Assembly (NCBI GenBank): GCA_910574345.1
Contig: CAJSZV010000002.1
Location: forward strand, 186,001-250,000
Reading direction: 5' to 3'
Origin: Clostridiaceae bacterium
GTDB lineage: Bacteria > Bacillota > Clostridia > Lachnospirales > Lachnospiraceae
DNA length: 64,000 nucleotides
Shown here: positions 1-64,000 of the stretch, piece after piece
How positions within the stretch are numbered: the stretch's first letter is position 1
How the letters are laid out: the number at the start of each line of letters is the position of its first letter
Position numbers and translations under genes: made by a program
The notes under the pieces: model-generated
The model's database searches: none
What the model was told of the DNA's origin: nothing
Seen by the model: the letters and a program-made list of their open reading frames with translations, nothing else

Positions 1-2
1 CA

Positions 3-764
3 CTTGGTGCAGGAACCTGTATGGCTAAGATGGGAGTGATCTCCAACAACCTGGCTAATATTAACAATGATGGTTATAAGCCCAAGACAGCTGCGTTTTC
101 CGACCTTCTCAATTACAATCTCAATGATTCAGAAGGCGCTGTGACAGAGCTTATGGCAGGCAACGGAGTCCGTATGCAGAGGACTTACTCCACATACCGG
201 ACATCAGCCCTGGCCCCCAGTAACAGCGATATAGATTTTGCCATTTTGGATGACAACGCGTTTTTCATGCTGAGAGATCCGGCAACAGGCGAGATCAGCT
301 ACACCAGAGACGGACATTTCTACCGGGCGCAGATGGAGGACGGCTATTATCTCATGACGGATAACGGCAAGCTGGTCCTGGACCAGAATGGTGAGCCCTT
401 AAAGGCGGAAGTGCCGGATATCGAGCGTATGCTTGAGATGATGGAGGAAGGGTATGAACCGGAGGAAGAGGATGATGAGCTGGATGAAGAGGAAGAGGAT
501 CTGCCGAGAGTCAGCGCCTATACATTTTCCAATCCAAGCCGTCTTTTAAGCACAGAGGCCAATGAATATGTGCCCCCTGCGGGAATGGAGCCGATTCTGG
601 TGCCCCATGCCCAGATTCAGTCCGGCGTGCTGGAGCGTTCCGGTGTGGATCTGTCAAAGGAGATGGTAAAGATGATCGAGTGTCAGAGGGCGTATAGTTA
701 TGCTTTAAAGATGGTTCAGACGTCTGATGAGATTGAATCCACCATCAACTCTCTGAGAGGTTAG
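3..764 (+). CDS. Flagellar basal-body rod protein, FlgF/FlgG family (5' truncated)
   Basis: Part of the axial rod that links the MS ring to the hook. The frame is open from the window edge, so the true start lies upstream; the first visible ATG at 21 falls inside the conserved N-terminal rod motif (VISNNLANINNDGYK). The C-terminus carries the matching flagellar rod/hook helix (VDLSKEMVKMIECQRAYSYA...). Between them is an odd, very acidic stretch (EEEDDELDEEEEDLPR, about 460-510) not usual in FlgG or FlgF. Downstream lie cheC, cheD and cheV in the same direction. FlgF and FlgG cannot be told apart from this fragment, so no symbol is given. Confidence 0.9.
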   Translation, partial: LGAGTCMAKMGVISNNLANINNDGYKPKTAAFSDLLNYNLNDSEGAVTELMAGNGVRMQRTYSTYRTSALAPSNSDIDFAILDDNAFFMLRDPATGEISYTRDGHFYRAQMEDGYYLMTDNGKLVLDQNGEPLKAEVPDIERMLEMMEEGYEPEEEDDELDEEEEDLPRVSAYTFSNPSRLLSTEANEYVPPAGMEPILVPHAQIQSGVLERSGVDLSKEMVKMIECQRAYSYALKMVQTSDEIESTINSLRG

Positions 765-792
765 TTAGAACAGACAAGAATATGAGGTGCCT

Positions 793-1413
793 ATGAAATT
801 AAAAACATATGAAGATATGAATCTTCTGGAACTGGATGTCATGAAGGAGATCAGCAGTATCGGTACAAGCCATGCTGCCACAGCCCTGTCAAAACTCCTC
901 CAAAAAGAAATACGTATCACCATCCCGGAGGTGAATATCCTGGGATATGAAGAGGCGGTAGACAAGATCGGATATATTGAAGAGCTGGTGACCGCTACTC
1001 TGGTAAGGATGTCCAATGAAGTAAATGGTCTGATGCTCTTTATTTTTAAGCTGGATCTGGCCAATGCGGTGCTGGAGAAGCTGATCGGGAGGCGGTATGA
1101 TTCTTTTGAAGAGTTAGACGAACTGGCCTATTCCGCTCTGGAGGAGATCGGCAATATTATCATATGCTCTTATGTCAATGCTTTTACTCAGCTGGTAGGA
1201 GTGGAGATTGATCTGTCCGTTCCGAGTTCCACAGTGAATATGTTAGGCGGCGTTCTGACAGTTCCCATGGCGGAGTACGGATATGTGACAGATAAACTGA
1301 TGTATATCAATGCAGAATTTATTATGGGAGGCGAGAAGCTTTCTGATGGACTTTTGATGCTTCCTGACATCGAGTCCCTGAACAGTATCTTAGAGAAATT
1401 AGGGGTTTCATAA
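793..1413 (+). CDS. cheC: CheC, CheY-P phosphatase
   Basis: CheC dephosphorylates CheY-P and partners with CheD in Bacillus-type chemotaxis adaptation. The family has two copies of [DS]xxxExxN-(22)-P. The second copy is intact (S-x3-E-x2-N near residues 115-122, proline 23 residues later). In the first, D15-x3-E19-x2-S22 has serine where the amide-bearing Asn should be, although the proline at 45 is correctly spaced; this site may be weak or dead. The 206-aa start is ATG 793, because GAGG at 784-787 is spaced for it and not for the upstream GTG at 787. The stop overlaps the cheD start (TAATG). Confidence 0.92.
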   Translation: MKLKTYEDMNLLELDVMKEISSIGTSHAATALSKLLQKEIRITIPEVNILGYEEAVDKIGYIEELVTATLVRMSNEVNGLMLFIFKLDLANAVLEKLIGRRYDSFEELDELAYSALEEIGNIIICSYVNAFTQLVGVEIDLSVPSSTVNMLGGVLTVPMAEYGYVTDKLMYINAEFIMGGEKLSDGLLMLPDIESLNSILEKLGVS

Positions 1414-1904
1414 TGACTGACAAGGAATTAAAAGTAGGTATTGGTGATATGAAGTTTGCCAGGGGGGACAGCCGTATCATTACATACGCCCTTGGCTCGT
1501 GTATAGGGATAACTTTCTATGACCCCGCCATCAAATTAGGTGGGCTTTTGCATATTATGCTTCCTAACAGAGTGGATCCCAATGATCCGAAAGTATTCAA
1601 ATATGCAGACAGCGGGATTAAGGAGACCATCCGCAAGCTCTCCGCTTTCGGCATGCTGAAAAGCCGGACCATTGTAAAGATTGCCGGAGGAGCTAAGATG
1701 TTCGAGATGAAGGGAAGCGGGAGTTCTGATTTCGGCAACATCGGACAGCGAAACGCGGCTATGGTAAAAAAGGTTCTCATGGAAGAGAGGATGCGCATAT
1801 CCGCTGAGGATACAGGCGGAGCTTATGCAAGGACAATGTTGATCAATGTTGCGAACGGCGATGTGGTGATACGTACCGTAGGAAAGCCGGAGAAGCATCT
1901 CTAA
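1413..1904 (+). CDS. cheD: CheD, chemoreceptor glutamine deamidase
   Basis: CheD deamidates glutamines on chemoreceptors and, bound to CheC, tunes its phosphatase activity. The 163-aa protein shows the family catalytic triad with normal spacing: T24, C30 in the GSC motif and H47 in LLHIMLP. The KIAGGAKMF and NIGQRN motifs are also typical. The ATG overlaps the cheC stop by one base, which implies translational coupling and matches the known physical pairing of the two products. Confidence 0.95.
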   Translation: MTDKELKVGIGDMKFARGDSRIITYALGSCIGITFYDPAIKLGGLLHIMLPNRVDPNDPKVFKYADSGIKETIRKLSAFGMLKSRTIVKIAGGAKMFEMKGSGSSDFGNIGQRNAAMVKKVLMEERMRISAEDTGGAYARTMLINVANGDVVIRTVGKPEKHL

Positions 1905-1921
1905 GAGAGGAGACGATAAAA

Positions 1922-2866
1922 GTGGAAAAAGAAAAAGAAGGAATCCTTCTTGAATCAGGTACTAACGAGATTGAGATCATGAAGTTTACGATCCAGGGAG
2001 AGTTCTACGGAATCAATGTAGCTAAAGTAAAAGAGATCATGATGTCCGAGAAGGTAAAAGCCATGCCTCATGCTCATCCGGCAGTGGAGGGCATCTTCAA
2101 ACCCAGGGATCTTTTAATTACAGTCATTGATCTTGGATATTATCTGACGGGCGAGTATTTGGAGCACAAGAGCAGGGATCTGTTCATTGTGACCAACTTT
2201 AACAAGATGACCGTGGCTTTCCGTGTTCAAAGCATTGAGGGGATCAGCCGTATCTCCTGGAAGGACATTCAGAAGCCGGATAAGACCCTGACTCACGGAG
2301 AAGAAGGAGTGGCTACAGGTATCGCTCAGTGTGCAGGAGAGCTGGTTACCATTCTGGACTTTGAGAAAATCGTAGCGGAGATCGCACCGGAGACATCCAT
2401 TCAGATCTCAGAGGTAGAGCAGATGGGTGACCGTCCGATCTGTGATAAACCTTTGGTGATTGCAGAGGATTCCATTCTCCTTCAGAAGATGATTGACGAT
2501 GCTCTGCAGAGAGCCGGCTTTACCAATGTGACCAACTTTAACAACGGCCAGGAGGCTTGGAATTACTTAAAGACCATTCATCAGGATTCCGATCTTTACG
2601 ATAAAGTGAATCTGATTATCACGGATATCGAGATGCCTGAGATGGACGGACACCGCCTGACAAAGCTGATTAAAGATGATCCAAGGCTGAAACATCTTCC
2701 TGTGGTTATCTTTTCCTCCCTCATTGACGATCAGATGAGGATCAAGGGTGAGCAGCTGGGAGCCGACGAGCAGCTGACAAAACCTGAGATAGGCAACCTG
2801 GTGCATGTAATCGACAGATTGCTGGATCGGTTTGCCAGAGCAAGGAAAGCGGGGGAATTTGAGTAG
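1922..2866 (+). CDS. cheV: CheV, CheW-receiver coupling protein
   Basis: An adaptor that couples receptors to CheA through a CheW-like domain (about residues 15-165) and adapts through a C-terminal receiver domain (about 178-310). The receiver has the acidic pocket (AEDS), the phospho-acceptor Asp in LIITDIEMPEMDG and the switch Lys in LTKPE. The start is GTG 1922 behind AGGAG at 1908-1912. It is the third gene of the cheC-cheD-cheV run, 17 bases after cheD. A separate CheW is encoded at 37924, so both coupling proteins are present. Confidence 0.93.
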   Translation: MEKEKEGILLESGTNEIEIMKFTIQGEFYGINVAKVKEIMMSEKVKAMPHAHPAVEGIFKPRDLLITVIDLGYYLTGEYLEHKSRDLFIVTNFNKMTVAFRVQSIEGISRISWKDIQKPDKTLTHGEEGVATGIAQCAGELVTILDFEKIVAEIAPETSIQISEVEQMGDRPICDKPLVIAEDSILLQKMIDDALQRAGFTNVTNFNNGQEAWNYLKTIHQDSDLYDKVNLIITDIEMPEMDGHRLTKLIKDDPRLKHLPVVIFSSLIDDQMRIKGEQLGADEQLTKPEIGNLVHVIDRLLDRFARARKAGEFE

Positions 2867-2902
2867 TACAGGAAACAAAGGCAGGAAAGGAGAGACGTAA
2901 CA

Positions 2903-3835
2903 GTGAAGAAAAAGATAGCTGGCGGGGCCTTTTTTGCCCTTTTGATAGCAATGGCAGGAACTTTCTCAGCAAAAGCGGCCATGAGCGGATATTGGGAATT
3001 ATCAGATGACGAAAAGTACTGGATGTATATGTATTCCGGCTATGAATGGGCCCAGGACGAATGGATTGAGGACCAGGGAAAGACTTATTATTTGGATTCC
3101 AGCGGCCGCATGAAGACCGGATGGGTGGCGAACAAGGATGACAAGAAGAAGTATTATATGGGACCCGATGGGGCCATGTGTTTCAATATGTTCGCGCCCG
3201 ATGGCAAGTACGTAGGCCCCAACGGATGGAATCTGGACCAATATGACAAGTACCGCAAGGCAGTTAGATCCGAGATTAAAAAGTCCGCGCCAGGGAAGTC
3301 ATCCGGAAGGAACAAGAATACTGCTGAGGATCAATCCCAACAATTTTTCCTGCTGTCAGACCTGAATGGGGATGGCTATAAGGATCTCATTGTCATGTAC
3401 GGTGAACAGCAGGCGGAAAGCCTGAGGGAAATCGCCGTATGGATTCCGGAAGACGGAAAGTTTCAGCTTGCCGCGGAATTTGATAAGCCGGAAAAGGGAG
3501 ATTACTGTACTCTGTACCTGGATCCGGAAGGAGACGAAGTCTGGATGGAGATGACGGAAAAAAGCGGTGAGATGAATCTGTTTCAGATGGAATACGGCAG
3601 TGCAGTGATGGAGAATGTGTGGAGTTTTACCATGGAAACGGACGAAGCCGGTAATGGCCGGTATTATATTAACGGCAGTGAGGAAGACCGTGAGGTATGG
3701 GAACTCTTCATGGCCCGTGCACGGGAGCAGAGAGGTAATCAACCGCTTACTGGGTATCAGCCTGCCACAGAGGATAACATAGCAGCACAGGCAGACCGGG
3801 TGCTTGGTGAGGGTGAGATTGAGCTGTGGGATTGA
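2903..3835 (+). CDS. Secreted protein with choline-binding-type wall repeats
   Basis: The 310-aa protein starts at a GTG with GGAG at 2889-2892 and has a Sec signal peptide (KKK, hydrophobic core, AKA cleavage near residue 25). Residues about 30-105 hold aromatic wall-binding repeats (for example KTYYLDSSGRMKTGWV). After a charged linker comes a calcium-loop or FG-GAP-like motif (LSDLNGDGYKDLIVMYG) and a beta-rich C-terminus of unknown function. Such repeats bind teichoic acid or wall polymers in other Firmicutes. It lies 36 bp behind cheV, so it is probably co-transcribed; its role in motility is unproven. Confidence 0.75.
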   Translation: MKKKIAGGAFFALLIAMAGTFSAKAAMSGYWELSDDEKYWMYMYSGYEWAQDEWIEDQGKTYYLDSSGRMKTGWVANKDDKKKYYMGPDGAMCFNMFAPDGKYVGPNGWNLDQYDKYRKAVRSEIKKSAPGKSSGRNKNTAEDQSQQFFLLSDLNGDGYKDLIVMYGEQQAESLREIAVWIPEDGKFQLAAEFDKPEKGDYCTLYLDPEGDEVWMEMTEKSGEMNLFQMEYGSAVMENVWSFTMETDEAGNGRYYINGSEEDREVWELFMARAREQRGNQPLTGYQPATEDNIAAQADRVLGEGEIELWD

Positions 3836-3851
3836 GAGGAGGCTTATAGGA

Positions 3852-4205
3852 GTGACGGACAGCGAAAAACTGGATTTATTGCTTTCTGAGATGACAGGCA
3901 TGAAGTCAGAGATGCAGAGTATGAAGTCAGAGATGCAGAGTATGAAGTCAGAGATGCAGAGTATGAAGTCAGAGATGCAGAGTATGAAAGAAAAAGTGAC
4001 AGGTATTGAACTGCATCTTGAAAATGTTACTGATTGGAATATAAAGTTATTAGCAGAGAATCATTCGAATTTAGTTGATAAATTCAATGAATCGGTGAAG
4101 ACCGCTGACAAAACAGCCCTTTATGAAATCCATGTAAGGATGCTGACGGATAAGGTTGATAAACTGTCAAAGGAGGTTTCCAGCCTGAAACTTCGGATGG
4201 CTTAA
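3852..4205 (+). CDS. Small coiled-coil protein built on a 21-bp tandem repeat
   Basis: I do not recognise a named family. The start is GTG 3852, with AGAGGAGG at 3835-3842 correctly spaced; the frame is open further upstream without a ribosome site. The 117-aa product has heptads MKSEMQS repeated four times perfectly (residues about 17-44), followed by more heptad-like helix (LHLENV, DKVDKLSKEVSSLKL). It is predicted to be a soluble coiled coil with no membrane segment. Similar slippage-prone coiled-coil genes are common in Lachnospiraceae. It is the last gene before a terminator, with the flagellar and che genes upstream. Confidence 0.7.
   Translation: MTDSEKLDLLLSEMTGMKSEMQSMKSEMQSMKSEMQSMKSEMQSMKEKVTGIELHLENVTDWNIKLLAENHSNLVDKFNESVKTADKTALYEIHVRMLTDKVDKLSKEVSSLKLRMA
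3900..3983 (+). repeat. Four perfect 21-bp tandem repeats
   Basis: The unit atgaagtcagagatgcagag+t occurs four times head to tail without a mismatch, and a fifth, diverged unit starts at 3984. Because 21 bp is seven codons, gain or loss of units changes coiled-coil length by whole heptads without a frameshift. Confidence 0.97.
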
Positions 4206-4227
4206 TATGATTGCCTGAAAAACATAT

Positions 4228-4264
4228 GCCCCTGACCAGAGATTGTGTGGTCAGGGGCTTGTGC
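4228..4264. terminator. Hairpin between convergent genes
   Basis: GCCCCTGACCA (4228-4238) pairs with TGGTCAGGGGC (4248-4258), giving a perfect 11-bp stem followed by a T-rich run. It sits between the coiled-coil gene (+) and the ComFB gene (-), so it may end transcripts from both sides. Confidence 0.75.
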
Positions 4265-4309
4265 TTTTGAGAAACATCCGGCAATGCGCCGATGACGCAT
4301 TGGGTGGGA

Positions 4310-5098
4310 CTACAGCGGTTTTTTATGTCTGGGATTCTCACGGACCTTATTGCAGGCTTTCATGAATTCTGTCAACAGTGATATTTTATACTTATTCTCA
4401 TAATAACTGAGAAGAGGTGAGATGGAATCCTTGCTGGTAACCACGTATTTGGGAGGAAGGCCTGTCAGTGCCAAAGCGCAGACATCGGACATACAGCGGG
4501 GACAGGTGCATACATTGTGCTGTGTAAGCACGGTATCCAGGTCCTGACGCATGAGAAGCTGTTCCATAACATTGACAAACCGGTATTCCCGATCTTTCGT
4601 GTGGCTGGTAAAGTGGCTTTCCGGAATGATGGGATGTTCTTTCGCAGGAGCAGATGGAGCTTTGGAGAGCTCAGACTCAGCGACCAGCGAGATCTTCTCA
4701 GCTACCGGGAGAGGAGCTTCTATCTCAACTCCATCTGTAATAATGTCTTCTGCGGCTTGTTCCGGAACAGCAGGTTCTTCTTCTGTACTCTCCTGTACAG
4801 GTTCCTCTTCCGGTTCCGGAACAGCTTCTGTCCCGCCGGCAGGTTGTTCCTGTCTGGTCTCCTCCTCCAATTCTTCTGTCAGTTTCCCTAAAATCTCCTG
4901 GGAGAGACGGTCGTTTCTGCTTCCCTCGTCAACCACCGTAACTTTAGCCGGGGTTACAGTATGGGACTGGACGTCGCTTTTCTTCTCCAGTGCAGGAGAT
5001 GAGGCTTCATTCATTGCTTCAGAAGCCTCTGTTTCAGGAGATGCGCCATTGGTCAGAAGATCCATGACGTGTGATGTTTTGTTTGTTTTCTTAGCCAT
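4310..5098 (-). CDS. ComFB-domain protein with long acidic linker
   Basis: The 262-aa protein has a disordered Glu/Pro/Ala-rich N-terminal two thirds and a C-terminal ComFB domain (about 170-258). The domain shows the cysteine cluster C197-x-C199-x2-C202-x4-C207 followed by LALTGLPPKYVV, as in Bacillus ComFB. ComFB-type proteins have been reported in cyanobacteria to bind cyclic dinucleotides; whether this one does is inference. Its start overlaps the parA-like stop by 8 bp, so the two are translated as a unit. The pairing and the flagellar setting suggest a regulator or cargo for the ATPase rather than a competence role. Confidence 0.8.
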   Translation of the reverse strand: MAKKTNKTSHVMDLLTNGASPETEASEAMNEASSPALEKKSDVQSHTVTPAKVTVVDEGSRNDRLSQEILGKLTEELEEETRQEQPAGGTEAVPEPEEEPVQESTEEEPAVPEQAAEDIITDGVEIEAPLPVAEKISLVAESELSKAPSAPAKEHPIIPESHFTSHTKDREYRFVNVMEQLLMRQDLDTVLTQHNVCTCPRCMSDVCALALTGLPPKYVVTSKDSISPLLSYYENKYKISLLTEFMKACNKVRENPRHKKPL

Positions 5099-5876
5099 TG
5101 TGTGATACCTCCTTTAACTGGATATCCGGCGCAATCTCATTGAGGAACGCCTGATAGTCCTTCACCGCTGCCGAGCGGGGATTATATGAAAATATGCTCT
5201 CGCCGTGGGCCGGAGCTTCTGCAATCGCAACTCCGGAGCGGATCTTCGTGTCAAAAACCCGTGAATGAATCTGGCCTGCCAGCTGCTGTGCCATCTCCAG
5301 AACATCGCGGGATAAAAGGGTGCGCGGATTGAATCTGGTCAAAAGGATACCCAGAACATCAAGACCAGGGTTAAAGGATTCACGCACAGATTCAATGGTT
5401 TCTTTCAGCTGGGCAAGACCTACCAGACTGAGAATATCAGAAGCCATAGGAATAATCAAAAAATCAGAGACGGAATATGCGTTGACCGTCAGAAGATTCA
5501 GAGCAGGCGGTGTATCAATGACAATATAGTCATAAAAATCAAAAACAGGTTCCAGGGCATCTTTTAGAATGCACTCCCGGTTAGACGTGACATTGCCAAG
5601 GCCGTTGCTGCTTAAGGTAATATCAGACACAAGAAGATCCCCGTAATCACAGCGGACAAGAGCCTTAAGGACCGGAACGGAGCCCTTCATCACGTCAAGG
5701 ACTGTATGGGGATTAGACATGCCTGCGCCCAGGCAGAATCCTAAGTTACCCTGAGGGTCAAGATCAATACCTAAAACCCGTTTCCCCTGAAGAAAAAGTC
5801 CTGATATAAGAGCCGCGGATGTGGTAGTCTTGCCAACGCCGCCTTTCTGGTTGGATACTGTAATAATGATAGACAA
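5091..5876 (-). CDS. ParA/Soj-type ATPase, orphan
   Basis: A 261-aa deviant-Walker ATPase: KGGVGKTT at 11-18 with the signature Lys, IDLDPQG for switch I, and a Walker B-like YIVIDTPPAL. These ATPases position plasmids, chromosomes, chemosensory arrays or flagella. No ParB gene or parS-like array is near; the partner is the overlapping ComFB-domain gene. The start is TTG 5876 with GGAGGT at 5883-5888. FlhG/MinD2 is a possible alternative, but the sequence reads more like Soj and lacks the FlhG-type neighbours FlhF and FlhA in this window. A role in placing flagella or arrays is inferred from location only. Confidence 0.85.
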   Translation of the reverse strand: MSIIITVSNQKGGVGKTTTSAALISGLFLQGKRVLGIDLDPQGNLGFCLGAGMSNPHTVLDVMKGSVPVLKALVRCDYGDLLVSDITLSSNGLGNVTSNRECILKDALEPVFDFYDYIVIDTPPALNLLTVNAYSVSDFLIIPMASDILSLVGLAQLKETIESVRESFNPGLDVLGILLTRFNPRTLLSRDVLEMAQQLAGQIHSRVFDTKIRSGVAIAEAPAHGESIFSYNPRSAAVKDYQAFLNEIAPDIQLKEVSHNG

Positions 5877-5926
5877 AGCGGTACCTCCAAATATAGAAAT
5901 AGTAAAAATATTCTTTGCATATTGAT

Positions 5927-5966
5927 TTTATTATATAACATGTCAATAAATAAGTATAGATTAAAA
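5927..5966 (+). repeat. Direct repeat copy A flanking the Rpn segment
   Basis: It matches 7522-7561 at 36 of 40 positions with a constant offset of 1595 bp; the differences are all transitions (5932, 5934, 5945, 5964). Shared core: ATAACATGTC followed by ATAAATAAGTATAGATTA with one difference between them. The sigma-28-like -10 in copy B (GTCGATAA) reads GTCAATAA here. Confidence 0.9.
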
Positions 5967-6246
5967 ATGAAATTTTTCGGAATTACACAAACTTGGATAT
6001 GATGACGGAGATTATCCGGTCATGACTCTGTCAGTGTCCCCTTTCGGGAGTCATCCGCAGGAGGTAATTGATTCTATTTTACCATGGGAGGTCGGCTTTT
6101 ATCAAGGAGACTTTGTGCAAATATATTGACAGGAAGAGACGTTTTATATATACTACATATATCTTCGCCGAAGTTTCTCTTCGGCAGTGGTCGTTGCAGT
6201 TTCTGCAGATGTTCCATGAGATGAGTGTGTTGCAGAGAGAAAAGAG

Positions 6247-6275
6247 TTGAGATATAGCGGAACCTTAAGTATAAT
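6247..6275 (+). promoter_or_regulatory. SigA-type promoter for the Rpn nuclease gene
   Basis: TTGAGA (6247-6252), a 17-bp spacer and TATAAT (6270-6275), 51 bp before the gene start. Five of six bases match the -35 consensus and all six match the -10. It is a vegetative promoter and does not resemble the sigma-28 sites of the surrounding motility genes. Confidence 0.7.
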
Positions 6276-6326
6276 AGAACTATGATTCATCTCTGATGTT
6301 CCGTTAAAAAAGAAAGGGGATATCGG

Positions 6327-7328
6327 ATGATTATTTCACCAAAATTTGATTATTTTGTTAAAGAATTGTTTCATGATGCAACGGTACTTAAGTATTTTAT
6401 CGGGGATGTTATGGGGATTTCCCAGGAGAAAATACGCAGCGTGAGATTAAAGAATACATTTCTCAGGAAAAGATACCGAAAGCAAAAAGGGGGAATTCTG
6501 GATGTGCTGGCGGAACTGAATGATGATACGAAGATAGATATTGAACTGCAGGCAAAAGTTTATGAAGACTGGGATAAACGTCAGCTGTTCTATTTGTCAA
6601 GAATGTATGTGGAAGATATGCAGGTAGGAGAAGAATACTATACTTTGAAAAAGTGTGTGGGAATCAGTATTCTGAATTTTAACCTGACTGATCGGGAAAA
6701 GTATCATACTGTGTATTATTTAAGAGATGAAGAAGGCTATAAGCTGACCGAACTGCTTGAAGTACATATATTGGAGCTGAATAAGAAGCTGACCGGCCAG
6801 GCAGAGGTGAATGACTGGATACGTTTTTTTAATATAGAGACGGAGGAGGACATAAAGATGTTGAAGACAAAGAATCCCGGAATTCTGCGGGCCATAGGGG
6901 TGCTGCAGAGGCTGAGCATGAGTAATTCGCTGCGGCTGAGATATGAGGCATACTTAAAACGAGTGAGGGATGACCATGCATGGAGGGCTCATGTGTGGAA
7001 GGAAGCAGAGAGAGAAGGGATGGAGAAAGGAAGAGAAGAGGGAAGGAAAGAAGGAAAGGTAGAAGGAAGAGAAGAGGGAAGGAAAGAAGGAAAGACAGAA
7101 GGAAGAGAAGAGGGAAGAAAAGAGGGAAAAGCAGAAGGAAAAGCAGAAGGAAAAGCAGAAAATGTACTAAGCTTTCTAAATGAATACGGAAGAATTCCCG
7201 ATGATCTGAGAGCAAGAATTTTGTCGCAGAGAGATGTCGAGAAACTGGATAAATGGGTAAAGCTTGCGGCAAGGAGCCAGTCAGTGGAGGAATTTAAAGA
7301 GAAGGCCGGAATTAAAAACAAAGGCTGA
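6327..7328 (+). CDS. Rpn-family PD-(D/E)XK nuclease / transposase-like protein
   Basis: The 333-aa product opens with the family motif PKFDYFVKELFHD and has a nuclease core ILDVLAELNDDTKIDIELQ (about 60-79), where D, E and Q replace the classical D...ExK. Rpn proteins promote RecA-independent recombination and DNA cleavage; many are phase-variable defence or selfish elements. The C-terminal third is a run of 12-aa EGREEGRKEGKx units predicted to form a charged helix. It interrupts the motility island between the ParA-like gene and fliD, is flanked by direct repeats, and has its own SigA-type promoter. The ribosome site is AAAGGGG just before ATG 6327. Confidence 0.85.
   Translation: MIISPKFDYFVKELFHDATVLKYFIGDVMGISQEKIRSVRLKNTFLRKRYRKQKGGILDVLAELNDDTKIDIELQAKVYEDWDKRQLFYLSRMYVEDMQVGEEYYTLKKCVGISILNFNLTDREKYHTVYYLRDEEGYKLTELLEVHILELNKKLTGQAEVNDWIRFFNIETEEDIKMLKTKNPGILRAIGVLQRLSMSNSLRLRYEAYLKRVRDDHAWRAHVWKEAEREGMEKGREEGRKEGKVEGREEGRKEGKTEGREEGRKEGKAEGKAEGKAENVLSFLNEYGRIPDDLRARILSQRDVEKLDKWVKLAARSQSVEEFKEKAGIKNKG
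7027..7161 (+). repeat. 36-bp and 12-bp tandem repeats in the Rpn tail
   Basis: Three imperfect 36-bp units encode EGREEGRKEGK plus V, T or A, followed by 12-bp units encoding EGKA. All are multiples of three, so copy number can vary without a frameshift. The coding strand is almost pure purine here. Confidence 0.9.
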
Positions 7329-7516
7329 TTTTAAGGGGTTTAAGAAGACGGAGTATAATGGAACCCTATTCAAAAATATTTGGGGTAAAACGCTCTCTGA
7401 TGTGGAGACATGACACAGATGGATAGGAGCTTCAGCGCAGATACAGTCAGTAAAAAATCCCAGGAAAACCGTTGCTTAAAGAGCTTCCTTTTCACAAATT
7501 AGTTAAAACACGGCTA

Positions 7517-7544
7517 TTATGTTTATCACATAACATGTCGATAA
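7517..7544 (+). promoter_or_regulatory. Probable sigma-28 promoter for fliD
   Basis: TTAT (7517-7520), a 16-bp spacer and GTCGATAA (7537-7544). This is one base off the GCCGATAA seen at other late motility promoters in this window, with a spacer one base longer. It is 123 bp upstream of fliD and reads toward it. Confidence 0.55.
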
Positions 7545-7561
7545 ATAAGTATAGATTAGAA
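7522..7561 (+). repeat. Direct repeat copy B
   Basis: The second copy of the 40-bp repeat, in the same orientation as 5927-5966. It lies in the 339-bp gap between the Rpn gene and fliD and contains the -10 of the likely fliD promoter, so B is the better candidate for the functional original. The rest of the gap (7329-7516) shows nothing else I can name. Confidence 0.9.
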
Positions 7562-7667
7562 ACAATTATAAGGTAATTATGATACGGTCTGCCCATGGAT
7601 GAGGGGCATTTCCACCGGTTCAGGGAGGATATGGCGGGGCCGTACTGAAGTGAAAGGAGATACAGAG

Positions 7668-10391
7668 ATGGCGAGTATATCAAGTACCAACAGCACGAGC
7701 AGTCTGGGGAACACATCGCTGAGAGGATTCGGCGGCATGGCTTCCGGTATTGACCGTGATTCCATCATTGAGCAGATGACCCTGGGGACTACCACGAAGA
7801 TTAATAATCAGAAGAAGAAGATAAGCCAGCTTCAGTGGAAACAGGAAGCATATATGAATATCAGTGACAAGATCATTGATCTGACTGATAAGTATGCCAG
7901 CTATTCTTCCAGTTCCAACTTAAAGGATCCGACTGCTTTTGCCAAGAATGTGATTTCTGTTCACGGCAAGGAAAGTTCCACCAGCTTTGTGACTGCTAAG
8001 GGAACTTCTTCTTTGATTAATAATGTGTCGATTCTGGGTGTGGGACAGCTGGCTACCTCTACGGTGCAGAGATCCCAGACTCATATCAGTGAGACTGGGT
8101 TATCGACTACTGTTAGTGATCTGGGTGAATTGTCTTATTCTTCTAAGCTGGCAGGGCTGAAGCTGAGTTTTGGGGTTTATGACTCCACGTCTCATAAGAT
8201 GCAGGATAAGGGCAGTTTTGAGTTTAAAAGCACTTATAAGACTATGGAAGATGATGAAAACGGCGGTAAAAAAGAGGTAACCCATACAATCAATTATACT
8301 CCTCAGACCGAAGCAGAATATAAAAAGCTTGTAGATGATCTGAATGGACTTGCCAATGAGGATGGAGAGGATAACGCACTTGTAAAGTTTACACTTGAAA
8401 AGGATGCTGACGGCAATCATCTTATAAAAGTTCATGCCGGAAAAGCAGCAGAAAAAGAAGGATATGCAATTAAGACATCCTCCTCTGCACTGACAGCATT
8501 GGGATATGAGGCAAAGGAAGGTGTGGATACCAGCCAGGGAATTAAGTTTAGTGATTTTACAAGTTCTCAGACCAAGGCATTTGAAGAAAGCGGAATTCAT
8601 CAGCAAAGCAAGATTGATTATCTGACAGGCAAGAAGCTGTATTTTAATTACGATGGAAATCAGAAGCAGATTGAGTTGATTACCAGCGCAGAACGAGATG
8701 CAGTTAAGGAATTGACTGTAAAAGATTTAAGTACAGAGGAACAGCAAAAGCTGAAAGATGCTTTGACAGCGGCAGGTGAGATTAGCCCCGGAGGTGCTCT
8801 TGACGAGAGTCAGAAACTGACAGATGTGTATGAAAGCCTGAACAAAAAGCTGGCAGAGCTAGAAGAGAAGAAGGAAACAGATCCAACTGCTGCTGACGCC
8901 ATTGAAAAAGTTAAAGCCGGTATGGGAGCAATCAGTGCAAAGCAGATGGATAAGTTAAAAACAGAAAGCAAACTTCAGGATCGTCTGGATAAAGCCTTTG
9001 GTAAGGATATGGTCAAAGCTAATTTTGACGGCAACATAAGCTTTAGTGTGACAAAAAAAGGCTCCACGCTTTCAGCGGTAACCAGCGATTATAACCTGCT
9101 TAAAGAATTGGGGATCAGTTACGGAGAATCCAATAAGATCAATTTAGGCGGAACGATAACTCAGGGAGCCTTGACAGAAGCACTGGACGACGAAAAAATA
9201 AAAATAACGGACGCTAATGGACAGCTGGATTTAAAGATTAATGGTGTACAGATAACCGGTCTTACAAAAGACAGCACCATCAATGATATTCTTTCCAAGA
9301 TCAATTCTTCCAGCGCCGGAGTGAAGGCCACATATGTAGATGCAACAGGTGAGTTTATGCTCATATCCTCTGAGACAGGAGAAGGCAGAGATATTAGTTT
9401 TGACAGCGATTTGGCCAAAGCGCTTTTCGATGGCGGAAAAGATAAGCTGGAAGAAGGCAAAAACGCAGAGATTTATGTCAGCTATGGAGACGGAAAAGCT
9501 GTAAAACTGGATAGGGCATCCAATACCTTTAATCTGGAAGGGTTAACTGTGACTGTATCAGGTGTGTTTGGCGGTTCTTATAAAACAGATGCAGACGGCA
9601 ATGAGATAAAAGACACAGAAGGAAACCGCATCTGGGAAGCCAACACCTCCGAGTCTGTCACCTTCTCCGCCAAAGCCGATGTAGACGCAGCCGTAGAAAA
9701 GGTAAAGACCTTCTTCGAAGACTTTAATGCCTTAGTAACCGATATCAATAAAGAGATCACCACCCGTCCTGACAGCAGCTATCAGCCTCTGACAGATGAG
9801 CAGAAAGCGCAGATGGATGAGACCTCCATTGAGAACTGGGAGAAGAAGGCAAAACAGGGTATGCTTTACGGCGACTCTGCTATGCGTGACTTGAGTGTGG
9901 CTGTTCAGAGCATCTTTAGCAAGATGATGAGCAACGGAGCCAGCTACGAAGATCTAAAAGAGATCGGTATCACTTATTCTGAGGATTACGGCGATGGCGG
10001 TACTTTGGTATTTGACGAGACGGCTTTCAGAACGGCTATGGAGAATAATCCTGAGAAAGTGTCCCGTATCTTTACAGGCGGCAACGGTATCAGTAAGGGA
10101 CTGGTCAATGTTGTGGAAGAGACTTTCACACCATACGCTACCAGATACGCCAACAGAAACGGCGGTTCTTACGGACGTCTGGTAGAAATTGCAGGAACCA
10201 ACAAGAAGCCGACCACACTGATGGACAATGATATCTATAAACAGCTCAAGGAGATGCAGGAAACGATTGACAGTCTTAATGAACGGCTTCAGGTAGAGCA
10301 GGATCGTTATATTTCCCAGTTTACAACCATGGAGACATTGCTCAACAAGATGAATACCCAGTCAAGCTATCTTTCTCAGCTCACAGCGTAA
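7668..10391 (+). CDS. fliD: FliD, flagellar filament cap (HAP2)
   Basis: FliD caps the growing filament and catalyses flagellin folding at the tip. The N-terminal domain (FGGMASGIDRDSIIEQM, then a coiled-coil region) and the C-terminal domain (QTTIDSLNERLQVEQDRY-type helix ending in LLNKMNTQSSYLSQLTA) are canonical. At 907 aa it is far longer than the roughly 500 aa of Bacillus FliD; the excess is a large middle insert with a flagellin-IN-like motif (LDLKINGVQI). By eye the insert, about 8220-9500, uses more A/T-ending codons than the ends. The start is ATG 7668 with AAGGAG at 7654-7659. fliS follows. Confidence 0.95.
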   Translation: MASISSTNSTSSLGNTSLRGFGGMASGIDRDSIIEQMTLGTTTKINNQKKKISQLQWKQEAYMNISDKIIDLTDKYASYSSSSNLKDPTAFAKNVISVHGKESSTSFVTAKGTSSLINNVSILGVGQLATSTVQRSQTHISETGLSTTVSDLGELSYSSKLAGLKLSFGVYDSTSHKMQDKGSFEFKSTYKTMEDDENGGKKEVTHTINYTPQTEAEYKKLVDDLNGLANEDGEDNALVKFTLEKDADGNHLIKVHAGKAAEKEGYAIKTSSSALTALGYEAKEGVDTSQGIKFSDFTSSQTKAFEESGIHQQSKIDYLTGKKLYFNYDGNQKQIELITSAERDAVKELTVKDLSTEEQQKLKDALTAAGEISPGGALDESQKLTDVYESLNKKLAELEEKKETDPTAADAIEKVKAGMGAISAKQMDKLKTESKLQDRLDKAFGKDMVKANFDGNISFSVTKKGSTLSAVTSDYNLLKELGISYGESNKINLGGTITQGALTEALDDEKIKITDANGQLDLKINGVQITGLTKDSTINDILSKINSSSAGVKATYVDATGEFMLISSETGEGRDISFDSDLAKALFDGGKDKLEEGKNAEIYVSYGDGKAVKLDRASNTFNLEGLTVTVSGVFGGSYKTDADGNEIKDTEGNRIWEANTSESVTFSAKADVDAAVEKVKTFFEDFNALVTDINKEITTRPDSSYQPLTDEQKAQMDETSIENWEKKAKQGMLYGDSAMRDLSVAVQSIFSKMMSNGASYEDLKEIGITYSEDYGDGGTLVFDETAFRTAMENNPEKVSRIFTGGNGISKGLVNVVEETFTPYATRYANRNGGSYGRLVEIAGTNKKPTTLMDNDIYKQLKEMQETIDSLNERLQVEQDRYISQFTTMETLLNKMNTQSSYLSQLTA

Positions 10392-10400
10392 TGAACATTT

Positions 10401-10430
10401 GCTGCCGTTTCTCTAATGGGAGGCGGCAGC
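10401..10430 (+). other. Hairpin between fliD and fliS
   Basis: GCTGCC (10401-10406) can pair with GGCAGC (10425-10430). No T-tract follows, so it is more likely a processing or attenuating structure in a fliD-fliS transcript than a full terminator. Confidence 0.4.
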
Positions 10431-10454
10431 GATTCTTAAAAAGAAAGGGATTAG

Positions 10455-10859
10455 ATGAACGAATATAGTCGATATAAGGAAAAAAGCATATATTCTATGT
10501 CCGGTCCGGAGCTTTTACTGCTTTTGTTTGATGAAGCAATCAGGCGTCTTACCAGAGCGGAACATTCACTGGAGGATAAGAATTATAAGGATTTTGACGA
10601 TTGTATTATACGTGTCAGCCGAATTGTCCGCTATCTCCTGGATATTTTAGACATGAGTCAGCCCATTAGCTGGGATTTAAAGAGGATTTATGATTATCTG
10701 ATTTTTGATCTCAGCAGAGTAAAGGCCGGGAGGGAGAGAAGGAAAGACGAGATCGGACGTATCCGACACATTCTTTCTGAATTAAGAGAAGGTTTTGAGG
10801 GCGCCAGCAGGAAGGTCAATGATATGCATATTGCCAAGGTGGTGGAAGTAAGAGGATAA
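10455..10859 (+). CDS. fliS: FliS, flagellin export chaperone
   Basis: FliS binds the disordered C-terminus of flagellin to prevent early polymerisation and deliver it to FlhA; in Bacillus-type systems it also matters for FliW release. The 134-aa all-helical product has the family features: an early polar segment, SGPELLLLLFDEAIRRLTRAE, then RVSRIVRYLLDILD. AAAGAAAGG lies just before ATG 10455. It follows fliD and precedes a FliT-like gene, the usual fliD-fliS-fliT order. Confidence 0.93.
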   Translation: MNEYSRYKEKSIYSMSGPELLLLLFDEAIRRLTRAEHSLEDKNYKDFDDCIIRVSRIVRYLLDILDMSQPISWDLKRIYDYLIFDLSRVKAGRERRKDEIGRIRHILSELREGFEGASRKVNDMHIAKVVEVRG

Positions 10860-10906
10860 CGGAATGTTCATAACACTTATATGGACAGGAAAGGTATGGC
10901 AGCAAG

Positions 10907-11326
10907 ATGGAACTGGATATGAAAAAGGTCATGATTCTTCTTCAGAAAAAATATAGTTCGATTCGGGAGTTGGACAGACTGACGAGAGAACTGGAGGAGG
11001 TTGCCGCTCGCGGCGATGGAATCTCTGCAGCCATGGTTCTGGAAATGCGGGGGGAGGAGATGGAGAAAACCGAGCACTGCATGGAAGAACTATGGCAGTT
11101 AGGGGAAGAGGATCGGGAAGCATATGAAAGGCTGAAAGTTCTGCTGGAGTCAGACCCTTCCAAAGCCAGAGGAGAGACAAAAGAGGAAGAGATGATCTAT
11201 GAGATCAGGCGCAAGACTCAGGAGGTATTGGAGAGACTGCGCAGGACAGATCAGAGGCTGAATGAAAGAATGGCCGGCAAAAAGTCTTTCTATAAAGATG
11301 TGAAATCGGTGGATAAAGCCGTATAG
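10907..11326 (+). CDS. FliT/FlgN-like small helical chaperone (putative)
   Basis: A 139-aa, almost wholly helical, highly charged protein (for example LDRLTRELEEVAARGDG, then TQEVLERLRRTDQRLNERM). It has no recognised catalytic motif, signal peptide or membrane segment. The fliT position after fliD-fliS, the size and the helical make-up suggest the chaperone of the FliD cap. Sequence similarity alone would not prove this. A separate FlgN is encoded at 17229. AGGAAAGG at 10887-10894 precedes ATG 10907 with a somewhat long spacer. Confidence 0.6.
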   Translation: MELDMKKVMILLQKKYSSIRELDRLTRELEEVAARGDGISAAMVLEMRGEEMEKTEHCMEELWQLGEEDREAYERLKVLLESDPSKARGETKEEEMIYEIRRKTQEVLERLRRTDQRLNERMAGKKSFYKDVKSVDKAV

Positions 11327-11341
11327 AGAGAAGAGAGAGCT

Positions 11342-12514
11342 ATGAATCAATTGTTGTTTGAGGGACGTTCCCTTGTGGGAATTGTATCATCTGTGATTCG
11401 CCAGGACAATTTGCGAGTCGCATATAGCCGCTTGGACTGGGAGAGAATGTATCGTCTCGCAGATTTTCACAAAGTGGCCAATATTGTTTACATAGGACTT
11501 CTGGGCTATAGGGAGACGGTGCCGGATAAATGGCGGGACCGTTTCTTTAAGCGCTATCAGGAGTCTTTGCTGTTTAGTGAGAATTGTGATGATTCTCTGA
11601 AAGAGGTCCTCACATGGCTTGATATGAGAGAGATATCATGTACTATCCTTACGTCTGAGGCTGTTCGTGGATTGTATAAAATCTCCGAGACTGCTGAGAA
11701 CAGCCCGGTCCATATTTTTCTGGATGAAGAAAAATATTATCTGGCAAAAGGCTACCTGATTGATCTGGGATACGAGGTGGATGAGACTTACAAAGATGTG
11801 GGAGAGAGATTAGGCAAGGTGTCTGGTATCTCCATTGTCTTGTACAGAAAGCTTCCTTTCAAGACAACCAAGTACAGTAAATGTATGGTAAAGATACTGG
11901 AGAGTGCGCAGATCAAGGAACCATATCAATATATCTGGACACTTCCGGAAGAAAGTGAATTTTTGTACCGCATGGCAGGCGCCGCTTATCGCTATACGAC
12001 AGATGAGCTGACTTTGCGTGAGGTTCTTGAACTTATGCTGTGCCATAAGGCCTGGAAAGAGCAGATTGATGATGAGATGCTTTGGAAGCGTCTGGAAGAA
12101 TTTAAAGTTGATGGGCTGGCAGAGAAGATTCTCAGGATTTCCTATATGTGGTTTGGCGATAAGACAGACAACTATTTTATCGAACACCCTGATGATATGA
12201 GTATATATGATGTCCTTGAGGAAAGACTGCTGACCAGAGGTCTTATCAAACGTGAGAAAGATGAGCAGGCTCTGAAATTACAGAAACTCATTGAAAAAGA
12301 GATTGAGAAGGAAAAAAAGAAAGAGGGGATTGACCTAAAAAAGGAAAGAAGGCAAAAATATATAGAAGATTTCAAGAGGAAGATGAAATGGGTTTTCCCG
12401 GATTATCACTATATGTCTTCCATCTATCCGACTCTGGAAAAGATTCCTGTCCTTTTGCCTTTATATTGGCTCGTCAGAGGAATAAGGCTGCTGTGGAGAT
12501 CAATCCTGGGATAA
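11342..12514 (+). CDS. Nucleotidyltransferase-like protein (NTP_transf_5 type), probably degenerate
   Basis: The 390-aa protein resembles the uncharacterised nucleotidyltransferase family PF14907. The late MKWVFPDYHYMSSIYPTLEK segment and the hydrophobic C-terminal LLPLYWLVRGIRLL are typical. The family's core, a KG..L...Y segment followed by RxxxDxDLL, is not visible: the equivalent stretch reads LTSEAVRGLYKISE then VHIFLDEEKYY, with no clear catalytic acid pair. A Lys/Glu-rich helix spans about 310-350. It closes the fliD-fliS-fliT-like operon 15 bp after the previous gene. A role in flagellar modification is conceivable but unproven. Confidence 0.65.
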   Translation: MNQLLFEGRSLVGIVSSVIRQDNLRVAYSRLDWERMYRLADFHKVANIVYIGLLGYRETVPDKWRDRFFKRYQESLLFSENCDDSLKEVLTWLDMREISCTILTSEAVRGLYKISETAENSPVHIFLDEEKYYLAKGYLIDLGYEVDETYKDVGERLGKVSGISIVLYRKLPFKTTKYSKCMVKILESAQIKEPYQYIWTLPEESEFLYRMAGAAYRYTTDELTLREVLELMLCHKAWKEQIDDEMLWKRLEEFKVDGLAEKILRISYMWFGDKTDNYFIEHPDDMSIYDVLEERLLTRGLIKREKDEQALKLQKLIEKEIEKEKKKEGIDLKKERRQKYIEDFKRKMKWVFPDYHYMSSIYPTLEKIPVLLPLYWLVRGIRLLWRSILG

Positions 12515-12560
12515 AAAAAGCCTTGTAATCAATGGTATAGCATGATTACAAGGCTTTTTT
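12514..12560. terminator. Bidirectional intrinsic terminator
   Basis: An 18-bp perfect stem, AAAAAAGCCTTGTAATCA (12514-12531) with its complement at 12543-12560, and an 11-base loop. A- and T-tracts flank it, so it can stop both the fliD operon (+) and the csrA end of the flgM operon (-). Confidence 0.93.
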
Positions 12561-12809
12561 CTATTGATTATTCTGATTCGAGTCTTTATGCTGAAAAATT
12601 GACTGAAGCATCCGTACCGAGTTCATATCCGGTGTCAGAGCCATCTTGTTGGTCTGTTCAGCAGCAGAAAGTTCCTCGCGGAGAATAGATATCTGCTTAG
12701 GGGCGTCAATCGCCAGACGGACACCATCTGCTGCACATTCAATAATCGTGATTCGGATATTCTCTCCAATCAGGAGACTTTCATTTCTTTTTCGTCGAAG
12801 TATCAGCAT
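12561..12809 (-). CDS. csrA: CsrA, translational regulator
   Basis: An RNA-binding dimer that blocks flagellin translation at GGA motifs. The 82-aa product has the canonical N-terminus MLILRRKRNESLLIGENIRITI and the GVRLAIDAPKQISILREEL core including the RNA-binding Arg. The C-terminal tail is a little longer than in Bacillus and Gln/Asn-rich. It lies 5 bp after fliW, whose product antagonises CsrA. It is the last gene of the flgM-flgN-flgK-flgL operon. A likely target site is in the flagellin leader at 28109. Confidence 0.97.
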   Translation of the reverse strand: MLILRRKRNESLLIGENIRITIIECAADGVRLAIDAPKQISILREELSAAEQTNKMALTPDMNSVRMLQSIFQHKDSNQNNQ

Positions 12810-12814
12810 AGGCC

Positions 12815-13270
12815 TTACCCCCTGTTATCTGTAATGGATGGGAAGGAACTCAGTTTGTGAGAATAACTATATGATGTATTCTCAAGAATAACCTGAATTC
12901 CGCGTCTGGTCTGAGGATTGATTACTAAAGGACATTTTAAATTGACGGTATTCTCCAAATAATCATTCCGTACAACGCAGATTACATAATAGGATAATTC
13001 GCCATCCTCCGACGCATCCAGACAGGCAAATTCCTCAGGGGCCAGTACAGGGGAATAATCGGGGCTGAGGAAGAACGGATTGATCAGTACAAAGACTACA
13101 TTGGGATCTTCCACAGACAGCATCAAAAGCATCGAATCATCGTCTTCTCCCTCGTTAATGCGAAGGAGAAGATAACGGGTTAACTTTGGGAAACCAAAAA
13201 GTCCGTCAGAAAATATGATGAGATCTTCCGGTGAATATTCCACCATACCATAATCAGTCTGTATCGTCAT
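12815..13270 (-). CDS. fliW: FliW, CsrA antagonist and flagellar assembly factor
   Basis: FliW binds flagellin, or CsrA once flagellin has been secreted, so that flagellin synthesis matches export. The 151-aa protein has family motifs: LIIFSDGLFGFPKL near the N-terminus, MLLMLSVEDPNVVFVLINPF in the middle, and a late NLKCPLVINPQTRRGIQVIL. I chose ATG 13270 with AGGAG upstream; a GTG at 13282 is the alternative. It immediately precedes csrA. Confidence 0.95.
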   Translation of the reverse strand: MTIQTDYGMVEYSPEDLIIFSDGLFGFPKLTRYLLLRINEGEDDDSMLLMLSVEDPNVVFVLINPFFLSPDYSPVLAPEEFACLDASEDGELSYYVICVVRNDYLENTVNLKCPLVINPQTRRGIQVILENTSYSYSHKLSSFPSITDNRG

Positions 13271-13284
13271 AACAATAAACACTC

Positions 13285-13881
13285 CTATGTGAACAAGTTA
13301 ACATTGCTGCCGGAATCTCCGTCTCTCGGAGGAACGTAATTGAAGTCTCCAAGATACTCTACATGAACTTCCGGACGCTGGGTAATGATGGTCATCACCA
13401 TGGGCGGAAGATAGGTAAGTTCCCCTTTGGCAACCCTCATCTCAAAGGCACCTCTCTGAGCAGTGTAGTTGGAACCGCTCTCGACAGAGATATCCTGGGT
13501 AACTGCAGGTGCAGAAGAGCTGACGGAAAGAGACACGGCATCAGGAAGCGCATCGGCACTGGAAGCGTCCGGCGACGGTATATCAGGAACAGATGCAGGC
13601 TGTGGTGCAGGAACCTGAACCTGCTTCTGGCGTGAAACAATCTGAGGAGCAGGATTCTCCTGAACCTGGTGTTTTACGTTGCTGGTAGAAAATGTACGAT
13701 TGATCTTCTTGATATCTTCAACAGAAATCGTACCCTGGCCTGCAGAATTGCGAAATGACGACTGACGCGCGATGGCTTTTCTTCTTTCCATATCAACACT
13801 GTCAGAGCTGATCAATCGTGCATTCTGCGAAAAGCGTACCATACGCATTGGTTCTGATGTTATCTTAATAAGCTGCTGCAT
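13285..13881 (-). CDS. Unrecognised protein in the YviE position
   Basis: A 198-aa protein lying between flgL and fliW, where Bacillus encodes YviE (DUF6470). It has a short conserved-looking N-terminus (QLIKITSEPMRMVRFSQNARL), a Pro/Ala/Ser-rich disordered middle (about 85-140), and a structured end (RVAKGELTYLPPMVMTIITQRPEVHVEYLGDFNYVPP). There is no signal peptide or membrane helix. The position and the I-x-Q/I-x-x-P style N-terminus fit a YviE-like role in filament assembly control, but similarity is weak and the assignment is by context. Confidence 0.6.
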   Translation of the reverse strand: MQQLIKITSEPMRMVRFSQNARLISSDSVDMERRKAIARQSSFRNSAGQGTISVEDIKKINRTFSTSNVKHQVQENPAPQIVSRQKQVQVPAPQPASVPDIPSPDASSADALPDAVSLSVSSSAPAVTQDISVESGSNYTAQRGAFEMRVAKGELTYLPPMVMTIITQRPEVHVEYLGDFNYVPPRDGDSGSNVNLFT

Positions 13882-13915
13882 ACCATAACCCCCTTTCTAT
13901 AAATCTTTTACATCT

Positions 13916-15127
13916 TTAACCTACAAAATCAAACAGGGAAGAACTCATAAGCTTAGAACCAACCTGTAATGCCGCATTGTAGGAATATTGATTGTTGAAC
14001 ATCTCCATGATCGACTCATAGGGATCAGCGCCAAGCTTATCTTTGTACTGCGTTTCCAGAGAAATCTTTAAGTCTCCGAGACGATCATCCATATTGTCAA
14101 TAAGACGGTACTTATTGCCCAAGTCAGCATAGAAAGAACTTACGCTCTGCTCCGCCATAGTCATATCCTCAATAGTCTGGCCAAGAACATCATCTAATAT
14201 TCCGCGGGCCTCTTCCACTTTATCTGCATCACCGTCCGAATTCTGAGCAACATCAATATAATCATTCATGGCCCATACGGACTGGCATACAAGGCCGAGA
14301 GGGCCTTTGCTCAGGGCATTCATGAGTTTATCGCCTAGATCAGCAACAGGCTGTCCTGTGCTGTCAGTAAATTCCGAAGAATTAAGAGCTCTGTCCGAGG
14401 TGATGCCTGTCAGGAGATTCATACCGCCCGTATAAGTGTCCAAAAGCGTTGATCTGTCCTTAATGGAACCGTAGCCGATATCAATCCGGCCCTGTTCCTG
14501 CATAGCTTTTAACAGATCCTCAGCCTTACCATTGGTGCCGCTCTCGTCCAAAACAAACTTATAACTGCCGTCAGTTTGTTTTGTCAGATTCATTACAAAT
14601 TCCGTAGGTTCTGAATCGCCGGAGAAAGTATGCTTGTAAGTGAACTGTTTGCCGTCGGCGCTAAGGGAAAACGGCGCGGTGCTGATATCATTGCCGCCAT
14701 AGATATAAAAATTTTCATACTGAATATTTAAGTCGTTGACAATCTCCTGGGACTTTTGGAGCAAATCCTGCCTGGTACTTTCCAGAGCATAATCCACCGT
14801 AGTGGCCGTGCGGGCATACTGAACTTTATTTTTGGCGCCGCCTTCGCCACCGAGTATATTCTGAATATCCCTTGCTCCAAGCTCCTGCTGATAGATTCGA
14901 TTCTGAACATCTTTCAGCAGAGATTTCTTGCTTATGACATCCTGGTACTGGGTGTCAATCCGCTGGCCCGTATAGTAAGAGATGGGGCTTTCAGCAGCGG
15001 ATTCATACCGTTCACCGCTGGAGACTTTATTCATACTCTTATTCAGGGCAAGATGAACATTATTTACGGATGATGTGAAATTTCTGTATGTGGATGCGTT
15101 GGTTACACGCGAATTGGTTACATGCAT
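13916..15127 (-). CDS. flgL: FlgL, hook-filament junction protein (HAP3)
   Basis: FlgL forms the second junction ring between hook and filament. The 403-aa product has a flagellin-like N-terminus (RVTNASTYRNFTSSVNNVHLALNK..KVSSGERYESAAESPISYY) and a C-terminal helix (YNAALQVGSKLMSSSLFDFV). GGAGG-type ribosome site before ATG 15127. It lies 37 bp after flgK. The central domain (about 140-260) is variable and surface exposed in the family. Confidence 0.95.
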   Translation of the reverse strand: MHVTNSRVTNASTYRNFTSSVNNVHLALNKSMNKVSSGERYESAAESPISYYTGQRIDTQYQDVISKKSLLKDVQNRIYQQELGARDIQNILGGEGGAKNKVQYARTATTVDYALESTRQDLLQKSQEIVNDLNIQYENFYIYGGNDISTAPFSLSADGKQFTYKHTFSGDSEPTEFVMNLTKQTDGSYKFVLDESGTNGKAEDLLKAMQEQGRIDIGYGSIKDRSTLLDTYTGGMNLLTGITSDRALNSSEFTDSTGQPVADLGDKLMNALSKGPLGLVCQSVWAMNDYIDVAQNSDGDADKVEEARGILDDVLGQTIEDMTMAEQSVSSFYADLGNKYRLIDNMDDRLGDLKISLETQYKDKLGADPYESIMEMFNNQYSYNAALQVGSKLMSSSLFDFVG

Positions 15128-15164
15128 AATAAATGCCTCCTATAGGGTTTTGTAAAAACAGCAG

Positions 15165-17018
15165 TTAACGTCCCACCACGCCGGTGCCGTTAATCAGTAC
15201 ATCAAGGGCCTGATCCAAGGTAGTCATAAGTCGGGACGCCGCGTTATAAGCAGACATAAACATCATCATATTGGATGCTTCCTCGTCTAGGCTGACACCG
15301 GATACGGAATCGCGGGAATTCTGAATTCCATTCAGCACTGTTACATTGGTCTTTAAGCTGCTCTGGTTGCTGTATGAGTCATTGGCAAGGATTGTAGAGG
15401 TATAACTCATAAAGTCGTTAAAGGAGTTGTTGTTTAAATTGATCTCATATGCTCCGCCTTTGTCGAATAATGGGGTGCCGTCTGGTTTTTTAAAATTTGT
15501 ATAGGGATAAGTGGCCTCCAGGGCTTCCTTCATATCCAAGGCTGCGTTATTCTTATCTTTGCCGTTGACATTGACTTGTACCTGCTCACTGAGCCAGGCC
15601 TTGCTGATACCGATATTGTGGGCAGTAATTTTTATCTCATTAGCATCTTTGGAGGCTAAAAGGATATAATCTTTTGCATCAGGATCATTGGGATCATTGG
15701 GATCAGCGGGATACTTATTTGCAGTTCCGTCTCCGTACTGAGTATTCAGTACATTCATAACCGTGGCAAAAGACTGAGCCAGGTTATCTAACTGATCCAT
15801 GTAAAAATCATATCCCTTTACATCGTCAAGTCCCTGCCCGGCGCCGTCTTTCCATAACATATTGAGACTGGCCTGGACAGAACCGCTGGTAAACTGATTC
15901 GTGATTGCCGGCGGATTGGCCGTTTTAGAGAACTCGACAGGAGCTGAGGGGGTTGGATCGTGTTTGTCTCGAATACCTGTAACCCTAAGTATCAGATCTC
16001 CCGGCTGCGTCTTATTTGCCGAGGTAGAATCTTTATCTGCCCAGATCTTATCCGACTGAGCCGCATCCATCTCAAACTTTCCATAGTTCTCATCGCCATT
16101 CCCTACAGTGCCTTCTACAAGAATTAGCTTTTGAGAAACTCCATTCTCATCTACATAACTCATGGTAATGCGCAGATCATCCGGCCACTCCTTCTTTGCA
16201 ATCACGTTGCCAGCGCTGTCAAGATGATAGGCCTCGGATTTATCTTCTACATTAGTAGTACCAAGGGTACCGTTCTCAATCCCGTCATGATCCTCATCCT
16301 TGAAATAAGTAACCTCAATAGGGATGAAACTGGAAAGCTCGTCAATGAGCACGTTCCGCTGGTCCATAAGCTCAAGGCTTGGCTGGCCGTAGATCTGATT
16401 CTGCTTAATCTGCCGGTTCAGCCTGCCGATCTGCTGCAGAATGTCATTGATCTGCTCAACTGCTCCCTGCTGGTTGGTGTTGCTGCCGTCCAGCTTCGTA
16501 TATTCACTCATTTTAGCTTCGTCGATCTGCCGCGCGGCATCATTGAGAAGGTTGGTGAGGGCCTGCATCCTGGTACGCAGTTCCGAGTTGAAGATAGGCT
16601 GATCCACATTGGGCAAATCCTGAACATTACTTAATGTGGAATGAATATCCCGAAAGGCCTGGTTGATGCCATCGATATGGGACTCATCCAAAACGTCGGA
16701 AAGCCGGTCCAAAGCTTCCTGCATCGCATTATTGTAACCCGCCTTCTGCATCTGTCCTCTGTACTGAATATCAAGATAAGGATCCCGGACCTGGGTGATG
16801 GCATCCATACGGACACCGAAACCTACTGTAAGCTCCGGTCTGCTCATATAATGGGAAGTGGGATTGCTGTAGTTCAAGCTGGAAGCCTGAAGCTGCTGTC
16901 TCGTATAGCCGGCAGTATTCATATTCGCCAGGTTCTGCCCTACCAGGTCCAACCGCTTCTGATTGGCCTGGAGAGCAGAAAAGGCTGTCGTAAAACCGCC
17001 AAAGGTTGCTCGTACCAT
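15165..17018 (-). CDS. flgK: FlgK, hook-filament junction protein (HAP1)
   Basis: FlgK forms the first junction ring on the hook tip. The 617-aa protein starts at ATG 17018 (MVRATFGGFTTAFSALQ), chosen because TCCTCC at 17026-17031 is a well-spaced ribosome site; the longer frame has none. Rod-type motif ANQKRLDLVGQNLANMNTAGYTRQ sits at the N-terminus, and the C-terminal helix reads EEASNMMMFMSAYNAASRLM. The variable middle (about 240-480) includes a DPNDPNDPD-type run. Confidence 0.96.
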   Translation of the reverse strand: MVRATFGGFTTAFSALQANQKRLDLVGQNLANMNTAGYTRQQLQASSLNYSNPTSHYMSRPELTVGFGVRMDAITQVRDPYLDIQYRGQMQKAGYNNAMQEALDRLSDVLDESHIDGINQAFRDIHSTLSNVQDLPNVDQPIFNSELRTRMQALTNLLNDAARQIDEAKMSEYTKLDGSNTNQQGAVEQINDILQQIGRLNRQIKQNQIYGQPSLELMDQRNVLIDELSSFIPIEVTYFKDEDHDGIENGTLGTTNVEDKSEAYHLDSAGNVIAKKEWPDDLRITMSYVDENGVSQKLILVEGTVGNGDENYGKFEMDAAQSDKIWADKDSTSANKTQPGDLILRVTGIRDKHDPTPSAPVEFSKTANPPAITNQFTSGSVQASLNMLWKDGAGQGLDDVKGYDFYMDQLDNLAQSFATVMNVLNTQYGDGTANKYPADPNDPNDPDAKDYILLASKDANEIKITAHNIGISKAWLSEQVQVNVNGKDKNNAALDMKEALEATYPYTNFKKPDGTPLFDKGGAYEINLNNNSFNDFMSYTSTILANDSYSNQSSLKTNVTVLNGIQNSRDSVSGVSLDEEASNMMMFMSAYNAASRLMTTLDQALDVLINGTGVVGR

Positions 17019-17072
17019 AAATCTATCCTCCAAATAATATTTCTCAAATAGTCGTTTTGTCAGGTGGCTACT

Positions 17073-17194
17073 GTCCACATGCGTTCACAGCAATCAGCAA
17101 AGAACCATGAAGATCGTTTGCGGTCATGGGATTTTGCCCGCCGGCCCAAGTTATCCCAGGGTCAGCCCGGCAAGTGCGCAGCCTACTGAACAGT
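17073..17194 (+). repeat. Dispersed intergenic repeat, copy 1
   Basis: About 122 bp that align end to end with 26777-26901, same orientation, sharing blocks such as TGCGG, ATGGGATTTT, GCCGGC, CAAGTTAT and CTGAACAGT. It lies between flgN and flgK in the flgM operon. Its internal palindromes are more decayed than those of copy 2. No ORF is present; the rest of the 17019-17228 gap shows only the flgK ribosome site. Confidence 0.85.
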
Positions 17195-17228
17195 AACTCA
17201 AAGTGTTCTGTATGCGATATGGCATATA

Positions 17229-17711
17229 TCAGCCGTAGGTATCCCGCATCTTCTGACGGGGAGATGCGGCTGGATTGACACTGCCTGAATTATCATAAGA
17301 GCCGCCCTGCTGTCTGGCAATGGCTGTCTCCAGTTCATGAATGCGGACATTAATAATCTGCTCCGCCGCGTTCCGGGACTGCTGAAGGCGCTTTAACTGC
17401 TGCTCCAAACCATGGAAAAGGGGAGTGAGGATCTGTTCCGTGTCCGGTTCCACCTGATCTAAGATCTGACGGAATGTAAGGGAATCCCATCCGAGAGACT
17501 TAGCCAGTCTGATTCTGTGCTGATCAAGCCCCCTCAGCTTTAAGATATCAGCCTGTTCTTTTTTGATATAGCCGTCCATACGCTCATGATGCTTTAAGGA
17601 TGCGGCCTCGGCCTTATCATCCTCTATCTGGGCGATATGTCCGGCTACTTCAGTCAAATCGCGGATGACAGCGGTAAAGTTGTCAAATAATTCCTGTGTG
17701 TTCTCATTCAT
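17229..17711 (-). CDS. flgN: FlgN, chaperone for FlgK and FlgL
   Basis: A cytosolic chaperone that delivers the two junction proteins to the export gate. The 160-aa protein is mostly helical with a long coiled-coil centre (about 25-130), and a disordered tail ending SPRQKMRDTYG that resembles the flexible FlgN C-terminus. It lies between flgM and flgK, the standard order. The gap to flgK is widened by an intergenic repeat. Confidence 0.88.
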   Translation of the reverse strand: MNENTQELFDNFTAVIRDLTEVAGHIAQIEDDKAEAASLKHHERMDGYIKKEQADILKLRGLDQHRIRLAKSLGWDSLTFRQILDQVEPDTEQILTPLFHGLEQQLKRLQQSRNAAEQIINVRIHELETAIARQQGGSYDNSGSVNPAASPRQKMRDTYG

Positions 17712-17754
17712 AAAATGTCAGTAAACTCCTTTCTGCCGGCGGCGCAAAACATCA

Positions 17755-18051
17755 TCAGCCGAGACCGAGCATCCGTCCGGCGATGCGTGATGCATCCGGT
17801 ACATAGGAGCCATCTGTAACTTTGGCGCGAAGTTCCTGAACACGCTCCTGACTGGCGCTGCCGAGCTGTGCGGCGGTCTTCCTGGCCAGAATACGGGCAA
17901 AACTTTCGTCGTCGGTCTGGGCAGTCCTGGAACTGCTGATATTAACGGTATCGTAGTCGCCTTTTGTCTTCGCAGTCTTTGGCATGGGCCTGGACTTAGT
18001 GGAAACGGACGGGCGAAAAGAGGTGTTCATAGTCTGAAAAGTAATATTCAT
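17755..18051 (-). CDS. flgM: FlgM, anti-sigma-28 factor
   Basis: FlgM holds sigma-28 inactive until it is secreted through the finished hook. The 98-aa product has a disordered, Ser/Lys-rich N-terminal half and the sigma-binding C-terminal helices (RVQELRAKVTDGSYVPDASRIAGRML). I chose ATG 18051 with GGAGG at 18056-18060; the longer frame from 18090 has no ribosome site. It is first in the operon, behind its own sigma-28-type promoter, which would give the usual feedback loop. The sigma-28 gene itself is not in this window. Confidence 0.93.
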   Translation of the reverse strand: MNITFQTMNTSFRPSVSTKSRPMPKTAKTKGDYDTVNISSSRTAQTDDESFARILARKTAAQLGSASQERVQELRAKVTDGSYVPDASRIAGRMLGLG

Positions 18052-18110
18052 AGGGACCTCCCTTCTAAAAGCCTGATTTTTCAAGGCCATATAAACGTTT
18101 TATGTGTTAA

Positions 18111-18137
18111 TTATCGGCATTTTTTTCTATAACATAA
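18111..18137 (-). promoter_or_regulatory. Sigma-28-type promoter for the flgM operon
   Basis: On the minus strand: TTAT (18137-18134), exactly 15 bp, then GCCGATAA (18118-18111). It is about 60 bp before flgM. It is back to back with a plus-strand sigma-28-like site at 18244-18271. Confidence 0.85.
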
Positions 18138-18243
18138 GGGAAAAAGACATTTAATAAAATTGTAAAAATAATGTGTCTTTCCTATCTTGTCTAAAAAGGG
18201 AAAAAATAATATAATGTTACCAGGGTCAAAGAGTCAAAAACCC

Positions 18244-18271
18244 TAATCTATACAGGTGAATGTGCCGATAT
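18244..18271 (+). promoter_or_regulatory. Sigma-28-type promoter for the FliK-like operon
   Basis: GCCGATAT at 18264-18271, with TAAT at 18244-18247 and a 16-bp spacer. It lies 66 bp upstream of the FliK-like gene. The rest of the 18091-18337 gap is AT-rich and without an ORF. Confidence 0.75.
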
Positions 18272-18337
18272 ATATAGTTATTAATGTTCTGCAGCAAGTC
18301 TGCGGCTTATTATTGTGAAGACAGAGGTTAGGGAATC

Positions 18338-19753
18338 ATGGCGAATATTTTACAGGTGACAACACCAAATCTGAATACAGATAACCGGAATATCATCAAT
18401 CCTCAGGATCCCAGATACAACGCCAATAACAGCGCGATCCATAATCCCGTAGATCCTACCAGGGTGGTTCGGGGGGACGGACGGGACGGAGAGGGCAACA
18501 ACACCCAGGATGCCCTGCTGAATGTGCTGGATTATCAGAGCAACTACGGCGCGTTTATCAAAGGCCTGGGAGAGCACAGCGAGCTGGCTGCGGTTATGGA
18601 GCGGCTTCTGTTTACCGATCTGGCCGGCATGCGGGATGCAGGACAGGCCGAGGTGGCGGATCTGGTGGAGAAGTTCTTAATGTCCATGCGCATGGACTCA
18701 CCGGAAGATCTTCTCGATTATCTGCAGGGACAGGGCGGCCTTCAGGCCAAGTTTGCCGGAGATTTCTTTAACCGGTTCCGGTCCCTTTTGACGGAGGGTT
18801 CGTCCCAGAGTCTTCAGGACGCAGCCCTGGCGTTTCTGAAAAGCTATAATAACTATTCGTCGGGAACTCATCTTTTACAGCAGATGCATACCCTGGCGGA
18901 TGATATCGAGCAGCTTCTCCTCCGGCCTTACAGGGAAGAGTTTAAACAGCTGGCGGATTCTATGAACTGGCAGGCGGCCAATGGGGATACGGCACAGAAT
19001 ACAGCGGTGCTGAACCGGAGCCTGATCCCGTTTTTGTCTGAATATGTATCCAGAACTCATGATTACGGCGCCATAAGGGAGGCTGTCATGCATCTGGTGT
19101 TTCATGCGGCCCGGTATCAGGACGGAGACGAGGAGAGACTGAAAAAGCTGTTTGAGAGCATGCAGAACGACCGGGATTTTGCCAGAATATTTAAAGAGGG
19201 CGGCAGGGAAAGCCTGGAGGGACTTTTGCGTTCCGGAGGCCGGCCCATGTCGGGTTTCGCCGACGGATTGTCGGAACTGCTTTTGAAGGGAGCCAACGGG
19301 TACGGCGGTCTGGAGAATGTACAGCAGTTCTATAATATTATGAACGGCATGCTCCTGAATGAGAGCGTGTATATGCCTTTGCTTCATTTTATCCTTCCTT
19401 TCCAATATGAGGACAATAATGTGATGTCGGAAATGTGGGTGGATCCGGATTCTGACAAAGACGAAGAGGGAGGAAGGAAGATTAAGCTGTTTTTAAAATT
19501 TGACATTCACAGCGTGGGAAAGTTTGAACTGGTGATGACTGTGCAGGACCGGCAGGCCAGGGTGCAGCTGTTTGTTCCTCCCCATCTGGCAAAGCAGGAG
19601 AAGAAGATCCAGTCAGATGTGGCGGATATTCTTAAGGATAACAACATCCGGTTCAGCCAGCTCATGGTGCGGAGGCGCCTTCGCGACAGAAGGGTGGATG
19701 AGATTTTCCCGGAGATAAGGGAGAAAGAGAGAACGATTAATGTCAGAATTTGA
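18338..19753 (+). CDS. FliK-like (YlqG-type) flagellar protein
   Basis: A 471-aa protein with a disordered Asn/Asp-rich start, a long helical middle (about 60-340) and a C-terminal segment resembling the hook-length-control FliK C-domain (KLFLKFDIHSVGKFELVM...RVQLFVPP, about 385-450). In Bacillus YlqG precedes YlqH, the small FlhB-tail protein, and the same order is seen here with a 14-bp overlap. It has no signal peptide. The function of YlqG-type proteins is not settled; it may be a second substrate-specificity factor. Behind a sigma-28-like promoter. Confidence 0.65.
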   Translation: MANILQVTTPNLNTDNRNIINPQDPRYNANNSAIHNPVDPTRVVRGDGRDGEGNNTQDALLNVLDYQSNYGAFIKGLGEHSELAAVMERLLFTDLAGMRDAGQAEVADLVEKFLMSMRMDSPEDLLDYLQGQGGLQAKFAGDFFNRFRSLLTEGSSQSLQDAALAFLKSYNNYSSGTHLLQQMHTLADDIEQLLLRPYREEFKQLADSMNWQAANGDTAQNTAVLNRSLIPFLSEYVSRTHDYGAIREAVMHLVFHAARYQDGDEERLKKLFESMQNDRDFARIFKEGGRESLEGLLRSGGRPMSGFADGLSELLLKGANGYGGLENVQQFYNIMNGMLLNESVYMPLLHFILPFQYEDNNVMSEMWVDPDSDKDEEGGRKIKLFLKFDIHSVGKFELVMTVQDRQARVQLFVPPHLAKQEKKIQSDVADILKDNNIRFSQLMVRRRLRDRRVDEIFPEIREKERTINVRI

Positions 19754-20087
19754 TGATTTGATGCGGCAGAAGGCAGTAGCCTTAAAATATAATCCGGAAA
19801 AGAACGGCGCCCCGGTTATTGTGGCGTCCGGCATGGGATATATGGCAGAGAAGATCACGGAGACAGCCCTGGAGGCCGGGGTTCCTGTCTATGAGGACGA
19901 TTCTCTGGCCACACTGCTCACTCAGCTGCAGCTGGGGGCGGAGATTCCCAAAGAATTGTATCAGGCGATTGTGGATATTTATATTTATTTTCTTGGATAT
20001 GTGCCCGGAACAGAAGAAACTGTGGCGGAGGAAGAAACTTCGGAAGCTGCAGATGAAGCGCAGACGGACGGCGTAGAACCGGGCTGA
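19740..20087 (+). CDS. FlhB cytoplasmic-domain homologue (YlqH/FlhX type)
   Basis: A 115-aa stand-alone version of the FlhB C-terminal domain, which sets substrate specificity of the flagellar export gate. ALKYNPEKNGAPVIVASGMGYMAEKI followed by LGAEIPKELYQAIVDIYIYF matches FlhB after the cleavage site. The NPTH autocleavage motif and the membrane domain are absent. It overlaps the FliK-like gene by 14 bp. In Bacillus the homologue can partly replace the FlhB C-domain; here it could modulate or compete with full-length FlhB, which is not in this window. Confidence 0.85.
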   Translation: MSEFDDLMRQKAVALKYNPEKNGAPVIVASGMGYMAEKITETALEAGVPVYEDDSLATLLTQLQLGAEIPKELYQAIVDIYIYFLGYVPGTEETVAEEETSEAADEAQTDGVEPG

Positions 20088-20139
20088 CAAAAGAGGCAGG
20101 AGGCTTATAGGACTCGGAAGCTGAATGTGAGGAGGTTAT

Positions 20140-21525
20140 ATGATGTATCAGAAGGTTAGAAGATGGACGGCATGGATCCTCGTATGTCTCTGTCTGGCGA
20201 CATGGATGCCTGTGGAATCACTGGCTGCCACAAAGTCCATCAGCAGCGTGAGCGTCAGGATTTCATCCAAAATAAAGGCGGGACAGAAGCTGCCGGACAT
20301 TGAGATCGGAAGCGGAAGCGCCCCTGAGGGGGGGATTCTGGTGACGGAAAAGGGCAGTCATTTTAAGGTGATAGAGGCTTCCTGGATGGACAGTGCATCG
20401 AAGGAAGTGGTGGCTGCCGATGAGCCTAGGATGAGGGTGGTTCTGGAACCCGATGATGTGAGCGAGTATTATTTCCTGGCCAGTTATAAGGGGTCCAGTG
20501 TGAAGGTCAGCGGCGGTACTTTTGTGTCGGCAAAGAGAGAAGGGGATAACCTGGTGGTTACCCTCAGAGTCAATCCCATAAAAGGGGAATATGATTCGCC
20601 TAAGGATGCTTACTGGAATGACAAGAATCTGGGCCAGGCCCAGTGGGAAAAGCCTGAGAACGGCTCCGGTTATTATGAGGTTGAGCTTAGGAAAGGCAAT
20701 AAAAAGGTATTCAGCGTAGAGAAAACATCAGGTACCAGCTATAATTTTTATCCCTATATGACAGAAGAGGGGGAATATTTTTTCAGGATTCGGACGATTC
20801 CGGGAACAGAGTTTCAGACACAGTATGGGAAAAGGAGTGACTGGCTGGATTCAGGCGGCCTGGAAATCGGCGAAAGGTACGTATCTGACGGCAAGGGAAG
20901 AAAAGACGCTTCTGGTTCCAAAGTGGTAAAAGGGACGGATGAGACCGTAGGATGGTTCAAGGACGGCAGTCTGTGGAGATACCGCTATCCGTCAGGGGAA
21001 TTGGCTTCGAATATATGGGAGAACCTGGACGGCAGGTGGTACTATTTCAATGAGAACAGCACCATGGTTACGGGATGGCAGAGCATTGGAGGCCATCAGT
21101 ATTTCTTCTATGACAGCGGGGAGATGGCAGTAGGGTGGGTGCGCCCCGGCGATGTGTGGTACTATTTCCGCCCTCAGGAGGAAGACGGCAGTCCCAGCGG
21201 TTCCATGGTATCGGGAGGCTGGCGGGTTATAGGGCCTTACTATTACTATTTTAATGAAAACGGAAGCCTGTATACGGGCTGGCTGAGACTGGGAGAAAAG
21301 TGGTATTATCTGAACACTTTGGACAATGGTCTTCAGGGAGCTATGTTCACAGGATGGATACGGAGAGACGAGAAGACATATTTCGCTGATTCCAACGGAG
21401 AGATGGTGGAAGGATGGTATCAGATCGACGGTTCCTGGTATTATTTTTACCCTGGTTCCGGCGAGATGGCCCGTGACACCCAGATTGATGGATTTTATAT
21501 TGATTCTGACGGAGTTTGGCGGTAG
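20140..21525 (+). CDS. Secreted protein with choline-binding-type wall repeats
   Basis: A 461-aa protein with a Sec signal (RRWTAWILVCLCLATW, cleavage near AATKS), two or three beta-rich domains (about 35-240) of unknown function, and a C-terminal half of wall repeats (YYFNENSTMVTGWQ, YYLNTLDNGLQGAMFTGWI, YYFYPGSGEMARD). No catalytic motif seen. The next gene encodes a close structural relative with the same layout. It follows flagellar export genes and precedes a transglycosylase, so a wall-associated role near flagella is plausible but unproven. Confidence 0.8.
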   Translation: MMYQKVRRWTAWILVCLCLATWMPVESLAATKSISSVSVRISSKIKAGQKLPDIEIGSGSAPEGGILVTEKGSHFKVIEASWMDSASKEVVAADEPRMRVVLEPDDVSEYYFLASYKGSSVKVSGGTFVSAKREGDNLVVTLRVNPIKGEYDSPKDAYWNDKNLGQAQWEKPENGSGYYEVELRKGNKKVFSVEKTSGTSYNFYPYMTEEGEYFFRIRTIPGTEFQTQYGKRSDWLDSGGLEIGERYVSDGKGRKDASGSKVVKGTDETVGWFKDGSLWRYRYPSGELASNIWENLDGRWYYFNENSTMVTGWQSIGGHQYFFYDSGEMAVGWVRPGDVWYYFRPQEEDGSPSGSMVSGGWRVIGPYYYYFNENGSLYTGWLRLGEKWYYLNTLDNGLQGAMFTGWIRRDEKTYFADSNGEMVEGWYQIDGSWYYFYPGSGEMARDTQIDGFYIDSDGVWR

Positions 21526-21547
21526 AATAAGAGGTGGATGATTGACG

Positions 21548-22759
21548 ATGACAGTTTGGGATAATCTGAGAAGGATGGCTGTCAGAGGGGGATGCCTTGG
21601 GGCGTGCCTTATGATGGCAGTAAATTTTGCAGCAGACAGTATGACGGCTTATGGGGCCGAATCCAGCGTGATTGAGCAGGTGACGGTTACACTTAAATCT
21701 TCCTATGGAGAGCCGGAACTGATCATGGAGCCGGAGATCACGGTCAGCGGAACAGGGTGTTCTCTGGAAGATTTTCAGTATATGACGGATTATGAGAAAT
21801 GGAAGCCGGGCAGGAAGGTTCGAATCGAGATCACTGTGGCGGCTGCTGACGGAAAGGTATTTCCTACTTCTTTAAACCGCAGCCAGTGTAAGGTGAGCGG
21901 AGCTGATTTTGTGTCTGCCAGGGCACTGGAGGATGATAAGCTTCAGGTGAAAGTGGATTACAAACCCGTCATGGTTCTTGGAAATACCACGGATGCGGGC
22001 TGGAGCAGTACTTATGGAAGCCGGGCAGTGTGGAAGGCAGTGGAGCATGCGCCTGGATATTCCCTGGTTCTCTATGGGGATAATAAGTCGGTGAAGCGTC
22101 TGACCGTGACGACTACCACTGTGGATTTGGCGGAATATATGAAGGATGATGAGAAGACTTATTTTTATGAGGTCAAGGCCATTCCTACGAATTCCGATGA
22201 GAAGAAGTATTTGAAGGAGGGTGAATTTATCGCCTCCACTGCCAATGAGGTTGACTGGGATGTGACGGACGATACGTCTGACGGCGGAGCTATCAAGGGC
22301 AGCAATTATATTCTGCCCAACGGGCGCAAGGATGCCAATACATGGAAGAAGGTTTCTGACCAGTGGTATTATTTCGATCAGAACGGCAACATGGCCAAAG
22401 GCTGGCAGTATATCAATGGCTACTGGTATTACATGGGCAATAATGGTGTCATGCGGAAGGGATGGATCAATCCTTCCGGAGACACATGGTTTTATACCAA
22501 TGAGAACGGTGAGATGCTGACGGGCTGGGTTCAGCCGACGCCGTCTACATGGTATTATATGGACTCATCCGGAGTGATGCAGCGGGGCTGGGTTCAGGTT
22601 AACGGTAAGTGGTATTTTCTGGACAGCAGCGGAAAGATGCTGACGGGCTGGGTCCAGGTGGCGGGAGTCTGGTATTATCTGTTTGGTGACGGCAGTATGG
22701 CAGTGAATACGGTGATTGACGGCTGGACCATTGACGGCAGCGGAGCAGCCAGACAGTAA
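21548..22759 (+). CDS. Second secreted wall-repeat protein, paralogue of its neighbour
   Basis: A 403-aa protein: signal peptide (GGCLGACLMMAVNFAADSMTAYGA), an N-terminal beta domain (VTVTLKSSYGEPELIMEPEI) like that of the preceding gene, then six or so wall repeats (QWYYFDQNGNMAKGW, TWYYMDSSGVMQRGWV). Starts at ATG 21548 with GAGGTGG at 21531-21537; TTG 21542 is possible but close to the site. The pair probably arose by tandem duplication followed by divergence. No enzyme motif is visible. Confidence 0.8.
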   Translation: MTVWDNLRRMAVRGGCLGACLMMAVNFAADSMTAYGAESSVIEQVTVTLKSSYGEPELIMEPEITVSGTGCSLEDFQYMTDYEKWKPGRKVRIEITVAAADGKVFPTSLNRSQCKVSGADFVSARALEDDKLQVKVDYKPVMVLGNTTDAGWSSTYGSRAVWKAVEHAPGYSLVLYGDNKSVKRLTVTTTTVDLAEYMKDDEKTYFYEVKAIPTNSDEKKYLKEGEFIASTANEVDWDVTDDTSDGGAIKGSNYILPNGRKDANTWKKVSDQWYYFDQNGNMAKGWQYINGYWYYMGNNGVMRKGWINPSGDTWFYTNENGEMLTGWVQPTPSTWYYMDSSGVMQRGWVQVNGKWYFLDSSGKMLTGWVQVAGVWYYLFGDGSMAVNTVIDGWTIDGSGAARQ

Positions 22760-22798
22760 GGGACTGTCACGATAATTTTAAAAAGAGGAGTATAGACT

Positions 22799-23647
22799 AT
22801 GGGATTGGCGACATCAGCGGTGAACCTTTATGGAGCGGATCTGCAGAATAAAGAAATTACACAGGCCGAGAAGAGCAGTGATGCCTTTGGCACGGTTTTT
22901 AAAAGCTTATATCAGGGCGGCATGGAGAGTATGGATTCCATATTCAAGGAGGCTTCCTCCATCTATGGGGTCTCCGAGAATCTGTTAAAGGCTGTGGCAA
23001 AGGCAGAGTCCAATTTTAATCCAAAGGCAGTATCCAAGGCAGGGGCTATCGGTGTAATGCAGCTTATGCCTGCTACGGCAAGAGCTCTGGGGGTTACTGA
23101 CCCCTATGATGCAAGGCAGAATATTATGGGCGGAGCCAAGTATTTAAAGGAGAATCTGGAACGGTTCGGAGGCAATGTGAATCTTGCTCTGGCGGCCTAC
23201 AATGCCGGACCTAACAGCGTGCAGAAGTATGGCGGGATCCCTCCTTACAAGGAGACTCAGAATTATGTCAGAACGGTGAATTCTTATATGAGCGGTGCGC
23301 CTCTTTCTTCCGGAAAGATGGTGGAAAAAAGCAGTATGGGCAGTCAGTATGGGCTTTCCTCTTTGTTCGGGAGCAGTTTATACGGCGGCGGTCTGTATGG
23401 CGGTTCCTCTCTGTTGTCCTCTAATTCTTCGCTTCTGTCATCGGGGTCTTATGGTCTTATGTCCGGCGGCCTGGGAGCTTATGGAACCAGCGCCAGCGCT
23501 TTGAGCATGCTTCTTGGCGGGGCCACGGCCAGCGAGGATGGGGAGACCATCACCATGGATAAGGAAAGCTTTTCCAGTCTGATCCAGATTCTGCGCCTGC
23601 AGATGATGATGAATGCCAGCAGAGAGGTAGGGTCCATTACCTTATAA
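22799..23647 (+). CDS. SLT-type lytic transglycosylase without signal peptide
   Basis: Cleaves peptidoglycan glycan strands to make room for the flagellar rod or other machines. The 282-aa protein has the SLT core (about 45-165): catalytic E70 in KAVAKAESNFNPKAVS, GAIGVMQLMPATA, and AYNAGP at 133-138. No signal peptide is visible, so it is either exported by the flagellar secretion system, as rod-cap FlgJ-type enzymes are, or acts otherwise. The tail (about 185-245) is a Gly/Ser/Leu/Tyr low-complexity region. AGAGGAG precedes ATG 22799. Confidence 0.88.
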   Translation: MGLATSAVNLYGADLQNKEITQAEKSSDAFGTVFKSLYQGGMESMDSIFKEASSIYGVSENLLKAVAKAESNFNPKAVSKAGAIGVMQLMPATARALGVTDPYDARQNIMGGAKYLKENLERFGGNVNLALAAYNAGPNSVQKYGGIPPYKETQNYVRTVNSYMSGAPLSSGKMVEKSSMGSQYGLSSLFGSSLYGGGLYGGSSLLSSNSSLLSSGSYGLMSGGLGAYGTSASALSMLLGGATASEDGETITMDKESFSSLIQILRLQMMMNASREVGSITL

Positions 23648-23739
23648 GCCGGGATACAGGATGAAGAATATATAGAAGATGACATCAAGAGAGCAATACC
23701 AAGTTATTGGGACTGTTGTCATAAAGGAGGACTTACGCC

Positions 23740-24369
23740 ATGAAATTAAGGGATTGTGAGGGATGTCTGGTATACGGAACGGACAATAAACCTCTGTCCA
23801 GAGCCAGAGTGGAGAGCGATAAAGACGAGACGATCCGGTTGTATTTCAGCAATTATAAGCTGCGCAGTGTGAGATTTCAGACATTTGTGGATTTTTATGA
23901 TATGCAGCAGGGACTGATCCGCTGTTACTGTGAACTGGTGATCCGCAAGAATGTCTATGAGAACCGGGTCAATGAGCCCTGGATGGCTGACTGTGAGGTG
24001 CTGGAGATCAGTGATGTGTTCCAGCGGCAGAAAGACCTTCGGGTGCGGGTACATATTTCTACGGAATTTTCTTTGGTCGGCGGAGCGTTTTTTACGGGTA
24101 CGATCAGGAATATCAGCGCGGGTGGTCTCTTTGTCGTAACTTCCCAGGCTATTAAGGTGGGAGAACGATTCTTTTTCACCCATCGTTTTGACGGAAAGGA
24201 GCCGACACGGGTAGAGGCGAAGATTCTCCGCGTAAAGAGAGCGGCCACAGGCGGTTTTGGCTATGGCTGTCAGTTTATAAACCTGCCGACGGAGACAGAG
24301 GCTACCATACGTAAGTATGTATTTGCAAAACAGATGGAGAAGCAGAAGAATCCGGGAAGGAAGATATAG
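23740..24369 (+). CDS. PilZ-domain protein, YcgR-like
   Basis: A 209-aa protein with a YcgR-N-like half (about 1-95) and a PilZ domain (about 98-200). PilZ proteins bind c-di-GMP, and YcgR-type members act as a flagellar brake. The second motif is intact (NISAGG near residue 127). The first, normally RxxxR, reads QRQKDLR: the Arg pair is spaced by one extra residue, so ligand affinity is uncertain. The stop overlaps the next start (TAGTG). GGAGG precedes ATG 23740. Confidence 0.85.
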   Translation: MKLRDCEGCLVYGTDNKPLSRARVESDKDETIRLYFSNYKLRSVRFQTFVDFYDMQQGLIRCYCELVIRKNVYENRVNEPWMADCEVLEISDVFQRQKDLRVRVHISTEFSLVGGAFFTGTIRNISAGGLFVVTSQAIKVGERFFFTHRFDGKEPTRVEAKILRVKRAATGGFGYGCQFINLPTETEATIRKYVFAKQMEKQKNPGRKI

Positions 24370-25451
24370 TGAAGATCAATCTGGTAATGATCGTGAAGAA
24401 TGAAGAGCGCTGCTTAAGGCGGTGTTTAAGGGCGGCAAAATCTCTGGTGGATGAGATCATCATAGCAGACACCGGTTCTTCTGACAGAACAAAAACAATT
24501 GCAAAGGAGATGGGTGCAGCAGTCGTGGACTTTCAGTGGGTCGACGACTTTTCTGCTGCCCGGAATTTTGCATTGGATCACTCGGACGGGGACTGGAATC
24601 TGGTGCTGGATGCGGACGAGTATCTGAGGCCCGCAAGCAGAAAACAGCTGGAGAAGATTCTTGAGAGCAGAAAAGGAATGTGGATCGGCGGCATCACCCG
24701 CTATGATTCCTATAAGGACAGTGAGGGGGTCAGTCAGAGTACATCAGTGCTTCCAAGGCTGCTGCCTAAGGGAGTCAGATACACAGGGCTGATACATGAA
24801 CAGCCAGAGGCAGGATATCCCTGTTATGCCCTGCCTCTGTCAGCGGATCATGACGGGTATATGAATGAGGATAAAGGGGAGAGAAATCTGCCCTATCTTC
24901 TGAAGGCTGTGAAGGAGTATCCGGAGGATGGATATTATCAGTTTCAGCTGGCGTCCACCCTGCGGAACTTGAAGAGACTGGAGGAAAGCCTTGGATATTT
25001 CCGGGGTTTTTATCAGTTCGCAGGTGCCGGCGAGAATTACCGGGCAGGGGGAGTGGTTCTGTATCTTTATACACTGTTGGATCTGGGAAGCGTGGAGTGT
25101 CTGGACGAGTCGGCAGAAATCATAGAGAGGGAAGAACCAAAGCTTGGAAACTGGTCGGACTTCTGCTTTGTGTGCGGTCTTTTCTATATGAAAAGGGTTT
25201 TGTCGGATGTACAGCAGTATATCGGGCTGCTGCCCAATATAGAGAAGTATTATCTGCGGTGTCTGAGTCTGGGGGAGCGGCCGGAGCTTGGAGGGGTCGT
25301 GGGGACAGGATCCTTTAAGGCAGCCTATAATCTGGGGGCGTGGTATGAAGTGTCGGGTCAGACGGAGCTGGCGGTGAGGTATTATAAGATGGCGGCGAAA
25401 GAAGGGTATGAGCCGGCGAGGGAGAGGCTTAGGGGGGTTGGAAAAAGGTAG
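24369..25451 (+). CDS. Family-2 glycosyltransferase with helical TPR-like tail (1 of 5)
   Basis: A 360-aa cytosolic GT-A enzyme: LVMIVKNEERCLRRCL at the start, the IADTGSSDRT nucleotide loop, and the LDADEY metal-binding DxD at about 77-82. The C-terminal half holds TPR-like helix pairs (YYQFQLASTLRNLKRLEESLGYF; YNLGAWYEVSGQTELAVRYYKMA). GTG start overlaps the PilZ stop. It is the most diverged of the five GT2 genes around the flagellins; a role in modifying flagellin or another motility protein is inferred from location. Substrate unknown. Confidence 0.85.
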   Translation: MKINLVMIVKNEERCLRRCLRAAKSLVDEIIIADTGSSDRTKTIAKEMGAAVVDFQWVDDFSAARNFALDHSDGDWNLVLDADEYLRPASRKQLEKILESRKGMWIGGITRYDSYKDSEGVSQSTSVLPRLLPKGVRYTGLIHEQPEAGYPCYALPLSADHDGYMNEDKGERNLPYLLKAVKEYPEDGYYQFQLASTLRNLKRLEESLGYFRGFYQFAGAGENYRAGGVVLYLYTLLDLGSVECLDESAEIIEREEPKLGNWSDFCFVCGLFYMKRVLSDVQQYIGLLPNIEKYYLRCLSLGERPELGGVVGTGSFKAAYNLGAWYEVSGQTELAVRYYKMAAKEGYEPARERLRGVGKR

Positions 25452-25468
25452 GTTTATGTATTGATGTT

Positions 25469-25633
25469 GGGGTCAAAAGGTTTTTTGACCCCTTTGATAC
25501 GGGATTGCTCCGCGCTTTGTGCTGCCGCAATCCTCAAAAACATGAAAAATCCGCCCTAATCGGGCTGCTTTTTCATGTTTTTGGCGGGTCTCAAGTATTA
25601 TAGGTTTAGTACCTGCCGGAGATTCTCTCCGGC
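25469..25633. other. Array of three stem-loops after the GT gene
   Basis: Three inverted repeats in a row: GGGGTCAAAA/TTTTGACCCC (25469-25492); a 14-bp perfect pair AAAAACATGAAAAA (25536-25549) with its complement at 25569-25582, with a small GCCC/GGGC inner stem; and GCCGGAGA/TCTCCGGC (25615-25633). GGATTGC/GCAATCC (25502-25533) adds a fourth pairing. The first is a plausible terminator. The rest looks like a mobile or dispersed intergenic element; no ORF is present. Confidence 0.7.
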
Positions 25634-25698
25634 GGGATTCGGAAAAGTCTGTTTTATCGTGTTATCATTATGCGGTTTCAGCAGAGAAATCAAAGATA

Positions 25699-25727
25699 TT
25701 GACAAATATTTTACCGGACAATATAAT
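25699..25727 (+). promoter_or_regulatory. Perfect-consensus SigA promoter for Rpn gene 2
   Basis: TTGACA (25699-25704), 17 bp, TATAAT (25722-25727), 21 bp before the ATG. All twelve bases match the vegetative consensus, which is unusually strong and contrasts with the sigma-28 control around it. Confidence 0.85.
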
Positions 25728-25748
25728 ATTAAGTAAGGAGAAGCAACC

Positions 25749-26729
25749 ATGAAATATGAGGATGCGGATAGTATATATCAGGAGAATGGATCCGGCAGCG
25801 GAACCATATTTGATGACGTATTCCGAACAATTGCCCAAAAGATGCCGTTTCTTCTCATACCGCTCATAAATGAAGTGTTCGGAACGAGGTATACGGAAGA
25901 ACAGGAATTTGAACAGCTGAGGAATGAACACTACGAAAAATTTGGCAAGGTGATTACAGATTCGATTATACGAATCGGGGGACATATTTACCATATCGAA
26001 TGCCAGTCGGAAAAAGACGGGAATATGGCAGTCAGGATGATGGAGTATGACTTTGCTATTGCCTTGGAGCAGGCTTCTTTAAGGGATGACAGGATAATGG
26101 AAATTGATTTTCCTGAATCCTGTGTATTATATATACGAAACCATAAAAACATGCCGGAGTATCATATGGTCAGGGTACGTTTTGCAGATGGACAGACTGT
26201 GCTTTACCGTGTGCCGGTGATTATGGCGAAAGATTATACGGTGAGCAGTATATTTGAAAAACAGCTGTTATTGCTGCTGCCGTATCATATATTGAGATAT
26301 GAGCATTTTCTGAAATCTAATGGAGCCAGCGGGGCAAAGATGGAGCGGATGCTGGATGACTACAGAGAGATAAACAGCCGGCTGTCAGAGCTGCAGGACA
26401 CCGGAAGTAAGGGGCAGCTTTATGTTGACTTGATTGAACTGATTAATCGGATTGCAGACTATGTCATACCGGGTGATAATCCGTCTAGGGAAAGGATCGG
26501 TGATGTGATGGGCGGACAGATTCTGAAATTGAGATCAGAGAAACTCAGGGAAGAAGGCAGAGAAGAAGGCAGAGAAGAAGGCAGAGAAGAAGGCAGGACT
26601 CAGGAGCTGTATTCCATGGTTCAGGATGGAGATACGTCCCCGGAGCGTGCGGCAAGAAGGCTGGGGATCACCATACCGATTTTGAAAAACAGGATGATTG
26701 TGTCTGGGTATCGGTATCCGGAAGGATAA
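25749..26729 (+). CDS. Second Rpn/PD-(D/E)XK transposase-like protein
   Basis: A 326-aa protein of the same broad class as the one at 6327. The nuclease core is VITDSIIRIGGHIYHIECQS (about 70-89), with D, E and Q as the likely catalytic set, preceded by TIFDDVFRTIAQKMPFLLIPLINE. It ends with four EGRE units encoded by a perfect 12-bp repeat and then a helix-turn-helix-like tail (SPERAARRLGITIPIL). The sequence differs enough from the first copy that it is a separate lineage and not a recent duplicate. It breaks the motility island between the GT gene and the flagellins. Confidence 0.8.
   Translation: MKYEDADSIYQENGSGSGTIFDDVFRTIAQKMPFLLIPLINEVFGTRYTEEQEFEQLRNEHYEKFGKVITDSIIRIGGHIYHIECQSEKDGNMAVRMMEYDFAIALEQASLRDDRIMEIDFPESCVLYIRNHKNMPEYHMVRVRFADGQTVLYRVPVIMAKDYTVSSIFEKQLLLLLPYHILRYEHFLKSNGASGAKMERMLDDYREINSRLSELQDTGSKGQLYVDLIELINRIADYVIPGDNPSRERIGDVMGGQILKLRSEKLREEGREEGREEGREEGRTQELYSMVQDGDTSPERAARRLGITIPILKNRMIVSGYRYPEG
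26550..26597 (+). repeat. Four 12-bp tandem repeats in Rpn gene 2
   Basis: The unit gaagaaggcaga is repeated four times, the last with one change, coding EEGR. Multiples of three keep the frame. Confidence 0.95.
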
Positions 26730-26776
26730 AGTAACAGTAAGGAATCGCGGAGGGGCGGTTCCTTTTTTGATTTATT

Positions 26777-26901
26777 GTTCACGTGCATTCGCAGCAACCA
26801 GCAAAAATCCGTGAAAATCGCCTGCGGCGATGGGATTTTTGCTCGCCGGCTCAAGTTATGGTACGGTCAACGCAGCAAGTGTCCGGACCTATCTGAACAG
26901 T
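26777..26901 (+). repeat. Dispersed intergenic repeat, copy 2, with nested palindrome
   Basis: The 125-bp partner of 17073-17194. It folds as a two-tier hairpin: an outer GCAAAAATCC / GGGATTTTTGC arm pair and an inner ATCGCC-TGC-GGCGAT. It sits between Rpn gene 2 and the first flagellin. The remainder of the 26730-27107 gap holds the flagellin promoter. Confidence 0.87.
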
Positions 26902-26976
26902 CCCCCTTTTTCTTTTAATATAAAACTGCCAGAGAATAAATATCAGGGAGGCATCCACAAAAAATCAAAAAAATTC

Positions 26977-27003
26977 TTATGAACCTGCTGTTTTTGCCGA
27001 TAT
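26977..27003 (+). promoter_or_regulatory. Sigma-28-type promoter for flagellin 1
   Basis: TTAT (26977-26980), exactly 15 bp, GCCGATAT (26996-27003). The leader to ATG 27108 is about 98 nt. It has a small hairpin (GCTTCC near 27054 with GGGAAGC). Confidence 0.85.
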
Positions 27004-27107
27004 AATAACCATGAACACGAGTAAGTGTAAATGGATGAAAAAGATACGACATCGCTTCCGGTCGGGAAGCAGATGTTCCAGTGCAGTAATGGAAGGTGGT
27101 TGCGGAT

Positions 27108-27977
27108 ATGATCATACAGAATAATATACCTGGTTTTAATGCTGCCAGGAATAAGGGGATTACGGAGGGGAAGCTGAAGAAAAACCTGGAAAAGTTATCC
27201 TCTGGTTACCGCATCAACCGGGCAGGTGATGATGCGGCAGGCTTGACGATATCAGAGCTGATGAGAAACCAGATCAGAGGTTTGGATCAGGCCATGAGGA
27301 ATACCCAGGACGGTATCGGCCTGACAGAGACAGGAGATGGGGCGTTAGCTGAAGTGCACTCCATGCTGGAGAGAATGAAGACTTTGGCGATTCAGTCAGC
27401 CAACGGTACTTATACGACCCAGGCCCGTCTTAATATTGACGCGGAGAGAGAACAGCTTTTGGATGAGATTGACCGGATTGGCGAAACCTCGAATTTTGAT
27501 GAGATTCCCCTTTTTGAAAGCAAGATTCCCAGTGGACTTCCTATTATCGAGCCTCCTAAGAGATCAGAGGGCGAGGGGGACCTGGGCGATATTACACTCC
27601 AGATCGGTTACAGTCAGCCGGAGGTTTTGGATATACCTCGCTATTATATGAGTAAAGAAGGGCTGAATCTGCAGGATACAAGTTTTCGGACATTGGACCA
27701 GGCAAATGAGGCGGTAAAGCTTATTGATATCGCTATTGAGGCAGTGGCTGATATTCGTGCGGATTTCGGTGCGGCTCAAAATCACTTGGAGCATACCCAC
27801 AACAATCTAAGTGTAACCAACGAGAATATGACGACTGCAGAGAGCCGCATTCGTGACACGGATATGGCGGATGAGATCACGGAATTTACCAAGAACAACA
27901 TTCTGTATCAGGCAGGCAACTCTATGGTTGCTCAGGCAAATTCCCTTCCGGGAACAATCCTTAGTCTGCTGCAGTAG
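27108..27977 (+). CDS. Divergent flagellin paralogue
   Basis: A 289-aa flagellin-family protein with canonical D0/D1 ends: KKNLEKLSSGYRINRAGDDAAGLTISE at the N-terminus, AESRIRDTDMADEITEFTKNNIL and NSLPGTILSLLQ at the C-terminus. The core is diverged and carries a charged stretch (EPPKRSEGEGDLGD, about 147-160) and little of the usual D2/D3. Compared with the next gene it is probably a minor or specialised filament subunit. ATG 27108 is taken as the start because the protein then begins MIIQNN like its neighbour; the ribosome site (GGAAGGTGG) is far, so GTG 27096 is possible. Confidence 0.9.
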   Translation: MIIQNNIPGFNAARNKGITEGKLKKNLEKLSSGYRINRAGDDAAGLTISELMRNQIRGLDQAMRNTQDGIGLTETGDGALAEVHSMLERMKTLAIQSANGTYTTQARLNIDAEREQLLDEIDRIGETSNFDEIPLFESKIPSGLPIIEPPKRSEGEGDLGDITLQIGYSQPEVLDIPRYYMSKEGLNLQDTSFRTLDQANEAVKLIDIAIEAVADIRADFGAAQNHLEHTHNNLSVTNENMTTAESRIRDTDMADEITEFTKNNILYQAGNSMVAQANSLPGTILSLLQ

Positions 27978-28003
27978 ACAGCAAAAAATTATAAAAACAA
28001 CAC

Positions 28004-28030
28004 TTAAGTTTTACCAAATATTGACGATAA
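28004..28030 (+). promoter_or_regulatory. Sigma-28-type promoter for the main flagellin
   Basis: TTAA (28004-28007), 15 bp, GACGATAA (28023-28030). One base off GCCGATAA; the spacing is identical to the other sites. Leader of about 115 nt. Confidence 0.75.
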
Positions 28031-28108
28031 ATGAAAATGTAAGGTAAATGTTATTATAAAACTTTACAGTTTTCCGGAGTAGGGCCCTCTTCGGAAAAGC
28101 AATCGGGG

Positions 28109-28142
28109 ACAGGGAAGTTCCTGAAGAATTAATTATAGGAGG
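28109..28142 (+). promoter_or_regulatory. Candidate CsrA binding sites in the flagellin leader
   Basis: ACAGGGAAGT (28109-28118) closely matches the CsrA consensus (ACARGGAtGT). A second GGA lies in the ribosome site AGGAGG (28137-28142). Two sites, one over the Shine-Dalgarno, is the arrangement CsrA uses on hag in Bacillus. Binding is inferred. Confidence 0.6.
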
Positions 28143-28150
28143 AACATTAT

Positions 28151-29053
28151 ATGATAATCCAACATAATATAGCGGCGATTAACTCTTACAGAAACTTAGG
28201 CGTTAACCAGAGCGGTTTGAATAAGAACTTAGAGAAGCTGTCTTCCGGTTACAGAGTAAACCGTGCAGGCGATGACGCAGCTGGTCTTGCTATTTCCGAG
28301 TCCATGAGATCTCAGATCAATGGTCTGAACCAGGCTACCAAGAACGCACAGGATGCTGTAGGTTTGATTCAGACAGCAGAAGGTGCTCTGACAGAGGTTC
28401 ACTCCATGCTTCAGCGTCTTACCACACTGGCTTCCCAGTCAGCTAACGGTACTTACAACAGCGTAGCAAGAATGAACCTTCAGAGTGAGGTTAACGAGCT
28501 TATGGCCGAGATCGACCGTATCGCTAACTACACTGACTTCAACGGTATTAAGCCATTGGCATTGAACAATGCAGGACCTATGACCTTCCAGATTGGTCCG
28601 AGCGCAGGCGAGGTTCTTACACTTCAGAGCTCCAATATGACTGCGGCTAATATCTTCTCTGCATTCTCTAATTCACTGGTACAGAATCCGAGTAATTCAG
28701 GTGATGCCAATGCTAAGACACTGGTAGTAACTGGTACATCTGGTGATGCGACTGTAGGCGGCACCAGCGTTAAACCTGCAAATGCTGCAATCAGCGCTAT
28801 CAATGCGGCTATTAACCAGGTATCTTCCTACCGTGCTAAACTCGGTGCTGCTCAGAACAGACTTGAGCATACCATCAACAACCTGAAGGTTACTTCTGAG
28901 AATATCACAGCAGCTGAGAGCCGTATTCGTGATACAGATATGGCGGATGAGATTACAGCATTCACCAAGAACAATATTCTGCTTCAGGCTTCTCAGTCCA
29001 TGTTGGCACAGTCCAACTCCGTACCTCAGAGTATCCTGAGTCTGTTAGGATAG
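28151..29053 (+). CDS. Flagellin, main filament subunit
   Basis: A 300-aa flagellin: D0/D1 N-terminus LEKLSSGYRVNRAGDDAAGLAISESMRSQINGLNQA, C-terminus VTSENITAAESRIRDTDMADEITAFTKNNIL ending SVPQSILSLLG. The central variable part is short and Ser/Thr-rich (NTLVQNPSNSG..GTSGDATVGGTSVKP-like, about 180-220), the usual place for O-glycans. It has a strong AGGAGG ribosome site and unusually regular, preferred codons compared with flagellin 1, as expected for the most abundant product. An intrinsic terminator follows. Glycosyltransferase genes lie on both sides. Confidence 0.97.
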   Translation: MIIQHNIAAINSYRNLGVNQSGLNKNLEKLSSGYRVNRAGDDAAGLAISESMRSQINGLNQATKNAQDAVGLIQTAEGALTEVHSMLQRLTTLASQSANGTYNSVARMNLQSEVNELMAEIDRIANYTDFNGIKPLALNNAGPMTFQIGPSAGEVLTLQSSNMTAANIFSAFSNSLVQNPSNSGDANAKTLVVTGTSGDATVGGTSVKPANAAISAINAAINQVSSYRAKLGAAQNRLEHTINNLKVTSENITAAESRIRDTDMADEITAFTKNNILLQASQSMLAQSNSVPQSILSLLG

Positions 29054-29111
29054 TATTAAACCAAGGGGTTTGGCGAAAGCTGAACCCCGATATAATAGGG
29101 CCTGTAATAGG

Positions 29112-29149
29112 AAGCCATTTCAACAGCAAAATGCTTGGAATGGCTTTTT
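29112..29149 (+). terminator. Terminator of the flagellin transcript
   Basis: AAGCCATTTCAA (29112-29123) pairs with TTGGAATGGCTT (29135-29146) with one G-T pair, followed by TTT. This is why the downstream GT gene must start after 29150. Confidence 0.88.
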
Positions 29150-29198
29150 GTTGTTGAAGGGGCTTTCAGCAGGCGGAAAGGAATTCAGGTGCAGAGAC

Positions 29199-30518
29199 TT
29201 GGATAGGAAAGATAAGATTAGAATTTCCCAGTGCATGATTGTAAAGAACGAGGAAAGCAATATAGAGAGGGCGTTATCCTGGGGAAAGAGAATCATGTGG
29301 GAACAGATTGTGGTGGATACAGGTTCCACAGACAGAACAGTTGAGATTGCTGCTAAGATGGGAGCTAAAGTCTTCCGCTTTTCCTGGATCGACGACTTTG
29401 CTGCTGCTAAGAATTATGCCATCGAACAGGCGGAGGGAGATTGGATTGCACTCCTGGATGCAGACGAGTATATGACAGAACAGGATGGGGAAAAACTTGT
29501 CACGGTTTTGCAGGAAGCAGATCAGAAAGGGATGGATGGTCTGTCCATGGGATGGCAGCAGATCGACGAGGAGGGACGGATCTTCTCTTCTGGAACTCAG
29601 GTCCGGGTTTTCAGAAATCATCCTGATATACGATACCGCCGGAGAATCCATGAACAATTAGAGAGTGTGTCCGGTCGGAAATTGCGGTTAGGGGATGTGG
29701 TTATGGAACTGTCTGTTTTCCACACTGGTTATCAGTCAAAAGCCATGGCAGAGCGAAAAGCCAGTGAGCGAAACAGACACTTGATTCTGGAAGAATTAAA
29801 AGATCATCCCAATGACTATGAAATGCTGGGATATATGGGAGATGAATATTATATCAGCGGGAATATGAAGGAGGCTGAAAGATGGTATACATCGTCTATT
29901 GCCCAGATGCCTTTGCAGATTGAAGAGTATGACCAGAGAAGCGCAGTTACTCTCGCCAGAGCCTTGTCTATCGCTCTTGACAAGGAAGGAGCTTTGTGGG
30001 AACATGGGAAATCCGTGTATCAAAGGGCTGTGAAGGCACTGCCGAAGGAGGCTGACTTTGATTACATAGCTGCCCAATTTTTTGCAGGGCAGGGACAGGC
30101 ATCTCAGGCTGTAAAGCATCTGGAACTGGCCTTTGAAAAGCTGAATGTCTACGGATGCAGCAATAAAGCGCTTTTGCTGGCAGCTGAGCTGGCGAAAGCT
30201 TATGATTTGATGGTGAGATGCTGTTATGAGTCTGGGGAGACAAATAAGTGTGTGACTTATGGAGTGAATTATCTAAGATTCCATAAATATGGAATGGCGG
30301 TTTTGTCAAGATTATTGAGGGTACTGGATGCAGAGAAGGAGTCCAACAGATATGCGGTCATAGAGTTTCTGTTAAAAATATATGACCGAAAGGATATAAA
30401 AGACCGGTTGTTTATTATAAAGACTGCCGAGAAATCAGGCTGTCGGGAATTTGCGGGTTTTGCGGCGGAACAGTTATTTACGCCGGATGAGAGAAAACAG
30501 TTGGGGATATTGCAGTAA
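29199..30518 (+). CDS. Family-2 glycosyltransferase with TPR-like tail (2 of 5)
   Basis: About 439 aa. N-terminal GT-A fold: IRISQCMIVKNEESNIERAL, VVDTGSTDRTVEIAAKMGA, WIDDFAAAKNYAIEQAEGDW and the LLDADEY DxD. The C-terminal half has helix pairs with GDEYYISGNMKEAERWYTSS-type TPRs. No membrane segment. The start is uncertain: TTG 29199 with AGGTG at 29187-29191 is the best I see; the frame stays open upstream, but through the flagellin terminator. It is the first of three tandem, same-direction paralogues directly behind the flagellin, so flagellin glycosylation is likely. Nucleotide-sugar donor unknown. Confidence 0.85.
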   Translation: MDRKDKIRISQCMIVKNEESNIERALSWGKRIMWEQIVVDTGSTDRTVEIAAKMGAKVFRFSWIDDFAAAKNYAIEQAEGDWIALLDADEYMTEQDGEKLVTVLQEADQKGMDGLSMGWQQIDEEGRIFSSGTQVRVFRNHPDIRYRRRIHEQLESVSGRKLRLGDVVMELSVFHTGYQSKAMAERKASERNRHLILEELKDHPNDYEMLGYMGDEYYISGNMKEAERWYTSSIAQMPLQIEEYDQRSAVTLARALSIALDKEGALWEHGKSVYQRAVKALPKEADFDYIAAQFFAGQGQASQAVKHLELAFEKLNVYGCSNKALLLAAELAKAYDLMVRCCYESGETNKCVTYGVNYLRFHKYGMAVLSRLLRVLDAEKESNRYAVIEFLLKIYDRKDIKDRLFIIKTAEKSGCREFAGFAAEQLFTPDERKQLGILQ

Positions 30519-30532
30519 AGGAGGATTCAGGT

Positions 30533-31885
30533 GTGAAACGAGGAAATGGATTTCGGGAGCCCAGGATTTCCCAGTGCCTTATTGTAAAGAATGAAGAGAA
30601 TAATATAGAGAAGGCCCTCTCCTGGGGAAAGGGAATTGTGTCGGAGCAGATCGTAGTGGATACCGGATCCACTGACAGAACTGTGGAGATTGCCAAACAG
30701 ATGGGGGCTGCGGTATATGAATTTCAATGGATTGATGATTTTGCAGCTGCCAAGAATTTTGCCATCAGCAAGGCAAAGTATGAATGGATTGCATTTCTTG
30801 ATGCGGATGAGTATTTTTGCGAGGCTGACGCAAAGAAGCTCTTAGGTTCTCTTGGAATGCTTCAAATCACAGGAACGGAGAGTATTCTGACTGCCTGGGT
30901 CAACTTAAACGATGAGGGAAAAGTGACTTTTGTGGGAACCCAGAGAAGGATCTTTCGGAATCTTCCCACCATCAGGTACAGCGGCAGGATTCATGAGGCC
31001 CTCTCCACCACTGACGGACATCTGATCGATACGGTGGATATGGTGGAGGAGCTGAATATTTTTCATACAGGTTATGGAAAGGAGAACAGCAATAAGAAAG
31101 AGGGAAGAAATCTGAAGCTGATTCAGGAGGAGCTGAAAGAACATCCTGAAAGATATGATATGTGGGGATATTTAGGACAGGAGTATGCGTCCAGAGACAG
31201 ATGGCAGGAAGCAATTGATGCCTTTCGAAAGTCTGCGGAATTGATGCCTGAGAACATGAAAGGGCTTTACGATACCAGCACATCGATTCTGTATTTCCGT
31301 CTTCTTGAAACCCTTGCCAACATTGTAGAGGCAGGTGAAGAGGAAGTTATGGAAGTCTATGAGAAAGCCATTGAAGGCTGGCCGGAGGAATCGGAATACG
31401 ATTACTGTGTAGGCAGGTATTATGTGAAGCGTCAAAACTGGCAGAAGGCGGAATACCATATGGGAAGAGCCCTGAATCTGTTAGAAAAATACAGCAACAC
31501 GGGAAAGGGAATGATACTTTCTGGAGAGATTCAAAAAGCTTATGAACTTTTAGCAATCTGCTGTTACAATAATCATCATTTACAGGAGTGTGTTCAATTA
31601 ACTACGGTGCTGCTTCAGGGTGACCCATACCTGATGAGCACAGCAGTCATTCTTTTGATGGCTTTTGCCAGTGACCATGAGACCAGAATGAAGGGGATGG
31701 ATGGAGCAAGAGAGGTCCTTGGGTTTCTGGGAAGTAACTTTTATAATTTTGATTCTCTTAAAGACCGTTTGTTTGTCCTGCGGGCTTCTATGGCGGCAAA
31801 GTATGAGGAATTAATTGTGGCTGTCAGAGAATTATTTTCCGCCGAGGAGCTGGAAACTGTGCTTCAGGCATTGAAAAATAGTTGA
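30533..31885 (+). CDS. Family-2 glycosyltransferase with TPR-like tail (3 of 5)
   Basis: A 450-aa paralogue of its neighbours: PRISQCLIVKNEENNIEKAL, VVDTGSTDRTVEIAKQMGA, WIDDFAAAKNFAISKA and FLDADEYF. It has TPR-like helices (GYLGQEYASRDRWQEAIDAFRKS; MGRALNLLEKY). GTG start at 30533 with AAAGGAGG upstream, 14 bp after the previous stop, so co-translated. It probably shares the modification pathway of the cluster with a different acceptor or step. Confidence 0.87.
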   Translation: MKRGNGFREPRISQCLIVKNEENNIEKALSWGKGIVSEQIVVDTGSTDRTVEIAKQMGAAVYEFQWIDDFAAAKNFAISKAKYEWIAFLDADEYFCEADAKKLLGSLGMLQITGTESILTAWVNLNDEGKVTFVGTQRRIFRNLPTIRYSGRIHEALSTTDGHLIDTVDMVEELNIFHTGYGKENSNKKEGRNLKLIQEELKEHPERYDMWGYLGQEYASRDRWQEAIDAFRKSAELMPENMKGLYDTSTSILYFRLLETLANIVEAGEEEVMEVYEKAIEGWPEESEYDYCVGRYYVKRQNWQKAEYHMGRALNLLEKYSNTGKGMILSGEIQKAYELLAICCYNNHHLQECVQLTTVLLQGDPYLMSTAVILLMAFASDHETRMKGMDGAREVLGFLGSNFYNFDSLKDRLFVLRASMAAKYEELIVAVRELFSAEELETVLQALKNS

Positions 31886-31906
31886 GAGGGTTTTGCAGAG
31901 AGGAAG

Positions 31907-33256
31907 ATGGATGTGGGCAGAGTAAAGATTTCCCAGTGCATGATTGTAAAAAATGAGGAGAAAAATATAGAACAGGCTCTTACATGGGCAAGAGAAATCG
32001 TATCAGAACAGATTGTGGTGGACACCGGTTCCTCGGACCGTACAGCAGAGATCGCCAGGCGGATGGGAGCAAAAGTTTATGAGTTTACCTGGGTTGATGA
32101 CTTTGCTGCTGCCAAGAATTATGCTATCAGCAAGGCCAGCTGTGAATGGATCGCGTTTCTGGATGCTGATGAATATATGACAAAGGAAGATGCCGGGAAG
32201 GTTATGTCCTGTATAGAAAAGATTCATAATTCGCAATATGACGGAATAATGACAGCATGGGTCCATATGGCGGATGAGGATCAGATACTGGGGGTGGAGA
32301 CGCAGATTCGAATCTTTAGGAACATCCCGGCTTTGCGGTATAGAAGAAGAGTTCATGAGTATCTTACTTTTTCCGGCAATCTGCGAGATAAAAACGCGGA
32401 TATGGCTGAAGAGATATCTATTTTTCATACAGGATATATAAAGAAAGAAAGACAGGAGAAAAAGAAGTCAGAGAGGAATATCAAGCTGATTGAGGCGGAG
32501 CTGAAAGAAAATCCCTATGACTTTGAGATGTGGGGATACCTGGGCAATGAATATGATAATGCAGATGAATGGGAGGCTGCAGAAGAAACATACCGCAAGT
32601 CCATATCCCTGATGCCGGAGCATCTAGACGAATTTGATGTCAATGCGTCTATGACGTATCTGCGCCTTCTTAATCTTTTAATCAGGCGGCCTGGCAGTGA
32701 AGAGGCGGCTGTTATGGAAGTTTATCGAGAGGCTGTAAAACGCAGGCCTATGGAAGCGGATTATGACTATCTTGCAGGACAATATCAGGCGAGTATAGGT
32801 AATTATCCCGCAGGCGAGAAACATCTGCGAAGGGCGCTGGAGATTTTGGAGCAGCATAGGAATACTGGCAAGAGCATGCTTTTATCGGCAAAAATTCTGA
32901 AAGCTTATGAGCTGTTGGCTATATGTTGTTTTAATAATGGAAATCTTACAGGCTGTGTCCAGATTGCCACAGCATTGTTAAAACAGGATCCATATCTGAT
33001 GAGTACGGCAGTGGTAATGCTGTCCGCTTTCAGGGAGGATGACAAGGACGGCAGCAAGGCAGGAGATGTGGCAGCATTTTTAGGACGTTCTTTTTATGAC
33101 TATTCTGCCTTGAAAAATAGAATGTTTGTGCTTCGTGCGGCCATGAGTGCAGGCTACAAGGCGCTGGAACAGATCATGAGAGGAACATTTACACAGGAAG
33201 AGCTGGAAGCGGTGAATCAGGCATTAGGTGCGTCGATTTCAAAAGAAGGAAAATAG
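31907..33256 (+). CDS. Family-2 glycosyltransferase with TPR-like tail (4 of 5)
   Basis: A 449-aa paralogue: KISQCMIVKNEEKNIEQAL, VVDTGSSDRTAEIARRMGA, WVDDFAAAKNYAISKA, FLDADEYM, then TPR-like repeats (GYLGNEYDNADEWEAAEETYRKS). ATG 31907 with AGAGAGG upstream, 21 bp after the previous gene. Most similar to the 30533 gene by eye; the pair looks like a tandem duplication. Ends in a bidirectional terminator. Confidence 0.87.
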   Translation: MDVGRVKISQCMIVKNEEKNIEQALTWAREIVSEQIVVDTGSSDRTAEIARRMGAKVYEFTWVDDFAAAKNYAISKASCEWIAFLDADEYMTKEDAGKVMSCIEKIHNSQYDGIMTAWVHMADEDQILGVETQIRIFRNIPALRYRRRVHEYLTFSGNLRDKNADMAEEISIFHTGYIKKERQEKKKSERNIKLIEAELKENPYDFEMWGYLGNEYDNADEWEAAEETYRKSISLMPEHLDEFDVNASMTYLRLLNLLIRRPGSEEAAVMEVYREAVKRRPMEADYDYLAGQYQASIGNYPAGEKHLRRALEILEQHRNTGKSMLLSAKILKAYELLAICCFNNGNLTGCVQIATALLKQDPYLMSTAVVMLSAFREDDKDGSKAGDVAAFLGRSFYDYSALKNRMFVLRAAMSAGYKALEQIMRGTFTQEELEAVNQALGASISKEGK

Positions 33257-33293
33257 AGAATTGTTCGATTTTCAGAAAAGAAATGGAAAATAT

Positions 33294-33325
33294 AAAGGAG
33301 ATAGGCCTCTCAGCCTATCTCCTTT
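33294..33325. terminator. Bidirectional terminator with a stop codon in its loop
   Basis: A 13-bp perfect stem AAAGGAGATAGGC (33294-33306) / GCCTATCTCCTTT (33313-33325) with loop CTCTCA. It separates convergent GT genes. The loop's last three bases (33310-33312, read on the minus strand) are the TGA of the minus-strand GT gene, so one arm is coding. Confidence 0.88.
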
Positions 33326-34665
33326 ATCAACCCCTCATACTCCGCGTTCTTCGCCCCATCCAGCACGAAAGCCCGGTCTTTTGTCTCATTCAGGTCATAG
33401 ATATTCATCAGAAAAGCCTTTACCTGTGCCGGGGATGCCGCCTGCCCCAAAGCCCCATCCTTTTTCTGCTCTTCGTCTTTGCGGAATGCCGACAGCAGAA
33501 GCTTTAAAATTCCGGAGAGATAGGCATTGCTTTTCAATAGGGTTACGGCGCAGCTGACGCACTGCTGCAGGTCGCCGTTCTCATAAAAGCACTTAATCAG
33601 ATATTCCCATGCCTCAAGAAGGTTATGGGCCATTAGGGTGGAGCGGAAATTACTGCCGTACTGGTCTAACAGCATCAGTGCTTTCTGGATATAACGGACA
33701 GCTTCCTGGTAATTTCCCTGATTTACATAATATTGCCCCATAAGGTAGTCATAATCTGCGTCTTTTGGGAAATATTTTGTACCGCGGGAATAGGTCTTTT
33801 GTGCTGCGGCTTCATTGGGGCGGTTCAGATAGATAAGCAGAAGATGCTTAAAAATCATAGGCCCCTGAATATTATCTTCGTCAAGTCCCTCCGGCAGAGA
33901 ATCGGCGGCTTTTTCATACCACTGGGCGGCTTCCTCGTGATTCTTCTGCTCAAAGTAGGAATCTGCCAGACAGGTGAGTAAGGAGTAATCATCAGGGCGG
34001 TCATCCAGTTCTTTCTTAATCAAATGGATGTTGCGTGCCACCTTATCCTTCTCCTTCATCTCAACCGGATTGTATCCTGTGTGGAAAACCGCCAGTTCTT
34101 TGCTGACATCCAGTGAGTCTGGTTTATCGAATTTGAGATAAAGTTTTTCATGGATTCGTCCCTGATAACGAAGTTCCGGCAGACGGCGGAAGATACGCAT
34201 GACGGAACCGGACAGGGACATGTGCTGGCTTCCGTCGGTTGTGACAGTGGGGACCCATTTGAGACTGCCCTCGGCCTGGTCCTGGGAGAGATCCGCATCG
34301 CTGTTTACCTGTACCCAGCTGGTAACAAGGGCGGTGTGGGAGGTTGGATTGATCTCCCGCAGCATAGAAGGAATCTTCTGTACATCCTTGGGCGACATGT
34401 ATTCGTCCGCATCAAGAAATATGATCCAATTGCCTTTCGCGCGGTCGATGGCATAGTTTTTGGCGGCTGAGAAATCATCAACCCATGGAAACTGAAAAAC
34501 TTTTGCTCCCATCTGTTTCGCGATCTCCACCGTGCGGTCTGTGCTTCCGGTGTCCACTACAATCTGTTCCGACATGATATCTTTTCCCCAGGACAAAGCG
34601 CGCTTGATATTCTTTTCTTCATTCTTTACGATCATGCACTGGGAAATTCTGATTCTTTGAGCCAT
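33310..34665 (-). CDS. Family-2 glycosyltransferase with TPR-like tail (5 of 5)
   Basis: About 451 aa, same family as the three plus-strand genes: RIRISQCMIVKNEEKNIKRAL, VVDTGSTDRTVEIAKQMGA, WVDDFSAAKNYAIDRAKGNW, FLDADEYM. It has a longer insert (about 130-165) before the RIFRRLPELRYQGRIHEKLY motif shared by the set, then TPR-like repeats. ATG 34665 is chosen for the CCTCC (AGGAGG) site at 34676-34680; the longer frame to 34728 lacks one. It is the last gene of the cheA-cheW-cheR-cheB-C39 run on this strand. Confidence 0.86.
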   Translation of the reverse strand: MAQRIRISQCMIVKNEEKNIKRALSWGKDIMSEQIVVDTGSTDRTVEIAKQMGAKVFQFPWVDDFSAAKNYAIDRAKGNWIIFLDADEYMSPKDVQKIPSMLREINPTSHTALVTSWVQVNSDADLSQDQAEGSLKWVPTVTTDGSQHMSLSGSVMRIFRRLPELRYQGRIHEKLYLKFDKPDSLDVSKELAVFHTGYNPVEMKEKDKVARNIHLIKKELDDRPDDYSLLTCLADSYFEQKNHEEAAQWYEKAADSLPEGLDEDNIQGPMIFKHLLLIYLNRPNEAAAQKTYSRGTKYFPKDADYDYLMGQYYVNQGNYQEAVRYIQKALMLLDQYGSNFRSTLMAHNLLEAWEYLIKCFYENGDLQQCVSCAVTLLKSNAYLSGILKLLLSAFRKDEEQKKDGALGQAASPAQVKAFLMNIYDLNETKDRAFVLDGAKNAEYEGLIKEIG

Positions 34666-34755
34666 ATGTATATTTCCTCCTGTGGCCTTGAATGGAACGT
34701 CAAAGCCCTTCTTATCTAAGTATGACATTGGGAAAAGGGATTGTCAACGTTTTTT

Positions 34756-35793
34756 TCATTGATTACCTTCCGAAGGAAAAGACACAGCCCACAGCGGCCC
34801 TCCGCTGTCATAGCTGGCTTTCAGTTCGTCCATAAGGAGCTTCAGTTCCCATTCTTTTGTACTGTTATTATAACTGGCAGGGTCGGCGATAAAAACAGTG
34901 CCGTCTCCTGCAAGCTGAGCGATGATAATAAAATGACCGTTCTGCGTCAGGCTTCCCCGGCCCATGAGAGCAACGAGAATATGTCCGGAGCGCAGAAGTT
35001 CTGCGGCATTCTCCACCGTGCGTTCTGTGACGCTTTCCACCTGGAGGCCAAAAGCGGACAGGCTTCCGGGAATCAGACCGTGGTATGAACCGCTCTGGCG
35101 GGCGTAATAGCCGTTGTCAGCGGACCAGTCAGCCATCTCCACAGGTGTGACGCTGTGAGGTGTGAAGCTGTTGATGATCATAGCGACACAAGTAGGGCCG
35201 CAGCCATATTTGCTTAGGCGGTCCGAACCGCCGTAGAGATATTCTTTCCAGCGAAGATCCCCCTGATTGTAGTAGAAGAGAGAACCGAGAGCCGTATCCA
35301 GCATACAGACATAGATGGCGTCATCCTGCGGGGGGAATACAGGCTCTGCGTTCATGTCGGCGATATCTCCCAGTTCTGAGGAACGGTCAATGTATGGAAC
35401 TGTCTCATCCTCGCTGTTTGCTTCTGCATCGGCCAGGGCCGATTCCGTCTCATCAGTCAGATTTTCATTCTCAGGGGAATGGCCCAGGACAGCATTTTTC
35501 AGACGCTCAGCTTCCTCAGCGGCAAGAGAGTAAAGATTACCTGCAGCCGCAGCCACATCTTCCCCTGTAAAGGGGCGAAAATAGGCAAACAGACTGATGC
35601 ATAGGATCCCCAGGGTGGCGGCGATTCCCCATGCAACCAGAATCAATACAGGATTTTTTTTCTTTGAAAGACGTTCTTGCCTCTTATAATAAGAAGAAAT
35701 ACTTGGCCCAGGGGGCCGGAATTCGTGGATATGATCTCCGGTCACCTGGGCCTTTGGCAGAACGTGGTTTGAATGTTTTTTCTTGGTTTTCAT
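34756..35793 (-). CDS. Membrane-anchored C39-like cysteine peptidase
   Basis: A 345-aa protein: a basic N-terminus, one transmembrane helix (about 48-71), an acidic linker (about 100-155), then a peptidase C39-like domain. Visible catalytic residues are C198 in the YGCGPTC motif, H287 in NGHFIII and D304 in IADPAS. Orientation with the catalytic domain outside is inferred from the positive cytosolic end. It lies 17 bp after cheB and would be co-transcribed with the che genes. A peptidase in the chemotaxis operon is unusual; the substrate is unknown. Confidence 0.85.
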   Translation of the reverse strand: MKTKKKHSNHVLPKAQVTGDHIHEFRPPGPSISSYYKRQERLSKKKNPVLILVAWGIAATLGILCISLFAYFRPFTGEDVAAAAGNLYSLAAEEAERLKNAVLGHSPENENLTDETESALADAEANSEDETVPYIDRSSELGDIADMNAEPVFPPQDDAIYVCMLDTALGSLFYYNQGDLRWKEYLYGGSDRLSKYGCGPTCVAMIINSFTPHSVTPVEMADWSADNGYYARQSGSYHGLIPGSLSAFGLQVESVTERTVENAAELLRSGHILVALMGRGSLTQNGHFIIIAQLAGDGTVFIADPASYNNSTKEWELKLLMDELKASYDSGGPLWAVSFPSEGNQ

Positions 35794-35809
35794 TTTAAGA
35801 TATCATCAC

Positions 35810-36856
35810 CTACTGCTTTGCCAGACGTGCCATGACTACCTGGGGGATATTGCTGAGAGGAGCCTGCTGGCACACGGCGCCGATCTTATAAGCCTCCATG
35901 GGCATTCCGTATACAACGCAGGTTTCACGGTCCTGGCCTATGGTGTAAGCGCCTGCTTTTCTCATGCGCAGCATGCCGGCAGCGCCGTCGGCTCCCATGC
36001 CTGTAAGAATAACTCCAATGGCCCGATTCTTGGCAATGGATGCCACGGAAGTGAAGAGTACATCCACAGAAGGGCGATGGCCGCTGACTTTATCTTCATT
36101 GGTGCAGCTCACACTGTAACCGGTTCCCATACGCACTACCCGCATCTGGAGACCGCCGGGGGCCAGAAGAATCAGACCCGGACGAACCTTGTCTCCGTGC
36201 TGGGCTTCTTTTACTTCAAGCTTGCAGATCCGGTTAAGACGTTCCGCATACATGGCAGTGAAGCCGGGAGGCATATGCTGGGTGATGACGATTCCAGGCA
36301 TCTTTGCAGGAAATTGTCTGACAACTTCCAGAATCGCTTCAGTTCCGCCGGTGGAGGCACCGATAGCGATCAGATCAATACCGGAGGCGATGCTGCTGAT
36401 GGTAGCGGCAGCTCGCGGAGCAGCAGCGGGCCTGGCAACAGGGGCGGCAGCTGCCTGCTGAGGCAGGCGAACCTTAGCATTCTTTCCTATAGTCAGTTTA
36501 GCCATAAGATTTCGAAGAAACGCATCACGCTGTCCTTCCTCCGGTTTGCGCACGAAGTCCACAGCGCCTGCGGCTAAAGCATCAAATACCCGCATATTCA
36601 GGGAAGATACCAAAATTACAGGGACGGGATGAGAGGGAAGAACCTCTTTTAAGAATTCCAGTCCGCTCATACCCGGCATCTCAATATCCAAAGTCATAAT
36701 ATCAGGGTTCAGCAGGGGCAGTTTTCCCTTGGCATCAAGGGCATTGACCGCATAACCGACTACTTCAAAGCGCGGATCAGCAGATAAGCTCTGGACAAGC
36801 CAGGTACGAAACACCAGGGAATCGTCTACCACCATTACACGGATTTTTTGTTGCAT
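35810..36856 (-). CDS. cheB: CheB, receptor methylesterase
   Basis: A 348-aa response regulator that removes methyl groups from, and deamidates, chemoreceptors. N-terminal receiver with the phospho-acceptor Asp in IMTLDIEMPGMSG (about 57); C-terminal esterase with the catalytic set visible as Ser in GASTGGTEA, His in ITQHMPPG and Asp in TGMGADGA. An Ala/Pro linker joins them. It lies between cheR and the C39 peptidase in the minus-strand operon. Methylation and the CheC-CheD-CheV adaptation systems coexist, as in Bacillus. Confidence 0.96.
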   Translation of the reverse strand: MQQKIRVMVVDDSLVFRTWLVQSLSADPRFEVVGYAVNALDAKGKLPLLNPDIMTLDIEMPGMSGLEFLKEVLPSHPVPVILVSSLNMRVFDALAAGAVDFVRKPEEGQRDAFLRNLMAKLTIGKNAKVRLPQQAAAAPVARPAAAPRAAATISSIASGIDLIAIGASTGGTEAILEVVRQFPAKMPGIVITQHMPPGFTAMYAERLNRICKLEVKEAQHGDKVRPGLILLAPGGLQMRVVRMGTGYSVSCTNEDKVSGHRPSVDVLFTSVASIAKNRAIGVILTGMGADGAAGMLRMRKAGAYTIGQDRETCVVYGMPMEAYKIGAVCQQAPLSNIPQVVMARLAKQ

Positions 36857-36909
36857 AGTTTAAACCTTCTTTCTTTTTCAGCCGCAGCTGTTCATGGACC
36901 TCATCAGGT

Positions 36910-37722
36910 CTATTTTTTGCGGTATATAGCCGGTTTGATATAATCATAAGGGCAGGTGGCCTTGGTCAGACCTTCCGAATGACCGATAAACAGATGACCT
37001 CCGGAAACGGTAGCATTGTAAAAACGGCGTACCAGGGCGTCTTTTGTATCCTGGTCAAAATAGATCATAACATTCCGGCAGAAGATCAGATCAAATTTCT
37101 TTTTAAACTGAATGGGATCCATCAGGTTAAAGGTTCTGAAGATAACATTCTGCTTGATGGCAGGGGCCACGGTGTAGCCGCCGTCGGGTTTTTTGACAAA
37201 ATATTTCTGTCTCCAGGTAGCAGGAAGGGAAGAGAGGCTTTCATCACCGTAGGAAGCAGTCATGGCTGTGTTGAGAATCTTCTGGGAGATATCCGTAGCC
37301 AGAATTCTGGTGTCCCACTGGGAAGCCTTTGCGCCGAAATACTCTTTCAAATACATGGAAATCGTATAAGGCTCTTCCCCTGAGGAACAGCCTGCACTCC
37401 ATATGCACAGAACTTTATCCCTGGCGTGTTTTTTTTCAAGATCTGGAAGAACAACGTCCCAAAGATACTTAAAGTGTTCTTCTTCCCGAAGAAAATAGGT
37501 GTAGTTGGTGGTAAGCTTGTTTAACATGGCTGTAACCATATCAGGATCGCGGCCGGATATAATGTCATCCACATAACCTGTGAAATTACCGTAGCCCTGA
37601 GAGGACAGCGTGTGAGAAAGGCGGCTTACAATGAGCTGCTTTTTCTTGCTTAAATCAATCCCATAGTGTTGTTTAATATGAGTATAAAGGCGCTGAAAAT
37701 CACTGTCTGTAAGTGTCAGCAT
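36910..37722 (-). CDS. cheR: CheR, receptor methyltransferase
   Basis: A 270-aa S-adenosylmethionine-dependent enzyme that methylates glutamates on chemoreceptors. Motifs: an N-terminal helical domain with DFQRLYTHIKQHYGIDLSKKK, the SAM loop in IWSAGCSSGEEPYT, and FDLIFCRNVMIYFD. ATG 37722, with GGGGGG just upstream, is used rather than the longer frame. No pentapeptide-binding or TPR tail. Confidence 0.95.
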   Translation of the reverse strand: MLTLTDSDFQRLYTHIKQHYGIDLSKKKQLIVSRLSHTLSSQGYGNFTGYVDDIISGRDPDMVTAMLNKLTTNYTYFLREEEHFKYLWDVVLPDLEKKHARDKVLCIWSAGCSSGEEPYTISMYLKEYFGAKASQWDTRILATDISQKILNTAMTASYGDESLSSLPATWRQKYFVKKPDGGYTVAPAIKQNVIFRTFNLMDPIQFKKKFDLIFCRNVMIYFDQDTKDALVRRFYNATVSGGHLFIGHSEGLTKATCPYDYIKPAIYRKK

Positions 37723-37830
37723 AATAATCCCCCCTGTCTCTGTATTACTGTGAATCAATATCTAAATAAATCCGGCTGCTTCGTTAAGCTGTCAGGCGAA
37801 AGCTGAAACCGGCTGTATCCGATACGACAA

Positions 37831-37886
37831 TTGGGCAGCCAGTAGGCTGCCCAACAGCTTGCCATGCCTTATGCAAAAGGCTGTTG
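37831..37886. other. Tandem stem-loops between cheW and cheR
   Basis: A perfect 10-bp hairpin TTGGGCAGCC-AGTA-GGCTGCCCAA (37831-37854), overlapping a second pair CAACAGC (37852-37858) / GCTGTTG (37880-37886). They share bases, so they could be alternative folds. The 37723-37923 gap has no ORF; no T-tract follows. Possibly an intra-operon processing or attenuation element. Confidence 0.6.
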
Positions 37887-37923
37887 TCCGCCCAAATATG
37901 GGTAAGCAGCGTGTGATGCCGGA

Positions 37924-38406
37924 TTATTGGGGAACGGAAAGCGCCTGACAGTCAATGGACATAAAGACGCTTCCGTCTTCCATGGTTACCATTCCGTTGA
38001 GGAGCTTCTGCTGACGCTTAAGAGGAATGGGACGGACATTTTTCAGATCAATATCAATCACCTGACGCACGGAATCCACTATGATTCCCAGAGAGACGGA
38101 ATCAATATCCAGGACAATAATACAGGTGTTCCCGGAGCAGTCGGATTCCGTCTTGCCCATAAGCTGCTGAATATCCACAACAGGAAGGATCTGGCCTCTT
38201 AAGTTGATGATGCCCTGAATATACGGAGGCATCAGAGGCAGAGTAGTAATGGTGTGGTTGTTGATAATCTCAATTACATATTTGGTGCTGATATACAAAA
38301 TAAGATCTCCGGATTCAAAGGTAAGACAACGTTCTACCGTAGAAAATTCTTCGCTGTCCGTATCTGATATTTCCTGAAGGTCCTGGCTGTTAAGCTGTTC
38401 AGACAT
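37924..38406 (-). CDS. cheW: CheW, receptor-kinase coupling protein
   Basis: A 160-aa CheW-domain protein linking chemoreceptors to CheA. It has a disordered acidic N-terminus (about 1-25) and the standard fold motifs LPLMPPYIQGIINLRGQILPVVDI and a late VDSVRQVIDID. AGGGGAGG site before the start. It lies 17 bp after cheA. CheV is a second coupler. Confidence 0.95.
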   Translation of the reverse strand: MSEQLNSQDLQEISDTDSEEFSTVERCLTFESGDLILYISTKYVIEIINNHTITTLPLMPPYIQGIINLRGQILPVVDIQQLMGKTESDCSGNTCIIVLDIDSVSLGIIVDSVRQVIDIDLKNVRPIPLKRQQKLLNGMVTMEDGSVFMSIDCQALSVPQ

Positions 38407-38423
38407 GGTAATTCCTCCCCTCT

Positions 38424-40538
38424 CTACTGTGAATTCTCCAGAGCCGCCGAGTAGAGACTCTGAATATCAAGAATAATGCTGATATTGCCGTCGCCTAAGA
38501 TAGTACAGCCGGAGCAGCCGAAATTCTTAAGTTCGAAGAAGTTCAAAAAGGCAGGGAAGGGCTTTACCACAACCTGCTGTTCTCCGATGAGCTCATCTAC
38601 AAAGAGGCAGAAGGAGCGGTCGCTGTTCTCCACCCACAGAAGAATGCCTTCTTCCAGATTCACCACTTCCGTGGCAATGTTATAGAACTGATGGAGACGC
38701 ACAATAGGATAGAAACTTCCCATACGCTCAATCATCTCATTGCTGTTCTCGTCACGGATGATATCATCCGGCATGATCTTAAAGGACTGACGGATATTGG
38801 CGATAGGGATGGTGAAAATGGATTTGCCGACAGTCACCTTCATGCCGTCAACAATAGCCATAGTAAGAGGAATCTTCATGGTAAAGGTAGTGCCTTTGCC
38901 CTCGTCACTGTTTAATGATACAACGCCGCCTACGGCTTCTACATTTTTCTTCACCACATCCATGCCAACGCCTCGGCCGGAGAACTCCGTAACTTCCTGG
39001 TTAGTGGAAAAGCCCGGAAGCATAATAAGGCCCAAAGCCTCTTTCTTGGAATATTCGCTTTCCGGTTTGGTAAGAATCCCTTTCTCTCTGGCTTTTGCCA
39101 AAAGCTTGTCAGGATTCATGCCTTTACCGTCATCGGCAATGGTAATCACCACCTCGCTGCTGGTGTGAGTAGCGGAGAGGATAATCTCTCCCTGAGCATT
39201 CTTGCCTGCGCTGAGACGGTCGTGGACATTATCCTCAATACCGTGGTCCATAGCGTTGCGGACCATGTGCATAATGGGATCCTGAATGTTGTCGACAATA
39301 GTTTTATCAACTTCCGTGTCTTCTCCGATAAGGGTAAGACGTACGTCTTTATTCAGTTTCTGCTTCATATCCCGGACAATACGGCTCATCTTCTGGAATA
39401 CGCCTGAGATGGGAACCATGCGCAGGGACATGGCAATATCCTGTAAATCGTCGGTTAATTTGCGCAGCTGCCGTGCCGACTTCATGAAATTGTCGTAGGC
39501 ATCCCGGCTTAACTGGTTAAGCTCCGGCGATGAGGTAACCATGGACTCCGTAATAACAATCTCCCCCACAATATTCTGGAGACTGTCCAGCTTCATCAGG
39601 TTGACGCTGATCAGGTTCTGCTTTACCGGAGCGCTCTGGGCCGGCTTTTGGGGGGCTGCAGACTTGGCAGCCGGTTTGGATGCAGGCTTCTGAGGAGCGG
39701 CAGATTCGGCAGGAGCAGGCGCTGTTGCCGAAGGAGCGGGAGCAGCAGGGGCTTCCGGTTCCGCCTCAGGCATGGCAGCCAATTCATAAGAACGAATATG
39801 GCCCTGGGTCCTGAGAACTCCGGCTGCCTTGTTGGCATCGTCTTCCGATTCGAAAGCCATGAAGAATCCTTCTTCTATGATTGTGGCGGAGGTTTCGGAG
39901 TTAGATTCCATATTCTCCGGATAATACCGGAAATCAATGCCGCATTCTTTCACTGCATTGATGATCATATAGGCCCGCAGGTTCTCCATGCCGATGCCTT
40001 CCTCCAAAAATACGTGAAGGAAGCAGACGGCCTCTTTGTCGTCCGGCAGATTATCCGTAGATGCAGAGGGAGCCGGCGCAGCAGTATCCTGGGGCGTTTC
40101 TTTTTGTGCAGGTTCCTCTGTGGAGGCTCCGCTGATCTTTTTCAGGAAATTATTAATATCGGAAGAAAAAGAATCCAGATCCGTATCCAGGGCTTCTCCC
40201 GCCTCAACTTTTTCCACCTGTCCGCGAAGAAAGTCTTCAGAACGGAACATGAGGTTGAAAAGTTCCTTCTTATGCTGAGAATCCAGGGAATCAATACCCT
40301 TGTCACGGATATAGAAGAACAAATCTTCTATATGATGTGCGATCTCTGCAAGAGAACCGAATTCCATCATAGCGGAGGAACCTTTGATGGTATGCATGAT
40401 ACGGAAAATCTCATTCACGTCATCAAGAGAAAAATCGCCGATCTTTTCATCAGCCACCAACATTTCGTCTAACCGGTCTAAAAGGGAATTTGTTTCAAAG
40501 AGGTATGTATCCAGCATACCCTCCATGCCATTATCCAT
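38424..40538 (-). CDS. cheA: CheA, chemotaxis histidine kinase
   Basis: A 704-aa kinase with domains in order: Hpt with phosphorylated H49 in IMHTIKGSSAM (about 1-115), a CheY/CheB-binding domain (about 165-255), a Pro/Ala linker (about 258-300), dimerisation helices (LMKLDSLQNIVGEIVI), an ATPase with N box NAMDHGIED and G boxes DDGKGM and GRGVGMD, and a CheW-like C-domain. It heads the minus-strand operon behind a sigma-28-type promoter. CheY, its other target, is outside the window. Confidence 0.97.
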   Translation of the reverse strand: MDNGMEGMLDTYLFETNSLLDRLDEMLVADEKIGDFSLDDVNEIFRIMHTIKGSSAMMEFGSLAEIAHHIEDLFFYIRDKGIDSLDSQHKKELFNLMFRSEDFLRGQVEKVEAGEALDTDLDSFSSDINNFLKKISGASTEEPAQKETPQDTAAPAPSASTDNLPDDKEAVCFLHVFLEEGIGMENLRAYMIINAVKECGIDFRYYPENMESNSETSATIIEEGFFMAFESEDDANKAAGVLRTQGHIRSYELAAMPEAEPEAPAAPAPSATAPAPAESAAPQKPASKPAAKSAAPQKPAQSAPVKQNLISVNLMKLDSLQNIVGEIVITESMVTSSPELNQLSRDAYDNFMKSARQLRKLTDDLQDIAMSLRMVPISGVFQKMSRIVRDMKQKLNKDVRLTLIGEDTEVDKTIVDNIQDPIMHMVRNAMDHGIEDNVHDRLSAGKNAQGEIILSATHTSSEVVITIADDGKGMNPDKLLAKAREKGILTKPESEYSKKEALGLIMLPGFSTNQEVTEFSGRGVGMDVVKKNVEAVGGVVSLNSDEGKGTTFTMKIPLTMAIVDGMKVTVGKSIFTIPIANIRQSFKIMPDDIIRDENSNEMIERMGSFYPIVRLHQFYNIATEVVNLEEGILLWVENSDRSFCLFVDELIGEQQVVVKPFPAFLNFFELKNFGCSGCTILGDGNISIILDIQSLYSAALENSQ

Positions 40539-40676
40539 TCTATTACACCACCTATCCTTATTAATATATCATCACCTGTCAGGGGATGACCTGGGCGCAC
40601 ATCCGTGCGCTTTAATAATCATATTGCATACAAAACTAATCTGTAAAATACAACAGACCGCAACACACTAAGTTAC

Positions 40677-40703
40677 TTATCGGCGAAATTTAGATTTTAT
40701 TAA
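40677..40703 (-). promoter_or_regulatory. Sigma-28-type promoter for the cheA operon
   Basis: On the minus strand: TTAA (40703-40700), 15 bp, GCCGATAA (40684-40677), about 140 bp before cheA. Divergent to the MCP promoter 30 bp away; the upstream parts of the two do not overlap. Confidence 0.83.
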
Positions 40704-40732
40704 GGGCTTGGAAAAAAAATTACAAAAAAGGG

Positions 40733-40759
40733 TTATTTTTTTCTGAGATTTGCCGATAT
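40733..40759 (+). promoter_or_regulatory. Sigma-28-type promoter for the chemoreceptor genes
   Basis: TTAT (40733-40736), 15 bp, GCCGATAT (40752-40759), with a leader of about 148 nt to the first receptor gene. The 40539-40913 gap otherwise contains a leader segment with CCTCCC / GGGAGG pairing around 40845-40875. Confidence 0.85.
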
Positions 40760-40913
40760 AGAGGACAAAATTTAAAATATATATGCAGAAGTATTATAAA
40801 AAAAGGAAAACCGCCGAAGTAGTAAAAAGGTATGTGTAATGGAATCCCTCCCCCCCGGTTCTTCATTACGGGAGGCAGAAAGGTTAAAATGACTAAACAA
40901 GGAGGAGCAACAA

Positions 40914-42698
40914 ATGAAGAATTTAAAAGTCGGCAAGAAGTTCATAGTGTCATTCGGGATGATCTTGACGCTGTTTGCGATATCGGTGGTTGTAGGAATC
41001 ACTGGTATTGTTAAGGCCAAATCCAGTTATGAAACATTTTATATGAATGATTTTAAAGCCGTGTCAAGCGTTTATGAGATACAGCTCAGGCTTCAGGAGG
41101 CTTTAAAGGAATTGATGCTGGCGGTTGTGGAGCCGGAACAGGCTGAGACCACAGAGCGTGTGAACAAAGTGAATCAGTATATGGATGATATCGTAGACGA
41201 TCTAAACACCATATATGCCAATTACAGTGGAGACGTATCCCTTCTGAAAGAGTTCCAGACAGGGATGACGAATAATAAAGATACCAGGCTTCAGGTTATG
41301 GAATATGCTTCCATGGGTACTCCCGAAGGCAATGAACTTGCCCAGCAGCTGGTACTTACGGAATATAATCCCCAGGTGGAGAATTATGTAAGCATATTAG
41401 AAAAGGCGTTTGTCCAGATGGGCAGAGAAAGCCAGGAATCTTATGAAAAGGCCATGTCACTGCAGGCGGCCCTCATTGCCGTGTCTGTGGCGGTTGCGAC
41501 GATTGCGTTTATCATTACCGTATTTGTCGCCCTTAACCTGACGGGCAATATTCTGACTCCTGTCAAGAGGATTCAGGCAGCTATGAAGGAAGTTGTGAAA
41601 GGCAACCTTTCTGTCAAGGTTGACTATAAGTCAGGCGATGAATTCGGAGAGATGGCCGAAGAGATGAATTACATGACCGCCGGTCTCAGCAGAATTATCA
41701 AGGATATCGAAGTGATTCTTACTGCCATGGCAGGCGGGGACTTTGCTGCCAGATCCAGTGACAGGAGCATGTATATAGGAGATTACCAGAAGATTCTCCA
41801 GGCTATGATAGGAATCAAGGGCAGTCTGAATACGACTATGACGACTTTGAATCAGTCCGCCAATCAGGTGGCGTCCGGTTCCGATCAGGTATCTTCCGGC
41901 GCTCAGGCACTTTCCCAGGGCGCTACGGAGCAGGCTTCCTCAGTGGAAGAGCTGGCGGCTTCCATTAATGATATCTCAACCCGTATCAATGAGAACGCCC
42001 AGGGCGCCCAGGAGGCAAGTAAAAAGTCCGTTATGGTCAGCGAAGTGGCCGGAGAGGGCAACCGCATGATGCATGATATGCTGGCTGCTATGGCGGATAT
42101 TAACGCTTCTTCGGGAGAGATCGGCAAGATTATTAAGACGATTGAGGATATTGCGTTCCAGACCAACATTCTTGCTCTGAATGCAGCCGTTGAGGCTGCA
42201 AGAGCCGGCGCCGCAGGCAAGGGGTTTGCGGTGGTAGCTGATGAAGTCCGCAATCTGGCAAGCAAGTCTGCGGAAGCTTCCAAGAATACTGCGGTACTCA
42301 TTGAGAATTCTCTGACGGCCGTGGAGAACGGCAAGAGGATCGCGGATGAGACAGCCAAGTCTTTGGAGCAGGTGATGACAGGCATTCAGGAAGCCACGGA
42401 GATGATGGATTCCATTGCCAAGGCTTCCAAGGAACAGGCGGATGCCATCAGTCAGATTACAGTTGGTATTGATCAGATTTCCAGCGTTGTTCAGACGAAC
42501 TCTGCCACATCTGAGGAGAGCGCGGCTGCCAGCGAGGAGCTGTCCAGCCAGGCACAGATTATGAAAGAACTGGTAAGGCGGTTTAAACTGGAAAGTGATT
42601 CCGGGATGGTCGTACCGGCTACACCCCAGTATGATGCAGGATATGCAGCAGAATCTCAGACGACCTCCTTTGGTTCCTATGATGATGGAAAGTATTAG
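40914..42698 (+). CDS. Methyl-accepting chemotaxis protein, 4HB type
   Basis: A 594-aa chemoreceptor: TM1 (about 10-32), a 4-helix-bundle ligand domain (about 35-180), TM2 (about 186-210), HAMP, a second HAMP-like linker ([12 protein letters not shown]), and the long signalling hairpin with tip [22 protein letters not shown] and the adaptation helices. The C-terminus lacks a CheR-docking NWETF motif. First of three receptors behind a sigma-28-type promoter. Ligand unknown. Confidence 0.94.
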
Positions 42699-42738
42699 AG
42701 TGACGGAGCGTTCCCTTTAGTACCGTGACTTTTATGTG

Positions 42739-42758
42739 CGGAGGCAGACCTGCCTCCG
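42739..42758 (+). other. Hairpin between receptor genes
   Basis: CGGAGGCAG (42739-42747) and CTGCCTCCG (42750-42758) form a near-perfect hairpin with a 2-4 base loop. No T-tract follows, so read-through to the next receptor gene is likely. Confidence 0.5.
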
Positions 42759-42811
42759 TACATTGGTGTTCTTTATAAGATTAATTTTAGTTTGTTTAAG
42801 GAGAAAAAGTA

Positions 42812-44470
42812 ATGAGGCAGAGCATAAAACAACAGGTTATGATACGGATTGCCCTTATATTTCTGTGTGTTATTATCAGTGGAATAGCTACAGTAAGTGG
42901 TATGAAGAAAGTCAGGTCTTACAGTGAATCGACAGAACGGGCTACGCAGATCCACAATCTTGTTCTGACAGCCGAGAAGGCCCATTATAGCTGGGTGGAG
43001 AATCTGTGCTCCGCCGTTGCTTTAGGTACGGAGTTTACAGGAAGCAAGGATTATAAGACCTGTGTTTTAGGAAACTGGTTCTATAATTCCGATCTTTCTC
43101 AGATTGACAGCAGCGAGATTCTCCGACTCATGGAAGAGATGAAGCCTATCCATCAGGCTATTCATGAATCCGCCCAGACGATTCTGGATATGAACGCCAC
43201 AGATCCGGCTCAGGCCCAGCAGATGTATACGGATATAACGAAGGCCAACGTAACCAAGCTGGTTGCTCTTTTGGATCAGGTGGCGGAGCTTGCGGAGGAA
43301 CAGGTTGCGGACAATCAGTCCGGACTGTTCGGGTGGGTTTCCAGGACAGAGGTTATTTCTATTGTCACCACCCTTATTGTTCTGATTGTAAGCGTTCTCC
43401 TCATGGTTTATGCTATAAAGGGAATCGTGGCTCCGATTCAGATCATTACAGGGGCAAGCAGGAACTTGGCAGAGGGGAATTTAGGATTCCAGATAGATGT
43501 CCATGACAACAATGAGATCGGAGAGCTGTCCGAGACTTTGAATACCTCCGTCAAGAATCTGAAGATGTATATTTCCGATATTACAAAGGTTCTTGAGGGA
43601 CTTGCCGCCGGCAATCTGGCAAGTGAAAGCGAGATTGAATATATCGGCGACTTCGTTCAGATTCAAAAGGCGATTGAGACCATTGGCCGTGAGCAGAGCA
43701 ATATTATGGAGCAGATCCAGGCATCTGCAAGTCAGGTGGATTCGGGCTCCAACCAGGTGGCTATGGGCGCTCAGTCCCTGGCCCAGGGTTCCACGGAGCA
43801 GGCGTCGGAGGTTGATAATCTCCTTCATATGATTGAGCAGGTTACGGAGCAGATTAATAATAATGCCCAGAGCGCCGCTGTGACTACATCAGAGGCGGAT
43901 GAGATGGGAGAGAAGATCAATGTCTGCAACGGGCAGATGCAGGAGATGGCGGAAGCCATGAGGCAGATCAGCGCCTGCTCAGGAGAGATCCAGCACATTA
44001 TTAAGACTATTGATGACATTGCATTCCAGACTAATATCCTGGCGCTGAATGCGGCGGTGGAAGCTGCAAGGGCAGGAAGCGCAGGCAAAGGATTTGCGGT
44101 GGTTGCCGATGAGGTGCGAAACCTGGCGGCCAAGAGTGCGGATGCAGTAAAAGAAACTACAGAACTGATTGACAAAACCCTTCGTATGGTGGAGAGTGGT
44201 TCTAAGCTTACAGATGTGACCCAGGAATCCCTTCACTCCGTAGTAGCGGGAGCGGGAACGGTTACCAGCCAGATCAAGTTGATTTCTGATGCTTCACAGG
44301 AACAGGAAGTGGCCATTAATCACATTAAGGACAGTATCTGCCAGATTTCCACGGTAATCCAGTCTAACTCTGCCACATCAGAGGAAAGCGCGGCGGCAAG
44401 CGAGGAATTGGCAGGTCAGGCTCAGATTCTGAAGTCATTGATAGGAAGATTTCAGCTCAGAAAGCACTGA
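42812..44470 (+). CDS. Chemoreceptor with an extracytoplasmic CZB-like zinc domain
   Basis: A 552-aa receptor: TM1 (about 10-30), an outside segment (about 35-178), TM2 (about 181-203), HAMP and a standard signalling hairpin ([16 protein letters not shown]). The outside segment has the CZB pattern H58-x2-W61, C84, LGNW 86-89, H114 and H118, so a 3-His/1-Cys zinc site. CZB domains are often cytosolic and sense zinc or hypochlorous acid; here it lies between the membrane helices, which makes it an outside sensor. ATG 42812 has AAGGAG upstream. Confidence 0.88.
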
Positions 44471-44515
44471 AATCACAAAATAAAACGCAACAAAAGGTAA
44501 CGAAGGGAGAATGTC

Positions 44516-46321
44516 ATGGGACAAAAAATTAAGAATCTTAGGATTAGGGCAAAGCTGTACGTACTGGTTGGAATTGCTTTGGCAGGCATGCTGGCTTTGG
44601 GATTTGTATCTTTCCTGCTTATGGGTAATCTCAGCGGAGAGACAGACATTATTGCAGAAAAATGGATGCCAAGCTGTACACTGGCGGATCGTATGAATAC
44701 GACTGTGGCCAATGTAAGGCTTTATGAAGTGAGAAGTGTGACGGCGACAGACAGCGCAAAGATGCAGAATTATACAGGAAAGGTTTCTCAGGAGATCAGC
44801 GACATGGATTCTTATGTCTCATCCTATGGCAGCTATGTGTCCACTTCGGAGGGAAGGAAGCTCTATGAGACCCTTCAGACCACCTGGAATACATACAAAC
44901 AGACCGCCAGTCAGCTGGATAGTCTGATAAAAGCCGGCAATACAGAGGAAGCATGGCTTCTTTTTGACAGCGACAGCATGCTGAATGCTTATGAGGCAGT
45001 GACATCTGCCCTGGATGAATTGTCTGCCTTCAATACCAGGGGAAGCGAGGAGGCATATCAGGAGAGTCATACTACCTACAGGAATGCCATCGCGATTCAG
45101 GTGATTCTGATGGTAGTGGTAATTTTGATCGGGGTAGTATTCTCCACTATCATTATCGGCAGTATTCGTCAGCCGGTGGCAGAGATTGAAGAGGCGGCAA
45201 TCCAGATGGCCAAGGGTAATCTGGATGTGAAGATCAGTTATGAGTCAAAGGATGAGCTGGGTATTCTTGCGGACCAGTTCAGAGAGGTGATTCGGAAACT
45301 GCGTGCCATTGTGGATGATGAGAACCAGTTCCTGGCCAAGATGGCGAACGGTGATCTGACCGTAGATTCCATCTGCGAGCAGGAGTATATCGGTAGTTTC
45401 CATCAGGTTCTTCTTTCCTTCCGGGCAATTGCCACACGCATGAATGAGGCTATGTCTCAGATCAGCACCAGCAGCGAGCAGGTATCCAACAGTTCCGAGC
45501 AGGTGTCCAGCGGCGCTCAGGCTCTTTCCCAAGGTGCTACGGAGCAGGCAAGCTCCATTGAAGAGCTGGCAGCAACGATTTCAGATATATCCGAGAGAAT
45601 CAAAGAGAATGCGGACAACGCCAATGATGCCAACAAGAAAGTAGGTTCTGTAGGCGACGACATGAACCTGAGCAATGCCAAGATGCAGGATATGATCAAG
45701 GCTATGGAAGACATCAGCAACAGCTCCAACGAGATCGGCAAGATTATCAAGACCATCGAAGACATTGCATTCCAGACCAATATTCTGGCTTTGAATGCGG
45801 CTGTCGAGGCGGCCAGAGCAGGAAGCGCAGGCAAGGGCTTTGCAGTTGTGGCTGATGAGGTAAGAAATCTTGCAAGCAAGAGTGCGGAGGCTTCCAAGAA
45901 TACAGCAGCTCTCATTGAGAACTCTATCAAAGCAGTTCAGAACGGTACGGAGATTGCCAGCGAGACCGCTAAGACTCTGCTTCAGGCAGTGGAAGGCGCC
46001 AAGGAGGTTACCGTGCTTATGGATAAGATATCTGAGGCCAGCAGCACCCAGTCAGCTGCTATCAATCAGATTACCATAGGAATTGATCAGATCTCCAGCG
46101 TAATCCAGACAAACTCCGCTACAGCCCAGGAGAGTGCGGCAGCCAGCGAGGAGCTGTCCAGCCAGGCACAGCTTATGAGACAACAGGTAAGCAAGTTCCG
46201 CTTGGCATCCGGCGGCGGTTCCCTTCTGCCGCTGACCGAGTCTATGAACAAATCCTACGATGCACCTTCTGAGGACTATGGATATGGAGATATGAGCTAT
46301 TCATCCAATGATAAATATTAA
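44516..46321 (+). CDS. Methyl-accepting chemotaxis protein, 4HB type
   Basis: A 601-aa receptor: TM1 (about 14-37), a 4HB ligand domain (about 40-185; [26 protein letters not shown]), TM2 (about 190-212), HAMP, and the signalling hairpin with [22 protein letters not shown]. Its cytoplasmic part closely resembles the receptor at 40914 ([19 protein letters not shown]), so the two probably arose by duplication with diverged sensors. Last gene of the motility island; a terminator follows. Confidence 0.94.
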
Positions 46322-46341
46322 GATCGAAAGGGCAGTCAAAG

Positions 46342-46375
46342 ATGACTCTGGAAGTGAAAATCCAGGGTCATTTTT
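46342..46375 (+). terminator. Intrinsic terminator after the chemoreceptor genes
   Basis: ATGACTCTGGA (46342-46352) / TCCAGGGTCAT (46361-46371), an 11-bp stem with one G-T pair, followed by TTTTT. It marks the right-hand end of the motility island. Confidence 0.9.
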
Positions 46376-46436
46376 CCTTTTTTGGAAATTTTTTGAAAAA
46401 AATTGCCAAAATCCGTCAATGACGTACAAATGTTAG

Positions 46437-46465
46437 TAGACAAAAGCTAACTTATGTGATATAAT
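46437..46465 (+). promoter_or_regulatory. SigA promoter for the DUF3798 transporter operon
   Basis: TAGACA (46437-46442), 17 bp, TATAAT (46460-46465), about 105 bp before the lipoprotein gene. Confidence 0.8.
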
Positions 46466-46569
46466 CGAAACACTTTATCTGGCTAAAATACCAGAGTAAA
46501 GTAACGGCCGGTTTTATGGGAGTGAGAGACAAACATAAAGCAGGACCAAGAAAAAAGGAGGAGAAAGTA

Positions 46570-47823
46570 ATGAAAAAAAGATTACTTAGCCTGACACTGG
46601 CAGCAACTATGGTGCTTTCTCTGGCAGGATGCCGCAGCGCAGCACCGGCAGAGACTACAGCGGCACCGACTACCGCAGCGGCGGAGAGCTCCGGGGCACC
46701 GGCAGCAACGGAGGGCGGCAAAGAAGCCACCGAGGCGCCGGCAGAGACCGAAGCTCCTGCCGAGAACTTTAAGATCGGTATTATCACAGGTACTGCATCT
46801 CAGGGTGACGAGGAGATTACCCAGGCCAACAAGATGAAGGAGAAGTACGGCGACATGATCGTCACCTCCACTTATCCCGATAACTTTACCACAGAGACAG
46901 AGACGGTTATTTCCAACACCGTGGCTATGGCATCTGACCCTGATGTAAAGGCCATTATCTGGTGCCAGGCCATTCCGGGTACGGCAGCAGCCATCGACAA
47001 AGTACGTGAGACACGTCCAGATATGATCTTTATCGTAGGTACTCCCGGTGAGGATCCGGGTGTTATCAATCCCAAGGCTGACATCGTACTTCAGGTAGAT
47101 GAGCCGGGATGCGGCATCGTGCTTCCGCCTCAGGCTGCAAAGCAGGGAGCCAAGACTATGATTCACTATTCCTTCCCGCGTCATATGAGCTATGCTCTCA
47201 TCGTAGCCCGTCATGAGAACTTTAAGAAGTACTGTGCAGAGAACAACATTGAGCTGGTAGACGTTACGGCTCCGGATCCTACAGGTGATTCCGGTATCAC
47301 AGGCGCTCAGCAGTTCATTCTGGAAGATGTTCCCCGTCAGATCGAGAAGTATGGCAAGGATACGGTATTCTTTACCACCAACTGCGGTATGCAGGAGCCT
47401 TTGATCCGTTCCGTATTCGAGAACGGCGCAATCTACAGCCTGCAGTGCTGTCCGTCTCCGTTCCACGCTTTCCCGGCAGCTCTTAACATCGACATGGCCG
47501 GTCATGAGGCGGATGTGAATTACATGATGGAGCAGCTTCAGGCAAAGGTTACAGAATATGACATGGGCGGCAGAGTATCTACATGGGGCGTTCCCTGTAA
47601 CATGCTTTTCATCAGCGCAGGTGTTGAGTACGCCAAGAAGGTTCTGGAAGGCCAGACCGGCGGCACGGTTCTTGATGAGCAGGTTCTTCGCGACACTATT
47701 CAGGAATGTGCAAAAGAGTTTACACCGGATGCAGCTATGACCATGGAATATTACGTTGATGATGATGGCAACGCAAAGGAGAATCACTTCCTGGTAATGT
47801 CTGATTTTGTTACGTTTGAGTAG
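46570..47823 (+). CDS. DUF3798 periplasmic-binding-type lipoprotein
   Basis: A 417-aa lipoprotein: signal peptide with lipobox LAGC (C21), an Ala/Glu/Thr linker (about 24-65), then a DUF3798-type domain with a periplasmic-binding fold (FKIGIITGTASQGDEEITQANKMKEKYG, IPGTAAAIDKVRETRPDMIFIVGTPGEDPG). ATG 46570 behind AAAAAGGAGG. It heads an operon with an ABC ATPase and two permeases and is presumably the substrate-capturing subunit. The ligand is unknown. BMP/sugar-binding proteins are the nearest relatives. Confidence 0.88.
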   Translation: MKKRLLSLTLAATMVLSLAGCRSAAPAETTAAPTTAAAESSGAPAATEGGKEATEAPAETEAPAENFKIGIITGTASQGDEEITQANKMKEKYGDMIVTSTYPDNFTTETETVISNTVAMASDPDVKAIIWCQAIPGTAAAIDKVRETRPDMIFIVGTPGEDPGVINPKADIVLQVDEPGCGIVLPPQAAKQGAKTMIHYSFPRHMSYALIVARHENFKKYCAENNIELVDVTAPDPTGDSGITGAQQFILEDVPRQIEKYGKDTVFFTTNCGMQEPLIRSVFENGAIYSLQCCPSPFHAFPAALNIDMAGHEADVNYMMEQLQAKVTEYDMGGRVSTWGVPCNMLFISAGVEYAKKVLEGQTGGTVLDEQVLRDTIQECAKEFTPDAAMTMEYYVDDDGNAKENHFLVMSDFVTFE

Positions 47824-47991
47824 TTAATTGGTATCTTGGGGTTCTGCCAACAAAGTCTTGGGACATCAGTTGGCAGAACTTTCTGTTGAAGGATATTACG
47901 GCAGCTTCCCAGAGGTTTCAACGGCTTTTGGGGGGATTCGTGCCTGGAAGAATCAGGCACTGGTTAACAAATGTAGAAAGAGGTTGGTGAC

Positions 47992-49605
47992 TTGGACAAA
48001 GCAAATGAAACCTATGTTCTGAAGATGGATAATATTGCCAAGGAATATTACGGCAACCGGGTTCTGAAAGGGGTAAACCTTTCTATCCGTCCCGGCGAGA
48101 TCCATGCCCTCATGGGAGAGAACGGTGCGGGGAAATCCACGCTGATGAATATTCTGTTTGGAATGCCTGTGATCCACAGTACAGGCGGTTTTGAGGGAAC
48201 CGTGGAGATTAACGGAAAAGAGGTACAGATTGACACTCCCTTAAAAGCCATGGAGATGGGAATCGGTATGGTGCATCAGGAGTTTATGCTGATTCCCGGA
48301 TTTACGGTGACGGAGAATATTAAGGTGGGACGTGAGATCAGCACTCCGAACCTGGCAAGCCGCATTTTCGGAAGCTCTATGGAAACTCTGGATTTTAAGA
48401 CCATGAGGCAGGACGCAAAGAAGGCTCTGGATACCATTGGCCTGCAGATTGAAGAGTATGTAAAGGTGGCTGGCCTTCCGGTAGGCTATATGCAGTTTAT
48501 AGAGATCGCCAGGGAACTGGATAAGACGGGAATCCAGCTTTTGGTGTTTGATGAACCCACAGCGGTTCTGACGGAATCGGAGGCAAACCGTCTCCTTGAG
48601 GCCATGCGGGTGATTTCGTCCAAGGGCATCGCCATAATCTTTATTACCCATCGTCTTGATGAGGTAATGGCAGTGGCCGATTCTATGACTATTCTCCGGG
48701 ACGGAGAATTCGTGGCAAGGAAAGAGATAAAGGACACCAGTGCCGTGGAGATCGCGGAACTGATGATCGGCCGAAAGGTGGAGAAACTGGTAGATGACAG
48801 TATTCCTGACACCAGAAAGATCGACGATGAGATCATTGCCGTAAGTTTAAGAAATTATAAGGTGGAAATGCCCGGAGAGCAGGTGAAAGGGATTGACCTG
48901 GATATTCGAAAAGGTGAGATCTTCGGAATCGGCGGTCTGGCCGGGCAGGGAAAGCTGGGCATTCCCAACGGAATCATGGGTCTTTACAAAGCCTTCGGCC
49001 AGGTGAGGATCAACGGCCAGCTTTTGAATCTGAATAAACTGGGGGATGCCCTGGATCATAAGGTGGCTTTTGTGTCTGAGGACCGGCGGGGCGTAGGTCT
49101 TCTGCTGGATGAAAGCATTGAGCAGAACATTATTTTTTCCGCTATGCAGACCAACGGCAGATTCCTAAAGAAAATCGCCTGGATGAATCTCTATGACGGG
49201 GCGGCAGCCAAAAGCCATGCGGAGGATATGGTGAAGACTCTGGATATCCGGTGTACGGGAATCAGACAGGCGGCAGGGGCTCTCTCCGGCGGCAACCAGC
49301 AGAAGGTATGTCTGGCCAGGGCTCTGACTTTGGAGCCGGATGTGCTCTTTGTATCGGAACCCACCAGAGGAATCGACATCGGCGCCAAGAAGCTGGTGCT
49401 GGAATATCTGACCAAATTAAACAGGGAGCAGGGCATGACGGTTATTATCGTGTCTTCCGAACTCATGGAGCTGCGTTCTGTCTCTGACAGAATTGCCATC
49501 ATTTCCGACGGAAAGCTGGCATGCATCTTAAAGCCTGATGATTCTGATGCGGACTTTGGTCTTGCCATGTCCGGTGCGTGGAAAGGAGGAAAGAACCATG
49601 CGTAA
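47992..49605 (+). CDS. ABC transporter ATPase, two-domain MglA/BMP type
   Basis: A 537-aa tandem ATPase. First half: Walker A GENGAGKST, a signature region that reads LPVGYMQFIEIARELD instead of LSGGQ, and Walker B LLVFDEPTAVL. Second half: a degenerate Walker A (GLAGQGKLG), signature LSGGNQQK and Walker B VLFVSEPTRGID. So the ATP sites look asymmetric, as in this transporter class. TTG start 47992 with AGAGGTTGG upstream. It overlaps the first permease gene by 8 bp. Confidence 0.92.
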   Translation: MDKANETYVLKMDNIAKEYYGNRVLKGVNLSIRPGEIHALMGENGAGKSTLMNILFGMPVIHSTGGFEGTVEINGKEVQIDTPLKAMEMGIGMVHQEFMLIPGFTVTENIKVGREISTPNLASRIFGSSMETLDFKTMRQDAKKALDTIGLQIEEYVKVAGLPVGYMQFIEIARELDKTGIQLLVFDEPTAVLTESEANRLLEAMRVISSKGIAIIFITHRLDEVMAVADSMTILRDGEFVARKEIKDTSAVEIAELMIGRKVEKLVDDSIPDTRKIDDEIIAVSLRNYKVEMPGEQVKGIDLDIRKGEIFGIGGLAGQGKLGIPNGIMGLYKAFGQVRINGQLLNLNKLGDALDHKVAFVSEDRRGVGLLLDESIEQNIIFSAMQTNGRFLKKIAWMNLYDGAAAKSHAEDMVKTLDIRCTGIRQAAGALSGGNQQKVCLARALTLEPDVLFVSEPTRGIDIGAKKLVLEYLTKLNREQGMTVIIVSSELMELRSVSDRIAIISDGKLACILKPDDSDADFGLAMSGAWKGGKNHA

Positions 49606-50689
49606 TCCTTTGAAACCGTTGGTGGAAAAATTCGGTCTGCCCAGGGTCATTATTGTCACATTCTTTCTGTTTCTGGTGGCAGCGGCAGGCGGATTTCATA
49701 TGAATTTGATGCAGCTTCTAAGCGACTGTTTACGGCGCTGGGGCATGTTCGGAATTCTGGCTCTTGCCATGGTGCCTGCGGTGCAGTGCGGTATCGGCCT
49801 GAATTTTGGTATTTCCATGGGAATCGTAGGAGGACTCTTAGGAGGTCTGATTGTAGTTCAGTTCAGGGTTGCGGAGATTCCGGTGCTGGTTAACATTCAT
49901 CCCATGTTTGCCATGTGGGTGGCAGTGCTCACCGCCATTGCCATCGGAGTGGTCCTGGCGACAGGAATCGGTTACCTCTACGGCCTTCTCCTAAACAGGG
50001 TGAAAGGTTCAGAAATGACCGTAACCACTTATGTGGGATTTTCCATTATCGCCTTTATGAATATGCTGTGGATGCTCCTTCCCTTTACAGACGGCGAGCT
50101 GATCTGGCCCAATGCGGGAAAGGGACTGAGAAATACGATTTCCCTGGCCGCTTCTTTCAGCAATGTGATGAACAATACCCTGGCCTTTAAGATAGGAAGC
50201 CTGACAATTCCCACGGGACTTTTGCTGTTCTTCTTTTTTATGTGCTTTTTGGTGTGGCTTTTCATGCGGTCCAAGACCGGCATGGCCATGAGCGCGGCGG
50301 GAGCCAACCCTATGTTTGCCACAGCGGCAGGGATCAATGTGAATAAGATGCGCCTCATAGGAACGGTTCTGTCCACCGTGCTGGCGGCAGTGGGAATCCT
50401 GGTATATGCCCAGGGGTACGGGTTTATGCAGCTGTACAACGGCCCTATGATGATGGGCTTTACCTCTGTGGCAGCGGTTCTCATCGGCGGGGCAAGTCCG
50501 AAAAAGGCAAGAATTGCCCATGTGCTCGTGGGAACATTCCTGTTCCAGGGAATTCTGGCACTGGGACTTCCCGTGGCCAACCAGTTTATCCCGGAATCCA
50601 ACTTATCGGAGGTCGCCCGTCTGATTATCTCCAACGGTATTATCATTTATGCCTTAAGCCAGGTGAAAGGAGGAAGCGGACGTGAATAA
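49598..50689 (+). CDS. ABC transporter permease 1 (BMP/ribose type)
   Basis: A 363-aa integral membrane subunit with about 9-10 hydrophobic segments; GIGLNFGISMGIVGGLLGG and GANPMFATAAGINVNKMRLIGTVLS are typical of this permease class. AAAGGAGG before ATG 49598; overlaps the ATPase by 8 bp and permease 2 by 8 bp. Two dissimilar permeases and one fused ATPase is the nucleoside (BMP) transporter layout. Confidence 0.9.
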   Translation: MRNPLKPLVEKFGLPRVIIVTFFLFLVAAAGGFHMNLMQLLSDCLRRWGMFGILALAMVPAVQCGIGLNFGISMGIVGGLLGGLIVVQFRVAEIPVLVNIHPMFAMWVAVLTAIAIGVVLATGIGYLYGLLLNRVKGSEMTVTTYVGFSIIAFMNMLWMLLPFTDGELIWPNAGKGLRNTISLAASFSNVMNNTLAFKIGSLTIPTGLLLFFFFMCFLVWLFMRSKTGMAMSAAGANPMFATAAGINVNKMRLIGTVLSTVLAAVGILVYAQGYGFMQLYNGPMMMGFTSVAAVLIGGASPKKARIAHVLVGTFLFQGILALGLPVANQFIPESNLSEVARLIISNGIIIYALSQVKGGSGRE

Positions 50690-52178
50690 GAATGCCAATA
50701 AAAAAGCATTGGATTTTTTGTTTCAGAATAAGGTGGTAATCATCTTCCTGATTTTGTGCGTGGGAGCAACTGTGGCTTCCAAGCAGCCTTTGACATTTGT
50801 GATTCCTGAACTCTTTACCAGGATTGCCCGCAACTCTTTTATTGTGCTGTCTCTGATTATTCCGGTTATTACCGGTATGGGACTGAATTTCGGCATTGTA
50901 ATCGGAGCCATGGCAGCCCAGGTAGCTGTTTTCCTCACAACGTACTGGGGACTTACAGGGATCAGCGGTTTTCTGGCCACAGCGGCCCTTACCACTCCCA
51001 TCGCCGTATTTTTTGGTTTTCTCGTTGGAAAACTGTTCAATTATATGAAGGGCAATGAGATGATCGGCGGTCTGGTGCTGGGATATTTTGCCGATGGTCT
51101 TTATCAGCTTTTATTCCTGTTCATCTTCGGCGGCGTGATTAAGATGAACAATTCAACCTTGATGATTCCCACAGGAGTTGGGGTAAAGAATACCATTGAC
51201 TTTAAAGATACCATAAAGTATGCTTTGGATACCGTACCTATGCTGACCATTGTGGAGGTGGCTTTTTATGCGGTGATCATCGGAATCGTATGTTCTACAG
51301 CATTCAAACTGGCAAAGAAGCAGGAGGTTCACTGGAAAGTTACCATTCTTGAGGCGGCGGCAGCCGGGGCAGTGTACGGTCTTACCTTTATCGGGCCTGT
51401 GGAGCGGTTTTTGTCAACAGACCGTCTGCTTCTCTTATCGGCAGTGGAGATCGGCTGTCTGGCCACGGTGTTATGGCAGGTTTTTCGCTTTGCCAAGTGG
51501 AAGATTCAGACAAAGAGAGGTGTGGAAGAGTCAGGCCCCAACAGGTTTATCCCGCAGAAAGCCATAGCTTATGTAATACTGGCGGCAGCAGTTTACGGGC
51601 TGACCTATGTGCCTGCCCTCTTTCAAGTGCTTATTGTTGTAAAACTTCCTGTTATGACTTATCTGTGCATCGGAGCTCTGTGCTGTTTTAACAACCTTCT
51701 CATGCGGACCCGTCTGGGCCAGAATATGAGAACCGTGGGGCAGAGCCGTACCGTGGCCAATGCGGCGGGAATCGATGTGGATAAGACCCGTATCATAGCC
51801 ATGATCTTTTCCACAGTACTGGCAGGCTGGGGGCAGTTAATCTTTCTTCAGAATGTGGGAACCTTATCCACCTACGGCGCCCATACCCAGGTGGGGCAGT
51901 TTGCCATAGCGGCTCTTTTGGTAGGCGGCGCTTCCGTACAGAAGGCCACCAACAAACATGCCCTTTTGGGAATCGTCCTGTTCCATACCTTGTTTATCGT
52001 ATCTCCCCTGGCTGGCAAGGAGCTGTTCGGAGATCCGGTAATCGGCGAGTATTTCCGGGTATTTGTGTCCTACGGCGTCATCGCCATGGCTCTGGCTATG
52101 CATGCCTGGAAGAAAACGGAAAAGCCGAAGGAGGAAGAAAAAGAGGACTCCGAAGACAAAAGCATAGCAATTGCATAG
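50682..52178 (+). CDS. ABC transporter permease 2
   Basis: A 498-aa partner permease with about 10 membrane segments and the cytosolic loop GQSRTVANAAGIDVDKTRIIAM. It is longer than permease 1 owing to an extra pair of membrane segments in the middle (about 220-320), and has a charged C-terminal tail. GTG start, AAAGGAGG upstream. It completes the DUF3798 transporter operon. Confidence 0.9.
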   Translation: MNKNANKKALDFLFQNKVVIIFLILCVGATVASKQPLTFVIPELFTRIARNSFIVLSLIIPVITGMGLNFGIVIGAMAAQVAVFLTTYWGLTGISGFLATAALTTPIAVFFGFLVGKLFNYMKGNEMIGGLVLGYFADGLYQLLFLFIFGGVIKMNNSTLMIPTGVGVKNTIDFKDTIKYALDTVPMLTIVEVAFYAVIIGIVCSTAFKLAKKQEVHWKVTILEAAAAGAVYGLTFIGPVERFLSTDRLLLLSAVEIGCLATVLWQVFRFAKWKIQTKRGVEESGPNRFIPQKAIAYVILAAAVYGLTYVPALFQVLIVVKLPVMTYLCIGALCCFNNLLMRTRLGQNMRTVGQSRTVANAAGIDVDKTRIIAMIFSTVLAGWGQLIFLQNVGTLSTYGAHTQVGQFAIAALLVGGASVQKATNKHALLGIVLFHTLFIVSPLAGKELFGDPVIGEYFRVFVSYGVIAMALAMHAWKKTEKPKEEEKEDSEDKSIAIA

Positions 52179-52249
52179 ATATTTGTTCCATTCCCAGCAC
52201 CTGGTTGGTGCTGGGATTTGTGTACGCCTAAAAGAGATGAGGTGTGAGT

Positions 52250-53464
52250 ATGACGGAAAAGTTAAAAAAATATCCTGTACTGGGTTCTTATCTTTTAACC
52301 TATGGTGCGACAGTTTTGTGGTCTGTGATCATTGGTACGGGGATTTTGCAGTCCATCGGGTTTGGCATAGCGATCAGTCTCTTTGGTTTTTACCCTTTTG
52401 TGCTTACGGTGCTGAATTTGGTTTTTTGCTTCGCAAAAGATGTGGGAGAGGAAAGAAAACGGGCGGTTTTTCATATTGAGACTGCCACGCTGTCCCTGGG
52501 CATCCTCTTTACCCTTCTGCTTATGTGTTTCGTTGATATTGATTTTACGGCGGACTGGCCAGAGGTTTTGACAGCGGGTATGACCCACAGCCCGGTCTGG
52601 ACGGAAGCATACCCGTCAGTACTTGCATTTTTGATAATCGGAATGGCCGGGTATATAGTCCTGAAAAGGATCTCTTTTCAGAAAATGCCTCCCCTTGTCA
52701 TTGTGCTTGGCATTTCCGCTATGTATCTGGGCATGGCAGTATGCATCTTGTGGGTTATACAGCTCTTTACCATAGAAGGGCTGGAACTCTATCTGTGCCT
52801 TCTTCCCCTTAACTGGATTTTCATCTGCATTCGGCTGATGAGGGAGAGGGCGGCAGAGTGGAGGGAGTTGGAAGAGACCAAAAAGCGGAAATTTGACAAT
52901 GCTTTTCTGGAGAAACTGAATCGGAAAGTCATGGATTCCAGCACATGGCCCTTGTGGGCCTTCCTTTTCCTCTGGCCCCTTATGGGGTTTGCCATAGTAA
53001 TCCTGGCTCTTTTCGGCCAGCGTCCCGACAATATCATCAGGGCATGGACCGAGACCAGCCAATGGAATCTGTCAGCCAGGGTCTCCCCGCCAAGCCTTCC
53101 CTATGACGGCCATTATCTGTGCACCGTGGCGGCCGGCGGTCACAAAAAGCTGGTGAAACCCCTCCGCATGGGAGTCCGCCACGGCCACAGCATTGTGGTA
53201 AACCGTCAGCTGTGCATCGCCAATGCATTCGAACAGATCTTGGAAGAACGGCTCCCCAAAGTCCACAGAGCCCTGAGGAATTTCTATGACGCATACGGCC
53301 TCCCCCTGGCCCAAATAATCCGCTCCCCTTACGCCGCCGATATGATTTACATAATCATGAAGCCATTAGAGTGGACATTCCTTGCCATAATCTACTTAAC
53401 AGACGTGAGGCCTGAGAACCGGATTCACATGCAGTACATTCCTCCCATAGGGGATAAAACATAA
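52250..53464 (+). CDS. DUF6688-like membrane protein
   Basis: A 404-aa protein with about six hydrophobic segments (18-36, 42-62, 80-100, 120-140, 152-175, 240-260) and a soluble C-terminal part with DGHYLCTVAAGGHKKLVKPLRMG and an Arg/His/Asn-rich stretch. This resembles the uncharacterised DUF6688 family; I am only moderately sure. No catalytic motif identified. GAGG precedes ATG 52250. It lies 71 bp after the transporter operon and may be co-transcribed. Confidence 0.6.
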   Translation: MTEKLKKYPVLGSYLLTYGATVLWSVIIGTGILQSIGFGIAISLFGFYPFVLTVLNLVFCFAKDVGEERKRAVFHIETATLSLGILFTLLLMCFVDIDFTADWPEVLTAGMTHSPVWTEAYPSVLAFLIIGMAGYIVLKRISFQKMPPLVIVLGISAMYLGMAVCILWVIQLFTIEGLELYLCLLPLNWIFICIRLMRERAAEWRELEETKKRKFDNAFLEKLNRKVMDSSTWPLWAFLFLWPLMGFAIVILALFGQRPDNIIRAWTETSQWNLSARVSPPSLPYDGHYLCTVAAGGHKKLVKPLRMGVRHGHSIVVNRQLCIANAFEQILEERLPKVHRALRNFYDAYGLPLAQIIRSPYAADMIYIIMKPLEWTFLAIIYLTDVRPENRIHMQYIPPIGDKT

Positions 53465-53546
53465 CCGAATGGGAATATGGGGAAGCGGACATGGGGGACC
53501 CTTTGCCAATACCCCCCAGGCATACCTACCTATACGATTCAGGCAC

Positions 53547-53575
53547 TTGCCATAAATCCCCATTGGGGTTACAAT
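53547..53575 (+). promoter_or_regulatory. SigA promoter for the amino acid transporter operon
   Basis: TTGCCA (53547-53552), 17 bp, TACAAT (53570-53575), 55 bp before the permease gene. Confidence 0.7.
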
Positions 53576-53630
53576 AAAGAGCGGAGTCAATAAAGACAGA
53601 ACAGAAACAGAAAGGATACGACAAACAATC

Positions 53631-54311
53631 ATGAGTGAACGGCTATACGGCATTCTGCTGGATTCTTTTTGGAAAATTTTACTTCCGGGACTGAAGATGA
53701 CCATCCCTCTTTCCGCGATCTCCTTTTCCCTGGCCATGGTGATCGCAGTGGTTATGGCCCTGATACAGTTTGCCAATATAAGGATACTAAAACACCTGGC
53801 AAGATTTTACATATGGGTTATAAGAGGAACCCCCCTTTTGGTTCAGCTGTACGTGATTTTTTTCGGACTGCCGGGAATCGGCATTGTCCTGGATCCCTTT
53901 CTGTCGGCGGTTATCGTATTCTCCATCAATGAAGGCGCCTACGGGGCGGAGATTATCAGAGCGGCTTTGGAGTCGGTGCCCAAGGGGCAGATGGAAGCCG
54001 GATACTGCGTGGGAATGTCCTATCTGCAGATCATGAGGCGGATTGTGCTTCCTCAGGCCTTAAGGACTGCATTCCCATCTCTGTCCAATTCCCTTATAGC
54101 TATGGTAAAGGACACTTCTCTGGCAGCCAATATTACGGTTACGGAAATGTTCATGGCTACCCAGCGGATCGTGGCAAGGACTTATGAACCTCTGGCTCTC
54201 TACTGTGAGGTGGGACTCATCTACCTGATGTTCTCCACCATACTTACAAAACTGCAGCGGGTGGGGGAGAAAAAACTGGATTTTTACGGATATCAGGGAG
54301 GGAAATCATGA
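53631..54311 (+). CDS. Polar amino acid ABC transporter permease
   Basis: A 226-aa HisM/GlnP-type permease with about five membrane helices and the EAA loop ([35 protein letters not shown]). Also [17 protein letters not shown], the family hallmark. Its stop overlaps the ATPase start (ATGA). The substrate is a polar amino acid, not defined further. Confidence 0.93.
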
Positions 54312-55063
54312 TTGAGGTAAAAGGCATCAGAAAATCCTTTGGATCCACGGAGGTCTTAAAAGGAGTGGACTTATATGTGGAAAAGGGCGATGTCATCGCC
54401 ATATTGGGGCCCAGCGGATCGGGAAAGACTACATTTTTAAGGTGCATGAATTTTCTGGAGACAGCAGATGAGGGAAGTATGACTTTTGACAAAGAGACCT
54501 ATAATCTGGGCCATATTTCCAAAAAGGATATTGGGAAGATTCGCAGAAAAACGGCTTTTGTATTTCAGAATTTCAACCTGTTCCTCAATAAAACGGCTTT
54601 GGAGAATGTGACGGAGGGGCTGATTGTGGCTCGGAAGATGAAGAGAAGTCAGGCCGAGGCCATGGGAAAACGGGCTCTTGACAAGGTGGGATTGTCGGAT
54701 CGATATTACCACTATCCTCATGAGCTGTCGGGAGGGCAGCAGCAGAGAGTGGCCATAGCCAGGGCTTTGGCGGCGGAGCCGGAGATCATCTATTTTGATG
54801 AGCCCACATCGGCGCTGGACCCGGAGCTTATCGGCGAGGTCCTTGAGGTTATGCGGGATCTGGCAGGGGAAGGGATGACTATGCTGGTAGTGACCCATGA
54901 AATAAATTTTGCCAGGAATGTGTCCACAAAGGTAATCTTTATGGAAGAGGGACGGATCTTGGAAGAGGGAAAGGCACAGGATTTTTTTGAGAATCCCAAA
55001 GAGGAGCGAACCAGGGATTTTCTGCGGCTTGTGAGCCGGGAGCAGACAAAGGCAGGAATATGA
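54308..55063 (+). CDS. Polar amino acid ABC transporter ATPase
   Basis: A 251-aa GlnQ-type ATPase: Walker [10 protein letters not shown] (about 36-44), Q-loop VFQNFNLF, signature [15 protein letters not shown], Walker [14 protein letters not shown]-loop VVTHE. ATGA overlap with the permease gene. Confidence 0.95.
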
Positions 55064-55085
55064 CAGAAAAAGGAGTGAATGGAAG

Positions 55086-56012
55086 ATGAAAAAACGTATA
55101 TGGATCAGGGCAGCGGCTGTGATGATGGCAGGGATGATGATTATGACAGGATGTTCCGGCAGCGGGGCTTCCAACGGAGCAGGGACGGGCAGCAGCGCTG
55201 GAGCAGGTGTAGCCGGCAATGAGGAAAACGGCAAAGGGTCAGAAGCGGCAGAGAGTTCTCCTGCTGACAGTGCAGGCGAAGAGAAAGATCAGCTGGCCCG
55301 GATTCAGGAGAAAGGAGAGCTGGTAGTGGCCATGGAGGGAACCTGGTCTCCATGGACTTACCACGATGAAAGTGACAGCCTGGTAGGATATGATGTGGAA
55401 GTGGCCCGGCTGATCGCCGAGGAGCTTGGAGTTGAGGCTGTCTTTGTGGAAGGCGAGTGGGACGGACTTTTTGCAGGCGTGGATGCAGGAAGATATGATA
55501 TGGTGGTTAACGGTGTGGAGGTTACAGAGGAACGGGCGGAGAAGTATGATTTTTCCGATCCTTATGCCTATATCCGCACGGCCATTGTCATCAACGGGGA
55601 TAACAGCGAGATTCAGTCTTTTGAGGATTTGAACGGGAAGAAGACAGCCAATACGATTTCCAGTACCTATGCGGAGCTGGCGGAGGGGTATGGGGCACAG
55701 GTGACGGGAGTGGATGATCTGAATCAGACCTTTGAGCTGCTGCTTTCCGGAAGAATTGACGCCACTCTCAATGCAGAACTTACTTACTACGATTATATGA
55801 AGGCTCATCCGGAACGCAATTTAAAGATCGCGGCTCTGACAGAGGAGGCCTCCCTTGTCTGCATCCCCATGAAAAAGGGTGAGGATTCTGCTTCCCTTAG
55901 GAAGGCAGTGAATGAGGCTATAGCAAAGATCAGTGAGTCTGGGCAGCTGTCGGAGCTGTCAGAGAAATATTTCGGAAGCGATATTTCCAAGGCCCCCCAG
56001 GGCGATGAGTAA
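55086..56012 (+). CDS. Amino acid-binding lipoprotein
   Basis: A 308-aa solute-binding protein of family 3: lipobox MTGC (C23), Gly/Ser/Ala linker, then the SBP fold (ELVVAMEGTWSPWTYHDE, GYDVEVARLIAEELGV, DMVVNGVEVTEERAEKYDFSDPY, AIVING). AAAAGGAG upstream. Captures the amino acid for the preceding permease and ATPase. Confidence 0.93.
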   Translation: MKKRIWIRAAAVMMAGMMIMTGCSGSGASNGAGTGSSAGAGVAGNEENGKGSEAAESSPADSAGEEKDQLARIQEKGELVVAMEGTWSPWTYHDESDSLVGYDVEVARLIAEELGVEAVFVEGEWDGLFAGVDAGRYDMVVNGVEVTEERAEKYDFSDPYAYIRTAIVINGDNSEIQSFEDLNGKKTANTISSTYAELAEGYGAQVTGVDDLNQTFELLLSGRIDATLNAELTYYDYMKAHPERNLKIAALTEEASLVCIPMKKGEDSASLRKAVNEAIAKISESGQLSELSEKYFGSDISKAPQGDE

Positions 56013-57342
56013 GAGGGAAGGCAGGGCTGATCTGCTGCATACGCTGATCACCTTGTCCATCCCTACGGTAATCGAGGAGGTTCTGGCAACGCTTCTTCAG
56101 TATGTGGATACTGCCATGGTAGGCCGGCTTGGAGAGCAGGCCACAGCTTCCGTAAGCATCACTACCACCATTAACTGGCTGGTGGGCAGCATGGCGGGGG
56201 CCATCGGAACAGCCGTTCTGGCCATGATATCCAGGGCTGTGGGAAGCGGTGACAAAGACCGGATCCGAAGGCTTTCGGGCCAGGCATTTTTTCTGGCTAC
56301 AGGGTGCGGGGGAATTCTGGGAAGCATCTGCCTGTTTTTAAGCCCCTATATCCCAGTTTGGATGGGAGCTGAAAAAGCCATTCAGGCCCAGGCTTCCGCC
56401 TATTTTTTCATCATCAGTATTCCTATGGTGTTTCGGACCTATACCACCATCCTGGGAGCTTCCATCCGGGCGACTCAGAATACCCGGACTCCTATGATGA
56501 TCAGCATGACGGCCAACGGGCTTAATGTGGTTTTGAATTATGTTTTGATTTATAAGGTTCATCTGGGAGTTACGGGCGCGGCCATAGCATCGGCGGTGTC
56601 CTATTCGGTTTCCGGCCTTTTAATGTTTTATGCATATCGGAAGAATAATCTTCTTCGATGGGAGTGGGGCAGTCTGTCTCTGGAGATTCCCCTTATGAAA
56701 GAATGCGCGAAGATCGGCGTGCCCGTTTTGGGCACCAGCATGACTTCCTGCATGGGATACGTGGTGTTCGCCGGACTGGTGTCAGGCATGGGGACTACCA
56801 TATTTGCCGCCCACTCCATTGCGGTGACAGCGGAAACTATTTTTTATATTCCCGGTTACGGACTCAGGACAGCCACATCCGCCTTGGTGGGAGCGGCTCT
56901 GGGAGAGAGAAATCAGGAAAAATTAAAGGAGACAGGCAATCTAAGCGTGGCGCTGACGGTGGCGCTCATGTGTCTCAGCGGACTTACACTGTATCTTGTG
57001 GCCTATCCACTTATGAGGCTTTTTACGCCAAGCGAAGGGGTAGCGTCTCTGGGGGCAGCCATGCTGCGGCTGGTGGCATTATCAGAGCCCTTTTTTGGTC
57101 TCATGATCGTGCTGGAAGGTATTTTTTACGGACTTGGACGGACGAAGTACGCCTTTATGGCGGAGACTTTCAGCATGTGGGGAATCCGGATTTTCTTTAC
57201 GTTCTTATGCGTGAAGGTGTGGAATCTGGATCTGACGGCAGTATGGCTGTGTATGATCGGAGATAATGTGTGCAAAGCCCTTTTGTTTGTCCTGCCTGTT
57301 ATGACGAAAAAAGGCAGAGACAGGCTGTTTTGCACAGAGTGA
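56005..57342 (+). CDS. MATE-family efflux transporter
   Basis: A 445-aa, 12-helix MATE exporter: LLHTLITLSIPTVIEEVLATLLQYVDTAMVG at the start, with QNTRTPMMISMTANGLNVVLNYVLI and a second half that mirrors the first. The start is ATG 56005, inside the lipoprotein's last codons (8-bp overlap), which suggests translational coupling. Substrate unknown; it may export a drug or a metabolite linked to the amino acid. Confidence 0.92.
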   Translation: MSKREGRADLLHTLITLSIPTVIEEVLATLLQYVDTAMVGRLGEQATASVSITTTINWLVGSMAGAIGTAVLAMISRAVGSGDKDRIRRLSGQAFFLATGCGGILGSICLFLSPYIPVWMGAEKAIQAQASAYFFIISIPMVFRTYTTILGASIRATQNTRTPMMISMTANGLNVVLNYVLIYKVHLGVTGAAIASAVSYSVSGLLMFYAYRKNNLLRWEWGSLSLEIPLMKECAKIGVPVLGTSMTSCMGYVVFAGLVSGMGTTIFAAHSIAVTAETIFYIPGYGLRTATSALVGAALGERNQEKLKETGNLSVALTVALMCLSGLTLYLVAYPLMRLFTPSEGVASLGAAMLRLVALSEPFFGLMIVLEGIFYGLGRTKYAFMAETFSMWGIRIFFTFLCVKVWNLDLTAVWLCMIGDNVCKALLFVLPVMTKKGRDRLFCTE

Positions 57343-57444
57343 GGTTTTTTGGAAAATTTATAGTGAATTCTCATGAAAAATATGGTAAAATCCAATAAAA
57401 GGAGAGTGTGAAAGGGGACAATACCATCAGAGAGGAGAAAGACA

Positions 57445-58077
57445 ATGATACTGGAAGGAAAGAAAGCGGCTTTTTTGGGAGACAGCATTACGGAAGGTCA
57501 TGGGCTTAAGGGAACGGAGGGAGCCTACTGGAATCTTTTGAAGGAGAGAGAGCATCTGGCGGAGATCTATGTGGACGGGATCGGAGGAACCAGGTTCACA
57601 AAGCAGTGGACCCCCAGTGAGAACCCAAGACATGATATGGATTTTGTTCCCAGAGTGGACCGTATTCCCGGAGATGCGGATGTGATTGTTGTTTTTGGAG
57701 GAACCAATGACTTCGGGCATGGGGATGCACCTTTGGGGAACAGAGGGGATAAATCTCCTTACACCTTCTATGGCGCCTGTGATCTGCTGATCCGCCGCCT
57801 GCTCATGCATTGCCCCAAAGCGGAGATTGTCTTCATGACTCCTTTGCACCGCCTGGTGGAAGAACAGAACGGAAGGAAACTGATTGATTACATAGAAGCC
57901 ATCCGGCAGGTAACCGAATATTATGGTATTCCCCTTGTGGACCTCTATGCTACCAGCGGAATTCAGCCTAAGCTTGCCATTATGCAGGAGCTTTATTGTC
58001 CCGACGGACTTCATCCCAATGAGGCGGGACACGAGAAGATCTATAAGAGGCTGAAGGGAGTGCTTGAGACTTTGTAG
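57445..58077 (+). CDS. SGNH/GDSL-type hydrolase
   Basis: A 210-aa cytosolic esterase-like protein with block I GDSITEGHG (catalytic Ser), the block III-type GGTNDFGHG and the block V pair D and H in PDGLHPNEAGH. No signal peptide, so cytosolic. GAGGAG upstream of ATG 57445. Substrate unknown; acyl ester or acetyl removal from a carbohydrate is typical. Confidence 0.9.
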   Translation: MILEGKKAAFLGDSITEGHGLKGTEGAYWNLLKEREHLAEIYVDGIGGTRFTKQWTPSENPRHDMDFVPRVDRIPGDADVIVVFGGTNDFGHGDAPLGNRGDKSPYTFYGACDLLIRRLLMHCPKAEIVFMTPLHRLVEEQNGRKLIDYIEAIRQVTEYYGIPLVDLYATSGIQPKLAIMQELYCPDGLHPNEAGHEKIYKRLKGVLETL

Positions 58078-58225
58078 AGGATTCCAGCGTAACCAGAGAG
58101 TCATCAGAGGCAAGGAGCGTACAGTCAGGCAGTGATTCCCTGACTCTGATACCGGCATCTGCCAAAGACCTGGGAAGTTCTCTGGGCAAGCGCACGGATT
58201 ACAGAGCATAGACAGGAGTATGGGG

Positions 58226-58867
58226 ATGACAAAAAAAGAACGGACCCTTGAGATTATCAGACGTTTGAAAAAAGAATATCCCGATGCAGGCTGTACATTG
58301 GACTATGACCAGGCCTGGAAACTGCTTGTCAGCGTCAGGCTGGCGGCCCAGTGTACCGACGCGCGGGTTAATGTGGTGGTGGAAGATCTGTACAAGAAAT
58401 ATCCGGATGTGGAGGCTTTGGCTCAGGCCTCCGTGGAAGACATTGAAAGCATTGTAAAGCCCTGCGGCCTGGGCCACAGCAAAGCCAGGGATATCAGCGC
58501 CTGCATGAAGATCCTGCGGGATGAATACGGAGGGAAGGTGCCGGGAGATTTTGACGCCCTTTTGAAATTACCGGGAGTGGGAAGAAAAAGCGCCAATCTG
58601 ATTATGGGAGACGTGTTCGGCAAGCCGGCTATTGTCACAGACACCCACTGCATCCGCCTGGTAAACCGTATGGGACTTGTGGACGGTATCAAAGAGCCCA
58701 AGAAGGTGGAGATGGCTTTGTGGAAGCTGGTGCCGCCGGAGGAAGGAAGCGATTTCTGCCATCGTCTGGTGTATCACGGCAGAGACGTGTGCACGGCCAG
58801 AACAAAGCCTTATTGCGACAGGTGCTGCCTTAAGGATATCTGCGAGAAAAACGGAGTCAGCCGGTAA
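58226..58867 (+). CDS. nth: Endonuclease III (base-excision repair)
   Basis: A 213-aa HhH-GPD DNA glycosylase/AP lyase removing oxidised pyrimidines. Catalytic K121 in LPGVGRKSAN and D139 in VTDTHC. The iron-sulfur cysteines C189, C197, C200 and C206 are spaced x7-x2-x5, one residue longer in the first gap than the E. coli x6-x2-x5 spacing. ATG 58226 chosen over 58220, since AGGAG at 58214-58218 is then 7 bp away. Not in an obvious operon. Confidence 0.93.
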   Translation: MTKKERTLEIIRRLKKEYPDAGCTLDYDQAWKLLVSVRLAAQCTDARVNVVVEDLYKKYPDVEALAQASVEDIESIVKPCGLGHSKARDISACMKILRDEYGGKVPGDFDALLKLPGVGRKSANLIMGDVFGKPAIVTDTHCIRLVNRMGLVDGIKEPKKVEMALWKLVPPEEGSDFCHRLVYHGRDVCTARTKPYCDRCCLKDICEKNGVSR

Positions 58868-58903
58868 AGGAAACAAAAATAGTACAAGGTGCATATGATA
58901 AAT

Positions 58904-58932
58904 CAGGCAGGGAAATATCTGCCTGGTTTTTT
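58904..58932 (+). terminator. Terminator after nth
   Basis: CAGGCAG (58904-58910) / CTGCCTG (58919-58925) with an 8-base loop and a GTTTTTT run. Confidence 0.88.
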
Positions 58933-58955
58933 ATTTCATAAGCAGGAGGTCATAT

Positions 58956-59732
58956 ATGAGTGCAGCGGAAAAACTCATTCATATTGCCAAAGAGGAAGTC
59001 GGATATTTGGAGAAAAAATCCATGAAAGATCTGGATCACAAGACGGCCAATGCCGGCACCAATAATTATACGAAATATGCCCGTGATCTGTACCCTTCCC
59101 TTCAGGGACAGCCATGGTGCGATATGTTTGTAGACTGGTGCTTTGTGCGGGCGTTTGGGCAGATTACGGCAAGAGAGATGGTGGGCGGAGGATTTAGCGC
59201 CTACACTCCCACATCGGCTCAGTACTATAAGGATAAGGGAAGATGGAACCAGGTTCCCCAGCCGGGAGATCAGGTGTTTTTTAAAAATTCCGACCGCATT
59301 TACCATACAGGAATCGTGGAAAAGACAACAGCAGACAAAATCTATACCATCGAAGGCAACACAAGCGCGGCCAAGGAAGTAGTGGCCAACGGAGGAGGCG
59401 TGTGGGAGAAATCCTATCACCTGACCCACAAAGCCATCGCCGGATACGGAAGGCCGGACTGGACCCTGGCGGATACGCCGAAATACAAGCCAGGCTGGAA
59501 CTATGACGGAAACGGCTGGTGGTATGCGGATACGCAGTCCACGTATTATAAGTCCTGCTGGCAGATTATCAACAATCATAAATATCGTTTTAATCAAGAC
59601 GGATATGCCTTGACGGATTGGCACCAGATTGATGGAAGATGGTATTACTTTGAACCAAGAGCCGGACATCCTCTGGAGTGTGCTTTGTATACCACAGACG
59701 GCCAGGGAGCTCAGGATATCGGTGTGTTTTAG
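58956..59732 (+). CDS. CHAP-domain lysin with wall-binding repeats
   Basis: A 258-aa protein: a CHAP amidase/endopeptidase domain (about 1-155) with C55 in QPWCDMFVDWC, H117 in IYHTGIVEK and an E/N pair in TIEGN, then two or three wall repeats (WYYFEPRAGHPLECALYTTDG). There is no signal peptide, so it is built like a phage endolysin that needs a holin, or is released by lysis. No other phage gene is near. Strong AGGAGG site before ATG 58956. Confidence 0.85.
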   Translation: MSAAEKLIHIAKEEVGYLEKKSMKDLDHKTANAGTNNYTKYARDLYPSLQGQPWCDMFVDWCFVRAFGQITAREMVGGGFSAYTPTSAQYYKDKGRWNQVPQPGDQVFFKNSDRIYHTGIVEKTTADKIYTIEGNTSAAKEVVANGGGVWEKSYHLTHKAIAGYGRPDWTLADTPKYKPGWNYDGNGWWYADTQSTYYKSCWQIINNHKYRFNQDGYALTDWHQIDGRWYYFEPRAGHPLECALYTTDGQGAQDIGVF

Positions 59733-59854
59733 CATCCCTACCGGCCTGCCGGCAGCGCGCAGATGGTTCCCGGCCAAAACCACATGCACTTGTACTGGAA
59801 AAAAAACGCGGATTATGATAAAATGGTGTCAACTGGAGTGAAGTGGAGGGGACT

Positions 59855-60286
59855 ATGAGTAAAAGCGAGATGTATGTAGCGGCGCTGGAGGAAAACGGCC
59901 TTTTTGAGACTCCGGGCCACAGGACACGTTTTAAGGAGCTGATGGACTGTTACGGCGATTATCCGTTTTTTTCCAAAGGGCTTTGCAAATGCATGTATCT
60001 GTCCGCCTGGGACGAAGAGCATTTTGCAATTATTTTACAGATCCTGTCGGATCTTGCCATTGGCAGGGAGCGAAATACGCAGGAGATGCGCATTCAGGGT
60101 GATGCCCTTGCCAGGGATGCCAGTGAACAGACGGGCAGGGACGGAGACTATTATGTATATCAGCTCTCCAATGCCTTTCTGGACAATCAGGAGTTTATTA
60201 TGCCAAAGGATGTAAAACTTTCTTTGGAGTATGAGTACATCATGAAAAGGGCACTGGAGGCGGAGAGAGTTATCGACAAGGTTTAA
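59855..60286 (+). CDS. Unrecognised small soluble protein
   Basis: 143 aa, no recognised family. Mostly helical, with several aromatic and Cys residues in the middle (DCYGDYPFFSKGLCKCMYLSAW, then EEHFAIILQILSDLAIG). No signal peptide or membrane helix. A GGAGGGG ribosome site precedes ATG 59855. It follows the lysin by 122 bp; no shared role is evident. About 45 bp later lies the TPP-controlled operon's promoter. Confidence 0.6.
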   Translation: MSKSEMYVAALEENGLFETPGHRTRFKELMDCYGDYPFFSKGLCKCMYLSAWDEEHFAIILQILSDLAIGRERNTQEMRIQGDALARDASEQTGRDGDYYVYQLSNAFLDNQEFIMPKDVKLSLEYEYIMKRALEAERVIDKV

Positions 60287-60330
60287 GTGGGGAGTGCCTG
60301 TGATCAGGCGCTGCGTCTTGATAATTTTAA

Positions 60331-60359
60331 TAGACTTTACATCTTGAGTATGGTATACT
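60331..60359 (+). promoter_or_regulatory. SigA promoter for the TPP-controlled operon
   Basis: TAGACT (60331-60336), 17 bp, TATACT (60354-60359), about 110 bp before the riboswitch. Confidence 0.65.
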
Positions 60360-60466
60360 TAAGAGAATAGAGAACAGACATTGGCTTGAAGACAACGGTT
60401 TAAGAGTATAACCGCGTGCCATATAAAAGATGTAAAGCCTATTAAGTGATTCAATATTATAAAAAT

Positions 60467-60548
60467 AAAGGGGAGCTTGTGGAACAGGCTGAGAGGAAAT
60501 TGAGAATTTCGACCCGTAACCTGATTTGGATAATGCCAACGTAGGGAT
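60467..60548 (+). ncRNA. TPP riboswitch (THI box)
   Basis: Conserved elements in order: GGGGAGC, the CTGAGAGGAAA core (60488 on), ACCCGTAACCTGAT, and TGGATAATGCCAACGTAGGGA. It controls the transporter operon downstream through a terminator. Thiamine pyrophosphate binding should turn the operon off. Confidence 0.95.
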
Positions 60549-60564
60549 TCATATGGAACCTTTT

Positions 60565-60594
60565 ATGACTGCCGTTATCCGTGCAGTCATTTTT
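60565..60594 (+). terminator. Expression-platform terminator of the TPP riboswitch
   Basis: ATGACTGC (60565-60572) / GCAGTCAT (60583-60590) followed by TTTT, 16 bases after the aptamer and 52 bases before the permease gene. Confidence 0.8.
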
Positions 60595-60646
60595 ACGTTT
60601 AAAAGAAGTTAAACCTTGTGAGAGGCAAGGCTGAAGGAGAAGATTT

Positions 60647-61399
60647 ATGAAAAAATACAATCAAAAAATTATGCCGGTTATGCTGATCGCCGCACTGCTG
60701 ATCATATGGGAAGGAGCGGTTTATGCTTTTCATATTCCCATGTATGTCCTGCCCTCCCCCACGGAGGTTATGAAGGCTTTGACAGAGGAGGCAGGGGTGC
60801 TGATGGGACATGGCGCGGTTACCGTGGCTGAGGCCTTGATGGGAATGGGAATCTCTCTGGCGCTGGCTGTGTTTCTGGGAATTGTTATGGACTGTTTTCC
60901 TTTGGTGCGTCAGGGGCTTTATCCGATCTTAGTGGTGACCCAGACAGTTCCCATGATTGTCATGGCTCCGGTTCTCATTATTTATATGGGATTTGGCATT
61001 GCCCCCAAGATTCTTACGGTGGTGCTTATGTGTTTTTTCCCTGTGGCAGTCAGTTTTTGCGACGGTCTTGCCCAGGTGGATGAGGAGTATGTGAATCTGG
61101 TGAGGTCTTATGGTGCAGGAAAGTTAAAATCTTACGGCCTGGTGAAGATTCCGGCCGCTGTGCCGGCCCTTATCTCAGGTCTTAAGGTGGCGGCCACATA
61201 CAGCATAAGCGGCGCGGTGGTGGGGGAATGGATTGGTGCCCAAAAGGGACTTGGGTATTATCTCCTTCGTGTGAAAAACAGTTACATGCTGGACCGGGTA
61301 TTTGCCTGTGTGACGGTGATTGTCTTTTTGAGTTTGTGTATGAACGGAGTGATTCGTTTGTATCAATACAGGGCACTGCCTTATATGAGGAGAAAATGA
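60647..61399 (+). CDS. thiX: ThiX-type ABC permease for a thiamine pyrimidine precursor
   Basis: A 250-aa permease with about six helices and the EAA loop (LVRSYGAGKLKSYGLVKIPAAVPALISGLKVA). It is first in a TPP-riboswitch operon with the binding protein and ATPase, so the likely cargo is a hydroxymethyl- or aminomethyl-pyrimidine. The family is shared with sulfonate/taurine transporters; the riboswitch decides the call. AAGGAG before ATG 60647. Confidence 0.85.
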   Translation: MKKYNQKIMPVMLIAALLIIWEGAVYAFHIPMYVLPSPTEVMKALTEEAGVLMGHGAVTVAEALMGMGISLALAVFLGIVMDCFPLVRQGLYPILVVTQTVPMIVMAPVLIIYMGFGIAPKILTVVLMCFFPVAVSFCDGLAQVDEEYVNLVRSYGAGKLKSYGLVKIPAAVPALISGLKVAATYSISGAVVGEWIGAQKGLGYYLLRVKNSYMLDRVFACVTVIVFLSLCMNGVIRLYQYRALPYMRRK

Positions 61400-61412
61400 A
61401 AAGGAGGACATT

Positions 61413-62471
61413 ATGAGAAAAAGATGGATTGGAACAAGGATACTGGCAGGTTTGACAGCTGCGGCCATGAGCGCCGCGGCATGGGGCTGTTCGGCGCAGA
61501 AAGGGGAAGAAGGCGGGAAGACGGAAGAGACGCAGAGGACGGAACATAAAGGAAATTCTGCAGAACCGGAGGACGTGACGGTTATCCTTGATTATGTGGC
61601 CAACACCAATCATACGGGAATGTATGTGGCTCTTGATCAGGGGTATTATGAAGAAGAAGGGCTGAATGTAAAGATTATTGAGCCCACAGAAGGGGCTACG
61701 GCTACCTTGATCGCTGTGGGAAAGGGGGATTTTGGAATCAGTTATCAGGAGGATGTGACCATAGCCCTTGCCTCGGCGGATCCTCTTCCCATAAAGGCTG
61801 TTGCTGCCGTTATTCAGCACAATACTTCCGGCTTTGCCGTTTATGCAGACAAAGATATCCGGTCTCCCAAGGATTTTGAGGGAAAGACCTATGCCGGTTG
61901 GGGCGGGCCGGGCGAGGAGGCGGTTCTTCGGGCGGTCATGGATCAGGATGGGGGAGATTTTTCCAAATTGAATATGGTGATTTCGGACGGGTCCGGTTTT
62001 GAGGCTCTGAAGGATAAGGCAGATGTGATGTGGTTTTTTGAGGGGTGGGATAATGTAAAATGTGAGCTCAATGATTTTCCCATCCGCTATATGCCGGTGA
62101 AAGATTTGGATGAGAGACTTGACTACTATACTCCTGTAGTCATTGCCAGTAAGGATACGTTGGAGACAAGACCGGATATGGTCCGCAGATTTTTAAAAGC
62201 TACAGCCAGGGGATACGAGTATGCCATAGCCCATCCGGAAGAAAGCGCCGGGATTCTTCACGCTTATGCGCCGGATTATTCTCTCGATATGCTTACCATG
62301 TCTCAGAAATATCTCAGCGAAAAGTATGCAGAGGATGCTCCCAGGTGGGGAGAGATGAAAAAAGAAGTATGGGATCGCTATACGGATTTCATGGTGGAAT
62401 ATGGTGTGATTGACAAGGCCATAGAGGCGAGGGAGTGTTATACCAATGAATTCCTTCCAGCAGAACCGTAA
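61413..62471 (+). CDS. thiY: ThiY-type substrate-binding lipoprotein
   Basis: A 352-aa NMT1/THI5-like lipoprotein: lipobox AWGC (about C26), then VTVILDYVANTNHTGMYVALDQGYY-EEEGLNV, and a GDFGISYQEDVTIAL motif. It captures the pyrimidine for the neighbouring permease. GAGG upstream of ATG 61413. Confidence 0.88.
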   Translation: MRKRWIGTRILAGLTAAAMSAAAWGCSAQKGEEGGKTEETQRTEHKGNSAEPEDVTVILDYVANTNHTGMYVALDQGYYEEEGLNVKIIEPTEGATATLIAVGKGDFGISYQEDVTIALASADPLPIKAVAAVIQHNTSGFAVYADKDIRSPKDFEGKTYAGWGGPGEEAVLRAVMDQDGGDFSKLNMVISDGSGFEALKDKADVMWFFEGWDNVKCELNDFPIRYMPVKDLDERLDYYTPVVIASKDTLETRPDMVRRFLKATARGYEYAIAHPEESAGILHAYAPDYSLDMLTMSQKYLSEKYAEDAPRWGEMKKEVWDRYTDFMVEYGVIDKAIEARECYTNEFLPAEP

Positions 62472-62480
62472 GGAAAGGCC

Positions 62481-63263
62481 ATGAGGCGGAATATGAAACT
62501 GAAAGTGGAAGAACTGACATTTTCCTATGAAAACAGAAAGGTATTGGACTCCATTGGATTTGCTGTGGATGAGGGGGAGTTTGTAAGTCTTTTGGGTCCG
62601 TCGGGAAGCGGAAAATCCACAATCCTGAAACTTCTCACAGGAGTTCTGACTCCTTTTGGAGGAAGCATAGCGGTGGATGACAGGCCGGTGGAAGGGCTGT
62701 CTCAGCATTTTGCCTACATGCCGCAGAACGATCTTTTGTTTCCCTGGAAGACCATACTGGATAATGTATGCCTTTATGGACAGATTCACGGTTCCTTGGA
62801 GGCCATGCGCCGGGAGGCAAAAGCCAGTTTTCCTGAATTTGGCCTGGCAGGCTATGAAGACTCCTATCCTTCCCAGCTGTCGGGAGGAATGAGGCAGCGG
62901 GCGGCATTTTTGAGGACAGCTCTGTGCAAGGCGGATATTCTGCTTTTAGATGAACCCTTTGGAGCTTTGGATGTGATTACAAGGGGAGAGATGCAGGACT
63001 GGCTTCTAAAGATCCGCAGGAAATTAAACCGGACCGTGGTGTTAGTGACCCATGATATGGACGAGGCCATCTACCTTTCGGACCGGATATTGATTCTTAA
63101 CCAGTCGCCGGCCCGGATTACCCATGAGATTGTGGTGGAGGGAAGGCAGCGCGACCGGCAGTGGCTTTATGGGCAGGGAGAACTGCGAAAGGAAATCTAT
63201 GACCGGATTATGGCAGGAGTCAGGGAGGTGAAAACATATGACAGTTCCATGGCTCCTCAGTGA
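62481..63263 (+). CDS. thiZ: ThiZ-type ABC ATPase
   Basis: A 260-aa ATPase: Walker A GPSGSGKST, Q-loop MPQNDLLFPW, signature LSGGMRQRAAFLRTAL, Walker B ILLLDEPFGALD, H-loop VVLVTHDMDEA. AAGGAAAGG upstream. The TatD-like gene overlaps its end by 26 bp. Confidence 0.92.
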   Translation: MRRNMKLKVEELTFSYENRKVLDSIGFAVDEGEFVSLLGPSGSGKSTILKLLTGVLTPFGGSIAVDDRPVEGLSQHFAYMPQNDLLFPWKTILDNVCLYGQIHGSLEAMRREAKASFPEFGLAGYEDSYPSQLSGGMRQRAAFLRTALCKADILLLDEPFGALDVITRGEMQDWLLKIRRKLNRTVVLVTHDMDEAIYLSDRILILNQSPARITHEIVVEGRQRDRQWLYGQGELRKEIYDRIMAGVREVKTYDSSMAPQ

Positions 63264-64000
63264 CGCCCACGGACATATGGGCACGAAGGCGGAACGAAAC
63301 GAACGAAGGGAAGCCGGAATTCCCAGCATTTTGTGTGCAATTACCCCGAAAGAGGCAAAAGAACTGATCAGAGAAAGCCGGGAGGAGAACCTTGGGGGAG
63401 AAGACGGCCGGCAGCAGGAGAGATATCTTTTTCCCGCTGCCGGCATCCATCCCTGGTATGCGGACCGGTATGAACTGCAGGATATGGAAACATGGATGGA
63501 GCGCTGTCCCCTTATAGGTGAAATCGGCATGGACAGCGTCTGGTGCAGTGTGGATCTGAAGACTCAGGAAATTAGATTTCGGCAGCAGCTGGAACTGGCC
63601 TTGAGACAGAACAAGCCGGTTATTCTTCACACCAAAGGACAGGAAAAGGAAATAGGAGATGTGATCAGACAATATCCGAACCGTTATCTGGTTCACTGGT
63701 ATTCCTGTGATTCTTATCTGGAAAAATATCTTGAGATGGACTGTTGCTTTTCCATAGGACCTGACGTATGGTGGAATCCTTCCGTACAGAACACGGCGCG
63801 GCAGGTTCCCGCAGACAGACTTCTTATAGAGACAGACGGACTTGACGCGGTGAAATGGGCTTATGAGGAGGGGATAAAGGCTTTCAAAAAGAATATAATA
63901 AAAAAGCCGGAAACATGGGAGGGGACAGAGCATGTGACATTTGCCCTGGCTCATACACTGGAAGCAGTGGCGGAGATACGGCATATGCCGCCTGAAAGGC
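63238..64000 (+). CDS. TatD-like metal-dependent hydrolase (3' truncated)
   Basis: The frame runs off the window end (254 codons seen). TatD-type metal ligands are all in place: DAHGH near the start, the Glu in LIGEIGMDS, His in VILHTKG, His in YLVHWYS and Asp in LIETDGLD. GGAGGTG at 63224-63230 is well placed for ATG 63238, which overlaps thiZ by 26 bp, so it belongs to the TPP-controlled operon. TatD proteins are nucleases or general amidohydrolase-fold enzymes. Its place here suggests processing of an imported pyrimidine, like YlmB in Bacillus, but that is inference. Confidence 0.85.
   Translation, partial: MTVPWLLSDAHGHMGTKAERNERREAGIPSILCAITPKEAKELIRESREENLGGEDGRQQERYLFPAAGIHPWYADRYELQDMETWMERCPLIGEIGMDSVWCSVDLKTQEIRFRQQLELALRQNKPVILHTKGQEKEIGDVIRQYPNRYLVHWYSCDSYLEKYLEMDCCFSIGPDVWWNPSVQNTARQVPADRLLIETDGLDAVKWAYEEGIKAFKKNIIKKPETWEGTEHVTFALAHTLEAVAEIRHMPPER

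What the first reader, a model, noticed from the sequence alone, without database searches (positions are those of the whole stretch)
60467..64000. TatD-like hydrolase translationally coupled to a TPP-controlled ThiXYZ transporter
The hydrolase overlaps thiZ by 26 bp, with a strong ribosome site, so it is inside the thiamine regulon. Bacillus uses the amidohydrolase YlmB next to ThiXYZ to deformylate an imported pyrimidine. A TatD-fold enzyme could be a non-orthologous replacement, which I have not seen described.
Basis: inference. Interest (0 to 1): 0.7.

Follow-up and report, generated by a model that had tools for sequence, protein, structure and literature searches.

The report
Hydrolase tied to thiamine uptake genes
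A bacterium switches on a vitamin B1 importer together with an enzyme of a family known for cutting DNA, and the same pairing recurs in related bacteria, which suggests that the enzyme works on a vitamin B1 compound.

Summary
A TPP riboswitch with a terminator is followed by thiX, thiY, thiZ and a TatD-family gene that overlaps thiZ by 26 nt behind a strong ribosome site. The pairing recurs: 56 of 79 related loci have thiZ upstream of tatD, and 51 of those 56 have a TPP riboswitch. These TatDs keep the metal ligands but share signature residues of their own.

The 'YlmB replacement' reading fits badly. ThiY's nearest solved relative is thiamin-bound (57% identity); the formylaminopyrimidine binder has 25%. 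TenA, which YlmB's product needs, is missing here and in 46 of 49 carriers. ThiE has no strong match in 25 of 49, so those could not use a pyrimidine. TatD also follows ThiT in a Blautia and a ThiBPQ-like set in a Treponema, each behind a TPP riboswitch.

Best reading: thiamine uptake with a dedicated hydrolase acting on a thiamine derivative, perhaps a phosphate ester. No reaction is shown. One printed table row (Bacillus methanolicus) lists such an operon; the passages seen do not comment on tatD.

The parts
60459..60564 (+). TPP riboswitch aptamer
   Evidence: Rfam RF00059, 68.2 bits, E 2.8e-11
60565..60594 (+). intrinsic terminator directly after the aptamer (likely expression platform)
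   Evidence: hairpin at -12.6 kcal/mol, z -4.98, followed by a U run
60647..61399 (+). thiX-type ABC permease
   Evidence: PF00528 103.5 bits
61413..62471 (+). thiY-type substrate-binding protein
62481..63263 (+). thiZ-type ABC ATPase
   Evidence: PF00005 105.3 bits
63222..63230 (+). Shine-Dalgarno-like AGGGAGGTG, 7 nt before the tatD start, inside thiZ
   Evidence: read directly
63238..64000 (+). TatD-family hydrolase gene (cut by the window; ends at window-equivalent 64053, 271 aa)
   Evidence: PF01026 101.6 bits on the cut protein; full ORF in L004:3238-4053; model with mean pLDDT 94

Best explanation
This is a TPP-repressed vitamin B1 uptake operon. When TPP is scarce the riboswitch lets transcription pass the terminator, and the cell makes a ThiXYZ transporter for thiamine or a thiamine derivative, together with a translationally coupled TatD-family hydrolase. 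The hydrolase belongs to a distinct TatD subfamily: it keeps the metal site but has lost the RG..N-type loop motif of the genome's canonical TatD and has its own conserved Trp, Tyr, Lys and Glu. It most likely hydrolyses a thiamine derivative brought in by the transporter, or made from the imported vitamin, so that thiamine or TPP is released. A phosphoester (TMP, TPP, or a thiamine nucleotide) is the chemically most conservative guess for this fold. Shown by sequence: the operon, its riboswitch, its conservation, the link to three transporter types, the lack of ThiE and TenA in many carriers, and the signature residues. Inferred: that the imported compound is thiamine-like, and that TatD acts on it. 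Guess only: the phosphoester.
For: Conserved order thiX-thiY-thiZ-tatD behind a TPP riboswitch. ThiY is 57% identical to thiamin-bound 4nmy and 25% to the formylaminopyrimidine binder 3ix1 (phmmer E 1.1e-115 against 2.5e-26). 25 of 49 thiXYZ-tatD genomes have no strong ThiE match, and none of those 25 has ThiC or TenA. All 25 have a TPP riboswitch at the thiXYZ-tatD place, and in 21 no other was found. A TPP-ThiT-TatD operon in Blautia L046 and a TPP-ThiB-ThiP-ATPase-TatD operon in Treponema L093. W73, K133, E136, W154, Y155, G201 and W207 are in all 57 thi-linked rows; the own canonical TatD has S, R, A, C, F, C, E there. The fold lies next to TatD proteins, then to other amidohydrolases, many of them phosphotriesterase-like.
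Against: No reaction is shown. Missing TenA and ThiE do not mark TatD carriers out: the Thiamine_BP-thiXYZ genomes without adjacent TatD look alike (TenA 1 of 30; strong ThiE 9 of 26; ThiC 5 of 26). 24 of 49 carriers, and this genome, do have ThiE, so pyrimidine use is possible in them. This genome has a HAD hydrolase gene between thiE and thiD, of the kind reported as TMP phosphatase, which would make a second one partly redundant. TPK and ThiL were not tested. Relatives in Levilactobacillus, Peptostreptococcus and most of the Treponema loci carry the gene away from thiamine genes. G152 has TPP-thiXYZ with its TatD elsewhere. Two of the 25 (G200, G201) have partial, borderline ThiE-model matches that reach Pfam's cut-off. 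ThiE absence in drafts could be incompleteness. A ThiE-independent TMP synthase was not searched for.
Confidence: 0.5

Rival explanations
1. One reading: ThiXYZ imports N-formyl-aminopyrimidine and TatD deformylates it in place of YlmB.
For: The best-described relative system pairs a ThiY-type binding protein with a hydrolase (PMC5627462, passages); this genome has thiE and thiD and lacks thiC, so it needs an outside pyrimidine if it uses them.
Against: No TenA in this genome or in 46 of 49 carriers; no strong ThiE match in 25 of 49; ThiY nearest to a thiamin-bound protein; TatD also behind ThiT and a ThiBPQ-like transporter.
Confidence: 0.1
2. TatD replaces YlmB and TenA together, turning an imported pyrimidine precursor into hydroxymethylpyrimidine.
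For: Would make sense of carriers with ThiE but without ThiC or TenA, such as this genome.
Against: Useless in the 25 of 49 carriers without a strong ThiE match, where this is the only TPP-controlled locus found in 21. TenA is just as rare in genomes without adjacent TatD (1 of 30).
Confidence: 0.1
3. TatD clears or repairs a damaged thiamine or a thiamine antimetabolite that comes in with the vitamin.
For: Same genome patterns as the main reading; four ThiE-less carriers have a second TPP-controlled thiamine transporter (ThiT in G215, G222, G224; Thiamine_BP-like gene with thiXYZ in G201).
Against: No compound singled out; nothing here separates it from ester hydrolysis.
Confidence: 0.12
4. 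The gene is an ordinary TatD nuclease that is co-transcribed by accident.
For: It is a PF01026 TatD protein with all metal ligands.
Against: Below the TatD exonuclease cut-off (92.3 of 206 bits); the RG..N-type loop motif is absent in all 57 thi-linked rows and present in the own canonical TatD; the own genome has a separate canonical TatD gene; the operon recurs in Lachnospiraceae, Erysipelotrichaceae and Enterococcaceae.
Confidence: 0.08

Closest known systems
ThiXYZ-YlmB-TenA salvage of base-degraded thiamine (Bacillus; described in PMC5627462, passages seen)
   Same: TPP-controlled ABC transporter with a ThiY (NMT1-type) binding protein; a hydrolase in the same pathway
   Different: TatD, not YlmB (an M20-type enzyme, recalled); no TenA here or in 46 of 49 carriers; ThiY nearest to a thiamin-bound protein
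Clostridium difficile thiamin-bound binding protein, PDB 4nmy
   Different: its own gene neighbourhood was not examined
(TPP)-tauA-BMMGA3_09465-tauC-tauB-tatD of Bacillus methanolicus MGA3 (PMC4342826, table row and passage seen)
   Same: TPP riboswitch, ABC transporter and tatD as last gene
   Different: no comment on tatD in the two passages seen; its sequence was not compared here; the same table lists a separate (TPP)-tenA-tauB-tauC operon
Thiamine_BP-thiX-thiY-thiZ operons of Lachnospirales
   Same: ThiXYZ, with a TPP riboswitch in the 7 loci of this kind given to Rfam
   Different: lead gene is PF01910 in 12 of 12 tested; no TatD downstream in 26 of 26 loci read (one contig ends after thiZ); ThiY 34-42% identical to the window's
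Canonical TatD/YcfH nucleases and QatD
   Different: scores below the exonuclease and QatD cut-offs; different residues at the signature positions

Membership tests
TatD family (PF01026) | Pfam model over its gathering score | tested here: met
   101.6 bits against 27
TatD family (PF01026) | HxH, Glu, His, His, Asp metal ligands (motif recalled) | tested here: met
   H11, H13, E95, H131, H153, D200 in all 57 thi-linked rows
TatD family (PF01026) | TIM-barrel fold of TatD type | tested here: met
TatD exonuclease (TIGR00010) | score over the curated cut-off | tested here: not met
   92.3 of 206 bits, on the protein as cut by the window
TatD exonuclease (TIGR00010) | nuclease activity | not testable with these tools
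   needs an assay
QatD (anti-phage Qat system) | score over the NCBIfam cut-off | tested here: not met
   68.9 of 230 bits; PADLOC QatD 55.3 bits, less than the own canonical TatD's 68.5
TPP riboswitch | RF00059 over its gathering score | tested here: met
   68.2 against 54.3 bits
ThiXYZ-YlmB-TenA pyrimidine salvage | TenA in the genome | tested here: not met
   no PF03070 match in G000; found in 7 of 14 control genomes
ThiXYZ-YlmB-TenA pyrimidine salvage | YlmB in the genome | tested here: inconclusive
   17 M20-family matches; no YlmB sequence at hand to tell orthologues
ThiXYZ-YlmB-TenA pyrimidine salvage | ThiY binds formylaminopyrimidine | tested here: inconclusive
   nearest solved protein is thiamin-bound, 57% against 25%; ligand not measured
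Thiamine-type ThiXYZ ('ThiXYZ2' in Table 1 of PMC6593275) | imports thiamine | not testable with these tools
   supported by 4nmy and ThiE-less carriers; the paper's ThiXYZ2 sequences were not seen

The most novel reading that the evidence does not exclude
A TatD subfamily has left nucleic acids and become the enzyme of an undescribed vitamin B1 salvage step: it frees thiamine or TPP from a thiamine conjugate and has been recruited to three unrelated thiamine importers (ThiXYZ, ThiT, ThiBPQ-like) under TPP riboswitch control.
Probability: 0.4. Interest if true: 0.72.

Novelty: new variant of a known kind. Interest (0 to 1): 0.5.

Why it matters
In 21 of 25 carriers without a strong ThiE match this operon is the only TPP-controlled locus found, so it looks like their way to vitamin B1. 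If its last gene works on a thiamine compound, these bacteria may live on a form of the vitamin that is not counted at present, and a family named for DNase activity would gain a vitamin-salvage branch. It also warns against reading every ThiXYZ as a pyrimidine importer.

Tried and rejected
Rejected: a sole YlmB role, because TenA and often ThiE are missing. A plain nuclease reading, because the subfamily lacks the canonical loop motif and scores below the exonuclease cut-off. Qat defence: low scores. A thiamine-splitting role for TatD, because ThiE-less carriers could not rejoin the halves.

Led nowhere: telling YlmB from other M20 proteins (no reference sequence). Levilactobacillus, Peptostreptococcus, Weissella and 8 of 9 Treponema loci showed no thiamine importer beside tatD (L091 and L094 are too short upstream to tell). 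Ten literature searches, judged from listings, gave no paper on a thiamine role for TatD. Of the listed papers that hold the word TatD I opened two: PMC4342826 (the table row) and PMC4572677 (where tatD is named only with protein secretion). Supplements were not readable.

Limits: one search kept the best 80 of 96 relatives, was seeded with five thi-linked TatDs, and used two peptide patterns, one of which contains HWYS, so W154 and Y155 are partly selected. The TPP model was trained on 20 aptamers, 9 of which are the same DNA as aptamers in the 79 loci searched (L047, L055, L056, L068, L077 directly; L015, L016, L018, L150 under other ids). The script's 709-nt gap for L029 is an artefact; by eye tatD overlaps thiZ by 32 nt there. 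One search scored at most 74 candidates per genome. The tree's deep forks are weak.
Full report
What is there. The window ends in a TPP-controlled operon: aptamer 60459-60564, terminator hairpin 60565-60594, thiX, thiY, thiZ and tatD. The tatD start lies 26 nt inside thiZ behind AGGGAGGTG, so translational coupling is likely (read). The window cuts tatD; the full protein has 271 residues. Downstream comes an HSP20-like gene (named by eye) with a promoter-like site before it, though such sites are about as common as in shuffled sequence. The genome has a second TPP riboswitch, before thiM, thiE, a HAD hydrolase gene and thiD. It has no ThiC match, no TenA and no ThiT.

Conservation. In 200 genomes of the same family, 7 have a close relative of this TatD. 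In 5 of the 7 it follows thiZ (the window's own, G119, G113, G016, G059); in G142 and G152 it does not. A scan of named species genomes, seeded with those five thi-linked TatDs and so biased towards them, gave 79 loci, the best of 96 relatives. In 56 of the 79 a thiZ-like gene lies upstream of tatD: 37 overlap it, 8 are within 0-29 nt and 11 are further off, up to 1,028 nt (with L029 corrected by eye; start codons were picked by script). Of the 56, 51 have a TPP riboswitch upstream on the same strand. Two of the other five are cut by the contig end (L040, L048); L027, L034 and L081 have none by either search, and L027 and L034 show no thiY either. Carriers include Lachnospiraceae, Erysipelotrichaceae and Vagococcus. 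An Enterococcus faecium plasmid carries the same set with an RF00059 match. On a tree of 81 TatDs the thi-linked label needs 10 changes against 21.0 for shuffled labels, though deep forks are weak.

A control set. Among 392 genomes of the order, 35 have a ThiY match at E 1e-50 or better. They fall in two groups. Five are 65% or more identical; of these, 4 have tatD next to thiZ (G000, G059, G256, G346) and one (G152) has TPP-thiXYZ with its TatD elsewhere. Thirty are 43% or less; of the 26 read, none has TatD downstream (in L164 the contig ends after thiZ). Their first gene is a Thiamine_BP protein in 12 of 12 tested. So TatD goes with one ThiY group. The groups are not mutually exclusive: G201 has both. 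The loci are related by descent, so I give no significance value.

These absences are not peculiar to TatD carriers. Thiamine_BP-thiXYZ genomes have TenA in 1 of 30, a strong ThiE in 9 of 26 and ThiC in 5 of 26. So they speak about the transporter's cargo, against a pyrimidine; they do not by themselves say that TatD replaces anything.

TatD with other thiamine importers. In Blautia sp. RGIG5147 (L046) a TPP riboswitch (69.2 bits) is followed by a ThiT gene (PF09515 113.2 bits; TIGR02357 102.5 of 108.45) and tatD, whose ATG overlaps the thiT stop by 1 nt. In Treponema sp. RGIG28 (L093) a TPP riboswitch that just reaches Rfam's gathering score (54.3 bits) ends at the start of a ThiB-type gene (TIGR01254 267.3 bits, cut-off 93.4), followed by a ThiP-like permease and an ABC ATPase, both below their cut-offs, and tatD overlapping the ATPase gene by 17 nt. 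None of the eight other Treponema loci shows this, two of them being too short upstream to tell. The Treponema proteins form a separate, distant branch. Recruitment to three importer types points to thiamine itself rather than to a feature of ThiXYZ.

The enzyme. The model is confident; its nearest solved folds are TatD proteins, then other amidohydrolases, many phosphotriesterase-like. All 57 thi-linked rows keep the metal ligands, and all have W73, K133, E136, W154, Y155, G201 and W207; the own canonical TatD has S, R, A, C, F, C, E there. W154 and Y155 lie in one of the two search patterns, so their constancy is partly selected. Most of the 25 relatives outside the operon share K133, E136, W154, Y155 and W207, so these mark the subfamily, not the operon. 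The RG..N-type loop motif of the own canonical TatD is absent from all 57 and from the 25. Whether these residues line the pocket was not computed. The guess of a phosphoester rests on the fold's usual chemistry and on recall that all three importer types can accept thiamine phosphates; no call shows it.

Against my reading. This genome has thiM, thiE and thiD, so it could use outside pyrimidine and thiazole. Its HAD gene in the thiE operon resembles enzymes reported as TMP phosphatases (title of Hasnain et al. 2016 seen in the reference list of PMC5627462; paper not held), which would make a TatD phosphatase partly redundant. Levilactobacillus relatives have TenA (5 of 5), and their TatD shows no thiamine importer beside it. 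YlmB presence, TPK and ThiL were not settled.

Known or new. PMC4342826 lists '(TPP)-tauA-BMMGA3_09465-tauC-tauB-tatD' in Bacillus methanolicus beside a separate TPP-tenA operon, without comment on tatD in the two passages seen. I found no paper on a thiamine role for TatD in searches, which cover open-licence papers only and were judged from listings. I rate it a new variant of a known kind: a TatD subfamily tied to thiamine uptake, reaction unknown.

Noticed in passing
L046:7223-8747: Blautia sp. RGIG5147: TPP riboswitch, thiT and tatD in one operon, a second importer type with this TatD.
   Followed up: partly
L093:4524-8585: Treponema sp. RGIG28: TPP riboswitch, ThiB-type, ThiP-like, ABC ATPase and tatD in a row; the aptamer runs into the first gene's start.
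   Followed up: partly
L229:2334-5723: Enterococcus faecium plasmid pK21EFM001_1_3 carries a TPP riboswitch with thiXYZ-tatD.
   Followed up: partly
L007:8935-9636: A HAD hydrolase gene lies between thiE and thiD behind the genome's second TPP riboswitch; possible TMP phosphatase.
   Followed up: no
L230:3147-6234: Genome G201 has both ThiXYZ types: one led by a Thiamine_BP-like gene (by eye) and one ended by TatD, each with a TPP riboswitch.
   Followed up: partly
L152 and L020: G152 has TPP-thiXYZ without adjacent tatD, while its TatD lies on another contig and groups among thi-linked rows in the tree.
   Followed up: partly
L027 and L034: Two loci have thiX-thiZ-tatD but no thiY and no TPP riboswitch, behind an Atg22/MFS-like gene (Pfam on L027 only).
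   Followed up: no
L231:2358-6346: Breznakiella homolactica has a weak TPP match before a three-gene ABC set, with its TatD (L053) elsewhere on the chromosome.
   Followed up: no
window 25495-25667: Clostridiales-1 RNA on the - strand (Rfam RF01699, 61.6 bits).
   Followed up: no
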